DNA from: Terebella lapidaria
Taxonomy: Eukaryota > Annelida > Polychaeta > Terebellida > Terebellidae
NCBI GenBank assembly: GCA_949152475.1
Contig: OX424566.1
Span: 33,296,423-33,360,422 of the forward strand
Direction: 5' to 3'
DNA: 64,000 nt
Positions 1-64,000 of this stretch are shown here, one piece after another. A program made the translations under genes and the position numbers. How positions within the stretch are numbered: the stretch's first letter is position 1; every line of letters starts with the position of its first letter. Under the pieces are notes generated by a model, which made no database searches, was not told the origin of the DNA, and saw only the letters and a list, made by a program, of their open reading frames with translations.

Positions 1-55
1 CCTGTCAAATTCTAGTATTTTTTCGCAACATGTTACATCATGGAAGATGATATAA

Positions 56-155
56 GGCCAAAAAAAAATTTGGCCTTAAAAAAAAAAAACGAGTGATGCA
101 CAGGGTTAAAACTGACGCGCGCGCCTAACCAAAACCATAATACTTTTTCTTTGCC
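56..155 (-). mobile_element. PIF/Harbinger-like MITE, short copy
   Basis: A 100-bp internally deleted copy of the family seen at 914-1299 and 10358-10772, in reverse orientation. The ends are GGCCAAAA and TTTGCC, flanked by TAA on both sides, which fits the three-base TWA target duplication of PIF/Harbinger elements. The inner part matches the left end of the 10-kb copy, including GGTTAGGCGCGC and the GTTTTAACCCTG stretch. Confidence 0.72.
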
Positions 156-606
156 TAATGTTTGATCTATTTCCCGGCATTAGTTGACATTTGAGCTGGT
201 ATGATATGAACGGTTATGGCTTTATCGTTATTCATGAATTCTGCACGAGGCATTATATCATGTGAGATTCAGTAATACGCTTGTATTGTCTCCCGGTACC
301 AGATGAATTACATAGGCCAACATGCACAACAATAAATGATGCGCAACCATAAATTCCAACGTCATTTTCCCCATCAAGATGTACGCACGTATCGAGATTT
401 TGCTGCAAGTTCACCTGATAACTGATGATTTATTGATCATTAGTCAGTGATGGTTACTGCTACAAATTACTGTGGACTTCCAGCTGAACTCGCCGTAACA
501 CCTTCGAATTAAGGCACCATGTGAAAAAAGCAAAAAGTTGACTTAGGAAATATGAATAATCGACAACATGAATCAACCACAAAATACACACAATAATGTA
601 GATAGG

Positions 607-868
607 TTGCCCGGTTAGCTCTGTTCGTATGTGGGCTGACTTCTCACCAATGCAGTCGGTTTGGGCGCGGGTTTGACCCCGGCCTCAGAAGTATGTGAGA
701 TGGTATGTGGTCGCCAAACCGGACAAATGGGTTTTCACCAGGTTCTCTGGTTTCCTCCCACGATAATGATCACCCTTACACCAAGATCCGAGCCAACAAG
801 AGGTGTTAATATAAGCATATGCTTCTTCGTCAATTGTTGTAAAATAAATAAAGTTAAAAGAAAAAATA
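607..868 (+). mobile_element. tRNA-derived SINE
   Basis: The 5' part looks like a tRNA-type pol III promoter, with an A-box-like GTTAGCTCTGTTCG and a B-box-like GGTTTGACCCC about 50 bp later. It is followed by an unrelated body (GTGGTCGCCAAACC, TTTCCTCCCACGATAATGA) and an AT-rich tail with AAATAAATAAAG. The layout of head, body and A-rich tail is that of a SINE. The reading frame across it is incidental. Confidence 0.75.
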
Positions 869-913
869 AAATACGGATTTTTTTGGAAATCAAGACAGCA
901 GATAAGCAACTAT

Positions 914-1299
914 GCCCAAAAAAATTATTATGGTTCTGGTTAGGCGCGCACGTCAATTTTTTTTAACCCCCCCCCCCCCCCCCAAATATCGCGCACATCA
1001 CTTTTTGAGGGCTGAATTTCTTTTTTTACATCGATTTTTGGGAGATAATGATCAATAAAATGGTCCCGAGTGTCTTTGACAATGCAAAAACTTGGTGTAT
1101 GGCTGGCCAAACAGGCAAATTCAACCGGGTCGCTTATCAACAGTCAATTTTAGGGGAAAATAATTGGCCAAATGGGCCATATTTGACCGGATCAGTCATC
1201 GGCCGCTCATTTTAGCAAAAAAAGGAAAATAATAAAAAACGAAAATCGCGTCGTCGCATCACTTTTTCAATAACCAGAACCATAATACTTTTTTTTGCC
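914..1299 (+). mobile_element. PIF/Harbinger-like MITE, copy 2
   Basis: About 386 bp with terminal inverted repeats of the form AAATTATTATGGTTCTGGTTA at the left and its complement at the right. It is colinear with the copy at 10358-10772. It carries a 17-base C run at 967-983 that the other copy lacks. The right flank is TAA and the left flank is TAT, so one side of the target duplication has probably changed. There is no coding capacity. Confidence 0.8.
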
Positions 1300-1458
1300 T
1301 AATGTACCATGCTTAATGCGCCGTCATTTGTATCATAAATGAATACAGTAAAACGCCCAATTTGAATATAATGATTTACCAGTTGGCTATGTAATACGAG
1401 AAGATTGCCCACTACATATGACTCGTGAAGTCTACAGTACGTGTGGTGATTTCTAATA

Positions 1459-2758
1459 GTCGGGCATGTACGGGGGGTCCCTTTGCACCCTCCCCCATGA
1501 TCCTCCAAAACCAACTTTTTTCTCAAGGTTTTTTAATACTAATAAACTTTACATATGTCTCCGGTTGCGCATCCATTGCAAAAATTGGTTTTCGGGCCAT
1601 TTTTCAAAATGGCCGCCCCGCGAAATCTCGAATTTTGAGATCGCTTCACTTTAAGCTGCATAGGTCTACAAAATAAAATGTTTGTTACCTTTGGCTGCTC
1701 ATTGTAGGGACCTTATACATTGTACATGAGAAAACAGTGGTTAAATAAACATTTATAATATGAATATGTCCATAAATCCAAGATGGCCGCCAAATTTAGA
1801 TAATTTTTCACTAAAATGTCCATAACTTCGGACTGAGTCAACCTAGGATGTTCATTTTGGGGTCTATACCTAGGTTTTCATATACAGGGAATCCATTTAG
1901 ACCAAAATAAATACAATCAAGCTATTTCTTTTGATGCATGCATCCAAGATGGCCGCCAAATTTAGATAAGTTTTCACTAAAATGTCCATAACTTCGGACT
2001 GAGTCAACCTAGGATGTTCATTTTGGGGTCTATATCTAGGTTTTCATATACAGGGAATCCATTCAGACCAAAATAAATACAATCAAGCTATTTCTTTTGA
2101 TGCATGTGCACCTGCACACATGGTACACGCTACACATTCATTTAGATATCTCTCGAATATAGCCCCCTTTACACCCCTATGGACTCAATTGTGGATCTTG
2201 CTTGGATATTTCTGATAGAGACTTTTACTGATTTGCAATCCCAATAAATCCTTGAACAAATAGAGCTTGATTTGATTAGTTTTGTTAATTAACAGAAATC
2301 CAAGATGCCTGCTAAACACACCCCGAAAATTCAAGTTCGTAACTAATTGTGCTATAAAGATGTGTGATACTTACTTTCAAGGGTATTTTGGTATGTAGAT
2401 TCCACTTTTGGTGTTATTCTAGCTATATAATATCAATTTAAAATGATAACAGCATCTCATTGAGATGGGAAGCAAATAAAAACATATTGTTATTTGAGTT
2501 TATTCGTACACTTATGCATTACGCATTACTCACCAACATGCTTGGGATACTTTTTATATCACAAACAGAGAACAATAATGTAGAATATCTTCATTGGCTA
2601 TCTTAACACATGAACATGATGGAACATGGTATTATGATATATTGTAATGAGGTAATACTGCTATATTGGATGAATTGACATATTAGTTGATGATGTCTTC
2701 ACCATTGCCCTGCATTCTCTTGCAGTACAACAACGTTGTCTTGAGCTGTCCGACATCA
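1459..2758 (+). repeat. left arm of fold-back element
   Basis: A 1.3-kb arm that pairs with 2911-4200. It contains two tandem 165-bp units, an AATGGCCGCCCCGCG stretch near 1609, and a long AT-rich inner part. Confidence 0.85.
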
Positions 2759-2910
2759 CTTGCATTACAACTGTTCAGCCCCAGGAGAGTGGCAACCCGT
2801 ACACAAAGGTGTGTCTAGATCAATGAATGAGACTAGATCAATGAATGGGACTATTGTGGCAAAAGTGATGTAGAATTTTCCAGAACTGAGATAGAGGATG
2901 TTGAGTGGTA

Positions 2911-4200
2911 TGATGTCGGACAGCTCAAGACAACGTTGTTGTACTGCAAGAGAATGCAGGGCAATGGTGAAGACATCATCAACTAATATGTCAATTCATC
3001 CAATATAGCAGTACCAATATCATAGTACCATGTTCCATCATGTTCATGTGTTAAGATAGCCAATGAAGATATTCTACATTATTGTTCTCTGTTTGTGATA
3101 TAAAAAGTATCCCAAGCATGTTGGTGAGAAATGCGTAATGCATAAGTGTATGAATAAACTCAAATAACAATATGTTTTTATTTGCTCTCCATCTCAATGA
3201 GATGCTGTTATCATTTTAAATTGATATTATATAGCTAGAATAACACCAAAAGTGGAATCTACATACCAAAATACCCTTGAAAGTAAGTATCACACATCTT
3301 TATAGCACAATTAGTTACGAACTTGAATTTTCGGGGTCTGTTTAGCAGGCATCTTGGATTTCTGTTAATTAACAAAACTAATCAAATCAAGCTCTATTTG
3401 TTCAAGGATTTATTGGGATTGCAAATCAGTAAAAGTCTCTATCAGAAATATCCAAGCAAGATCCACAATTGAGTCCATAGGGGGTGTAAAGGGGGCTATA
3501 TTCGAGAGATATATAAATGAATGTGTAGCGTGTACCATGTGTGCAGGTGCACATGCATCAAAAGAAATAGCTTGATTGTATTTATTTTGGTCTGAATGGA
3601 TTCCCTGTATATGAAAACCTAGATATAGACCCCAAAATGAACATCCTGGTTGACTCAGTCCGAAGTTATGGACATTTTAGTGAAAACTTATCTAAATTTG
3701 GCGGCCATCTTGGATGCATGCATCAAAAGAAATAGCTTGATTGTATTTATTTTGGTCTAAATGGATTCCCTGTATATGAAAACCTAGGTATAGACCCCAA
3801 AATGAACATCCTAGGTTGACTCAGTCCGAAGTTATGGACATTTTAGTGAAAAATTATCTAACTTTGGCGGCCATCTTGGATTTATGGACATATTCATATT
3901 ATAAATGTTTATTTAACGACTGTTTTCTCATGTACAATGTATACGGTCCCTACAATGAGCAGCAAAAGGTAACAAACATTTTATTTTGTAGACCTATGCA
4001 GCTTAAAGTGAAGCGATCTCAAAATTCGAGATTTCGCGGGGCGGCCATTTTGAAAAATGGCCCGAAAACCAATTTTTGCAATGGATGTGCAACCGGAGAC
4101 ATATGTAATGTTTATTAGTATTAAAAAACCTTGAGAAAAAAGTTGGTTTTGGAGGATCATGGGGGGGGGGGTGCAAAGGGACCCCCCGTACATGCCCGAC
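2911..4200 (-). repeat. right arm of fold-back element
   Basis: The inverted counterpart of 1459-2758, 10 bp shorter. It keeps the two 165-bp units. An 11-base G run at 4161-4171 lies where the left arm has a much shorter C run. Confidence 0.85.
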
Positions 4201-4229
4201 TAACTTCAAGTGCCAAGGCGATCATTGCG

Positions 4230-6558
4230 TAGAATAGAATAGAATAAATTTTTTTAGCAATCTCTGGAAAAGTGATGCATAATATACAGTAACAACACAA
4301 CAAAAAAAGAACGAATCTAATAATATACTCTGTTTTGATACATAAGTTAAATTCAGAAACTGCTGAGAGACACATACAAAGCCTAGGGGCTGTATTACGT
4401 ATTGCCTCAAACTAAAAATTGAAGGAAAATAAGACAAATTTGAAGACATGGACTACTAACAAATTAAAACTAAGCTGAACAAAAGAAAAAAAAATGTACA
4501 AAAACCCTTACGCTGTGGATGAAAGGTTGAAGTCGGGACTTGGCAAAAGACAGTATATTTGTGAGTAATGATAATGGATACATGTATGTAACATGAGATG
4601 GGTTGGTATGAAATCTGACACTGGAGCGAAAGACGACATATTTATCAGTTCTTTCGGGATGAGTAGTCACTACAGGACGGGTTTACACAATGAACAACAT
4701 CTAAATAATTTGAAATTATTGATTGCTTTACTTGTACTGTAAATCGATCTAATGACCACGAATCATGATTGGGCAATATTCTACACCATTTATTTCATGC
4801 TTGGGGAATTTGAAGATTGGGAAACGACTCGCAAACTCAGTGGTAGGGTGGCTTTCGTGAAGTAAGTGCGCTTGTCTAGTTGTTATATATTCTTGAATTT
4901 CAGTGTTTAATGGGAACATGCCCTTGAAGGAAACTGGTAATTTGCCTTTCATATATTTATCTCATACTCATACTGATCCGGAAAATTCAAAATATTAAAT
5001 TGTTTAAGTAGCGGCTCAGTATGACTATTATAAGAGGCTCTACTTATAGTTCTGATCGCTTTTTTCTGTAACTTTATAGTGGAGCTTAAAATAGCACTAG
5101 GAGCACTTCCCCAGGTCAATAAACCGTATGTTAGATATGGGTGTATCATTGAGAAATATAATGATCTTAAACAACTGAGTGAAAGTATGTCTCTAACTTG
5201 CCTAATGGCAGAAAGAGCGCATGATATTTTAGTATTTACATGTTTCAAGTGATCTTGCCACGTAAGGTTTTCGTAAATTTTGACGCCAAGAAAGTTAGTA
5301 CTTTTTTCTACGTATACCTTACCGACTTGCTCAAGGACAGTTCCATTAATAAGAAAAAATTAAGATTATGTAGTTGTAGTTGTAGGCATGTCATTTCTTT
5401 GAGATTTGATGTGAATGAATTTAGTTTTTATAGGATTTAGTAACAGTTTGTTGGCACAAAACCAGTCATATAGACTTCATATATAATTTCACGGTTTGCA
5501 TTTGAGTATAGATTGTCCACATTGTTGTCTGAGATATAAAATGAAGTATCATCAGCATAGGGTAGAATTTTGCCTTAATTAACGTAATATCCGATATCAT
5601 TTACGTACACGAGAAACAGGAGTGGCCCCAAAAATTGATTATCGACCCTCAGCATAGTGGACTTATTATCATCAACATCAACATACTGTCCGTGTTCTGT
5701 CCGATAAATACAGTAACTAAATAGCCAAACTCTAATACGTCCCGTCAGTCCATAGTAATCTAGTTTCGAAAGCAAAATATCACTATTTATCACATCTGTA
5801 GAAAGATCACATAATATGGCAATGGTAGTTTCTCTGGGCATCTTGTTATCGCTTCTGAACAATCATTCAGTAGATGGATTAAAGGATGTATTGTATTATG
5901 TTTCGGTCGAAATCCGTAATGATGCTTGAAAAAAAGTTTATTAGTATCAAAGTATGTTTAAAAAAAGTATTTATTAAAAACTACTTTTTCGAATATTTTT
6001 GAGCACGCAGGTTGGAGACTAATTGGTCGATAGTTGTTCAACTTCATATTATCGCCTGATTTGAATATAGGTACAACTTTTGCAATTTTGAGAGGGCTAG
6101 GAACAATACCTGTGGATAAAGATATATTGATAATGTGCGTTAGAACAGTCTGTATGTCAGGTATAGGTCCTCTAATTACTTTCATTGGGATGTTGTCGTG
6201 GCCAGAACTCATTCTGGGTTTGAGTGTGTTAACGATATCGAGGACTTCTTCTGAGGTCGAAGGCTCCACGAATATACTGCACAAAATAGGTGTTCTCAGA
6301 TATTCGGAATATGACTTGGTTGTGGTCGGAATACTTTGACTTGTATTCTCACCTATTCCAGCAAAAAAAAATATTGTTGAATTCTCGTGATATTGTAACT
6401 TTGTCCGACATCAAGTTGTTGACGTCAAAAAATTGTGGAAATTAGTTTATTTTGTCATTTTGATTAATAGCTTTTTTGATCACCTTTTATGTTGCTTTGA
6501 TATCACTCTGAGTTTCGAGTAACTTAAATTTGAAGTACGTCCTTTTCATTAAGAGTCT
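4230..6558 (-). mobile_element. LINE fragment (CR1/Jockey superfamily), RT half and 3' tail
   Basis: Decayed reverse transcriptase read from high to low coordinates. An upstream RT part (about 6284-5958) contains LNNYRPISLQPACSKIFEKV. A middle part near 5862-5575 has AILCDLS and LGPLLFLVYVNDI. The YADD box lies at 5559-5548. The C-terminal domain at about 5240-4750 has LYFSMIHPYLTYG, LQKKAIRTISRASY and then TTRQAHLLH. Several stops and frame changes make it a pseudogene. The 3' end is an (ATTCT)n tail at about 4230-4247, typical of CR1-type LINEs. The 5' part continues across an inserted DNA transposon at 9182-9300. Confidence 0.82.
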
Positions 6559-6563
6559 AATTT

Positions 6564-9176
6564 CAGGCGCGTAGCTAGGCGTACGCAGCTGCGAACACGT
6601 TGATTGCTGATATGAAAAAAACATCACAAAAATAACGAACCCAATATAATCACACGACTTGTTATTTTATATTTACCGTCGCCCCGATAGTGGGAGAGGG
6701 TATTGCATTTGGGTGTGTCTGTTTGTTTGTCTGTCTCCCTGTCTGTCTGTTTGTCTGTGTGTCCGCGCGCATAACTCAGAACCGAATAGCCCAATCGACC
6801 CGAAAATGATAGGGATGAAGCGGTATCACCGTGGCTCGGTCCTCCTCAATTCTTGTCAAAATCGGATAAAAATGTTTGCTATGGCAACCGAAAAGGTGAA
6901 AGTAAGAATCAATCTATTAGTACCAATACAGCCAAATTTTGAGGATTTCAATAACAAACGTAAAACACAATATTTTGCAATAGAAACAAAACCCGACCAA
7001 ATACTTTATCAAAAGACACACTGGCGTCATCAGGGGCAGACAGTTTGGTAAGTTTAGTTGTTTCTACTGTACACCTGATGGAATTAGTATACAACTGCCC
7101 AACAACCTATGAAAATAATTTAGAAATCCGAAACAAACCCCATGGAATAGATATATGACAAGTACATAAGTACCTAATCACAAGCCAAAAGGCTACTGAG
7201 TTGATGGTATCAAAATCACATAATTCTCTATACCCCCGGTTCTAGTCAATATTAATTTTTCAAACTATTTTTTATTTTATTTGGCTAATTCCCGATCGTA
7301 TGGTGTACACCGATGGTTTTAGGTCAGAAACTCCCCCATTATCGCCCGAGGTCGAAAATTTGGGGGTCACGATTTCAGGACTTGAGTGCTCTGAGATGTC
7401 CGAGCGCATAACTCGAAAACGAATACTGCGATCGACCTTGAAATTATAGAGAGAAGAAGTAGTATCACCGTGGCTCGGTCCTGCTCAATTCTTGTCAAAA
7501 TCGAATAAAATGGTTGCCATGGCAGCCGAAAAGGTGAAAATCACATAATTCTCTATACACCCAGTTCTAATCAATATTAATTTTTCAAGCTATTTTCGTA
7601 TTTTTCTTTGGCCAATTCCCGATCGTATGGTGTACGGCCGATGGTCATATGACAAAAAGTCTCTATTATCGCCCGATGTCGAAAAAATTAGGGGTCACGA
7701 TTTTAAGACTAATGAGTGTTTTGAGATTCAAGGCCATACTGTGAAGCTAGTTTCCAATCGTTTTAACCCATTTTCGTTCAAGAGATGTGCCTCGATGACA
7801 GGGACAATACTGTGAAATTTCACAGCTCAATATTGAGCAACAAGTTCAAGGTCAGACTAAAGATCAAAATCGAAAATTTACAATAACTCTGCTTGTATTA
7901 GTGATTGATTTCCCATATTAAATATATATTTTTCTGTACTCAATTAACGTTCATAAACTCTTATTTTAGTAACTAAATCTGGAAGGACGTGGGTCTGCAA
8001 TCTCTGATTGTGTCGTTTGTTATTGTTATTGTTTGTCACTAAATATGCATAAATGGCATTGAATGTTAAACCGAATGCTGACTAAGATATTCAACATTGA
8101 AAAAGGACCTTGGTGTCAGTGACAGTGAAGACTGAAGTGTGATCATGACACTACAAAAATAAATATTTTGGATATGTTTTCCGAATAGTGATGAATCATG
8201 CAATCGATTAAAAGGTTACCCAAAACACTAGTTACACCACTTACACAGCCCCCCTCACCCCCCCCCCCGTCCCTTCCCGACACTGGTCAGTCTATGATCG
8301 TTCAGTAGGCCTCAGTACTACACTCTAACAGAGTGTATGTCTAAATCTGAGTGGAATTCAGTTCTACAGACCTGTATGATATATTACTATAATATTTTAA
8401 ACGAAATATATATGTACTTTGGGTTTTCGAACTTGCTAAAACCGACTGAGCCCATTGGCTCTCTGATGTAAAAACATAGGCCACCCTATTTGTCGTCCAC
8501 ACTTGTTATTGATGGTGTTGAACCGATTGGCGAAACCTGAAAATTCAGTTGAAATGAGCCTAATTAATTCAAACGACATCTCTCATTTGATCATTTACCA
8601 GTGATAATTCCAAAATCGCTTTTTTTAAATTATAAGAGTACTATGTGCTACATATAGCCTGTTTATCTACTTGAGAAATGTATGGCAAGTATTAGCGTAA
8701 TATTCCACCAGCAATCGTATGGTATAATAAGTGAAAGTGCAACCGACGATTCTTTGAAATATTTTTTTCTTGAACTGACTGCGAGTCGCTTCTACATACT
8801 TGTAAGATATCGGGAGAAAATGCTAAATTGCGAAAAAAAAGTATATCATTTTCACTGTTCAAAATAGTTTAAATGATTTCTAACATTTTAGTCAAAATAT
8901 AAAATAAAAATTGCTGAATGTACTGCCTATTATAGCTTCGAATGCCTTCCAGAAAGTGCTAAATAAAAAAAATGTTGGAAATATTTGAGTATTTTTCAAC
9001 ATTTGTGGTCAAAATATTGAATGTGAATTGTTGTTTGCGCTGCCTGATGAAGCTTCAAATGGCTCCCAGAAATGTCAAAGTTAAAAATTTTCTTGGGGGA
9101 GGGGGTCGCCCCCCGAACCCCCAGACCAGGTTTAGATTTTTTTAGTACACTCCAATAATCTCTGGCTACGCCCCTG
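6564..9176. mobile_element. 2.6-kb non-autonomous DNA transposon nested in the LINE
   Basis: The ends are CAGGCGCGTAGCTAG at the left and the complement of CAGGGGCGTAGCCAG at the right, flanked by AATTT at 6559-6563 and 9177-9181. The termini resemble widespread non-autonomous transposons whose ends read CAGGGGCGTAGC. The five-base duplication does not settle a superfamily. The inside is a GTCT-rich microsatellite (about 6715-6760), two copies of a block (about 6770-7320 and 7400-7650), and two ~120-bp repeats near 8880-9080. No transposase was seen. Confidence 0.75.
6902..7212 (+). repeat. dispersed repeat family R, full-length copy
   Basis: About 310 bp inserted into the first of two duplicated blocks. 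The second block runs uninterrupted from GAAAAGGTGA to AATCACATAATTC, which defines the ends here. The core reads GAAACAAAACCCGACCAAA, TGGCGTCATCAGGGGCAGAC and TGTTTCTACTGTACACCTGA. Relatives lie at 9305-9620, 14225-14290, 48165-48320 and 53465-53560. It is SINE-sized but no pol III boxes were recognised. Confidence 0.75.
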
Positions 9177-9181
9177 AATTT

Positions 9182-9300
9182 GGTTATGTTTATTGATATA
9201 TTGTTTGTAATACTGAGTGTTTGGTAAGTTAGGATTCTTCAATTTCGTTTTGTCTAATTTATTTTTGGTGCGTAGCATTAACTCTAACATGGCTATTAAC
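9182..9300 (-). mobile_element. continuation of the LINE, 5' side of the nested insertion
   Basis: On the minus strand this reads MLRTKNKLDKTKLKN followed by QYYKQYINKHNQIR, the basic linker upstream of the RT domain in CR1/Jockey LINEs. Removing 6564-9181 brings it next to matching LINE sequence at 6558 and below. The LINE appears 5'-truncated at about 9300. Confidence 0.65.
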
Positions 9301-9304
9301 CATA

Positions 9305-9620
9305 AATTCAGTAGCCGTTTGGCTTGTCATTGGATACTCATGTCCAATAGTATGTCATTCGTTTCGGATTTCTAGAATATTTTTTATGGTGTTTGTCAGT
9401 TTGATACTAATTCCATCAGGTGTACGGTAGGAACAACTACATTTCACACATCTGTCTGCCCCCGATGACGCCAGTTTGCATTCGAGTAAAATTTGGTCCG
9501 ACTTCATTTCTATTCCGAAATGTATTTTGGGATTGCTATTGGCATCACCAAAATTTTGTTGTGTTACTGGTAACAGGTTGATACAGTGCTCAGTGTATAA
9601 TATTATCGCAAAATAACTGG
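9305..9620 (-). repeat. dispersed repeat family R, minus-strand copy
   Basis: The minus strand matches the 6902-7212 copy from the pyrimidine-poor 5' end through ACTGGCGTCATCGGGGGCAG and CACCTGATGGAATTAGTAT to ACAAGCCAAACGGCTACTGA. The 124-codon open frame inside is not conserved in other copies, so I do not call a gene. Confidence 0.72.
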
Positions 9621-10357
9621 ACCATAACAAGTCGGCAGAGATGGCTATATTTGTCGATTGATTATGTACCGTCCAATCGACTACCACATGGTGTAATCCA
9701 TCATTGCTGACAAAGTACAGGTCACACAAGTTCCTGCATAGGCCATGATGTCGATCAGTTATCTGTAAATCTCATGACCGGCTGCAGTTTTCCATGGAAA
9801 ACCGAATAAAAACGAGGAAGTCGATATGAAAAAGATTAATATTCCTACCGCGAAGCTACGAGAACCTGTTGCTGCCTCTAAAAATAGAAAAGCGGCAGCT
9901 ATGCGTGAATGTGCTTGATCTCGCGATACAATATCAATGAATTTATGCTTCAGAAGGTATGCGATTTTGTTGAAACCAGATAAGATCATGCTAGCTTATT
10001 TTAGGTACGCATAATTCAAGGTTATTTTGGTTGCCAAAAAAGCAACAACAAACCACTCGGTAAACAATAGTCAATAGGCGTATGTTGAGAACTGAAGAAT
10101 GAACGAGATCTGAAGTTACCCAAAGATTTATGGTTCAGTTTGTCAGGTAAAATAAAATCGATCTACATTTCGATATATCTGCGTATTGTTTGATTATATC
10201 GAACAATATAACTTTGATTGACATTATTCTATAATCGTGATAGTGATATTATATATTTTTTTCACACCAGCAAATACAGGTTACTGGACAATATTTTGCA
10301 TGAATTACATCTTGGTACGGTCAACTGTTTTGCTCACTTCGACACTGTGCAACATTA

Positions 10358-10772
10358 GGCCAAAAAAAAGTATTTTGGTTCTGGTTAGGCGCGCTCGTAA
10401 GTTTTAACCCTGCGCATCACTCGTTTGAAAAAAAATAAAATAAAAATCGCGCGCAAAACTTTTTGAGAGCTGAATTTTTTTTTGTGAATTGACACCCGTA
10501 CACCGATTTTTGGGAGATAATGATCAAGTTAAATGGTCCCAAGTGTCTTTGACATTGCAAAACTTGGTGTATGGCTGGCCAAACAGGGCAAATTCAACCG
10601 GGTCGCTAATCAACAGCCAATTTTAGGGGAAAATGGTTGGTCAAATGGCCCATATTTGACCGGATCAGTCATCGGCCGCCAATTTTAGCAAGAAAAAAAA
10701 AGAAAATCGCGTCGTCGCATCACTTTTTCGGGGACCCCAATAACCAGAACCATAATAATATTTTTTTCGGCC
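10358..10772 (+). mobile_element. PIF/Harbinger-like MITE, best copy
   Basis: 415 bp beginning and ending with GGCC, flanked on both sides by TTA (10355-10357 and 10773-10775). The terminal inverted repeats run about 30 bp (TTTTGGTTCTGGTTA type). The three-base TTA duplication and the G-rich ends fit PIF/Harbinger non-autonomous elements. It has no transposase. Confidence 0.82.
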
Positions 10773-10997
10773 TTATGTATATGAATGTTGACTTACCATC
10801 CATGACTTCGTAACAATGACTGCAATAGAAAAAACAGAAACGCCAACGAAACCCGTCACATTTTACGTTCCATGTGTTCATAAAACAAGCCTCAGCCTCA
10901 TGCACAAGCTGGCCTCTTGGGCGTTTTATCGTAGTCCGCTACAAACAGCGAGGTAACGAAGAGTCACAATTTAAAAGTTTTTTCTTGTATATTATCT

Positions 10998-11256
10998 CTT
11001 CAAAATGACCTATTTTAAAGAGTAACTGATGATCATCCTAATACTGAAAAGAAAATAGGGGGTCACCGTGGTGGTTTCTTCGACATATTCGATCAAAATC
11101 GAACATTTACCTAGAATGACATACTGTAAATTATGACATTTTTGCAAACTTTTTTTCATATTCACATCTTGCATCGTGTTTTCCATGCGAACGGATACGG
11201 TGACCCCCTATTTTCTTTTCAGTTTTAGGATGCTGTTACTCTATGTCATTTTGAAG
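10998..11256. mobile_element. small TIR element (MITE)
   Basis: CTTCAAAATGACCTATTTTA at the left and its imperfect complement at the right (ending GTCATTTTGAAG) form inverted repeats of about 60-70 bp, including GAAAATAGGGGGTCACCGT. The loop is about 120 bp. No coding sequence; superfamily not assignable. Confidence 0.7.
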
Positions 11257-11519
11257 CTCCAGATTATGTTGATATAGTTATTCATTTTAACCCCCCCCCC
11301 CCCTTCACTGTTTGGAGTTTGTCTTTTGCTTTCAACCCCTATTAAAAAGATTTTGATGATGACAGCAGAACACTTGGCATACATGAGAACAAAGCCCGAC
11401 TAATGTCCGAAGCCACACCGGCAAAACTAAGAGCATACATTGTGTACATATATACGGTGGCTGATATGTGACATCTAAATTTTTTTTTGCAGGACACCAA
11501 TTAAAAAAATAGCAAAATA

Positions 11520-11851
11520 TTCTATTCGTGAATAAACCTATTCTATTCTCGAATAAAACATTCTATTCACGAATAAAACGTTCTATTCGTGAATAAAACT
11601 ATTCTAATTGCGAATAAAACATTCTATTCACGAATAAAACGTTCTATTCGCGAATAAAACTATTCTATTCGCGAATAAAACATTCTATTCACGAATAAAA
11701 TATTCTATTCACGAATAAAACGTTCCATTCGTGAATAAAACTATTCTATTTGCGAATAAAACATTCTATTCACGAATAAAACCTTCTATTCGCGAATAAA
11801 ACGTTCTATTCGCGACTAAAACATTCTATTCACGAATAAAACATTCTATTC
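11520..11851 (+). repeat. minisatellite array, left arm
   Basis: About 16 units of a 20-bp motif of the form TTCTATTCGCGAATAAAACA, with variants in the middle CGCG/CACG/CGTG. It is complementary to the right array. Confidence 0.85.
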
Positions 11852-11940
11852 ATTTAATGGTCCCAGAATGGCGATGTGTCACTGTGATGTATAGAAGCTT
11901 TTGTTACTCATAGCAATTGTAACTTATCGAGTATTATTGG

Positions 11941-12525
11941 TGAATAGAACGTTTTATTCGTGAATAGAATGTTTTGTTCGCGAATAGAACGTATTATTCG
12001 TGAATAGAATGTATTATTCGCGAATAGAATGTTTTATTTGCAAATAGAATAGTTTTATTCACAAATAGAAGTTTTATTCGTGAATAGAATGTTTTATTCG
12101 CAAATAGAACGTTTTATTCGTCAATAAAATGTTTCATTCGCGAATAGAATGTTTTATTCGCAAATAGAATAGTATTATTCGCGAAAAGAACGTTTTATTC
12201 GTGGATAGAATGTTTTATTCGCGAATAGAACGTTTTTTTCGTGAATAGAATGTTTTATTCGCGAAACGAATGTTTTATTCGCAAATAGAATAGTTTTATT
12301 CGCGAATAGAACGTTTTATTCGTGAATAGAATGTTTTATTCGCGAATAGAACGTTTTATTCGTGAATAGAATGTTTTATTCGCAAATAGAATAGTTTTAT
12401 TCGCGAATAGAATAGTTTTATTCGTGAATAGAATGTTTTATTCGCAAATAGAACGTTTTATTCGTGAATAGAATGTTTTATTCACGAATAGAATAGTTCT
12501 ATTCAAGAATAGAATATTTTGCTAT
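11941..12525 (-). repeat. minisatellite array, right arm
   Basis: About 29 units of the complement of the left-arm motif. It is longer than the left array, so the arms have changed length independently after the inversion arose. Confidence 0.85.
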
Positions 12526-12587
12526 TTTTTTAAATTGGTGTCCTGCAAAAAAAATTTAGATGTCACATATCAGCCACCGTACATATA

Positions 12588-14224
12588 CTTGTTTCTTACG
12601 CCTGGTGTATTCAATGCACAACTGCCCAGAGTTATTTTATCTTCGTGCACGAGACTAACAAATGATCATTCAAGAGTGAAGTGAAACAAATGTTAATGAA
12701 GAGAATAGACAACCTAAAATATTATTTCCGTGTAACTAGTCCGGGTGTAGTGTATGGAATATGGCACATAAATATAATACACAGACACATAGCGATACCC
12801 AAATATATGTCGGGGGGGGGGGGTTGGATTTGGATCTACAAAGAACATGCGCTGCTGAACTAGGCACATTATGATTATCACGCTATCATCACGCTACAAT
12901 AATACGTGTTCGAAGTCAATACATACAGTGTATCACAATGCATTATGATGAAATATATTACTCCAATTATGTTTTTGGAATAGATACAAAGCCCGAACGA
13001 ATTGTTAACAAGTTATGAATTTTTGCACACATATCATGTCAGTGAATGTTGAGGAATTGGTGTTTTTCGGTTTGTCATGGGGCAAGCCAACTGAGTTCTC
13101 TGGTATAAGATCAGTAGGACAAATAACATGTGATGCAATACCATTGCCAAAATGATTCATAGGAACCGAATTTAAGCAACAAGAAATATACATAATATGT
13201 TTTCTAACTCTTTATTGTCAACATTTCCCGTGATGCAATGTGACCACTATTGTATAATTGCCTTGTTCAGAAGTTCATAGGCATTTGGTTACGGATTTAC
13301 GCTCATTTTGTGTGCATCTAGCCCCGCGTTGGTGTCCATCGATATTCCCATTTTGTAGGCACACCGGTATGTTTGCTAACAATTTGATTATATACTTAAC
13401 ACTAAATTACATTTCCTTTTGACAATCTAGTTATCAAAACTCATATTTATTTAAAACGTTCACTAGTTACTGTAGAGTCCTAGTTATGGACATTCAAGGA
13501 ACTGGGCTGGACTTGGAATATTGGCAGGCGGATTTTTTTCCGCAATATAGATCTACAAGTACTTCTATTGCTTATGAATGTTTGACAACCTTACTTTATA
13601 TAGCCAGTATTGATAACAGATTATATTGAAAACACAAAAAACAGATTATATTGAAAACGAGTTATGTTGAAAACACATAAATTTATATGTACAAGTATGA
13701 AATATACTATTCAAACTACAATATTGCATGAAACTTTACACCATATGTGCACCTGAATACAAGAAAAGACACAGATGCCCGTTTCAGCAATGATATACAA
13801 ATACAGTGCGCATGTATTTCGAATGAACGCGCACTTGATCAGAATGCAACATGTGATTTGATTTTAAACTGTCAATACATAGTTCGTAATACTATTGCCC
13901 GCTACAGGCAATCACGGCTGATTTCGATTACGTAAATCGTCCAGCCTTGGACTCTCACTTGAGCCCAATGGTTAGTTGCTATTATCAACTTAGTCTGATT
14001 ATTTGATGTTGATTGAACTAGATTTGCGCGAATATCGTAATAACACCACAAATTATTGGATTGAATGAAAATGGGAAATAACTTGTGAAACGATCACCTA
14101 TGGTACAAATATGATAACAACTTTCTTGTGATGCAGGTCATTCAAGGATCGACATATTACCGCTAATGCAACACTATATTGATGACATCGCTAGATTATG
14201 ATGATAACAATGGAAAACATGCTA
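12588..14224. other. no gene recognised
   Basis: AT-rich sequence with a 12-base G run at 12812-12823 and a weak family R motif (ATACAAAGCCCGAACGAA) near 12980. Nothing else supported. Confidence 0.35.
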
Positions 14225-14290
14225 TTAAACGCTTTTGAAATAGAAACAAAATCCGGCCAAACATTCATGCCCCAATCCAAACTGGCGATA
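14225..14290 (+). repeat. family R fragment
   Basis: GAAATAGAAACAAAATCCGG, then CCAAAC, then CCAAACTGGCG match the middle of family R. It lies just beyond the 3' end of receptor gene A. Confidence 0.55.
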
Positions 14291-14378
14291 TCTTTGCAAG
14301 GCACAAATACGGATATACACAATGTACGTTCATTGTAAACATATAAACTTACTGCTTAGTTTTATGCCCTTGGTGCCG

Positions 14379-17300
14379 TCAAGCATTATAAGATTCGTAC
14401 CTTGGAAAGAAAAGCAACAAAGACAGACCGATCAAAATTATATAGAGTGCGAAGAAGAAACGATCGGCGACAATTGCCACGGCTCTCCATTCCCACATCA
14501 CATCCTGTGTTTTCAATGCCGTCGGTTTCGTGAGCGTTGCTTCTAGGCGTTCCATAGATTTCCGAGTCAGTTCCATTTCTGTCTTCAATGCAGCCAGCCC
14601 TGTATTGCACGCAAGCTGGGGGTCAACGAGTGCACAGTTAACAGCGAGGTCTGAATCTGAAGCTGGATTGTCTGCTCTGGTTCCACGTGTTCTGTTTTTC
14701 ACACCACAGTCATTTTTTCTATTAGTTTCCTGCCAACAGAATATGCTACTTTTCTCGTCTGTGACGTCACCGGAAGTGGCAGTTCTGACGACCGGACGTC
14801 GTGTGTATTCCTGGTATATGGAAGGCATACAGAAAACACGTGCTAGTCCTTTCAACGTCACCTGAAATTAGAACACAGTTTAGTTACATGTAAATCCTAT
14901 TTTCCCCAGAAATCAAGAATGGTAGTTTTCGGACCTTATTCCTTTTTCAATGACCTATCTACAAGTTTGGCTTAATGTTAGCCAATATACCATCTCTAGT
15001 GGTGATTGTGGAAGTATTTTTGAAATTCATTATTAAATATTATTATAGATATAGTTTCAAATGGATGGTCGTGAAACACAAATGCTGATATTTCCTCGTG
15101 AAATTCACATTCTACGAAGGCGTATTGCTGCCACATGCGAAGGAAATTGTGACCCGTAAATTACTCGATACTAACTTCAACGCCACAATCGTTCGCTTGA
15201 ATGGGATACTGAGTTGCTAAAGTGATGAGATACTGAGTCGCTCGAGCAAGATGAATCATTTGAAATTGAACGAAATTTCATACAACTCGCGATTCGCGTG
15301 CTACTGAATTTTGTCAATGATGTGAATTCATGCTACTTTAATTTACGTAGGCACATTTCATATATAAAGCATGGTTCACTACCACTGGTTACGTGGTGAA
15401 CCTCGAATGTTTTAACAACCATGGGACACATGAAAATGAACTCATGAAACTTGGGGATGAAAGCGTATCATTACTCCATTTTGTAATAATATATTTAACA
15501 CAAATTCACAATCCGCGGTCGTTCTTCTAGTCTATGCTCTCCGATATGCTCCCAGACCGGCATATATTAGAGTCTACTCCATCTACAAGAAGGCCCATGT
15601 CAGCCTGCCTTCCGTCCGATACAAGTCGGCGACCTATTACTAATATTTTAAGTTGTCAACTTTATATCGTCATGCGCTTCATTCGATACTACCTAGACAA
15701 TAATCAATAATCGATATACTCCAGACAATGATGTATTGATAGGCCAAAACCAGGAGATATCGGCGCCTCCCGACTAACTCCCTGACATGCGAACAAAACT
15801 GCTGAAAACCTTCCTGGAAAACTTTCACAAGACAGATGAACATCTGCTCGATAATATGTACAATAACATTTTCACGTTTACACTGTTGGTCAAAATGGTG
15901 GTTACATCGATACATGTGTGAACAATCCATCAATAATACCACCATTTTGACCAATAGTGTATTATTCGAACTATGTAGTCTTCGATATTGGTGTGAACCC
16001 AAATTGGAGCTGATCTTTTGACAGGCTATGGCCTGCATCAAAGATTGGAGTGACTGTGATACATCTTGCTTATGTTAACATTTATGGAAATGCTCCCAGA
16101 TACCTAACCTCCTCCATTAGTATCCAAAATTCCCGCCACAACACCCGATCTGGCCCAATGTCCCTAGTTATCCCATCTGTAAAGTCTTTTGGTCACTCCT
16201 CTTTCCGGTACACATCAGTCACTGCTTGGAATGAGTTACCAAGTGATATCAGAACAACAAGTGTAAAATCAGTTTTTAAGTCCAAAGTCAAATCTTTTTT
16301 ATTCAACAAGTTCTATCAAGAGTCACAAAACCCTTTTATTTATTTGTAACATTCTAGTCTTTGTTGTTAGGTTATCTAGTCACCATTATGTTGTTATGGA
16401 TTTAAAATTCTATTTTTTCCATCTTTTTTTCCAATTTTTGTCTACTTTTGTAGTTATATTTATACAATCAGTCATTTACACTTGTGTACTCATTTATACA
16501 ATTATATTTATACTTTTAGGCAACCTATTTTGTCATGTGATTTAGATCCGGACCACAATGGAAATAAGTGTCTTCACTTTCTTGTGTCATCCGTGTATTT
16601 TAATGTGCACTATAATGTTATTTATACTGTATGTTATTTTACTGAATAAATTCAAACAATCAATCAATCAATCTTGTTAATGTGTTACTTTCTATCTGGG
16701 GAATCATTGTTCTTTCTCTTCTCATGGGACAATATCATATATGTAAATCAATTGTTGATGAGTGGCAACAAATCGAAAATCAAACCTCACTTAAAAAACA
16801 GATGGAGGTACATCGGAAATGTGCACTCAAAAGCCAAAGTACAAATTTCTTATACAAAATTGGCTACGCTCAGCAACTTGGTAAACAAATATAATGGATA
16901 CATTGGATTAGTTCATGTGTCATTTTACAACTATTACACAAACTGTACCGGCCACAGCGGATGCAACCCTACAGATTACATCTGAACTGATGCCATGGTC
17001 ATTGATAACGATGATAAAACCATCAAATCGTGACGATTATCCCACGAGAAATACACAATCCATCATTAGTGTCCCGCTCGATTGATTTGTTTTGTTTATT
17101 CGCATGTGACAGCCCCACGCTTCGACAACAGCCCACATGTGTGTACAGAGGAAAGGATTTCGAGGAAGGCCGTTGGGTAATAATAAACATAGATTTTTAT
17201 TGCCTCAAGAGATTAAGTTTTCCTACAGAGAATCAACGTCTGTGAAAGATAACCACCAGATTACAAGGAACGTTAATTGTGTTCCCCTTGACGACGGCGG

Positions 17301-20300
17301 AACAAGATTACCCGCTACGCCAACCGATAAATTACGTCTTTGGCCGCATGGGGCGCCTCACCCAGAGAACTGAGGCCTTAAGTATTGGCTTAAAGGATTA
17401 TTGGAGATTGCTTACCGTACACAACCAGGCAGGCGGTCTAGATTTGCCATCCTTAGGGCCCTTGCTTATGTTAACAACCAATGTTGAAAGCACGACCGTC
17501 ATCACAATGATGACCATGTTAATACAATAATAAACTCCTGAAAATATAGAGCGTATAAGTTACGTTATTACATTGCCATCATAGTAAAGACATGATCTAA
17601 TGTAATCTAGAAATCAATATTTGATATGTGTATATCTCAAGGATTGAGCTATCTATGAATGGAGGCTGTATATTCGATAAAACAAAATAAATTCACTGAA
17701 AAAAATCCAACGGTTAAGGCGATCGATAACTTTTCCCCGCTTCCGTTGTTTATTCTTGATTAATGGGAACCAGCCAATAGCCTAGGTGCATGATTTAATG
17801 AGATATAGAATATTTGGTATGAGTATATCGCAAGGATTGAGCTATCTATGGATGAAGGCTGTACATTTGATAAAAAAAAAAATTAACTGAAAAAAATCCA
17901 ACGGTTAAGGTGATCGATAACTTTTCCCCGCTTCCGTTGTTTATTTTTGATTAATGGGAACCAATGAATAGCTTTGGTGGCTCATTTGAAAATGCCAGTT
18001 TCAAAACTAATGCAAATCACGTGGCTAATAGTGTTCTTTCTTGCCGTTCTCTCTAAATGAGACACTTGATCTACGCCATTAACTAATGATTACACCGCGA
18101 AGCTAAACTTGACCCGAGTCGTGAGATGATATTTGAGTTGATTAATTTTGCAGTGAATTTATCGGTGAATTAATGACAAAGCTAGCTCGCTTACCTAGGA
18201 GCGGGATGGTATTAGCGGCTGGTGGGGATGACTCCACCAGAATCAACAGCAGGAACATGAAAGTGCTGAACGTACTCATCGCTATTGGTGGTCAATATGC
18301 AATAAAAAGTACATAAATGGTTCAATATTGTTAAGATGATTGAATCCATATCATCGGCACATAGTTTTTTCATTTTGTTTCATTCGTTCAATCGTAATAA
18401 TGCTACTATGATTAATAAACAACCCGATGTTGACCTCCATTTGTAAAATTGCAGTTGGCAATGCGAACATTCGGGATGGTATAATGATGTCGTGATTAAT
18501 TTCGTCAAGGCAGTACAAATCTCAAGATATACAATACAGTCGTCTCCTAATGTGGTATAGAACTACAAATTATCCCAATTAATCATGTATGGGTGCGAAA
18601 TATTATCTTAATGTTACATGAAATGTTATACGTGCAATATTCGAAAACAATTATAGCTGCGAGCGATCGAGTGCCGAGCTATATAAAAACACATCTACAT
18701 ATAGCAGGTACATATCCGATTGATAGGTTATTTATGTGGTTTTATATCAATAGACATATCACATACCTAATGCGGTCCTGTCAGGTCTCTCTGGAGGTAA
18801 CCAGAACACGACCAAAGTCAGGAAGGCGAGGAAGACACATGGCAACGTCAGAATGTACGTGGAGAACACGAGCTTCCTTGACAACACAAGCTCAAAGGTC
18901 AATACCGAGAAATTCGGGTACTCGGTTTCTGAGGGTAGAATCTGCCTCTTGGCGGTTACGTTCAGTATGTCCCAGGCGCTTGACTCCCTGTTCTCACTTT
19001 CAAAAGTGGACAGATCCAGGCCCCCGGGAAATGACATCACAATGTCCAATTCTCTACTGGGATGCGTCCACGAACCGAAGGCGAGGTTGCACTTCTGTAA
19101 GTCGAACGGGAAGTTACGTACGTTGACTGAGCATGCGCTGTGGTAGATGCAGTGAGGGAACCAGTTAACAAGGCCACTGTACGTCACCACGGCTAGCGTC
19201 GAACGAGCGGGTACGTCGATGTCCGCCCTGGGAGAAAGAAAAATAGTAACGAACTCTCTCAAATACAACATATTCTCCCGAACAAGTAGCGTGAAATGTA
19301 CCCAAGCCACAAATTGTCCTTTCCATTCATTTATCCCTATAAACTTCTGTTAAGACCCATGAAACAAGATCCCTTCCCCCACCGATTATTATATAGCACA
19401 AGACACGGTCGTATGCAATTCAAATTGAGACAGTTTCATGTTTCCCGCCAGCAGATACAACCTAGCATGAATAATACCAAAGAGTAAGTCAGGGAACTAA
19501 CGTGTTGAAGAGCATTATGTCTGGTGTCCAGATGTCAAAGGGGTCGACCGTTAGCTGAGCAAGGCCGTCATACTCTTCCGGATCCCAGGTCAGGTATTCG
19601 TCAGTCCACTCCTGGGAGATATAAGATATAGTATGAGGGAAGCATTCGAGGAGTGGCATCGCTTCTAAAGACTTTCTTGCATGCATTAAATGAGTAGGAG
19701 CACCGAACAGAGGTGTTTTTTGTGCGATGTTCGCCTATGCCTTTGGCCTATATTCCATGTTGTATCTTCTTTCAGAGCAATTACTAGTAGATCAGTGTGC
19801 ACCCACAAAGGTGCTGAGTTGTTGTCCCAACTGATGCGCTCGAAATTGGAAGCATAGGGGGCCATGAACCAAACCCGCATTACTACAAATTTCAACACAA
19901 GATGGAATGAACCAATCATTGCATATCGTTCTCTGTAAACGACATTCCAGTGCTGGAAATCACCAGTTCAATGTGCACCATATTTCTACAGAATACTCTG
20001 ATGATGCTGAAGGATGGAAATGGCTTTTCAAATTCTGAGAATTATAAAATTTCTCCCAATCCGCACATTTTTCTTCTTCGAATGCCATGTACATGAACCG
20101 TACTCGCCACATCTTGCGATGAAATTTGGAAGATACATTACGTCACTTCCGAGTAAATCACCTCGGTTGTTTATTACGTATAGGAGAACCGTCATTATCA
20201 TTTGAAAAACGAAGAACGTATTGCTCACATATCTGGTCCACATGCTCATGGTCAGCATTTTTTGTTTCTCGTTCAGGTCCATCTGTTTGAGGCCCAGACC

Positions 20301-22009
20301 AAAGTTGACTTGGACGGCCATGCTGGAGTTTCTGACGGGACGTCCGGCTCGCCCCATCCACTCGTAGTGGGCCATCAGTCGTCGTATCAACCGCTTCTCC
20401 GCCGAGATCGGACCACGCGCGTGACTCCTGCTGAACAGATCTACGTGTACAATTATCTGGGAACATGCAAGAACTCATCACGGTTTAGGCTAACGATTAC
20501 ATGTAGCTATGACAGTGACTGCTATTGACATGGGGAATTCACATCAATGCATCGTAGTATGCAGAGAAGATTACTTTAGCGACCGACTATCAGGCATGAA
20601 AAAAAGTTGGGCATAAAACACTGTCCTGTCTCCATTTACACCGTGTTGCTTTTAAGCGACTGTCACAGTGAAAAATAATCCACGAGGAATGGAGAAGACC
20701 ATACTTCAAGTTTTCTTTAAACATTTGTCGGCTCTGGGAGTACTCAGTCGTGGCCGGGTTTCCTATTCATATATCGAGAAGAACAACAGGGAAATACGAA
20801 AAATGGGACAGAAAAATAGTTACAGGCTCTTCTAGAATCCACGGGGAGCCATTGTTATCGTCTAGATTGAACGAGGCACACTTCCGTTTGCACGACATGA
20901 TACAGGCACATTCCCATACCTATTCATACCTACCTACCTACCCCTAACTACATGGCCGCTAGAGCCAGTTTGTTATAGTTAAATTTGTTGATGTTATGAT
21001 ACTCTTCCAATGATACTTGTTTAATGTTACTCCTTGGGACAAACGCACAAAATTGAAATTCGTCAGAGGCGCTTATAAAATTGGAAATTATACGATACCA
21101 TGTTTGGTCTTTTTCACTTTGAATTTTTAGGTGTATATCATAAATCGCTGGAAATTTGTTATACAATGGCACTATTGTTTCTATTGGACAGGGTTTTATA
21201 TTTCAATTAGTGGTGTTTTGTCACATATCCACCATTGTATCAAGTTCTCTATTATCATTAGCAAATATACATTATTTTCTAATATACGCGTTTCACGTCA
21301 TTCACTGATGGCCGGACGTAGCGGGTTAACATTTTTCTCCAAGTCCCATGTAACAAGATATCATACATATTTTGAAACGTCGATAAGTGTAGTCGGAAGG
21401 ACGGTCTCAGCTACCGTACCAAAGCCCTCCAATTAAACTGATTACATAGGAGCTCTGGATAAGTGTTTATTCAGAGATCCCATTACATCACGCCCCTAAC
21501 AATAGCATGGTGCAAACCTTGACACGGTGAAATGTCGACACCATATATTCCTTGGAACTTCATTACTTTATTTGTACATACTAGGTGAATTGTATCAAAT
21601 TACAGTGATTTGAAATGTCACAATGATCCAATGAATCAAATATTTCATGACATTCAATAGAAGACGAATATCCCTCTTAGTGCAAGACACTTTTTCATTT
21701 TCATCCTAACAGTAATACGGGAATACATAGTCGATTCTTCAGATATACGTAGAGGAAATGATTGAATAGTCTTTGTATACCATGCGAGGTTCAATCAAAA
21801 GTGTAACAACATAATGCTATGATCACACACATACTTGTTCTGATTACAAAAGCGAATACCAAAGATTGAATACCTGTGGGTTTTCACAAGACAAATCAGA
21901 CTAACACTCACCCATTACGCGCCACTCTGCTCCCGGTGCCGCCCGGGATGTGCCAAAAACAGTATATTAGCAGCAGCAACACACAGCTGGTTCCCTTCAG
22001 CGAGACCAT
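14379..22009 (-). CDS. nicotinic acetylcholine receptor-like (Cys-loop) subunit, gene A, 7 exons
   Basis: A ligand-gated ion channel subunit of the nicotinic receptor family, acting in the plasma membrane as part of a pentamer. Coding exons, in transcript order, are 22009-21912, 20430-20229, 19611-19502, 19227-18767, 18281-18195, 17537-17416 and 14861-14379. All introns are GT-AG and frames join exactly (1563 nt, 520 codons plus stop; phases 2,0,2,1,1,0). Residues 1-30 are a hydrophobic signal peptide. The 110-bp third exon is the classical nAChR size and ends in WTPDIMLFN (loop A). The Cys loop is Cys169-Cys183 with 13 residues between. M1 is about 256-279, M2 288-306, M3 321-343 and M4 490-514. 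Loop C reads PSETEYPNF and has no vicinal Cys pair, so this is a non-alpha type subunit. M2 is atypical, with Asp at -1', Arg at 0', Ser at 9' and Phe at 13'. The start is the only ATG that gives a signal peptide spliced in the right phase. The ligand is not predictable. Confidence 0.93.
15883..15957. repeat. short inverted repeat in gene A intron 6
   Basis: CTGTTGGTCAAAATGGTGG pairs with CCACCATTTTGACCAATAG with a spacer of about 36 bp. It may be the remnant of a small transposon or a structured intron element. Confidence 0.6.
16035..16672 (+). mobile_element. 5'-truncated LINE: RT C-terminus and 3' UTR
   Basis: The frame 16050-16349 reads NAPRYLTSS, RHNTRSGPM, SSFRYTSVTAWNELPSDIR and FKSKVKSFLF. 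This is the usual C-terminus of CR1/Jockey-type reverse transcriptases. About 320 bp of AT-rich 3' UTR follows, ending in AATAAATTCAAACAATCAAT repeats. It is sense-opposite to receptor gene A and sits in its last intron, so it should not be read as a gene. The start is a truncation point, not a translation start. Confidence 0.85.
17610..17992 (+). repeat. 191-bp tandem duplication in gene A intron 5
   Basis: Two copies (about 17610-17800 and 17801-17992) share CAAGGATTGAGCTATCTATG, AAAAATCCAACGGTTAAGG, and GATAACTTTTCCCCGCTTCC followed by GTTGTTTATT. CCAACGG recurs at 17707 and 17898, giving the 191-bp period. Divergence is low for intronic sequence. Confidence 0.8.
20425..20437 (-). other. 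tandem NAGNAG splice acceptor, gene A exon 2
   Basis: The acceptor reads TTCAGCAG on the minus strand. Using the first AG starts exon 2 at 20430 and using the second starts it at 20427. Both keep the frame and differ by one residue just after the signal peptide region. Gene B has a single AG here. Confidence 0.6.
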
Positions 22010-24756
22010 CCTGATTTATCGCTCACCGCCTCCGCTCTCGCTCCGTGTTCGTGGCATCAGCACTGGTGTCTCGACTGTCATCTGAAACTACACCAAGGCC
22101 AGCGAGTCTACATAATGTACGGCCGCATGCAATATACGGGTAGTCTACTGCTAACAAAATGAGGGAATTGGAGAGCGCGGGCCTCGTTAAACTAATCAAG
22201 GGAAACGACTGGGATATTTCATATTTTATGTCGGCGGTAAATCTGGTCGAGAACTTGAAAGCCACTGGCAATGACGGTTCATTGACAGGTTTGGTATCAT
22301 GGGCTGTTGTTATTTATTTTATTTACTGTTTCATGGTTTTCACGAAATATCCGCACAATACCCCCCGATACCATTGTAAGACCCTCCGAGACATTACATG
22401 AACCGTTACCAGCATATATGAACGACACGGGGCAACATTACCAATTGAACGAACCAGATATATTCATAATCATGGTTATTTTCCCTCACACGCACGTACA
22501 ACGGAATTAATGAATGTGGTTCAATAATGTAGGCCTCCAAGTAATTATATTTCGAAAGTGTAGTAATGATTCTGAAAACAATTAATAAGTAGTAGGTTTA
22601 CAAATAATATATGAGCTCACTTTTGTATGAGGTAACATTTCTTAAAATGTTTGCAATTAGTACCCTATGATTAAACTCACTCGAGTACTATATCTTATAT
22701 CACTAATATATTAGTAATATAGAGCATTGCTAATAATATAGACGTATATCTAATATATATACCAATGGGGTAATACAAGTAAACGATGGTGGAATAGACA
22801 CATGCGAAATCAACTAACACACAACGGATACAGGTTTTATAACATAAACTATTAGGTTATGCTCAGAAAGCAGACTACATTACCAGTTTGGACAACACAT
22901 CCGAATTATGCTAATATACAAAGCACTCGGTATTTTGACATTGCCATAACTTATGACATAATGAGCAAATGATGAGAAAACAGCACCAGACGCAGTGTGC
23001 TTGTCACCCATCAAATCAAATTATTTCGCAGTCTTGCACACGACTGAGGTCCAGGCCCACCATGTCTGTGCTGGACTGCAACTTTTTGGGAATTGTTGAT
23101 GGCCGCCTCATACCAACTGGGAAAAAACATACCCATTAAACTCCTGGAGTGTTACTGGTGGCTGTGTGCTTCGCTAATCCAATCAATGAGTTGTCCCATA
23201 ACTCACACTACGACAACACATATAACATAATTTCCAGGAACATGTGAAAAAAAATGGTAAAGAGAATTTTGAGTAAGTGCATTGGTTGACGATATGTGAG
23301 GCCGAAAAATTAGATTTACCAATACCTATTAATCAAGGAGGGATTCCTGGAATGAATCTACCTAATTTCCGATTTCCAAGTGAAGCTTATAACTTTCTCA
23401 CCTAGACATACATCCAATACCTTCGTTCAATTCTCGTGTTCTAGTCAACAACGAACCTGATCAGTAGAACTCCCATCAGTGCGGGTATTGATACATGATG
23501 TTGCATTTCGATGAATCCAATCTTTTTTAAACAACCAGGATTACTGATTTCGGGGGTCACTGGGTCAATAGAAGCCAGTAAATGCATCAATTCCACTACA
23601 ATAATCATCAAACAATGTGATATCGGATGCTGAATGTCTGGAAATTAGCAAAATAACAGCCAGCCAACACCCTTCTTGTACTGGAGCGTTGTTCGTGCAG
23701 TTCAATTACCAATTATCTGAGCTGTGTGCCAGTGGCGAACAGGTCTCTCACAGCGGAACATGTTACTGATATATCCTGCATCAATATCATCACACAATGG
23801 TGACAGAAACCTCGAGATGGAGATTACACAAATATTACCAATTTTTACAACTCACGAAACTGACGTGTGTTGGAGTGACAACAGGATGACATTGACGCAT
23901 ATGTTGGGGTGGCTTTAGACATGTAAATGTTGGTCGGGTTTCGTTCATTTGACATGAGAACGTGTTGAATTCTTGGTACAGTGTAATTTCTGTCGATATA
24001 CAGTGACAACGTAATACCGTAATACCTCAATATATACATATCGATCATGTCGAATGGCTGCAAACTTGAGGATATACTTTATCACCTTGCATGCGCCAAA
24101 ACATACAAGTATATGGAACAGGAGACTCTGGTAAAATCCAGGTATAAACCGTCACGGTTATGAGACCGTTGTATCAACTAGAATGCTGCACTGACTTGAA
24201 GGGACAGAGCCGAACGTATATCCCCAAAGCTGTGTCACATTTCACACAAGACGAGAAATTATCTGACAATGTTGCACGTATGTCTGGTTTGCGGTGCGGC
24301 TTTTGCATTCGCTTCTTGCGCTGTACATGTCCGCGTAATGTAGCACCCGTGTTGTCACGAAATATCCGATACTCACGCATAGAGAGCAGAACAGGTTGGG
24401 GAATACATACACACATTCATGGTGAAATCCTTTTTATGTACCAGTACTTTTAACGCTCTTGTTTTGCTTGTTTTTTTTTTTTGGAAATAATCATGAAACT
24501 AAGGAAGTGCTTTTTATGAACAGCATAAGCTGACATTATGTCTGACATTAGCGCACTAGCGAAGAGGAATAGATTATGTATTTATGTCTGACCTCACATC
24601 TGCGAGACATAAAGTGCGTTGAATGGATTTTGCACATGATCTGAAATCTGATTTTACCAAGATCCTTTCCAAAAATAAACATACAAATCTAGCGGGGTTT
24701 TTTTTCGTATAGTGCTAGTATGAACTTATAGAAAAAAAATTGTATGAATTTTGATT
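22010..24756. other. upstream region of gene A, no gene recognised
   Basis: AT-rich sequence with the perfect palindrome ACTAATATATTAGT near 22700. A weak family R-like motif lies near 23935 on the minus strand. No exon with convincing splice context or domain was found. The promoter of gene A must lie here, but no TATA or initiator can be singled out. Confidence 0.4.
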
Positions 24757-26475
24757 TGACGTCATTATTAATTTTTTTGTTGACTCATCATCTCTGACCA
24801 TTCCTGAGTCAGCCGGGTACCAGCTTGGCACCCTTGAGGATTTTGTTTTCATTTTGACTATGGAGTTTCATAGTCAAGGAATCCAATTATAACACTGCCA
24901 AACTCGTGTGTGTATAACAACTTATCAGGGTTTCGAGATTGGCGACACAGATATTTTAGAAAATGGTTTTGGTCAAGTGATTAAATACTCATGCATTTGC
25001 CACAACGTTCTTGGTGTCTACTACTAGCTAATCGGGGCCAGTGAATCTATACATGATAGGACAGCCATTGGCAGTTCCTCATAGCTTGATCAGTCATTAT
25101 TTTCACGAACAGATTCATTCTTGGTATGTTATTGCAACAATCCGATCCAGCATCACAGGCACAGAACACAACCACACATTGGGGTCAAAGTGTGGAGGGT
25201 ACGGTCTGATTGAGTAAAAGCTTTTTACACAATAAAAAGCCGTCTTGTGACGGGGACATTACCTTCAGATTTGGAGCTGATATGATCGTCGTGTTCCGTC
25301 CATGGTGGCATGTTGGCGGAGAACAGACATATCACCTTCCAGTTTGGAACCATAATAGGCAAGCAACGATGGTAGTCTTTACTCTCATTAGGTTCGTTTC
25401 ATTTGCTGCTAGAGAATTGTTATGATGTCCGCCTTGGCCAATGAGGGTTTTCAATGTTGTGGCTTTTCCAATGCCAAACAGATATTGCACAGTGTCAACC
25501 CCTCTCCCTCCCCCTTCAGCACTTGGCTATGATTCCATAAATTTGAGCAGTTTGGAGAATGTCAGCCGTTGTTCTGTCCGCACACGAGCACGGGTGTGAT
25601 TATCAAATCAATCAATCGGACCGACGCTCCTTCGATCGACGATGATAAGGCCAAATTGAAGGTCAAGTATTTGAATGCGTATCAACATTTCTAGCAAAAA
25701 TAAAATGAACGTATAAACATTCCTAGCAGAAAAATAATGTCATTCACGATCGGACACAAATGGCCTGGGGTCAATGCCTCAATGGGAAAGGGTGACACAG
25801 CAATGTATGTTTGTCATTGGCAAGGTACAAGGGGGGGAGGGGGGGAAGATGGCATCACCTCAATTCGCTTGGAACTAGGAGCAGATGAAACAGGCTTGAT
25901 GTTAGAAACGACTGCCTTTATTGTTGCCTATCATTGTTTCAAACTAGAAGATAATATGTCTATTCAACACCATCATGCAAGTGGTAAACTCGATGATTAC
26001 ATCAACCCTGAAATTGAAAATACTGCTCTGATCACAAGATGCATTTTCAGCATGAACATCGTGTTGATCTGTGTAAATCCGGTGCTCATTCAGATCCTGT
26101 ACACTTTGACTCGCCCAATATGGTTGAAATACAGATGAAAACGACACACCCAACTAGACTTCTAAGTGGTGTACATAGTATCCAATGTAGCTGTTACCAT
26201 CAGAAAAATGGTCGAATGTGGCTGCTCCACCAGTCGTCCATGTCCCAATGGAAGATGTTGTAATGTTGGACCATGAAAACCTGGTGTAAGACACCCAAGT
26301 TTGTGTTTGAGATATTGTAAAAAAAAGAGAGAAATTTATTGGTATTCGGTGACGGACATTTTGTTTTTCCGGCTTTGAAAAAAAAAATCCTCAACAGTGC
26401 CCAGGTGGCACCCAGTTGATTTTGACTCAGGAATGGTTAGAGATGATGAATCCACAAAAAAGTTCTTAATGACGT
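24757..26475. repeat. 1.7-kb unit bounded by 90-bp inverted repeats
   Basis: TGACGTCATTATTAA through CATCATCTCTGACCATTCCT to CACCCTTGAGG (24757-24842) is repeated inverted at 26387-26475. This looks like an old TIR element. Inside it lies the repeat at 25250-25775 that recurs upstream of gene B. An open frame at 25737-26138 has no recognised domain. Confidence 0.6.
25250..25775 (+). repeat. repeat shared with the region upstream of gene B, copy 1
   Basis: Shares GGAGCTGATATGATCGTC, CCATGGTGGCATG, GGTTCGTTTCAT and AAGTATTTGAATGCGTATCA in order with 63041-63550, same orientation. It is about 3.2 kb upstream of the start codon of gene A. Confidence 0.72.
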
Positions 26476-26479
26476 GAAA

Positions 26480-29400
26480 AGGTCACCCTTCTGCTGGTTC
26501 TATAGTGCTACTATTTTACAATTCTACATCCGGTAAATCCAGCCACCTTATATCAAACGACGTATCCAGCTCTTCATGCTATGTCAGAGAGTGCGGTGAG
26601 TGAATTGTACTTACCAAAAGAAAGCGAATAGAAATTTCAGTGGTACCTGGGATAAAACCTGATGTGGTGTGAGATCATTTCACATAGATATATCATTTTA
26701 TATCCGAATAAGCCACGATTTTCTCGATCTCACCAATTCCGCACCGGACGACTACTTAAATTTCCAATACGAATCAGCTGCAAATAAATACTTACTCCAA
26801 GGTAGATTTTCTGCTCTTGCAGATCTGTCCAGATTGGTTGCTGGTACCAACCCACGCTCATCTTAGAACCTCATCGACAATGCAAAGTTTGCTTCATTAC
26901 ACAAGCAGCCCTGTATTTTGCTGTCATCCTGTCGTCATTTCCCCGCCTGGTTTTGTCAGAATATTGGATTCTGCCGATCACAACACAGGAAAAACACACT
27001 TGTCATCGCGTAAAATAGCGGCTGGCAAGACGACCCGGAAGTATTAGAATTTGATATACTTGAGTGTTAAATGTCATCAGTGTGAACATGTAGCATTCGG
27101 TTTGATATCTCAAGTTCATCTCAGGTCAATTTCAAGCTCACATCAAGATCATCACTTATGATAACTCACGTGTTGTTAATATGAACTTGTATTTTGTATG
27201 TATAGAACCTTCAGTTGAAGCCCCACAGGTCGTTCTCTAATTTCAAGCGTGTAGTGTCAATAAGCCAGATAAGGTACTTTAAATAAATACCTATGTGCTG
27301 TTGAATTCATCAGGGTAAATACAAAAAATCTGTTATATGGGTGAATGAGCGGTAGGCGAAATACAATGAACATCTAACGAACGAATATTAAGACAGACGC
27401 GTTGAGGGCAAGTAACGTTACACACACGTAAGTTATGTGACTTTAATATTCCATGCGGAACATTCTCTTCTGGCCTCTTTGTTCCTCACCTCAGAAGAAC
27501 AATTATTTTCAGGACCACCGTGTCTCCCACTGCAAAGCACTATCGCGTCCAGGAAATGGCCGCCTGTGGTGCTTTATAGACACTCCGCCAACCATTTTAG
27601 CAGATGACATACTTCCGAAGGAAATATAATTTGATTCATCACTCGCTCTAGTTACAATTTAGCCTGTGGTGTTGTCCAGTAATGGCTTGGTTTGTGACAA
27701 AGTGCAGCATGTATTATTCACATAGGCGACATTATTCTGGTGTTTGTGGCTGATAAAATGTGACTCCCGGAAGTTGCACCTTGTGAGAAAGTGATAGTGT
27801 AGTTAGACCAACCAATGAAGAACTGCATATCTATTGTGTCCGACTTTTTTCAACTGCAAAGATCATACAAGGAAAGCCGACTACCCCGTTATAAGTTGGC
27901 TAGTCCATGCTATAATGTTTGTTGATTGATTATTTATTATTCCAAGTTTCAAAACATGCATGCAATTTACGAAATCTGCCGAAGTGTTAAGATTTCGAAT
28001 ATGATAATAGTGTCGAAGCCTTCAGGCGTGTTATTATGTGTTGAATATATTCAAAACCTTATGGTTTTGCCATAAGGGATTTAATGGATTTATTTACCAG
28101 AGATTTAATGGTCCTTCCCAGCTCACGGTAGACTTGAAACTGATAAAAGTACATTGTGAGAACCACAAACCTGTTTGAATGTCACTGATGTTTTGGTATC
28201 GTGTGAAACAGACACATTGCAACGTTAATCCTACAGTATTTACCAACATAAATACTTTGTCATGTTATCACACTTTTAGCCAGTGATTGTATATGACTTC
28301 CTGTAGGTCATATAACCTGTTAAACATATATGTATATATACAAGAGTGATGTGGATGTTGTTACTCGCAGCAAGAAATCGGAATGGTAATTTGTGCAGTG
28401 TCCCCACATGCATGTGATAGCTGTAGTTACCCTTCGTGTCAATAGTTTTCCGTGTTTTGACTGTTACGACATCCTGTAAGTTGTCATGAAGGGGATAATC
28501 TATCAATTATCCATACAAGGAAAGCTCCTTACTTTGTAACGCGTTTGTCCTTGTAGGCGGATATGGATCTCACTCTCTCTCACATTTTCACTTTGACGGC
28601 CATTTTCTCCCAAAAAGTCCAGACATTTTTTATTTTTTTATCTATAAGTTTATCAATCTGTTTTGAGCCATTTCCAGCCAAGATGAGAAAACAAAATGTG
28701 CTGAAGCAAGTTATACCACTTTCCCCGTCATAAACTGCAGCGAGTAAACTCGAAATACAGCTTAAATATAGGCAAATTCAAAAGGGAAGTCAAATATAGT
28801 GATTTAGGTGGTGACCTTGAAATTTTTCCTTCAATGACCATGAAAGGCCAAAACGGCAATTGTTGTGGCTGAAGACTATCCTTTTCTCCAGTAACCGTTC
28901 TTAGCTCTTGGTCTATTTTTAATGCTGATGGTGACATTGACATGGAAATTAGACACCATACAATTTGTATAAAGTATCCTTCAATTCTAACCGAACTACT
29001 GCATGGTATGGCAATTATGTTTGGAGCTATCGCGCACAGGCATAAATACGATGGAACCTTTAAATTATTTGAACAAATATCACTTAGTATATAGCAACAC
29101 AGGATCTTATTCTATACTTGCATTCTCACTGCCAACTAGTAATTACTGTGTATGTGACGAAGTCAGCGATGTTTTATTCATGACACCAGAGATCATTGGG
29201 CAATTAGAGCTAATCTCATCCAGATGGGATGAAGGCCCATGTCATTTGTCCCACACGTGATGTCGCTGGGGGTGATTCACTGGGCATTAGCTGTCCTCCA
29301 GTACATATCACTGAAGTATATACAACGTGTTGGTGCGTGTAGTTAATTTATTCCCATGAGATGTTCTTGGATGTAGCACCTGGAGGGCATTGTAAATGAT

Positions 29401-31400
29401 GTCAATCTTGTCTTGACAACATTTCACTTTAGATTGAACGTTTGGTCGGGCTTTGTGTGTTTGATATTATAATTTCTATTGCTATCATCAAACTTTGTAC
29501 TGAGTGGTACTCAGGAGTCCTCGCAACCTATTCAATGAATAATATATTCTTCTCAACTGTGAACACCCGGAATCACAGTTGGCGAGAAATGAGAAAGAAT
29601 TCTTCTTATTTCATATACGTCAAGACATTGTGATTTATGACTCTACAAAATATGCAATGCTCACATTGGATAATGCTCCATACAAGACTTAGCATCCAAA
29701 ATTCACCAGTAAGCTGCAAGTGTTGTACATCAATTTCGTATTTATAATAGGATGTATATATATATAAATTAGGAATGCATGACTGCCGTTTTCCTTCCGT
29801 ATGCGAATGGTTGATTTGGGAAAAGTTTTACCTCATCAGGAACATCATGATTTCATGTAAAATTCTAAGATTTTCATGTTTGATTTCGTATCCATGTATT
29901 TAACTATAACTGCCTAATAACTCGTCTCTGGTGTACTATGGCTGGTTGGATTCGAGATAGAACTAGTTTTGTGAGTAAATTGCGACGACCGCATGACAAT
30001 CAATCGTGAATACGTGTATTGTGACGCGAGAGAAACTGGAAGAATTAACTTGATAACCCGACACCAGTCAAAACTCCCGAGTGGTTTTTCTCGTGCTGTG
30101 TCGCATGACAAGGCAAAGATCATGTGTCTCAAAGTTAATGATGTCGAGGTGAATGATCAGCATTTTTGTGTTCATTTCATAAAGAGTATGTCTTCATATG
30201 CACATATGAAACGAATGCGACAGTAAGACACAAGATAACGATTGCGAAATTTATCCACTTGTATATCTCTATTTTAGTACGGTAAATTTGCGTTATGAAA
30301 AACAACATTTACTAGTAGTTAATATAACTGATGGTGGACGGTGTTGGCAGAAGCTTCGCTTTAGAATAATGTTACCTATTATGTCAAATTACCATGGCAA
30401 ATATAGTATCTCCATTCAACTAAATTACACTCGTCAATTCTGATAAACGGGTCCTCATCAAGTGAAGTCACTGGTCTGCACAATTTGACAGCGTAACAAA
30501 ATATGCCATGTCAGTTCCAACGCGTTTTTGTTTAATGGATCAACATGAAAAATCTACAATGTCAGGGATCATCATAAAATTCGACAATGGCTTGAAAAAA
30601 CTACAGCATTGAGAATGCCACTGAAGTATAGAATAGTGTTCTAACGCTTGTATAGATCAAGGTCACAAGATGCTGATGGCTTCATCATGAGTTATCGTTT
30701 CCCTACAATATATTTTTGCAGGTATAACATTTCGAGTTGGGCAGGAACTTCAAGCATTAAAATAATTGGATGTTTTCGCCGGAACAACAAAAAGAAACAA
30801 CTGACATAAAACATTAATTGCATACAGTCTAGACCATTAGTTTGTAATGAGTTGAGGCGTGTCTAATATTCCATCAAAAACAGTCATATCCTGTGCTTTC
30901 GCTGAAGAATCTAAAATAAAGTACTAATATAAAAACACTATTTACCCACTATCCTGGGAAATATGCTTAAACGATACCTGGCTCTGTTTGTATAAATAAC
31001 ATAACAATTTATTTCTTGATTGACTCCAATTTTGGAGGGTTTTATCGTCAAATTAGTTCTCCGTGCGATTTCTAGCACGTGGATGTACCGTATATTTGAT
31101 GGGTCGTTTGAGCAGCAGCATGTAAGAAATATAGGATGGAAAAGAATTGCAATCGGTCATGTTTTACCCTGTGAAAACACATCTATATCAGGAAATGACC
31201 TGGCAATAGCTGAAGGAATCCTGAATGTTTACTCGATATAGGAACGTACGATTTTCTTCTGTTCTTTTTCATTCTTTTAGGCAGGAGGCCAAATCAAAAA
31301 GAGCCATATTTTTCAAGTTCGTATGCACAAGAGTACTTAGTCATGAATGTGGTATCAACGGGAAGGGGAAGATCTCAGAGTCTCATTTCTACCACATGTA
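26480..31400. other. about 4.9 kb without recognised genes
   Basis: AT-rich, with only short open frames lacking domains or splice context. A weak family R motif occurs near 29440 on the minus strand and a short perfect hairpin (CCTTATGG with CCATAAGG) near 28060. No exon of the flanking genes was found. Confidence 0.4.
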
Positions 31401-31598
31401 GTGTTGACAATTATGCCGTCACCATGGCAACGGCCCTTGAACATGGCAATCACCAGTTTATCTACAAAACCCATTAAAACACTGATTTAGCCTCATTTTC
31501 AATATTATTAATTATAAATACAATAATTTAGCACACAAAAATAGGTTCCACCGTAGTGCATTGTATTAGGGTGACATTTAAAGAAAACGCCATTTTTG

Positions 31599-32590
31599 GT
31601 ATCCATGGCAAAGGCATAAATGTAAAAATTGGCACAAATATGATCAATTCTATTGCTTGACAAACTGCTGCTAAGTACAAAGTTTATATCGAATGTCATC
31701 AAATATTGATTTCAATTATTTAGTAGTCCATATGCTTCAGTGTGATACTAAAAACCTAAATAGACGCATGTCAGAACTTGCCCTGAAACTTCGAAAAACA
31801 TTAGTGCCAAAAATTATAGTCGCCATTATTGAAATTTCTGTTTTTGGCAATATCTTGATAACTAGTCATCCAATCACAACGAAAAAATATCTATACCTAT
31901 GTTTTCATGGTCAAGGAACCTGCTCGTGTCAATAAAAATACATTTTATGCAAATACATATATACCTATTGAAACGGCATTTCTGTATCCATGGCAACGCA
32001 ATAAATGTAAAAAAATTGGGGAGCAATATGACCAAACTTATTGCTTTACAATGTGTTTCTGAATACATATTTTATATAAAATGCCATCATACATCGATCA
32101 CTAGTAATTGGGATTCAAATTAGTTAAATTTTATATAAAATATTAAAAATAAACGCCCTTTAGAATTATCAAAAAAAAAAACGTCACAAAGATTAACATG
32201 AAAGTACGAAGCCGCCATTACTGAAATTTCTGTTTCTGGCAATAATTTCATGAATAATCACCCGATAACAATGAATGAAGTGTCTATACCTCTATGTTAA
32301 TGGTCAGGGAACATGTCTATGCCATTAAAAATTGGATTTTATGCATATTTATTATCAAAATGTAATATTTATCTATGGCAATGGAACGAATGTGAAAATT
32401 GGGGAAATTATTATCAAATTTGGTATACGATAATCATCCGATGTTGATCATGATGATGTGTAAAACATTCTACATGTATATAAAGCTACAAGTTCTGTTA
32501 TTGTGTATTACCACAGCAACAATGTTCAATGGTTGTGTTGATAAAAATCACGGACGAATTCAACCAAACCTTTCAAGAATCTGTACACCT
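31599..32590. repeat. degenerate tandem repeat, period about 385 bp
   Basis: The module TATCCATGGCAA ... AAATGTAAAAATTGG recurs at about 31602, 31988 and 32372. The shared inner parts (CGCCATTATTGAAATTTCTG, TGGCAATATCTTGATAA, TCTATACCTATGTT) are in the same order. At least two and a half units are visible, and related pieces continue at about 33437-33600 beyond an inserted MITE. There is no coding signal. Confidence 0.68.
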
Positions 32591-32608
32591 TTTCTGACAT
32601 CGACAATA

Positions 32609-33355
32609 CAGTCAAATCTCCATTAGTGAGCACCTCCGGTGAGTGAACACCTCCATTTAGTGGATACTTTCTCAGTCTCAAATGAACGCCTATCTTTTGA
32701 CTTTGCGATGCTCTTTCGAATAATGAACACCACTCTATAGTGAATACCTTTCTATTGTGAACACTGTGTATGGTCCCAAATAGCAATTTGCAATACAAAT
32801 GAACATCTACTTATACACATTGAACATAGGCAAATGCATTGTAATAACACAGGGCATAGATTTCTGCTTTCTGAGCAAAAACAAGGTAATTAACTCGTTT
32901 CACACTGTTATGTCTGGTTGGCTCTTGGCCAGGTTCTCCCTGACTGGTTTTATACTCTAGTTTCCTTACCCTAGATCATACACTAGGAAGCCACAAGTAT
33001 TTACTATAGGGTAGAGTGACATTATCTACTCAAGCAGATTTCCATCATCTTGACTTAGCACTGCCTGCCCTGTGTAATTTTCATCTATGTGACATGCAGT
33101 ACTTGAGAAGATTTGTAGATTATGATGTGTTGATCAACAGGGAACATATATAATGTATTTCAGAACTCTTGTTTCTTCCCCAGAAAGCACATTACATTTA
33201 TAGCTGTTACAGAAAATATTCAGTAGTCATGGCATTCAAAATGAAAAAAAATCTGTCAATGTCTGACTAAGCACTTCCTTTGATCAGTTTACATCTCCAT
33301 ATAGTGAACATTTTTGCTGGGACACAAAGGCGTTCATTAATCGGAGGTTTGACTG
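32609..33355. mobile_element. Tigger/pogo-like MITE
   Basis: The ends CAGTCAAATCTCCATTAGTG and complement of CAGTCAAACCTCCGATTAAT are flanked by TA at 32607-32608 and 33356-33357. The left part repeats GTGAACACCT-type motifs. The CAGTCAAACCTC terminus and TA target are typical of pogo/Tigger elements. It is 747 bp and encodes nothing, so it is non-autonomous. Confidence 0.75.
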
Positions 33356-33600
33356 TACTAATATTGCACATTGCCGAGCAAAATATGATTGCATGGTAAT
33401 ATTGAACATGTATACGGATGAAATATATTAATCTCTCACCATGGCAACCGTGTTTTATGGATATGCTGATAAAATTAAGGATGGGTTCAATCGAAGCGCT
33501 ATCCCCTCCATCGAAATTCTGTGCATCCACTCTAAATTACGGACAGTTTCAATATTTCTGTTTGCTCGGCAAAAGACTTGACGTGGTTATATTGTATGTA

Positions 33601-34388
33601 TGTAGCATTTTTAGTGACAGTAAACGCCCGTTCCCTCCCGCACACATCTCCATGACAACTCGCCCACGCATATTCTACACACCACGCTAAATATAACCAC
33701 TACACGATCACTGCCTGGACAAAACATACAAAACCACGAATAACCACGCGGCCCCCAAACAAGGCAAACACAGGTCAAACAGCTCACACCTTCGGCCCCG
33801 TCCAATCAAATAATTCGACCCCAGTACACCGGCCTTGACCTTCACATGCACTTACTCATTTACATAGACATCACATGCACAGCATTCAGACCCAAACATG
33901 TCTCGCCACATACCGGGGAAACCCACTTTCCCGGTGAGATCAGCACACATCAGCACATACATAGCCAATGACACAACTCCGCTCACACTTGGCGGGAAAA
34001 TACATGTACTCTGTCCCACGGCCCCGCAAATCTGCGCAGTAGAGAAGAGGCAGCCCAAGTGAACGGACGTATTCTTGCAATGGCTGCAATAGTGTTATAA
34101 AGAAGATATATAAAGACAATACAGAAGTGGATATATTTGTGAACTGTATAAACTGGAATATAAACTGTGAGACATATAAGAAGGACTATAATATAGCATA
34201 TATAAGGATATAATTCGACCGGGAATATCACTGGACTTTAGGAGTGATTGTCGGCCCTGATTGTGTGTGATTGAACATTGGATATTTATCATCACAATAA
34301 ACAGTTGAAATATAACTGCCGGCTTGTTATTAGCACAACGACCCAGTTTAAGTCGGCTTGATATCGGCCGTGAACGATATTCTTCACA
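33601..34388 (+). repeat. 5' LTR
   Basis: 788 bp, TG...CA ends, followed after one base by the primer-binding site. It matches the 3' LTR throughout the stretches compared. Confidence 0.93.
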
Positions 34389-34389
34389 T

Positions 34390-34407
34390 TGGCGCCGTTC
34401 GACCAGG
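34390..34407 (+). promoter_or_regulatory. primer-binding site of the LTR element
   Basis: TGGCGCCGTTCGACCAGG, one base after the 5' LTR. The TGG start pairs with the CCA end of a tRNA. The specific tRNA is not identified. Confidence 0.7.
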
Positions 34408-34452
34408 ATCTGAGCTAGTCTCGGATTATCGACCCCGATTTGACCGGCAGAA

Positions 34453-37011
34453 ATGGCGATGGCTCCGCCGCTCGACCCTACGGATGACGAGGTAACGTTC
34501 AATCCGAACCCGGCCTTCCGACCTTCCGGCCCCCGCTCAGTTGCCATGAGCGACACAGTCCCGTTGTCACAGGAGCGACAACCGACTGGCCTGTTCGACT
34601 CTTTCGGTGACCAATCGTCGCTGACTTCGTCCTCGCCAGCTGAAGACCGCATCGGAGCGTACCTCGACGAAGACCCGCTCGCGCCCTTACACACAGTGAG
34701 TGACATTTTAAGTGCACACGCTAGGGCATACTCGGCCACGCCGGCCAGAACGACCCAGAAATTACGAAGTAACTTTACCGGCAGAGACTATACACGCTCA
34801 CGTCAAAGAGCGAGTGTATGTGATCGTATCGTACATTCTACAATGAACATTCGGCCTGTAACCATGGATACATCAATGGTTACACACCCGCCAAGCGACC
34901 CTCGGATACGGCAGTGGGTCTGTGACAATGATAATGTTACGGAACTGGTACCGCCGAGCGCTTATTCGGCAACCCGACCCCGGGCGCCATCAATGACGCC
35001 AATGCAGTACGACCCAGTACCAGCGGTGTACTCTCGTCTACCGACCGAGCCGACCGTGGTAGAGTACATTCGACCCAGCCAGGAGAGAGCGACTACAGGG
35101 AGCATTCCAGTGACGACTGCTGTCCAGATCGCGACATCTCCAAGTCCGCAACGACCCAGCGACGCGACAACAGAATATCGCGCCTCCACACGACCAGCGC
35201 GACCTCGGCAACCACCATCTACGTCAAGTCGCCGACCCTGCGACCCCGACACGCCGACTTCCGACACACGCGCTCCCGCGCCGACCACGCACCGACCGTC
35301 GCCGACTACCGGAGAACAACCGCGCTTCGATCCGTCACAAGATCAAGTTGTGTCTGCTCCGGCAGAAAGTGTTGTGCCAATGATCGGACCTCCGATCTCA
35401 CAATCAGTCGGAAACACCAACGGATATGGTGTACCGCCAGTCGGATACCCTGGCGCAACAAGCGGTGTTCCAAATGGAGTAGCTGTCGGATACTATTCAC
35501 CGCATGTCGGCTACGCGAACCCACCGCCCGGATATGGTGGCGTTCCCAGCGTGATAGCTGACACCGGCTATCATGGTGCACAACCCGGATTAGTGTACCA
35601 TGGTGTATGCCCAGATGGATCGGTATACCGATATCCACCACCGGCTGTATTCCCACCCTCAGTCGGGATACCATGGGTGACGCCTCCATACAGTCAACCG
35701 GCCCCTGCTGCACAAGCACCACACGACCCCAGTCACACGACGGCACCACCCGCCGCATCGCTCGCCGTCTCCGCGACGACAGCACCGACCGCCCCCGCTA
35801 ACGCGACCCCGATCGGCCCAGATACGACGGCTCCGGCGACTTCGGCTGTTCCGACTCCGACGGCCACTGCAGCGACTACATCAGTTGCGGTGAGTGTTGA
35901 TACGCCCACGCCACAGAGACTCACGTCTGAGCCCCAAACGTTGGCTACGGCTAAAATGGCTCAATGGCGTGCGACCTTCAAGGAGGGCAATCTCACTCAA
36001 TACGTTCGGAGTTTCGAACAGTTCACTGCGGCTTTCACTTACTCCGACCTCAACAAGACGACGACCTTCCGGAGCACGCTACGCGGCCGCGCTGAAGCGC
36101 TAGCTCTGAATATCCCGGTCGCGACTCCCTGGGGAGAGTTCCGTCGCCAACTCCTAGAGGGCTGGGAACCCGAGCCCTGTCGACAGTCCAAACGGGACGA
36201 TTTCCCGTTCCTCAAGCGGGAACGAAAAGAGGACGCGGAACACTACATGGAGCGACTCCAAGCCCTGGCGGAGCAAGTGTTCGATGACGTTACGCCAACG
36301 TCGCGGCAACGAACTGTAATTGCACAATTCGTGAATGGCCAACCCGACCCCATTGCCGATAAACTGTGTGCCCTCACTTTTAACAGTTGCAGTGAGGCAC
36401 TTACGGCCGTTCTCAAGGTAGAGAGTCGTCAACAGAGGACAGCCAGAGATCGACATCGAGGCACACGACGTGCTGACATTTCCGCAAGCGGATACGCGGA
36501 AGACGACCCTGTCAATGAAGAACTGTCCTGTGCCATGGGACAAGTCACTCAGGGGGAAACACTAACCCCAGAGCAAATTGCGGCCTACTACGACCCCGCG
36601 GACAGTGACGCTACCGGCCTACAAGGTTGCGACGAACACTCAGTGCCGACCAGCTCACGCGAGTGGGTGGCTGAAGCTTTCCAGTGCGTCCTTAGTGACG
36701 AGAATGGACTATGCGAGGAAACGGCTATCTTTTCTGTCCTGCGAACAACGGCCCCGATGAAAGGTGATCGACCCCCGCAACCCGGACGACCCATGGTTTG
36801 CTTCTTCTGCAAGAAACCCGGCCATCGCTGGATGCGGTGCTTTCGGCTTAAGGATGTGCTAGTACGTAACGGCATGAAACCGCTAGCATTTCGGCCTAAT
36901 GGTCCCGGTACTGACAGAAGGACAGCTCAAGTGTTTTCAGTACCTAACCAAACCGGTAACCAAACTAAACCGGCCCCACCAACACCTCCGACCCCGTCGT
37001 CAAACCAGTAG
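34453..37011 (+). CDS. gag-like frame of the Ty3/Gypsy element
   Basis: A structural protein of an LTR retrotransposon fossil. The N-terminal half is a long low-complexity region rich in Pro, Thr, Ser and Ala. A capsid-like helical region follows (about residues 498-660, with FRSTLRGRAEALALN). Near the C-terminus there is one zinc knuckle, CFFCKKPGHRWMRC (C-X2-C-X4-H-X4-C), typical of nucleocapsid. The start lies 45 bp after the primer-binding site. It is an element gene, not a host gene. Confidence 0.85.
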   Translation: MAMAPPLDPTDDEVTFNPNPAFRPSGPRSVAMSDTVPLSQERQPTGLFDSFGDQSSLTSSSPAEDRIGAYLDEDPLAPLHTVSDILSAHARAYSATPARTTQKLRSNFTGRDYTRSRQRASVCDRIVHSTMNIRPVTMDTSMVTHPPSDPRIRQWVCDNDNVTELVPPSAYSATRPRAPSMTPMQYDPVPAVYSRLPTEPTVVEYIRPSQERATTGSIPVTTAVQIATSPSPQRPSDATTEYRASTRPARPRQPPSTSSRRPCDPDTPTSDTRAPAPTTHRPSPTTGEQPRFDPSQDQVVSAPAESVVPMIGPPISQSVGNTNGYGVPPVGYPGATSGVPNGVAVGYYSPHVGYANPPPGYGGVPSVIADTGYHGAQPGLVYHGVCPDGSVYRYPPPAVFPPSVGIPWVTPPYSQPAPAAQAPHDPSHTTAPPAASLAVSATTAPTAPANATPIGPDTTAPATSAVPTPTATAATTSVAVSVDTPTPQRLTSEPQTLATAKMAQWRATFKEGNLTQYVRSFEQFTAAFTYSDLNKTTTFRSTLRGRAEALALNIPVATPWGEFRRQLLEGWEPEPCRQSKRDDFPFLKRERKEDAEHYMERLQALAEQVFDDVTPTSRQRTVIAQFVNGQPDPIADKLCALTFNSCSEALTAVLKVESRQQRTARDRHRGTRRADISASGYAEDDPVNEELSCAMGQVTQGETLTPEQIAAYYDPADSDATGLQGCDEHSVPTSSREWVAEAFQCVLSDENGLCEETAIFSVLRTTAPMKGDRPPQPGRPMVCFFCKKPGHRWMRCFRLKDVLVRNGMKPLAFRPNGPGTDRRTAQVFSVPNQTGNQTKPAPPTPPTPSSNQ

Positions 37012-37082
37012 GGGAAGGTGCTGAGGAGCAAGGACCTTCCAGACAACAGGACAACGTTCCCCGCTCCACTCCTGCGGTTGCC

Positions 37083-39179
37083 ATGACGACCAAACCCGTG
37101 CAACTGCCCGTCACGACCCCACAGCCGGCCCAGCCCACACCTCAGCTCTTTGAAGGGGTGTGCACCAAGTGTCAGTCTCCGACCCCAGCGCCGGCTCCTT
37201 TTCATGAAGGGGTGTCCGCACCACATCCGCAACGACCTTCATGCAGAAACCGTCGTCCTGAAGGGATGTTGCCCCCAACCGACCCAGAAACAAGTTCCGG
37301 GAAACCTCTAGTTCGTCGGATAACCGTTGTTCCGGCCAAGACAAGGGCAGACCTCCTAGACAGTGATTCAATAATGTCTCCGGTCTTGCGGTTGCCCCGC
37401 CTTATTTCGGCACGCCAAGTTGTTCGAGTCCGTGCTTTGGACACCACACTTGATGGACAAAAGTGGTTATCGGACTATACGACCCAGGACATTGTCGCGG
37501 CACAGCAAGCCGACCCCAGTGTCGGGAGAGTGCGACAATGGGTACTAGCTGGCACAAAACCAGACTCGAGAGAAGTTGCACGCCACGGGGAGGAGGTAAA
37601 GACACTTGTTTCTCGCTGGAACCTCCTGGTGCTACAAGACAGAGTACTGGTACGAAACACAAGACCCGACCCCGCTGGACGACGTGTGGTACAGACCGTG
37701 CTCCCTGTAGCACTCAGGACCCAAGTTCTGCACCAACTGCACGACCTGAAGATTGTCGGACATCTCGGCATACAGCGAACTATCGAGAGGGTCAGGCGCC
37801 GATTCTACTGGCCCGGCTTGGCACTGGATGTTGCCCGCTGGTGTGCCCGCTGCCCGCAATGTGTGACCCGCAAGGGTAAGCCGACCCCGAAAAGATCGCC
37901 CCTGACACAGTTGCCGACAGGAGCGCCGTTCGACCGAATAGCGATGGACATCCTCGACACCCACAAAGTCACGGGAAGAGGCCATCGGTACATACTTGTC
38001 GTGTCGGACTACTTCTCGAAGTACACGGACGCCTTTCCGCTACGGCGACATACGGCCAAAAATGTTGCCGACATCCTGGTGAACAGATGGATAGTTTACC
38101 ACGGTGTTCCCAAGGTGATCCATAGCGATCAAGGTACCGAGTTCGAGTCCTCTCTGTTCCGCAATGTCGTGCGTCTGCTAGGCGCTAAGAAGATTCGTAC
38201 GACCCCATATCGACCCCAAAGTGACGGCCAAGTTGAGCGTTTCAATAGGACATTGCTCAACATGCTGAGTGCGTTCGTCAGCGATCGTGCAAACGATTGG
38301 GACTTGCACTTGCCATATGTGTTAATGGCCTATCGAACCTCAGTACACTCGTCCACGGGATGCACCCCGCATCTGATGGTGTATGGACATGAGTGTAACT
38401 TGCCAGTCGACCTCATGTTTCCGACCTACGACCCTGAGCCTCTACCTCCGTGTGGTCCGGAGTATGTGGAGTATTTGCGGCAAGCCATCAGGACGGCCCA
38501 CGGTTTCGCCCAAGACCATCTCGAGAAAGCGGCAATTCGGCAAAAGATGGGTTATGACGCCCACGCGAAACCACGACCCCAGTTTCAACCAGGCGAACTG
38601 GTCCGGTATTATTATCTGCCACTCACGCAGAATAATAAGTTCGCTCGGCCCTGGACTGGTCCCTGGAGGATCATCGACCGTGTAACCGAGGTTGATTACC
38701 GAATCGCCCTGGTTTCCAACCCTCGGAACACTCGTGTTGTTCATCTGGATGTGCTCAAGCCATACGAAGGTGACAACCAAGCGGCCCACATCTACTCCGA
38801 CCCTGTACGACCCACGTCGTCGTCAAGCAAGTCCGACCCAGAACAGTCACCCGACCCCATGGGACTTCTCAAGGAGTTCTATTACCCTTGGGAGGTAACA
38901 GTCCAAGATCGGCATACCGATTCAGCCCAAACAGCTGAGTCTGACTCGCCAACGACCCAAAATCGTCAATCGCGACCTCCGACTTCATCCGGCCCAAGTC
39001 GACATCGGCAACGGAAAAGATCACGCAGATCAAGTTCCGACACACCAAAACCGGCACGCAAGACACGCAGGCAAAAGCCTGTGATATCATCCGACCCCGA
39101 GACAAGCGAGGCTACGCCCCCGCCTGCACGACCAAGTCGACCCAAACGCAACGCACGCAGACCGGCCCGCTACAGATAA
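37083..39179 (+). CDS. integrase-like frame of the Ty3/Gypsy element
   Basis: Contains an HHCC zinc-binding region (HDLKIVGHLG to CARCPQC) followed by an rve/DDE core (AMDIL, IHSDQGTEFE, QSDGQVERFN). A GPY/F-like module (GPWRIIDRV to VVHLDVLKPYEG) and a basic Ser/Arg-rich tail follow. The domain order is that of Ty3/Gypsy integrases. No chromodomain was recognised. Treat it as part of the LTR fossil. Confidence 0.88.
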   Translation: MTTKPVQLPVTTPQPAQPTPQLFEGVCTKCQSPTPAPAPFHEGVSAPHPQRPSCRNRRPEGMLPPTDPETSSGKPLVRRITVVPAKTRADLLDSDSIMSPVLRLPRLISARQVVRVRALDTTLDGQKWLSDYTTQDIVAAQQADPSVGRVRQWVLAGTKPDSREVARHGEEVKTLVSRWNLLVLQDRVLVRNTRPDPAGRRVVQTVLPVALRTQVLHQLHDLKIVGHLGIQRTIERVRRRFYWPGLALDVARWCARCPQCVTRKGKPTPKRSPLTQLPTGAPFDRIAMDILDTHKVTGRGHRYILVVSDYFSKYTDAFPLRRHTAKNVADILVNRWIVYHGVPKVIHSDQGTEFESSLFRNVVRLLGAKKIRTTPYRPQSDGQVERFNRTLLNMLSAFVSDRANDWDLHLPYVLMAYRTSVHSSTGCTPHLMVYGHECNLPVDLMFPTYDPEPLPPCGPEYVEYLRQAIRTAHGFAQDHLEKAAIRQKMGYDAHAKPRPQFQPGELVRYYYLPLTQNNKFARPWTGPWRIIDRVTEVDYRIALVSNPRNTRVVHLDVLKPYEGDNQAAHIYSDPVRPTSSSSKSDPEQSPDPMGLLKEFYYPWEVTVQDRHTDSAQTAESDSPTTQNRQSRPPTSSGPSRHRQRKRSRRSSSDTPKPARKTRRQKPVISSDPETSEATPPPARPSRPKRNARRPARYR

Positions 39180-40869
39180 CCCCGGCCTTGTTATCTGATT
39201 GATATCATTGATGATGAATTATGCATGTCTAATGGACTATGATATCATGTCATTCCCCATAATAATATATTATATTACAATAACAATATATGCATTTAAT
39301 ATGTACAAGATGTCAGTGAGGCAATTTCGGTATATATACACTTGATATGATTTCATAATTATGATGCTGGTGAATAATTGGTTTCGACCCCGTATAGCAT
39401 GTACCATTGTTCCGCGTGTGTTACGCACTAACTAAAATATCATGTCAAGTTTCTATCCATGTGTCAGCCGAAGAGGATAATACCAGTCACACCGTGAGTA
39501 AGGCCACTTAGTTGTCGAAGAGGTGTTAGTGTGATTCGTTCCGGAGTATGCGTCGACAGAGCCTCTACTCACTCCATGTAATATTCGGAGGAACGGCCCA
39601 GTGGTACGGGAACCAGTCACGGAAAAGCTATCATGCCAAGATGCGGCCTGTCACCAAATTCATCACCCAAATATTCAAAGCGCCACGGTGTGACCGACCC
39701 AGATCATTGCAACTTCGACCCCAACAATATAGCGGCCCCGTCGTCCTGTGAACTGGCTGATAATGAACGGAACGATGTCCGCCCCTGTGAGTGATTGATA
39801 TTAATATCTCAGCCTTTAATCACTGTGTGTCGTCTGCTAAACCGCAATTCGACCCCGTTAGTCTACTGTGCGCTAACTTGGAAAGAAAAGGAACGATAAA
39901 CTGTGCAGGTCACAAGGGTCGCACGAGCGCAGGTAGACCCTGTAGCTGTTCACAGCACCTCCATGAACTCCCCTTAATAATTTCAATAGTGAGTCGTCGG
40001 GCAAAAAGAGCCCAGTAATTCGAACAGTCGATAAGTACATTTAGGATATGTTTTGGAACGTGTAATCCAGGGGACGGCAGATGAACATTCGGAAAACTGG
40101 ACAGTGTGTGGACCCCCCTGCTGTCGTAACGGACCGGCCTGGTAGGTCGGAGAAGGATTGTACCCGCGTTTCCCTGACGACGGCCCCGCCTCGCGGCACA
40201 CACCCGGAACAACAACACGCTGCATGAGGATCGGATCCGAACAAGTATAAGGCCATACTTCACAAAACATGGCAGAATTCGACCCTGAACAAACCCGAAC
40301 TATTTCCACAATCGACCCAGTGAACTTGTCGGCCTCACATCACAGCGGCCCCGCCTTCTCCCGCCAGCAAATGTGGTCGGGAGTAGTAACGAACTTCGGC
40401 CTTGAACTGCCGGCCCTGTTGTGTCGGCCCCACAGGATAGTGACTTGGAAATCCTGGTCACGCTGATCTGCTCGACCCTGAACTGTCGGCCCAGCATCAT
40501 GTCGGCCCTATAGTGACACGGGAGAAGTAATCCTGGTCACTGTAATCATCTTGGTCGTGTAATTTGTCCATTCTACTAGAGAATGTCGAGGAGTTTTGTT
40601 TAATCATATCATTTCATCTCATACTCGTTGTTGTGCATGTATTTGTAAATGTATCATCGTAGTGACTGCTGACGGACTGACTGCTGACGTTTATTTTGAC
40701 GGTTAGGAATTTTTATTGTATGAAGTGTTTTCACATTGTCGCGCGGCGAGTGTGTGTGAGTGTTGGGGTTTGACCTTTTAGGACTTCTTAGCTTTTTATT
40801 GTTTAGTTTTGCGACGGTAGGGTCCGGGGAGGGTAATCTCCGAGGGCGTAGATTAATGAAGGGGTGTAA
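39180..40869 (+). other. non-coding 3' region of the LTR element
   Basis: 1.69 kb between the integrase-like frame and the 3' LTR without a convincing open frame. CGACCC hexamers continue through this stretch. The right end is purine-rich next to the LTR. Confidence 0.6.
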
Positions 40870-41657
40870 TGTAGCATTTTTAGTGACAGTAAACGCCCGT
40901 TCCCTCCCGCACACATCTCCATGACAACTCGCCCACGCATATTCTACACACCACGCTAAATATAACCACTACACGATCACTGCCTGGACAAAACATACAA
41001 AACCACGAATAACCACGCGGCCCCCAAACAAGGCAAACACAGGTCAAACAGCTCACACCTTCGGCCCCGTCCAATCAAATAATTCGACCCCAGTACACCG
41101 GCCTTGACCTTCACATGCACTTACTCATTTACATAGACATCACATGCACAGCATTCAGACCCAAACATGTCTCGCCACATACCGGGGAAACCCACTTTCC
41201 CGGTGAGATCAGCACACATCAGCACATACATAGCCAATGACACAACTCCGCTCACACTTGGCGGGAAAATACATGTACTCTGTCCCACGGCCCCGCAAAT
41301 CTGCGCAGTAGAGAAGAGGCAGCCCAAGTGAACGGACGTATTCTTGCAATGGCTGCAATAGTGTTATAAAGAAGATATATAAAGACAATACAGAAGTGGA
41401 TATATTTGTGAACTGTATAAACTGGAATATAAACTGTGAGACATATAAGAAGGACTATAATATAGCATATATAAGGATATAATTCGACCGGGAATATCAC
41501 TGGACTTTAGGAGTGATTGTCGGCCCTGATTGTGTGTGATTGAACATTGGATATTTATCATCACAATAAACAGTTGAAATATAACTGCCGGCTTGTTATT
41601 AGCACAACGACCCAGTTTAAGTCGGCTTGATATCGGCCGTGAACGATATTCTTCACA
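40870..41657 (+). repeat. 3' LTR
   Basis: 788 bp, the same length as the 5' LTR at a constant offset of 7269. It is preceded by a purine-rich stretch (AATGAAGGGG) that may be the polypurine tract. Confidence 0.93.
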
Positions 41658-41850
41658 TGTATATAGAGCTACAGATTAAAGAAGTGCCTATCACCAATGC
41701 AACAATGTGTGTATACCCAGCTGAACCTAATCCGTACCATCATATGTGTGATTACGTTGTTTGGGTTCAAGCAGGGGTTACAAGTTGCATATAGCCACAC
41801 GTCAAAAGTTCAGTGCGGGCCTTCTTAATTGCAGAGAGAGTCATCAACGG

Positions 41851-44100
41851 CATGGGGGACTATCCGTACCGTATAGAATGGTTTACGGCGGTTTGGTTCC
41901 GATTTACGCGTATTTGCCGACAATCAAAACAAAAGCGACCTGTACAATCGTGCTTCGATTACTACCTCAATAATCATCCATTTATCACCAAATGTATACA
42001 GGTAAGCATCGAGGCATATTTCTGATATAAGCAACTACGTTCATCGCAACAGGCACAATTTTGCTGGAAAACCACAAATCTTTTTATCGCATCACAAGTT
42101 CCGATTTACCGTCATGGTGATTCCAATTTACGTTGGTTTATATGTTTTGATGTTCCGATTTACCTACACTTATATGTCTAGATATTAGTTAAGAATATCA
42201 TTTGTTGCAATGAAAACAAATATGAACGCTTACATGGCAACTTTCTTACCTTCATACTTTGCGTCCGCACATGATTTTTGGCCGTAATTTTGTTTCGGAC
42301 CGTCAGATCAATTTGAAATCTTCTCATCTGGCATGAAACGTATTTTTTCACCAATTTTCAGGTCTTCAAAACTGAAAAAGTTGACAATCTACCCCAATGT
42401 TAAATTTCAGCCCGAAATGAGATCACGTGAATTCAAGCAAATTGGGCAATTTCATAATATTTGTGACCGCGAGCAATTTACAAAGTGATATTTTTTTAGT
42501 TTCAAGACATGTATTTGATCATATAATCTCTTTCCAAAGCAATGTGTGATTCAAACAGTGAATAACTTGCCAAGTTATTGTCTCCCCGCAGGGGAGACTT
42601 CTTAAACGCTCACTGAGATTCCCATGGGGAAAATACTCTGCGACTGCGGGAAAAACCTGGTGTCGAGGAGAAAATACTTGAAACTTTTGTTCCACAGCGT
42701 TGGACTTAACAATTCAGTTAATTAATATAATCTGGCGAATATTTTCGTCGAATGGAGCAAATTTGATCACTATCGCCGATTTACGTCAACATTTACATGT
42801 CGGCGGGGTTTGAGAATGCATACATCACCACGGTGTGCATTCAGTTAACCGGGTATCACTTTTGTCACTACTGCCGAGCCATCGCTCACTTCTCACGCTT
42901 ATACTTTCTATCAGTGCCTAATTTTCCTTGTTGTGGAGAATTAAAATTAGCCGTTTGTTTCGTTCCATTTTCTGACTGCATCTTTACTTTTAACACTCAT
43001 ACGCATTTATTTTTCGCTGTCCCACAACAGCTAATGTTTCGCTTGCAAAATGCAGAAGATTGATTACCGTGGTATTTATCGTTGGCAATGTGTAAAAGTT
43101 GGAATGGGCTCCGAGTTCAACACCACCGCCTTCAACATTGATATTTCAGTGCTTATAAATATTCCGACGGTACTCAAATTTATTGAACACTTCTCATATG
43201 GCATATATTGTCGCATATTTGTACACCATTGGCCACAAACAACTTTACGAATATATGGAATATTGGGCCAAATAGAAAACGGTGCTGAATTTTATGAACA
43301 CCTTGCTATTTTTTAATGGGCGTACTCGATCAGGGACTCGATTTTTTATAGGCGTACTCGATCAGTGTTCATACGAACGGTACCAATTGCTTTCACATCG
43401 GTATATTCGTCCGGCATGGACATCGTAGGCCTATATATTATGCGCACGGAATTAAATTGAAAACAGTGCTAGAAATGTTCGCGCTATTGACTTCTGTCAT
43501 CCGGGGAGATCTGGTGCTTTGCACCAGGTATGATTCTTGTATATATTCAAACTCGCAAATATGTTGTTTGAGGTGAAATTGAAGATATGAAATGAACCAT
43601 GGCAGAATATAAATGAATATCATTTATAATGTTGTAAAGCACGTATATTAGAATAGAGCAGAACCGGCCATATTCCCTTCCATCTAAGGCTCCATCAGCC
43701 ATCAAACGTCGTTAGGTCAGATGGTAGTTCAATATTTCCAAGTTATGTCAAAGTAAATTTAGAAACATTGCATAGTGTTGTCCATTCGAATGCTTTTACA
43801 AGTCTGGTAAGTCGGAACATACAACCACGTAAATCGGAACTGTGACCTGTACTCGTTTCGGTAAATCGGAACATAACCATTATACCCCACACAACACAGA
43901 AACTAGCAATTTCCCCACGCAAATGACATTTTATATACTCATAGGCTTTACATTATATAAATAGGCACACGGGACTCACATACCATCTGTTAAGCTGAAT
44001 TTTGCCCACAATTTCTCTCACATGGCGAAACGAACAAGCACACGTGAATCGGAACCAAACCGCCGTAAACCAACCTATACGGAATGGATAGTCCCCCGTG
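41851..44100. mobile_element. 2.25-kb non-autonomous TIR transposon with subterminal repeats
   Basis: The termini CATGGGGGACTATCCGTACC and CACGGGGGACTATCCATTCC (complement) extend about 65 bp with 9 mismatches. They are flanked by AACGG at 41846-41850 and 44101-44105. GTTCCGATTTAC occurs several times near the left end (about 41892, 42100, 42151). It occurs inverted as GTAAATCGGAAC near the right end (about 43830-43870), as expected of transposase-binding subterminal repeats. The CAC start recalls CACTA elements, but the five-base duplication does not. Short frames inside (for example 43050-43316) show no known domain. Confidence 0.8.
42563..42600. repeat. two adjacent short hairpins
   Basis: AATAACTTG-CC-AAGTTATT is followed directly by GTCTCCCC-GCA-GGGGAGAC, inside the 2.25-kb transposon. 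Confidence 0.6.
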
Positions 44101-44279
44101 AACGGGCTTGAGGCAGCGAATGTACATTCATTCACCTCGACTGATGCTATGTGGTTTCGTATGAGTACATCAAGCCATAGCATGATTTGATAATGTACAC
44201 GTCTTGTGTGCAAACGTAGTGAATCTGAAGTAGGTGGCAACTTTTCTGTTGTTTTTTTTTAATGTTAAATCTCGGTTCT

Positions 44280-45840
44280 CAGCTCATCCACACACAGATC
44301 GAAGATGTTTGGCACAGTACCACTGTTAATTGCCCAATGCTTCTTCAGTGTCGGGTGACATAACGCCCACACCCTTGAACAAGGAGGCTCAGTGAACATA
44401 TTCGATGTAGTCCTGAGCAATGATATGTACTGGGATGTACTTGCAGTTCTGTGAAGTACATGTACATGCCAGATCACATCCCAACTTCCTTAGTGAGTTG
44501 TTGAGCAACATGGATAAGTAGCACAAGAACATCAGTCTCTTTCTTGGTCTATTGCTGTATGCTGGTACTCACATTTGGCATCATGTTCTGCATGTAAGTG
44601 TCTGCTTCTTTTCGATTTGACATCAGGACTTTAGTGGGATCATTAGCAGAGGAGAACACGGCTTCCTGGTGTAAAACCCGCCAGCTACAACCAATTCACA
44701 CCCCTCTGGCAGCTTCTTGGCGACACATTCATTGCTGAAGAACTTCGTGAGGTTGGCCTTGTTTGCCTGAGATTACTTTCCGTATTGACCAATCCTCACC
44801 TGCACACCTTTGTCGCACGGCATGTTTGATTATAGACATCACCATGAGAGTAAATGTCGAAACCCACGTCAAAGCGACGACATGATGCTGTGGAGTGGCC
44901 CAGGATACTGGTTGTGAATCCATCTGCTGAATCTCTAAAAGAAGGTGGCATAATTTACATTTTAGGCTTCCCGATAGTTTGAACTAGTGCCATGGCATCT
45001 ACAATGTATCAGGCCAACTCAAATATCGAAGAATAGGTCATCACAAGTTCCATATCATTCTTATCGGTGGCAGACATACCACCATCTGTTTCGGCAAGTC
45101 GGGCGGCAAGTATATGCAGGTGCGTGCACCAAATTGATAAGTTCATCCAGATGTACATTGATGCCAGCTAGTTATGCAACAATGAGTTATCAAAATAGAT
45201 CACGGTCTGGTTTGCTCAGCTTGTTGTTTTCCATGGATGTGGATAATTTAACTACATGTACATACAATTCGTCAAATGTCTTGCGCTTGTGTTTTGTTAA
45301 AGGTTCATAAACCCTGAGGTTTTTGGAAGACAGTCGATCACTCATGTAATCATGCAAGCATTGTTCACCACGGGTGTATACACTCATGATATCATCCTTC
45401 ACACCTACCTTTGTTGAGATGCTAACTAGCTCCAGGTCCATGGACTCGAACATCCTTGTGTCGGTGTGTCTCCTCTGTGGGATTTTGGTCCATACCGAAC
45501 ATCACGTACTAGCTATCGGAATCACAAGACCTGGAATTGTGAGTAAAACCTCCACCTGTCCGGGTTGGTTTCACTTTCATACCCAGCACACCTCCAGATA
45601 TTTTGCCCAAGCAGTTCACGTGCTCAAGGGCTTGGTCTGCATGTACTTGATTGAACACACCGACACAAAAATGGCGGCCGGTCCAGGATTCTGAGAGATG
45701 AACAAGATGTTGCCAAACTGGCAAAGCGAATATAGACTTTCCAAACGTTCGAGTCTATGAATACTGGACTTGTGATCCATTGGGTTTGGGACAAAACAAG
45801 CTAGGAGAGGTGTAGCGAGTTTTAAGCACCTATTCATGGA
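44280..45840 (-). pseudogene. decayed member of a multicopy invertebrate gene family, minus copy
   Basis: On the minus strand, pieces read in order DQALEHVNCLGKISGGVLG, CLHDYMSDRLSSKNLRVYEP, KTFDELYVHVV, KPDRDLF, LAETDGGMSATDK, QPVSWATPQHHV, CELVVAGGF and EADTYMQ. The order (KADR-L motif, an ELVVAGGF-type segment, then an EEADT segment) recalls a family of repeated uncharacterised proteins in invertebrate genomes. Several stops and frame changes show it is dead. Function unknown; it may be the passenger of a mobile element. Confidence 0.6.
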
Positions 45841-45959
45841 TATTACACCGTTCCGACTTGCTCAATCCGACTAAAAGTTTTCCTCACGACCAAACAAAAA
45901 AGTGGTTACATTCTTTTCATCACTGACACTTGAAGACGGCACAATTTTCACAACCTGTG

Positions 45960-46770
45960 GTACTTGCATGACTACATAAGTGATCGACGGTTTTCAGAAG
46001 CAACTTCAGGTTTTATGAACTTCTTACAAAAAGCGAGTTCAAGACATTTGACGATTTGCACGAAGTTTACTCTGCCACACCCATGGGAATCAACAAGACT
46101 ACCAAAGCAGACCGTGGTCTATTTCGACGGCTTCTTGTTGAAACACAAGCTGGCAGGAATGTGCATCTGGGTGAACTTCTCAAACACGAATTGGTACACA
46201 TGCCTTTGGTACTTGCTGAAACACATGGTAGTATGATTTCCACTGAAAGGCTCAGATATTCTGCATATTGGAATTATATGGAACTTGTGATGAATTATCC
46301 TCTATAATTGAGTTGGTCTGTAGCATTGTAGATGTCATGGTACTAGTTCTAACCATTGGGAAGCCTAAATTATGTCATTGCCTCTGGAGATTCAGCAACT
46401 GCATTCACTACCAGTATCCTGGGCCACTTCACAGCATCTTGTCCCTTTGATGTGTTTTTCGACAATTCATGTCATCGTGATGTCTCCAGCAAACATCCCC
46501 ACATGACAAAAGTGTGCAGGCAATAATCGGTCACTCCGAAGAGTGACAAGGCAGGGAGGTGAGCTGGTTAAACTTCACAAATCTTACAGCAAACAAGGTC
46601 GACCGCATGGAATTATTTTGCAATGTTGCCAAGAAGCCGCTAGATGGGTGATAATTGCTTGTAGCTGGCGGGTTTTCACGCCACGAAATCATGTTCTCCT
46701 CTGGTAATCAACCCACTACTGTAACAATCCTGATTTAAAATCGAAAAGAAGCAGACACTTACATGCAGAA
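45960..46770 (+). pseudogene. decayed member of the same gene family, plus copy
   Basis: Reads LHDYISDRR, KTFDDLHEVYSATPMG, KADRGLFRRLLVETQAGRNV, HLGELLKHELVHMPLVLAET and then DNA similar to the minus copy through TGGCGGGTTTTCA to ACTTACATGCAGAA. It is head-to-head with the copy at 44280-45840 and shorter at the 3' end. It is partly open (46056-46307) but broken elsewhere. Confidence 0.6.
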
Positions 46771-46861
46771 TACTGCCAAATTTGGGTAGCAGCGTACAGT
46801 GATAGACCAAGAAAGACACAGATTTTCTTGTGCTTCTTATCCATTCAATAATTTGGAGCAT

Positions 46862-48120
46862 GAGAACCCCGAACCTAGTAATCAGCTATCAGACTTGGTG
46901 TATAAGTGATTAACATCAGTCGATCATTTCTACCATCCTAAAATACATACATCATACACGAAAGTATTAACCGGCGTTGTTTTAATAGCAACACTAAGTG
47001 AAAGACTTCGTTGAATAAAGAATCACTCACCTCAATCACTCTGAATCCAGTCTATCGGACCACATCCCTGCTGTAATTGATAAGCGCCCAGCAACTTATG
47101 CCCAATCCGTTAACGTGAGCTCCGTGTTATACTCAGGCTCCGTGGCGTCACTATTGTCCAGGCGAGGCAATGGATGAGCCCACTAGATCAAGGGCGGGCA
47201 CTTGCTCTCACCCATTGTGTCCAATAGTCCGAGGCACTACTTTTTTGGCGGAGGCATTGCCGACGGCTGAATTATCACCGGTATTGTCTGGCCCCATCAC
47301 TCCGCTCTCGTGCATTATTCGGCAGTAGATATAACCGTTTTATTAATGTAGAACACTTTTGAATGCTCTGATATTGTGTGTGAATCTAGACGCCCCTTAT
47401 GTAGCTAGATGTTTTCACCGGGTAATCATTTCCTGACACATGGCCGCAACGACAAAAGAGCCTTTCCAAACAGAGTTTTAATAGGACATTCGCATTGCAT
47501 TTTTATGGGAATTTTTTAGTTGATTAAGTAGAGACATATAGCATACCGCACATTTACCGCACCGTACATATTCCGCACCGTACATAAGTAAGATGATCCT
47601 CAGTAGTACTATTATTATCATGTTCGACCATGATTTTCACGCAATGCAAAACAAACAGCCCGTTTTTAAATGCAGTGTATCGAATTTTGAATATATGCAA
47701 CATAATACATAATGTCCGTTTTTAATTTATTTTCTTGACATTCTTGACTTCTTTTGGTGTATTGTTAATTGTGTCAATCTTGTTCACGTGGACGTGTACA
47801 TGACATGTTATTTGCGCTACTTAATCTTCATTCTTGCTCTGCGAGCGACCGATTTTGGTACAGTAATATCTTATCATGCACCCGGTGATGCTGAAGTCAA
47901 CACGTAGCTATAAAACAATAAGACCACGATGGGATGAACGTGAGGGTGCGTGTGTATGTCGAATATGTAATGTTTCAGGTTTATTTCAATAAGCAAGTGT
48001 CGGATGCATGTGTGGCATTCGGACTTTTTGATTCGACTGTACATCATCATAGCTACTGATAGATCTATGCACGAATAAATTATGACCTTTTAATTAAACA
48101 CAAATTAACAAATTAATTAT
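46862..48120. other. no gene recognised
   Basis: AT-rich sequence. A short tandem of CCGCACCGTACAT-like units lies at about 47545-47585. Nothing else recognisable was seen. Confidence 0.35.
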
Positions 48121-48164
48121 ATGCCAAATCGCATCCAGCAACATATTTTAGTGTATTCTGTTTG

Positions 48165-48320
48165 GAACAAACATACAGCCCGACCTTACATTTACATCCG
48201 GAGCCTCACTCTCGTCATCAGGGTCAGATAATCAGTAAATATAATTGTTTCTACTGTACACTCGGTAGAATAATTATACAACTGCCCCTATCTCACCCAC
48301 AAAATCATAACCAATCGAAA
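48165..48320 (+). repeat. family R copy
   Basis: Shares ACAGCCCGACC, CGTCATCAGGGTCAGA and TTGTTTCTACTGTACAC, ending near TATACAACTGCCC, in the same order as the full copy. Confidence 0.65.
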
Positions 48321-48454
48321 CATTCCAAAAATCCGCTACAAAGGAGTTTGAGGACAGGATTTCGTGTGCATAATATCGAATCGCCCTTTAACTAGTTCGA
48401 TATTAATTTCGGGTCGTATAATTGATACTTGCCGGATATAATGTGATTTGAATT

Positions 48455-48870
48455 GATGCTCTGGGTATTAATGTGTATTGATTTCGTGTATCGGGCTTGT
48501 GATGATTTCAGTTTTTCCATAGTAAATTTTCCTTTTCTAAGCAGCAACATTCCTATGTCACCGGCCTATGGTGTGTTTGTTTCTCAACTTATACGCTATT
48601 CCAGAGCTAGTTGCAAATATGAGGACTTTTGTCTATCGAAGTGCCCAGCTAGTCTCTAAACTGCTGCGACAAGGATATGTTTACCAAGACTTATAGCTGC
48701 GTTTAAGAAATTCTATGGACGTCATCATGATAAATACACCAAATCCATGTCTGCCATGCAACTAGATCTATTTTCATGTTAATTTTGGGGAATTCATGAC
48801 GGGTGCCACTAGTGGGGCAGGAAATGCTCACTCTTTCCGGAACACCTGATTTCACCTCCTAATGGCCATT
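48455..48870 (+). pseudogene. retroelement protein fragment
   Basis: The frame includes FSFSIVNFPFLSSNIPM, PAYGVFVSQLIRYSRASC and YEDFCL. FYGRHHDKYTKSMSA-type sequence follows further on. I recognise this as the C-terminal part of reverse-transcriptase proteins common in invertebrate genomes, family not resolved. It is a fossil with about two or more breaks. Confidence 0.6.
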
Positions 48871-49802
48871 TTTGGGGGTTCATGAGTTTCCCTGTCATTT
48901 TTGTTTTCTCTCACTTCGTATGCCTGATATGACTTTCTGTCCCCGGACTATGAGATTGGATAACGGACCCTGTTTTGTTTGCTCGGAATACTTAATACTG
49001 GGTATTGATTCCACGTCTATTAAATGTTCGCAGATCTCAATTTGATTCTTATGCGCCACAATACGACCACACGAACTCGTTTATAAAATGTGTTTAATCT
49101 CACAGTTTCATCTAATCCTGTTCATTGTCATAATCCTGAGGCGTATTTGTATTGAAAGCAATTGTGTAAATACTAATCGCTATAAATGTCTCATTTCTAT
49201 CGGATGAGTGAAAAGAGTTTTTGTCTTTTATGTACAGAAACTTATTCACATTTTGAACAAATGGACACTGTGTTAGACGAGTCCCTGACAAATGGATGCA
49301 GTGTTTAAACGTCTGAGGCATTATGATGCCGGAAGCCTCATTGGGCACGTTTTGCTCACATCACTTCTATATTCATGTAAGCAGCGGGGAAATTTTACAG
49401 TGAAGTAGATTAGGTTTTTCGATTTCAGTATACCCGTTTTTTTTAGTAATTATGCGTTCGGAAAAGTAATACAGACAGAACAATCATTTTCCACACATGA
49501 TACCATTATTCCATGTCGAGTTATAGTCCATTGTACCACGGATCACCATTCTGGCCTCGCTGCGTCATTGAGTAGCGAAGCATGAAATAAGTTACATATT
49601 ATATCGTCATTTTGACCCAGCGTATTGTCAAATGAGTCGCTATCCCAAGTCAAATAACGCAGTGATGAGATAATACGTCAATAATTGGCCAAATCACGGG
49701 TTGTTTTCACACGTCCTAGAAATATGCCATAATGATGTACTCAATCACTCTTTTCATCTCAAACATTACGAGAAATTATACCTGGTATCATTCGCACAAA
49801 CA

Positions 49803-49808
49803 TTTATT
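49803..49808 (-). promoter_or_regulatory. poly(A) signal of the sulfotransferase gene
   Basis: AATAAA on the minus strand, 44 nt beyond the stop codon of the CHST15-like gene. Position and exact hexamer make it the likely cleavage signal, which implies a very short 3' UTR. Confidence 0.55.
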
Positions 49809-49851
49809 AGAACTAGTGAACTAGTGTTTTTTCTGGTGTTAAAAAGGCGCA

Positions 49852-52800
49852 TCATCCAAAAAGGAAGCGCTTATCACTCAGAAGCTCAGCAAGCATTACG
49901 TTGTAAGGTGCGAAAAATGAGTTCAGGAGTTCGCGAGTTGTAGCCAACATCGTCGTCTGATAACTCGAAATATTCAATGTAACTTCTTGTGGCAGGTCTC
50001 CAAAATCACCATCTGAAACGAATGCTACCATATTGCAGGCGGTAAGTAATAATGTGTTACATGTGACGATAAACTAGTGTATACATTGCGTTAAACTGTA
50101 ATTAGGTTGGACAAAGCAATATTCCTACCTAGGTCTAAAAACGTTTTCACTTGTTCCATTGTGGGAAGTTTGTTTCGAAAGAAATCTTCCGATTTTATGA
50201 ACATCACTTGGTGTTTTGGGAACACAGAAAGCCATTCCTTGGCAAACGGGTAGTATAGACTGTTTCTCAACCAAATCTATGTAAATAAATAAACAAACAA
50301 AAACGATGAAGATACCATATGTTTTTGTAGATAAAAAGATTCAAACTGATAGTAAATACTCGTACCCTCGCTCCTTGTCGAATAATGCGATTCAAAGTAT
50401 TGTTGAAAGCACACATTTTCAATGTATTAGTTTGGAGACAGTCGTTGAATAATTCAAGTCCCTTCCGAACACGATTATCAAAATCCTCAGGCGAGAACTC
50501 GTCGGCGTAGAAATGGCGATAGTGGGAATACAACCTGTTGGCGAAGATATTATGGATTCTTCACTCCCAGTGGTGAGATGAAGTAATATCCTCTGTTATG
50601 TAAGGCATTATTACGTATTAGTTATGCTGTCCACACTGCAGACTGTCAGGGAATAATTGCTAGTATGATAAGAACAATGAATATGTCCCCTTCATTGACA
50701 AAGAGACATGCTCAACTTAGACGTAATGCTTTTTATCTATTATAAAGTTGATTGAATGCGCAAAATCTGAAATCTAATTAACCAGTAAAATATATTTTCT
50801 TGATGCCACTCGAGTCCAGCAGTTTGCATAAAGACATGAGACTTTCCAACGAATAAGTGAACATATTTCAGATATAATATGTGGTACACAAGAATTGTAT
50901 CAGTAGATGGGGCGTGTACACGAATATCTACAATCACCAGCTGACATCACTATTGTAGTGGTTGACATGACGTGATTATCCTTTTTTCTGGCATTACCAA
51001 AATGAACGTAGCTACCTCGTTGTTAATTACGGAAGATATTCGTTAGTGATTTGGTGCCAATATCGACCCCAATTACAATGCTGCCCCTGTTGAATGACCA
51101 CATCGAACAAGTACCAGCTCCTGCTAATGCAGAGGTTATATATGTCTTACCAATCTCGCATCATATTGTGATAGATGATATCACACGTGTCGTGCGCGGA
51201 CTGTATATCCAGAGCATTAGGCATATCATATGCTATCTACCTGTTATTACATACTATAGTTATTACCTGTCTGTGGGATGACGGAGCAGGATGATTATTC
51301 TCGTGTGTGGGTTCAGTGCATATAACGTGTGGGCCAGTGTTCGCGTGATCATTGTAGCGTTGTTGCCTGGCAACGAACTCAGGTCCCCTTGACTACAAAA
51401 ATACCCAGGGGTGGCGTCAACTGTTTGAATTTTCTCTTTGATAAATTACCATTATACACACAAATTGAATTGTTGTATAATGAAAAGTTGTACCGAACAG
51501 TTCTCGCTAATACGCTAGAACATGGTTAGGGTTCGTTGTATTTATTAAATATAATGGACAAATTCATGTATCATAGAACAAAGTTGTAAAGTTTATGATT
51601 GAGACTCAGTCCCATTTATTACATCGTAGTTGTTCTACAGTATACTATGAAGAGTTTACTCAATTATGTAGTTTTGGAAGTGCAGAAAGGCCTTACTTGT
51701 AATTCGTGGATGATAACTGTAATAATCCTTATGTTCTCTTGTATATTTTCTGATATCTTTTGCAGCTTTGTCGAAACTAGCTATATAGTTCTCGAACCTC
51801 GCCCCTGGAATCATATATATCAAATATTGATGTCCATGTAATCGTGTAATATGACCATATATTACGCGAATCTTGTTTACTTTTAATCTGGTCTGGTCCT
51901 CACGTTTGTCTGGGCTGCTCCAAAAGAATTGTTCCTTCCATCCGGGCGAGATGACGTCACGATGGCGTAATAGACTCTCATAGAATGCTGTAGTTCCACA
52001 CTTCCCCACTCCAATCATGTAGACATAAGGCAAACACTTCAAAACTCTCTGTCCTTCTTCCACCGCCACCCAACATGGGTTCTTGTAGTTCCGCATATAT
52101 CGTAAAATAGACTAACCGGGAGATAAAAATATATACTAGTATCACAAATAAAAACCACTACTCAATTGATAAGACTGGTAATTTCATATTGTGCTATTTC
52201 CGAATTAATTATTAATCCTGGGACCACAAAGATATAGGCCTACACACTGATCATTATTGTCGTGCATTTACCCTTATAGGAACATATTATTGTAACGATA
52301 GACGTAAGAAGAATCCATACGCCCTTGACTGCTTTTCGACTGATGTTAGCAATGGCCAGTCCCCAGAGGTCGCTCTCGTCTGTCTCGTGTGAGTAGGACT
52401 CCTTGATCGATTCTAGTGTCATGTGCCCAGCAATGCTCGTCTGCCGATCGATCGTAGGAAATCGGACATGAATGTCATAATTTCATACACCAACACTCAT
52501 TCTAATTTTCCTGTCGTAATTGTTCATTTAAAAGAGCCATTACGGCATGTTGACATGATTAAACCTGGTGATTCACGATGAGACAAAACTATTGGACACT
52601 TATAAGTACTTTTATGTTGAACTTGCCAAAAAACTACTATATTCATCTGTTCCACAGGCTACTAACATGGAAACAGTACATCTAAAATATTAAAATTATT
52701 ACAAATGCAATACCCGTTCCCTGGTGATATTTTCATTCTCGTCTTGTTCCCGTCTTTCCCTGATGCCATCACCGAGAAGTCTCTTGAGACAAAACACAGT

Positions 52801-52860
52801 CAGCAAAACGTGCAAGGACGTCACAAGTAGAAGTGTAAACGATCGAAGATGAAATCGCAT
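49852..52860 (-). CDS. CHST15-like carbohydrate sulfotransferase, 8 exons
   Basis: A PAPS-dependent Golgi sulfotransferase that transfers sulfate to a glycan. The closest fit I recognise is the N-acetylgalactosamine 4-sulfate 6-O-sulfotransferase (CHST15) group. Exons in transcript order are 52860-52714, 52440-52321, 52111-51904, 51804-51697, 51420-51267, 50534-50366, 50276-50129 and 50012-49852. Together they give 1215 nt, 404 codons plus stop, with all junctions in phase. Residues 1-30 hold a short basic cytosolic end and one membrane anchor (type II topology). The 5'-phosphosulfate loop is GVGKCGTT at 123-130. The 3'-phosphate loop is RIIILLRHPTDR at 235-246, split by an intron inside the last Arg codon. 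The family-typical LYYPFAKEWLSVFP lies near 309-322 and the C-terminus ends RFLFG. ATPGYF at about 197-202 replaces the usual EASPS-type motif. The short 92-bp intron between exons 3 and 4 is inferred from frame and family alignment. The substrate is not predictable. Confidence 0.88.
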
Positions 52861-55504
52861 TATTTCCTATAGTTTGCAAGTTTTCCATCCGTTTAATACC
52901 TTCGTGAAACATGAACTGATGCAGTGGAACGCTTCTGGTAAGGTCAACTTAGGGTCCTGACCTTTCTGGCTTTAATTGGGGGAATGTACATGTGTGTGCC
53001 TATCAATTCACTACAACTTACTGTATATTGATCACCTTGAAGCTGTGAATCACCAAAACGACATATGGCTTTGTGTGCGAATATATATACACATGTTTTA
53101 CTTTTAGACATGTGCAACATACCAGCACCTGTCCTATTGTCCTCTTGACTTCCCAATGTCTTGGCTTATCGAACATAGCCGACCTATTTATTTATTTTTT
53201 TTTTTTTTGGGGGGGGGGGTTAAGGAATTGCTCTATGTGAGCCTTGTAGCACGGTGATCAGATGACACGAATAACAATTTTTCATCATCACGACATGATA
53301 GCAACTGAGAAACTCAACTTTATGGTGAACGTTCTGATGAAAAAATGCGAAGAATTTGTCTTCTCCCGAGCGTTTTTCCTCGGGACGGGGTACTTATGTA
53401 CTATTCATACAGCTATTGTGTGGGATTCGTTCTGGCTTTCTGAATTTTTGAGTCTGCTGCTAACAGTTGAATATTCATTTTATCTGATATACAGTAGAAA
53501 CAAGTACATTTTACACAACATATTGTTTGCACCCGATGGCGTCATTGTGTCCTTAAATACATGGTATATTTGGTAGAACTTGGCTTGCTTTCCCCCTAAA
53601 AATACATCATTTATTTTTCTGATGGCATCATCGAAATCTCGTGAAAATAAGTTGTTTTACAATATTAGTATTTAGGGAGTGAGTTATATATTATCATTTA
53701 GATGTAGACAAACGTTGGGATGCTTTGAGGGGCAGAGTTCCAGGACGCCGAGGGGATACGATAAATCGTTCCTAAGCTCATGACACAGTCGTAATCTTTA
53801 TCTCCAAAAGTTTTTGCCCATTTTCCATGAGCTTTGTCTGTCGATGACAAAGTTGATGATCATGGAACCAATATCCAAGTTCTAGTTTTCCGAGCGAACA
53901 TTACCGAGTCCATTGTCCAATTTCAAATGTCAATGTCAGGAAAAATCGAGCAAATTTTACGGATCTTCACTAAATACCATATATATGACCAATACATGGT
54001 GGTGAAATCAGGAGTTCCAGGAAGAGTCAGCAATTGACACAAAACTTAATATTTTGAATTACTTGCACCGTCAGGGGTGTACGATAATGAGATTATCTCA
54101 GAAATCTGTTTCTCAGAAATCGTTGAGATTCGCAGTTTATATGTTTTTGTGGAAACTTTCTGGTGTTGTATAGCGTTTGTTCCAGCATTCAAATTTCTAA
54201 CAATGCTACATCCTAATTCCAGTTCTCATTGTTCATTAATATTATTCAGTTATATTTGTAATTATTCAAAGCATACATCCATAGATATGAATGCTTGACA
54301 GTGACCACCCATTGTATCACTCGGAAAGAATTGTATTGTTATGTGTTTAATAAATCAAACTTGAAAGCAAATAACAGAGTATTATCATCGTGAATATATC
54401 ATGGAAAGTGGTATTTAATACTTCGTTCACATTTCAGCATTAATATTAGCACACACGCCCATACACTATTTATAAAATGGCTTGAACACGGTCGGTAAAG
54501 GACAATCATTACGCTAGGACCGATTGACACCCTCACATCGACATTGTCTTCGATGCAATCAACTTGTGTAAGCACTTATATTCAGCAAATCGTCGATAGC
54601 ACGATTGTTACACGTAATCCTAGATTATCTCGGAATGGATTCACAACTATATGGCAAACAAAACAAGGCACATCGTGAAAAATAAGTCGCGGGAATAAAT
54701 GCTTGTCATAAACATCATGATCGATACAAAACACGTTGGACATTTTCATGACAAATCACAGGAAAAGCCATTGGGTTATTGCGTGGATAACATCTCGCAC
54801 AACACATGTTATGTCTATAATACATGTATTTATCAATAGGTTCGTATAACGGAGTAACCAAACTACTAGCGCTGAGCACAGGCAATCCGATGCCATAAAA
54901 ACAATACGAGTCTATACACATTACAAATGTGTTCTGATTTGCGATCATGGTTCCAACGAAATCTTACAACCTGAGCCTTTGGGCAATGCAAAACTGTGTG
55001 CAGTCTTTGGTACAAAGTCAAAATCAGTTTCCAAAAATCAGCCATGGCCATAACTTTGGACACAAGTCAATGGTTTGTATTTCATGATTGTTTTCTCTAT
55101 AAAATTATTGCTGCCATTTTGCGTTCAATATTTATAATATTATATTTGAATGCTAAATGCATTATTAATCATAACAAACACCGTTATAAATGCTGTACTA
55201 AAAGGTATGTTTGTGATGACTATAGAATGGTTGGTCACATGCAATAAAATGGCTGAAACAAGGAAATATGGAATCTAACTCCAGTATGTCCTAGAGTACG
55301 AATGATGCATCCGTGTCCAAACTTGACAATGGCTGTATTTAGCAGTGTTTGAATATGCCGGCATACCAGTCTGAAATCTTCCACACGTAACATTGGAACA
55401 ATTTCAGGTCACCTAGATATATTGGTGAATCGGGCATCGTTGAAGCTAATTAATTCAGGAGCGACACACTGTTATGCTGTGGGAATCTTTCCTGGATCAC
55501 AGTT
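52861..55504. other. spacer between sulfotransferase and gene B
   Basis: About 2.6 kb without a recognised gene. It contains a T14-G11 run at 53195-53219 and a family R fragment at 53465-53560. A frame at 53262-53576 overlaps that fragment and has no domain. Confidence 0.4.
53465..53560 (-). repeat. family R fragment
   Basis: On the minus strand, TGACGCCATCGGGTGCAAAC and CTTGTTTCTACTGTATATCA followed by ATTCAACTG align with the 3' half of family R. It is more diverged than the other copies. Confidence 0.5.
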
Positions 55505-58500
55505 TCAGTCAGACACTACATACTCCGCTGGTCTCGGGAAGAACATCACCAGAGATGTACCAATCACAACAATGTACAGCCAGAAGAAAAACCTATCGAC
55601 CACCACCGCTATGGCCCGCCACTCCCAAAAGACATCTTCGTAGGAAGAGTCGGACGAACCCCGCACTGCAACAGTCTCTTCCACGTGCTGGATCGAACGT
55701 CGAATTCCTTCCATTTCTCTCTGTAGGCTCGCGAGAGTCGAACTACACGACACGCATGCACCGCCGTTCGGGCCGTGACCCAAGTCGCTGCGCGGGCGAA
55801 GTGTGTGCGTCGCCATGTGATCTCCTGCGTTTTTGTTCTGCCACGCGAGAAAACGCGTCTGATCTTCTGATTGTATGTTGTCACGTGACCTCTCAGCCGA
55901 GATGCGACAAATCTCTCGGTAGATGGAAGACATACAGAAAACCCGGGCAACACACTTCAGGGTCACCTGAAATCAAATTGGTACATTAATTTAGCCGAGT
56001 TCAAGCAAGTATCATTGGGAAGTAATTCGCAGCTCACAGTGCAGGTCAAAAAGGGTAAAAACTTCCGGTGACTCGGTACAAATGAACGGCATGGTGCTAA
56101 ACTACTGTGTTCGTGTTTTAGACGTGATTTATTACCGCTCTCAATCGACTAATTGGAATTATAGCATCTACAAAATTGCGTAGGCCTATGCATTTGGTCT
56201 AAATTGTTGAGTTCATAGTCGGAGGTATGTGACCTACCAATTATTCGCCAACATATGAAATCAGGTTTAGCGCAATCATCTGCGAAATATTCGTGATGAT
56301 ATATATATGTACATGTATACATATAGCTAGCAAACCGTTGACAGCCACGCTGGGGGCCTTGACTTTCCGTCCTTGGGGCCTCTACTCAGATTTATCACCA
56401 GGGTCGACAGCACAATCGTCATGACGATTATAACCATGTTGATGCAGTAATATACACCTAAAAGCAATAAGCAAAACACATGTATCAGCAGAAAAGGGTC
56501 TGTGTTTAGCGCCTAACCTTCCGAAAGTAAGCTCTGTCGCTGCCAATTTTCTTAAAACTGCAGTTTCTTCGAAAAATGCATCTATTGCTGATGCAAATTA
56601 GATAATCCTGAATGAAATTTTCTCGGATCGATTTAATGCTACCAGGTTCATGAATTGTGAATGGAAATACTTTGATTGGAAAGTGTTGGAGATGCCCGCA
56701 CCTAGCAAGGGTATTGTGTTTGCGGCCGATGGCGATGAATCCACGAGGATTAGCAGCAAGAACATGAACGTACTGAAAGTACTCATAGCTGTGGAAGAAG
56801 ATAGCAGCAATCAGCTTACAAAGTAAACATCTAGAGGATAATCAATTATTAAAACTTTCCCTTGAAATCGAAGTAGTTTGGATTAAACAGTTTTATTTCA
56901 TACGCAACTATGAATTACGATTAGAATGCAATAAGAATGAGATTCTGCACACGTAATTGTAGCTTTTCTATAACGCTTTTGCATACACAACGCTTTATCT
57001 TTCCAAAAGGTCAAATAACGCAGTGACATGTATAGCTGGATGTAGGTGCATATGGCTATTCCTATATACATGACTATTGGGAGCTGTTTTAGATACTTAC
57101 CGAGTGCTGTTCTGTCAGGTCTCTCTGGGGGCAGCCAGAACACCACAAGTGTCAGAAACGCCAGGAAAATACAAGGAAGGGTTAAAATATACGTAGAAAA
57201 CACGAGCTTCCGCGACAGGTGAAGTTCAAATGTCAACACAGCGTAGTTCGGGTATTCTTCTTCAGAAGGCAGCACTTGTCTCTCGGCCGTTACGTTGACT
57301 ACCTCCCACGCACTTGACTCTCGATTTTCACTTTCGAAAGTGGAGAGATCGAGACCGCCAGGGAAAGACATCTGGATGTCCAGCTCTTTGCTAGGGTGGG
57401 TCCAGGAACCGAAAGCAAGGTTGCACTGCTGGCGATCGAAGGGGAAATTCCGGATGTCTACTGAGCATGCGCTGTGATAGATGGAATGCGGGAACCAATG
57501 AATGACGCCGTTGTTACTGACGACAGCTAGAGTGGCTCTTGAAGGGACATCTATGTCAGCTCTGTAACAAAAAACATTTAATTTGTTCATTCTTAGGCGA
57601 ACTTTACTGGTAATCATTGGTAATAGATTCGAAATATTTTTTTGCTCTCTCAATTCATACGCATGAAACATGAGGAATAACCAAATTCGTGTCTGCGACG
57701 AAAAATGTAGAAATGTGATACTCTGTCGTATATTTCAGCGAGCTACATTGATTATGATTTGCTATAATCAACTCTGCTATTTCAGTTCATTCGTTTGGAG
57801 CATAGAAAGAACAAAAATATGTCTGCGACCAAAAAAAAAAAAGAAGTGTAATACTTTATTGGATATTAAACCGAACGTTATTGGTAATTTTTAACAATAA
57901 ATTCAAAATTGGTTTGTTCTCTGTCCGTAAAAAGTCCCTACTTTTATATTTGCGGCAAAACAAAAACATTCAGATGTAATATTTCATTGGATACTGAGGA
58001 ACGCACGTGTTGAACAGCATGATATCAGGGGTCCAGATCTGGGACGGGTCGATGGTAAGTTGTAGAAGTCCCTCGTAGTCCTCAGGGTCCCACAGTAGAT
58101 ACTCATCAGTCCACGTCTGGAAGATATTACATCAGGCATTCATTCTACATATCGACACGGATATTCTGACTCCCCTAGCAGAAGTGATTCTGAGTTTTCA
58201 ATTAAGGCAGATAAAATGTATGTATCAATTTATTGCAACCAATGGACGAAGATCATAAAGAACTCACGAGTAGCATTTTTTTTTGTAATATTTTGCCAAA
58301 CATAGCTTTTCTTACTGTACGGAAATAAAATGCCTTGCTTGATTTTTTTGCCATATTTGAAGTGTTAAAAGACATGTGTCAATTGGTCACTGTCTGAAGG
58401 TCATATTTGTTTGATAACTGAAGTTTTTTTTCTTCCACCAGTACATACGTATCTGGTCCACATGCTCAGCTTTAGCATCTTATGTTTCTCGTCCAGATCC

Positions 58501-58966
58501 ATCTGTTTGAGGCCCAGACCGAAGTCGACCTTGACAGCCATGCTGGAGTTTCTGACGGGACGTCCGGCTCGCCCCATCCATTTATAATCATCCATCAACT
58601 TGAGGATCAGGCGCTTCTCGGCGGATATATCGTCCAGGTCTCTGGAATTATACGTCGTATACCATAGGCAATGGACCAGCATCACAACAATTCTGTGCGA
58701 AAGCGTTTGCTTGTGTTTAAACAGCAACTATTTCATTTTTGAAGAAAAAAAAATCATCGTTCGTGTAATGTTTGGTAATGTATATCAAATGCGAACTGTG
58801 GTTGATACATTTCAGACAAACCTGTATGCTTATATTGGTGTTTTTTGTATGGTATTCTCGCTAGATCACGTTATACTCACCGTGAGAAGTTACTGGTCCA
58901 CTGATGACCACAACACTGGCACGCTAGAACTAGCAAGAGGATTAAATTCGAAATTGCGTCATCCAT
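55505..58966 (-). CDS. nicotinic acetylcholine receptor-like (Cys-loop) subunit, gene B, 7 exons
   Basis: A paralogue of gene A in the same orientation, about 33 kb away. Exons in transcript order are 58966-58881, 58641-58449, 58116-58007, 57561-57101, 56788-56702, 56457-56336 and 55966-55505. All introns are GT-AG, and the 1521 nt give 506 codons plus stop. Four internal exons have exactly the same lengths as in gene A (110, 461, 87 and 122 bp), and every intron phase matches. Residues 1-22 form a signal peptide. The Cys loop is Cys162-Cys176. Loop A reads WTPDIMLFN. Loop C reads PSEEEYPNYAV without vicinal cysteines, so this is also a non-alpha type. M2 again has Asp -1', Arg 0' and Ser 9' (residue 289). 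The cytoplasmic loop and M4 lie in the last exon, where MEWRA-type sequence leads into M4. The exon 6 donor (GTTTGC) is weak but is supported by frame and by gene A. Introns are short (239-445 bp), so this copy is much more compact than gene A. Confidence 0.93.
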
Positions 58967-61900
58967 CTTGTTGCACCGTCCGTGTTGTTACGATTTTTGT
59001 GCGGTTGATGGTAGATTTGTCACTTGCGTGAGAAAAGGCACCTGCAGACATCAGTGAAGTGCAATCAGGCCGATTAAATCTCTGGACAGTGGCTTCTAAT
59101 CAAATCATGTTTATTTTCCATTCTTTTAGCATCCATGAAAGAACAAGAATTGTTTTAATCTTTTTTTTTTTGAAGTATGGAAACTGCATCATCAGTGGTG
59201 CGTAGACTAATCATAGCAGGTTATCAGTCAATGGAGCAATACGACTTTGGTCTACCGACTTGTTACTTGTTGAACCTAATCCAAAACTGACATAAGACAA
59301 TACATTTTTTATGATCTTGGCCTACATAAGCAGTCAATAAAGAGCCAGTATTTATGCACTCCTCTCCATTCCCGTCACAACTCACACCCTCAAGTCTCCA
59401 TTCTAAGACGTCGTGAGCGATAAGTGTTTTTCACAAAGTGATATAGCTTGTATCCATCACTTGTCACAACGTACTTTCAAGGTGAGCGCAGACGTTTATT
59501 TATGTTGGAGATGAAAAGCAATTGGAACAGTGCTATATACCAACAGAAATATTTTTAAATTTATGGCAGTGCTCCGCTCTTGAAACTCTTTCATCTTTTG
59601 GAAGTCTGACGGTACTTGCATGTATAGATGATTACACCCTAAAAGAAGTTGGATAAGTAGCATTTGTCATGCGTCACGGTTGTACAATATGCTTGGTTAA
59701 ATTGTCTTTAAAAAAAACTGAAATGTTTACAAATAGCATATTACCTATGGTCCAGCGAGCGAAAGCAAGCGCAGGGCGTCGCTGTCAATCCACCTTCGTT
59801 GGTGATGAAAACTTCGCAAACATGGCAGACATTTTTGCTGTACATTATATGTTCAACTCTATGATATCAGTACCAAAATATATTAACCGAGATATGTTGA
59901 TTGAAATGCGCTATCAGAACATTTACGACCGAAATCGGTATATATTTTTAATGTTGGGGGACCCGAGATTAGATATTTGATCCTAATTAGACTACATGTA
60001 TTCACTGAGATTTATATGTCAGTGGTGTCGAATGGTAGCACATCCAGGACCAAGCGACCTGGCATTGAAAGAGAAGCAATCTAGTCGTGTGGACGGTATA
60101 TTCGATATCGCTATTCAAACTGAATCTAATAGTCGAATAAATAAGTCTGCATTCTTAATGTATTAGTTTTTGTGTACGCGTGAATATATAACCTCAGAAT
60201 AAAAATATCAGGGGTCATCATACATGGGCTCGTCACTAGCTGTCTTATCGCACGTCTTTAAACAATGGATGTGATTTACTATACACTTAGTACTAACAAA
60301 AAAGACTATAGCAATTGGAAATAACATAAAAAAAAGAACACTTACCAAGTTTTTTTTTCATGAAGTCAATCCAGGATCGCTTGTTCATTAGAACTGTCCA
60401 GCTTTCACTTGTACTAAACACCGACAAAATCTCACTCGGGTCTAGCACCTAGAACCGCGAGTTCAGCCCCGTAACTAGCCTGAAGCTATTTATTTGTCTC
60501 GTGCGCTTTGTTACAGAATCGATGCGATGTTTGGGGGATGATGGCGAATTTGAACAGCCGCTCAGTTATAAACGCAGTGAACATGGCTCCGAGGCAGCGC
60601 GGGGCATCATGGGTAAACACCGATACACCACGATATTTGTTTGCACTTTCATATTCATTATCACGTCGATTATGTGGGATGATATTTTTCTGTATTGCTC
60701 TTCTTTCCCTTGTCGTATTTTGTGAATGAACGTGCCCCTAGTTCCATGCATGTTCGTTTAGATCAATGAAATATATTATATTGTATCCAGAAACAAATGG
60801 GATGCTCGCTATTTGTTTGTTGAACAAATACGGGCATATCCAGAAACAAAGGGGATGCTTACTATTTGTTTGTTGCACAAATACGGGCATACGCAGAGGA
60901 TATTGCCAATAATGCTTCTTATCACCAGCTACACATACTGACCACACATGGAGATTGTGATACCATACATAAAGGAATTGCTTATATTATGCTATATTTA
61001 ATCAATGGTAAAAAATCAAAGTTCTGGGAGAAAAAGGCATAGTTGACTGCCTTCCATCATACAGAGTCACGAGCACACGGAAGTATATACGATGAATCAT
61101 ACTATCAATTTGTGTTTCCAAACGACTTTTTGACTTTCATGTATAAAGTTATAAGGTTATTTTGAAATTTAACTGATATAACCTTAAACTAATACCACTT
61201 GCACAGCACGTTGGATTCTGGTGATGATTTTGAAAAAAAAATGTATAGATTTTTTGGAATAACGTCCGACTACATATGTATTTTCTAACCACAGCCACAC
61301 TCGTCTACCCAATGGCAGACATTGTGTCAAATGCACCTGCTTATACAATAAACATTAACTAGATAAGGGCCCACCAACTGCTTTTCTCTCCCTTTGTCGA
61401 ATTAGTATCTTGATAAATCAACTTTATACCACGATATAAATCGACTTATATATCTTGTCTGTCTGTCTTGCCCACAGATTTGATTACCACTTGAGAGTAC
61501 GGGTAGCTGTTGTCATCATTTACAGTCATGAAAATCATACCGTCTGGCAATATACATCATGTAAGTTAACTACACATAAACGGTCAAAAACAGAAACAAA
61601 TGCGATGAGGTCATGGACAGCCTATAATACTGTAGACATAATCTTTTCCCCCCCGAGTTTTATCGCGTTCTCTTGTCAGAACAAATTATAAGACCTGTCA
61701 GGTAAACATTAGTAACGGCATTCAAATGGGTAGACCAAGAATATAATCTGAGGTAAGTATTTAGCTCTCTCTTGGTGATTAGCATCGGAATAGAATGTAT
61801 CGTAATATGTAGATAACCCCTGAGAGGAACACATTAAATATTCATGCCTATCAGATTACAGAGGGAATGCAGAGCTGAACTATATTTAAATGACAATTAT

Positions 61901-63040
61901 TCTGATATTCACAATAGCCCATAGTTATTTCTTGCGCAGTAAAATGTGCCAGAATGATATGGGAAAGGGATACATTATGCACATCGTTTTTTTTTTTTCA
62001 TTTTGTGCTCATGATAGATACTAACAGACGTTTAGTATTTTATTGTATTGCAAAACAGTGTATGCGAACTGATATCATTTGCAGATTGCATCCAGCCAAG
62101 TCCAACATTAAATACAGATCCATTATCTGCCAACGATTATTGCTTTTCAAGTGGACAGATTTTCTCCCAGGCATCCAATAACCCCCGTAAGATTTGTTTA
62201 ATGATGTGATCTACTTTCACGTAGTACAAGTATATATCTCTAAACGCTAGTCAAAAGTCAATTGCTTGGGCGATTTAAGTTTACTATGGCCTTTACAGAA
62301 AATATGTTAGTTTCGAAACATGTTTCCACCCAATTCGCGAAGCATCATCTATATCAGGATGCAATTGGACATTTTGAAGGTCCTATCAATATTCTCGAAT
62401 GAGACATACATGTGTCCGGGACTGACTGCCAATTGAACCCCAGCAGCAGATCACGAAACAAAATCATAATCTTTCATTGCGAGTTTTCATCTGAACGAAG
62501 ACTAAAGATCACACGTTTCCTTCATCGAATGAACCTGGAGGTCAAAGCGTTCCACTTCTCTGCAGTCCACATATCTACTTTGCTCGAAGGTGGTTACAAA
62601 TAGTTTGTTCAACGAAACATATACCTCTGCGAGACCCGCTGTGCAAAATCCAAATCATGGAAAAACAACGCTCCGTGGACGGTAAAAGGATGTACTTCAC
62701 ACAGCTGAAAATGTTTTAGAGCATTATAGCTGGGTCCGAAACCGACTATATTCAGGTTGGACCAGGAGTTTCCGACAGGTCATAATCCGTACGATCAAAC
62801 GTTAAAACCGTTTTCAGCTACAACGTGATATTCTGATTGGCTGAGCTGACTTGTTTTGGAACATTTCGGTTCAACGACCATCTCTGTTCATCAGTTTGTC
62901 AATTTGGATAACACGACAACTTGGCATGTAATTTTACATGACAGAGGGTTATGATGTGATACATAATAAGTTTAATAAGTGGATGGTCAATTAACGCTTG
63001 AAGAGAGCACGATGCTCAGGATGGAAAACATTTTATTATG
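58967..63040. other. upstream region of gene B, no gene recognised
   Basis: Only short open frames (for example 59669-59980 and 60501-60729) without domains or splice support. The promoter of gene B should be here but no core element stands out. Confidence 0.4.
60784..60891 (+). repeat. 53-bp tandem duplication
   Basis: TATCCAGAAACAAATGGGAT ... AACAAATACGGGCA is repeated twice with a 53-bp period and a few substitutions. It lies in the upstream region of gene B. Confidence 0.75.
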
Positions 63041-63550
63041 GGCATTACCTTCCGTTTCGGAGCTGATATGATCGTCATGTTGCCATCTTCACCTTCCGTA
63101 CATGGTGGCATGAATGTGGTGAACAGACAAAACACCTCCCAGTTTATAGCATAATATGCGGCAATGATAGTAGTCTTTCTGACATCAGGTTCGTTTCATC
63201 TGTTGCTAGTGAGTTCAGGCGATGTCCCCTTGACCAACGGGGGGTCTGCAATGCTGGTGTATTTCCAATGTTCCAATGCCACCAAGCCCCCCCCCCCCCT
63301 CTTTACGGGAAGTAATCGCATAGCAAATCAAACTATCTATAGCAGGCGCTCCATTGATCGAAGATATTACAAACGTTAAACACCCCCCCCCCCCCCTCCG
63401 CCGTTAAAACAAATACTCGCATCATAAATCGATCACTCTGGCAGACGCTGCATTGAACGCAGATGATAGACAGATTTGAAAGTAAGTATTTGAATACGTA
63501 TCAACAGTTCGAACAAAAGAGTGGTCACGACATGACACAAATGGCACAGT
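63041..63550 (+). repeat. repeat shared with the region upstream of gene A, copy 2
   Basis: The counterpart of 25250-25775, about 4.1 kb upstream of the gene B start codon. It carries two long C runs (63287-63299 and 63383-63396) absent from the first copy. Confidence 0.72.
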
Positions 63551-64000
63551 TGAGGGTTATGCAACAACTTCACCGCCTGTATGAAATACCACTTGGTACA
63601 GTGGCTGATAAGTGACACTGCGAAAAAATACTTATTTATTTTTCGGAGTAATCTTGACCTGTTCATAGTTGACATAATTTCCACGTAAATACTTGGGGTG
63701 CTGTGATGTTTAGCTAATCTTTCACAGACGTTATGGAAGCGTTAATTGATCATCCACTCCAACCAGTTTTTCATGACCTGTCGTGTTGAGTATCCCAGCT
63801 AGATGCATTGTCATGGTAAATATCATCGCAAATTGTCGTAATATGATAAGTAAAAAATAATCTTGACAAGACGTGTTACCATGGAAATTATCACAACAAC
63901 ACATCTTATCATGGCGTAGAAATATCATGTGAACATGCCTTACCATGCAAATCACCTTAAGAAGACGCTCTGCTAAATTTGTCTCCATACATAAAGTTAT

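Follow-up and report, generated by a model that had tools for sequence, protein, structure and literature searches.

Inverted arrays of a short, consensus-palindromic unit form the arms of a putative foldback transposon with IS3EU-type ends in Terebella lapidaria

What kind of element carries two long tandem arrays as its arms, one the reverse complement of the other, and do these arrays serve its movement? The question is raised by a locus within a stretch of 64,000 nucleotides of the Terebella lapidaria genome (contig OX424566.1, positions 33,296,423 to 33,360,422; here called the window). Positions 11453-12581 of the window hold a complete element, TACGG...CCGTA, between two copies of CATATA, which are read from the sequence as its left and right 6-bp target-site duplications (TSDs; 11447-11452 and 12582-12587). 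By sequence comparison, the left terminal inverted repeat (TIR) occupies 61 bp on the plus strand (11453-11513) and opens with the tip TACGGTGGCTGATATG; the right TIR, also 61 bp (12521-12581, minus strand), is 96.8% identical to it. The left array (11514-11852, 339 bp, plus strand; TRF and unit parse) consists of 16.7 copies of a 20/21-bp unit, AAAACATTCTATTCGCGAAT, and the right array (11934-12520, 587 bp, minus strand; TRF and inverted pairs) of 29.1 copies of that unit's reverse complement. Between them lies a unique spacer, or middle domain, of 81 bp (11853-11933, plus strand), which sets the polarity of the element and is common to one subfamily. TRF gave a period of 20 in both arms, and the consensus unit of the second arm, TTATTCGCGAATAGAATGTT, is the reverse complement of the first in a different register. 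The initial annotation had located the terminal repeats, the CATATA duplication and the two opposed arrays as found here, and its arm lengths of about 332 and 585 bp are close to those from TRF; its terminal repeat of 75 bp, however, shrinks to 61 bp once the array is set apart.

The arms can pair over most of their length. In a list of the 25 longest inverted pairs, those joining arm to arm were 80-98% complementary, the longest covering 195 nt at 91%. The predicted single-strand fold of the window copy reached -422 kcal/mol, compared with -120.2 +/- 7.5 for 20 dinucleotide shuffles, and 319 of the 339 left-arm bases were paired with the right arm in this computed structure. None of the open reading frames (ORFs) of at least 110 aa in the window overlaps the element. 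Foldback elements are described as DNA transposons with long TIRs made of tandem repeats (PMC4079207, PMC3169594). The arrangement had been called an unusual design for a MITE, but long, inverted and variable tandem arrays are what defines foldbacks in these accounts (PMC4079207, PMC3169594). The element has tandem-repeat TIRs, an arm length that varies between copies and, for the window copy, a computed fold-back; it also shares with MITEs its short length, TIRs, TSD, many copies and freedom from coding sequence. Judged by its sequence, it is best classified as a non-autonomous foldback-type DNA transposon of MITE size.

Other features of the window were recorded. A near-perfect inverted repeat of 2.7 kb lies at 1488-4169, with main pieces 98-100% complementary, a centre of about 150 nt and an internal 166-bp tandem duplication; its inner pair (2520-3137) has the ends TACGCATTACTCACCAACAT and is flanked on both sides by ATGCAT. 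Exons of two ligand-gated-channel genes (PF02931/PF02932) were found on the minus strand at 18759-20474 and 56898-57734, where two of five Pfam matches exceed the cut-offs and the others are weaker; the nearer gene is some 6 kb away from the element. A retrotransposon-type ORF with H2C2 and rve integrase domains occupies 36969-39179, and an 855-aa ORF just upstream of it (34444-37011) had no Pfam match.

Whether the arrays belong to the transposon was examined by seeking terminal repeats without them, an observation that would speak against a transposon with integral arrays. Thirty ends in 27 places (L009-L038), two of them the window copy's own, were selected with the initial 74 bp of the element as query, made up of 61 bp of terminal repeat and 13 bp of array. 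At least three units were found in the next 145 bp at 30/30 ends, and at least four at 28/30. Among these 30 ends selected with the 74-bp query, the entire 61-bp repeat was never seen without an array. The arrays move as part of the element. The outer tip is more widely shared than the array. A genome scan that required five specified differences further in, and catches only about one quarter of such tips (0.75^5), recovered three places where the tip has an unrelated continuation. One locus, L077, contains a 668-bp element (positions 201-868) with the TSD ACCAAC and a TACGG tip. Its ends agree with the window family at 19 positions in the outer 20 bp but not further in, and the family array is missing; the outermost 20 bp therefore exist without it. 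L077 was rejected as a copy of the window family and is treated as a different element with a common outer tip.

The family is large. In the 761.6-Mb genome, the 16-bp tip with at most one mismatch occurs at 832 places (410 + 422 by strand), whereas the reversed pattern has 7; there are 211 exact tips (78 after A/T and 133 after C/G), with none in the reversed control. A search with the terminal sequence gave 233 first-look candidates, of which 40 were scored, and a search with the spacer gave 59, of which all 40 scored were matches. The copy survey merged 68 of 78 loci, the other 10 overlapping them, into 58 stretches holding 37 complete copies; because loci were chosen for similarity to the window element, these 37 are no random sample. 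The window's spacer is present in 25 of the 37. Length ranges from 393 to 1734 bp in 34 copies, and the remaining three (1939-7438 bp) hold nested insertions. A perfect 6-bp TSD was found in 23/37 and one agreeing at five of six bases in 3/37. The other 11 copies did not fit 6 bp, and include four segmental duplicates on C4 and four copies matching perfectly over 5 or 7 bp. Exact duplications of other lengths were rare (3 bp in 1/37, 5 bp in 3/37, 7 bp in 1/37), and none of 4, 8, 9 or 10 bp was seen in the 37. In the 23 perfect TSDs, counting both strands, the G+C fraction is 0.59 at positions 1/6 and 0.09 at positions 3/4, with a value of 0.41 for the window outside the element. The targets of the family tend to be 6-bp sites with G/C ends and an A/T centre.

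One copy, at C4:30565345, records the insertion itself. It sits in a repeated reading frame, and joining its flanks with a single GTTACT gives an open frame, which we take to resemble the end of a LINE reverse transcriptase. This empty-site join has two genomic matches at 97% over 186/186 bases with no change in length, and further matches at 86% (185 bases) and 84% (165 bases, with small deletions). The filled site matches in two pieces, 1-108 and 102-186, and the overlap is the TSD. Together, the defined ends, the TSDs and this empty site demonstrate insertion of the cut-and-paste type. The same copy holds a nested foreign insertion. Elsewhere, family members lie in or beside each other's terminal repeats (C12:36716457, C16:10843919-10845728 and L015), and the TSD of one member, GCCACC, falls within terminal-repeat sequence. 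At least three copies (L027, L069 and L070) have an unrelated repeat, starting AGGTTACCG, inserted in their right terminal repeat at one and the same T-run, and the outer TSDs of L069 and L070 are intact. Either the repeat favours this target, or the combined element has moved as a composite.

Two accounts of the arrays compete. The one we favour, with moderate confidence, is that the element is a non-autonomous foldback moved by cut and paste, with an IS3EU-like transposase acting in trans and the arrays serving as putative binding sites. The main competitor, which we rate at somewhat under an even chance, accepts the foldback but takes the arrays to be functionless, slippage-prone simple DNA that grew within long inverted repeats and hitchhikes with them. 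The array found at every end picked by terminal sequence argues against functionless arrays. So does the spacing of units, which in the unit parse of this family is mostly 20/21 bp.

The variation among units favours the competitor. The unit parse of the 37 copies gave 1202 clearly oriented units, and 1006 remained after six copies were dropped (four segmental duplicates and two of the three with nested insertions); 996 of these agree with the consensus at no fewer than 13 of 20 positions and were used for the palindrome counts. Within the CGCG core of these 996 units, 773 of 846 changes are C>T or G>A. Across 30 copies, 824 of 3904 core positions were substituted, compared with 324 of 12688 at the 13 other positions; unit positions 4-6, where the 20/21-bp register and a further CG/CA variant lie, stand outside this comparison. 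Most unit variation is CpG decay, the mark of deamination, and germline methylation is therefore likely. The surroundings of the element are not strongly depleted, since the CpG observed/expected ratio of the window outside it is 0.92.

The same decay bears on symmetry. It had been stated that each unit contains ATTCGCGAAT; this holds for the consensus, but only 336 of 996 single units (31 copies) are perfect 10-bp palindromes, because CGCG often reads CACG, CGTG or TGCG. Nor are these in excess, as shuffled unit halves gave 355 +/- 12 (p 0.955), a result that lends no support to selection on symmetry and also sits well with functionless arrays. Of the double changes in the core, C1T+G4A was seen 20 times, above the 11.0 expected, and G2A+C3T 52 times, below the 65.1 expected. 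Active maintenance of the palindrome was considered for this family and is unsupported by the shuffled halves. Palindromy is a feature of the consensus and is decaying, without compensating changes to keep it.

Arm length is similarly loose, as functionless arrays would lead one to expect. In 22 of the 25 spacer-bearing copies (two with nested insertions and one segmental duplicate were left out), arms of 5-50 and 4-44 units were counted, with a longer right arm in 12 copies and a longer left arm in 10. Left and right counts correlate (rho 0.60, p 0.003, uncorrected for relatedness), which may reflect common descent. A natural experiment on arm change is provided by C4, where four copies sit in tandem segmental duplicates. 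No difference separates copies 2 and 3. The flanks of copy 4 agree at 198/200 and 200/200 positions, and within its element there are 15 mismatches, one 2-bp difference and, confined to the left arm, a gain of 39 bp or about two units. Copy 1 has in common only the right flank; it shows 70 mismatches to copy 2, and its right arm differs by 40 and 158 bp. The two members of a pair on C8 do not differ in length, and 14 mismatches and two 1-bp gaps separate them. After insertion, arms can change by approximately whole units, one arm at a time. The earlier view that the arms had expanded separately is borne out by the 39-bp gain in one arm between C4 duplicates, but is tempered by the correlated unit counts. 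Units would be gained and lost by replication slippage or unequal exchange, perhaps aided by hairpins.

The arms remain complementary because both are built of one unit that has diverged little outside its CpG sites; active upkeep of within-unit palindromy is not the cause. Homogenisation of the arms by gene conversion also found no clear support, as the two arms of an element resemble each other scarcely more than arms from different elements do (3.19 differences per unit compared with 3.22, p 0.013, 30 elements), and at the 13 non-CpG positions the same 30 elements showed no likeness beyond that to other elements (p 0.97).

A second family weighs on the other side. L015 carries a piece of a different inverted array, and a search with this piece gave 1374 first-look candidates, of which 40 were scored. 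Ten loci were cut out, L079 being the starting place and the other nine (L080-L088) being read. All nine start TACGGAGC; eight end CCGTA and one CCGTG. A 6-bp TSD was found in 9/9 (eight by script and L084 by eye), with a G+C fraction of 0.78 at the ends and 0.17-0.22 inside. The arms are again inverted arrays, here of the unit ATcGCG-TTCCCT-CGCgAT at a spacing of 21/22 bp, with 10-13 units on the left, 8-15 on the right and a short unique spacer between. The two families have in common the TACGG tip, the TSD length, the target bias and the overall plan; unit and spacer are unrelated. The second family is apparently the more numerous. Tips of this family without the usual continuation were found at two places, by a pattern that passes only about one quarter of them. 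In 204 units, one stem pair of the unit reads C-G 80 times, T-A 65, C-A 57 and A-G twice; covariation was considered here and discounted, the stem pairs being those of a few inherited unit types. L077 may add another case, having 13 matches to AATAACGTTATT at up to three mismatches, compared with a mean of 0.88 and a maximum of 5 in 500 mononucleotide shuffles. These include two sets of three matches spaced 18-22 bp apart, and one perfect 22-bp palindrome. As one copy with a motif picked by eye, L077 is a lead towards a possible third palindromic type.

Functionless arrays do not readily account for two families with unrelated units on the same inverted-array plan, palindromic and close to two helical turns per unit, or for the 21/22-bp spacing of the second; the third palindromic motif of L077 speaks in the same direction. 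A role in binding is favoured by the near two-turn spacing and by its recurrence in two families, perhaps also in L077. In the account we prefer, the arrays would be repeated secondary binding sites for the transposase or a partner protein, by analogy with Galileo. The protein would read a symmetric, CGCG-centred unit, about two helical turns long, and the array sites might compensate for a short terminal site. A strict constraint on dimer sites is disfavoured, since the palindrome is not maintained. A more specific version, which we regard as rather unlikely, is that an IS3EU-like lineage has arrays of short palindromes as its functional ends, each palindrome being a putative dimer site and the arrays a docking track. 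The plan would then have been kept, or have re-arisen, with unrelated units: the TTCGCGAA core, ATCGCG-TTCCCT-CGCGAT and perhaps AATAACGTTATT in L077. Our estimate of this version rose very slightly because L077 shows a third palindromic motif.

The superfamily is approached through the ends. Complete IS3EU families are described as always having TA..TA termini and usually 6-bp TSDs, and GingerRoot, written jointly as IS3EU/GingerRoot, as having 6-bp TSDs and mostly TA..TA termini (PMC10045372). Two oyster satellite DNAs are also listed as IS3EU-like (PMC8268682). Both IS3EU features are present here, in the termini TACGG...CCGTA and in the 6-bp TSDs of 23/37 copies of the window family and 9/9 of the second. 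As far as termini can tell, the element carries IS3EU-type ends, short of proven membership, and TA..TA ends with 6-bp duplications match IS3EU rather than Mutator. Mobilisation would most likely be in trans, by an IS3EU-like (IS3/IS481-type DDE) transposase. The assignment rests on ends and TSD, since the search for a transposase found none. In three pairs of exact tips, 7.4, 2.9 and 1.9 kb apart (L069-L071), no obvious transposase was seen, the first being checked by its ORF list and the others by eye; other repeats lie inside. These three were inspected out of the pairs formed by the tips listed, which also include pairs at 15.8 kb (C1) and 25 kb (C7). At the three tips with unrelated continuation, none of the three longest ORFs shown per 3.2-kb stretch was transposase-like. 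In profile searches with IS481 and IS3, 67 matches were scored from 5964 candidates and 75 from 5153, respectively; six loci among the 142 listed were considered as transposases and rejected, all being retroelement-type integrases by eye.

The transposase missing from the tip pairs, the tips with unrelated continuation and the profile loci opened leaves some room for another or undescribed group with 6-bp TSDs, such as GingerRoot or Dada, in place of IS3EU. Dada has TSDs of 6-7 bp. The combination of TA..TA and 6 bp fits both IS3EU and GingerRoot (PMC10045372), and we consider another group possible though doubtful.

It had also been suggested that the DNA could give rise to long double-stranded RNA or be a fragile site. 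We consider it improbable that host or element uses the arms as such a device. The strong computed fold (-422 kcal/mol, about -120 in shuffles) would suit such a use, and at L018, L021 and L036 one end and a broken array lie within 1.5 kb; any old transposon is expected to leave broken copies, however. A classical Mutator-type foldback, like most described foldbacks, would have the same architecture as Tm1 and Tetris, but is very improbable given a 6-bp TSD in 23/37 copies, the Mutator length of 8-10 bp in 0/37, and 6 bp again in all nine second-family copies read.

The account of a foldback with IS3EU-type ends can be set beside known systems. Foldbacks are mostly placed in Mutator, with exceptions, and those of Drosophila and sea urchin are cited in the Tetris paper (PMC4079207). 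Tetris of Drosophila virilis resembles the present element in its tandem-array TIRs with outer and middle domains, and in being apparently non-autonomous, with no transposase found (PMC4079207). It differs in its unit of about 220 bp, compared with about 20 bp and a palindromic core here, in its TSD of 8-10 bp rather than 6 bp, and in having three structurally complete copies, where 37 were found here (PMC4079207). Tm1 of root-knot nematodes similarly has composite TIRs, a variable number of short motifs (about 14 bp) and MITE-like copies; unlike the present element, it has TSDs of 8-10, mostly 9 bp, and is described as a Mutator/Foldback family with a putative transposase (PMC3169594). IS3EU shares the TA..TA termini and the 6-bp TSD, whereas no transposase was found here (PMC10045372). 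Judged by titles and the starts of abstracts, none of the open-licence papers listed in our searches describes a foldback with IS3EU ends. The foldback plan on TA..TA ends with a 6-bp TSD, shared by two or more families of this genome, suggests that this architecture evolved in a superfamily other than Mutator. The closest parallel for the arrays is Galileo, which is foldback-like with long, internally repetitive TIRs and differs in its P-superfamily transposase (PMC3688188). In Galileo, the tandem repeats of the TIRs hold extra sites for THAP, that is for the transposase, where the present arrays offer candidate sites (PMC3688188); if these units are indeed binding sites, they would help to explain why foldback arms exist.
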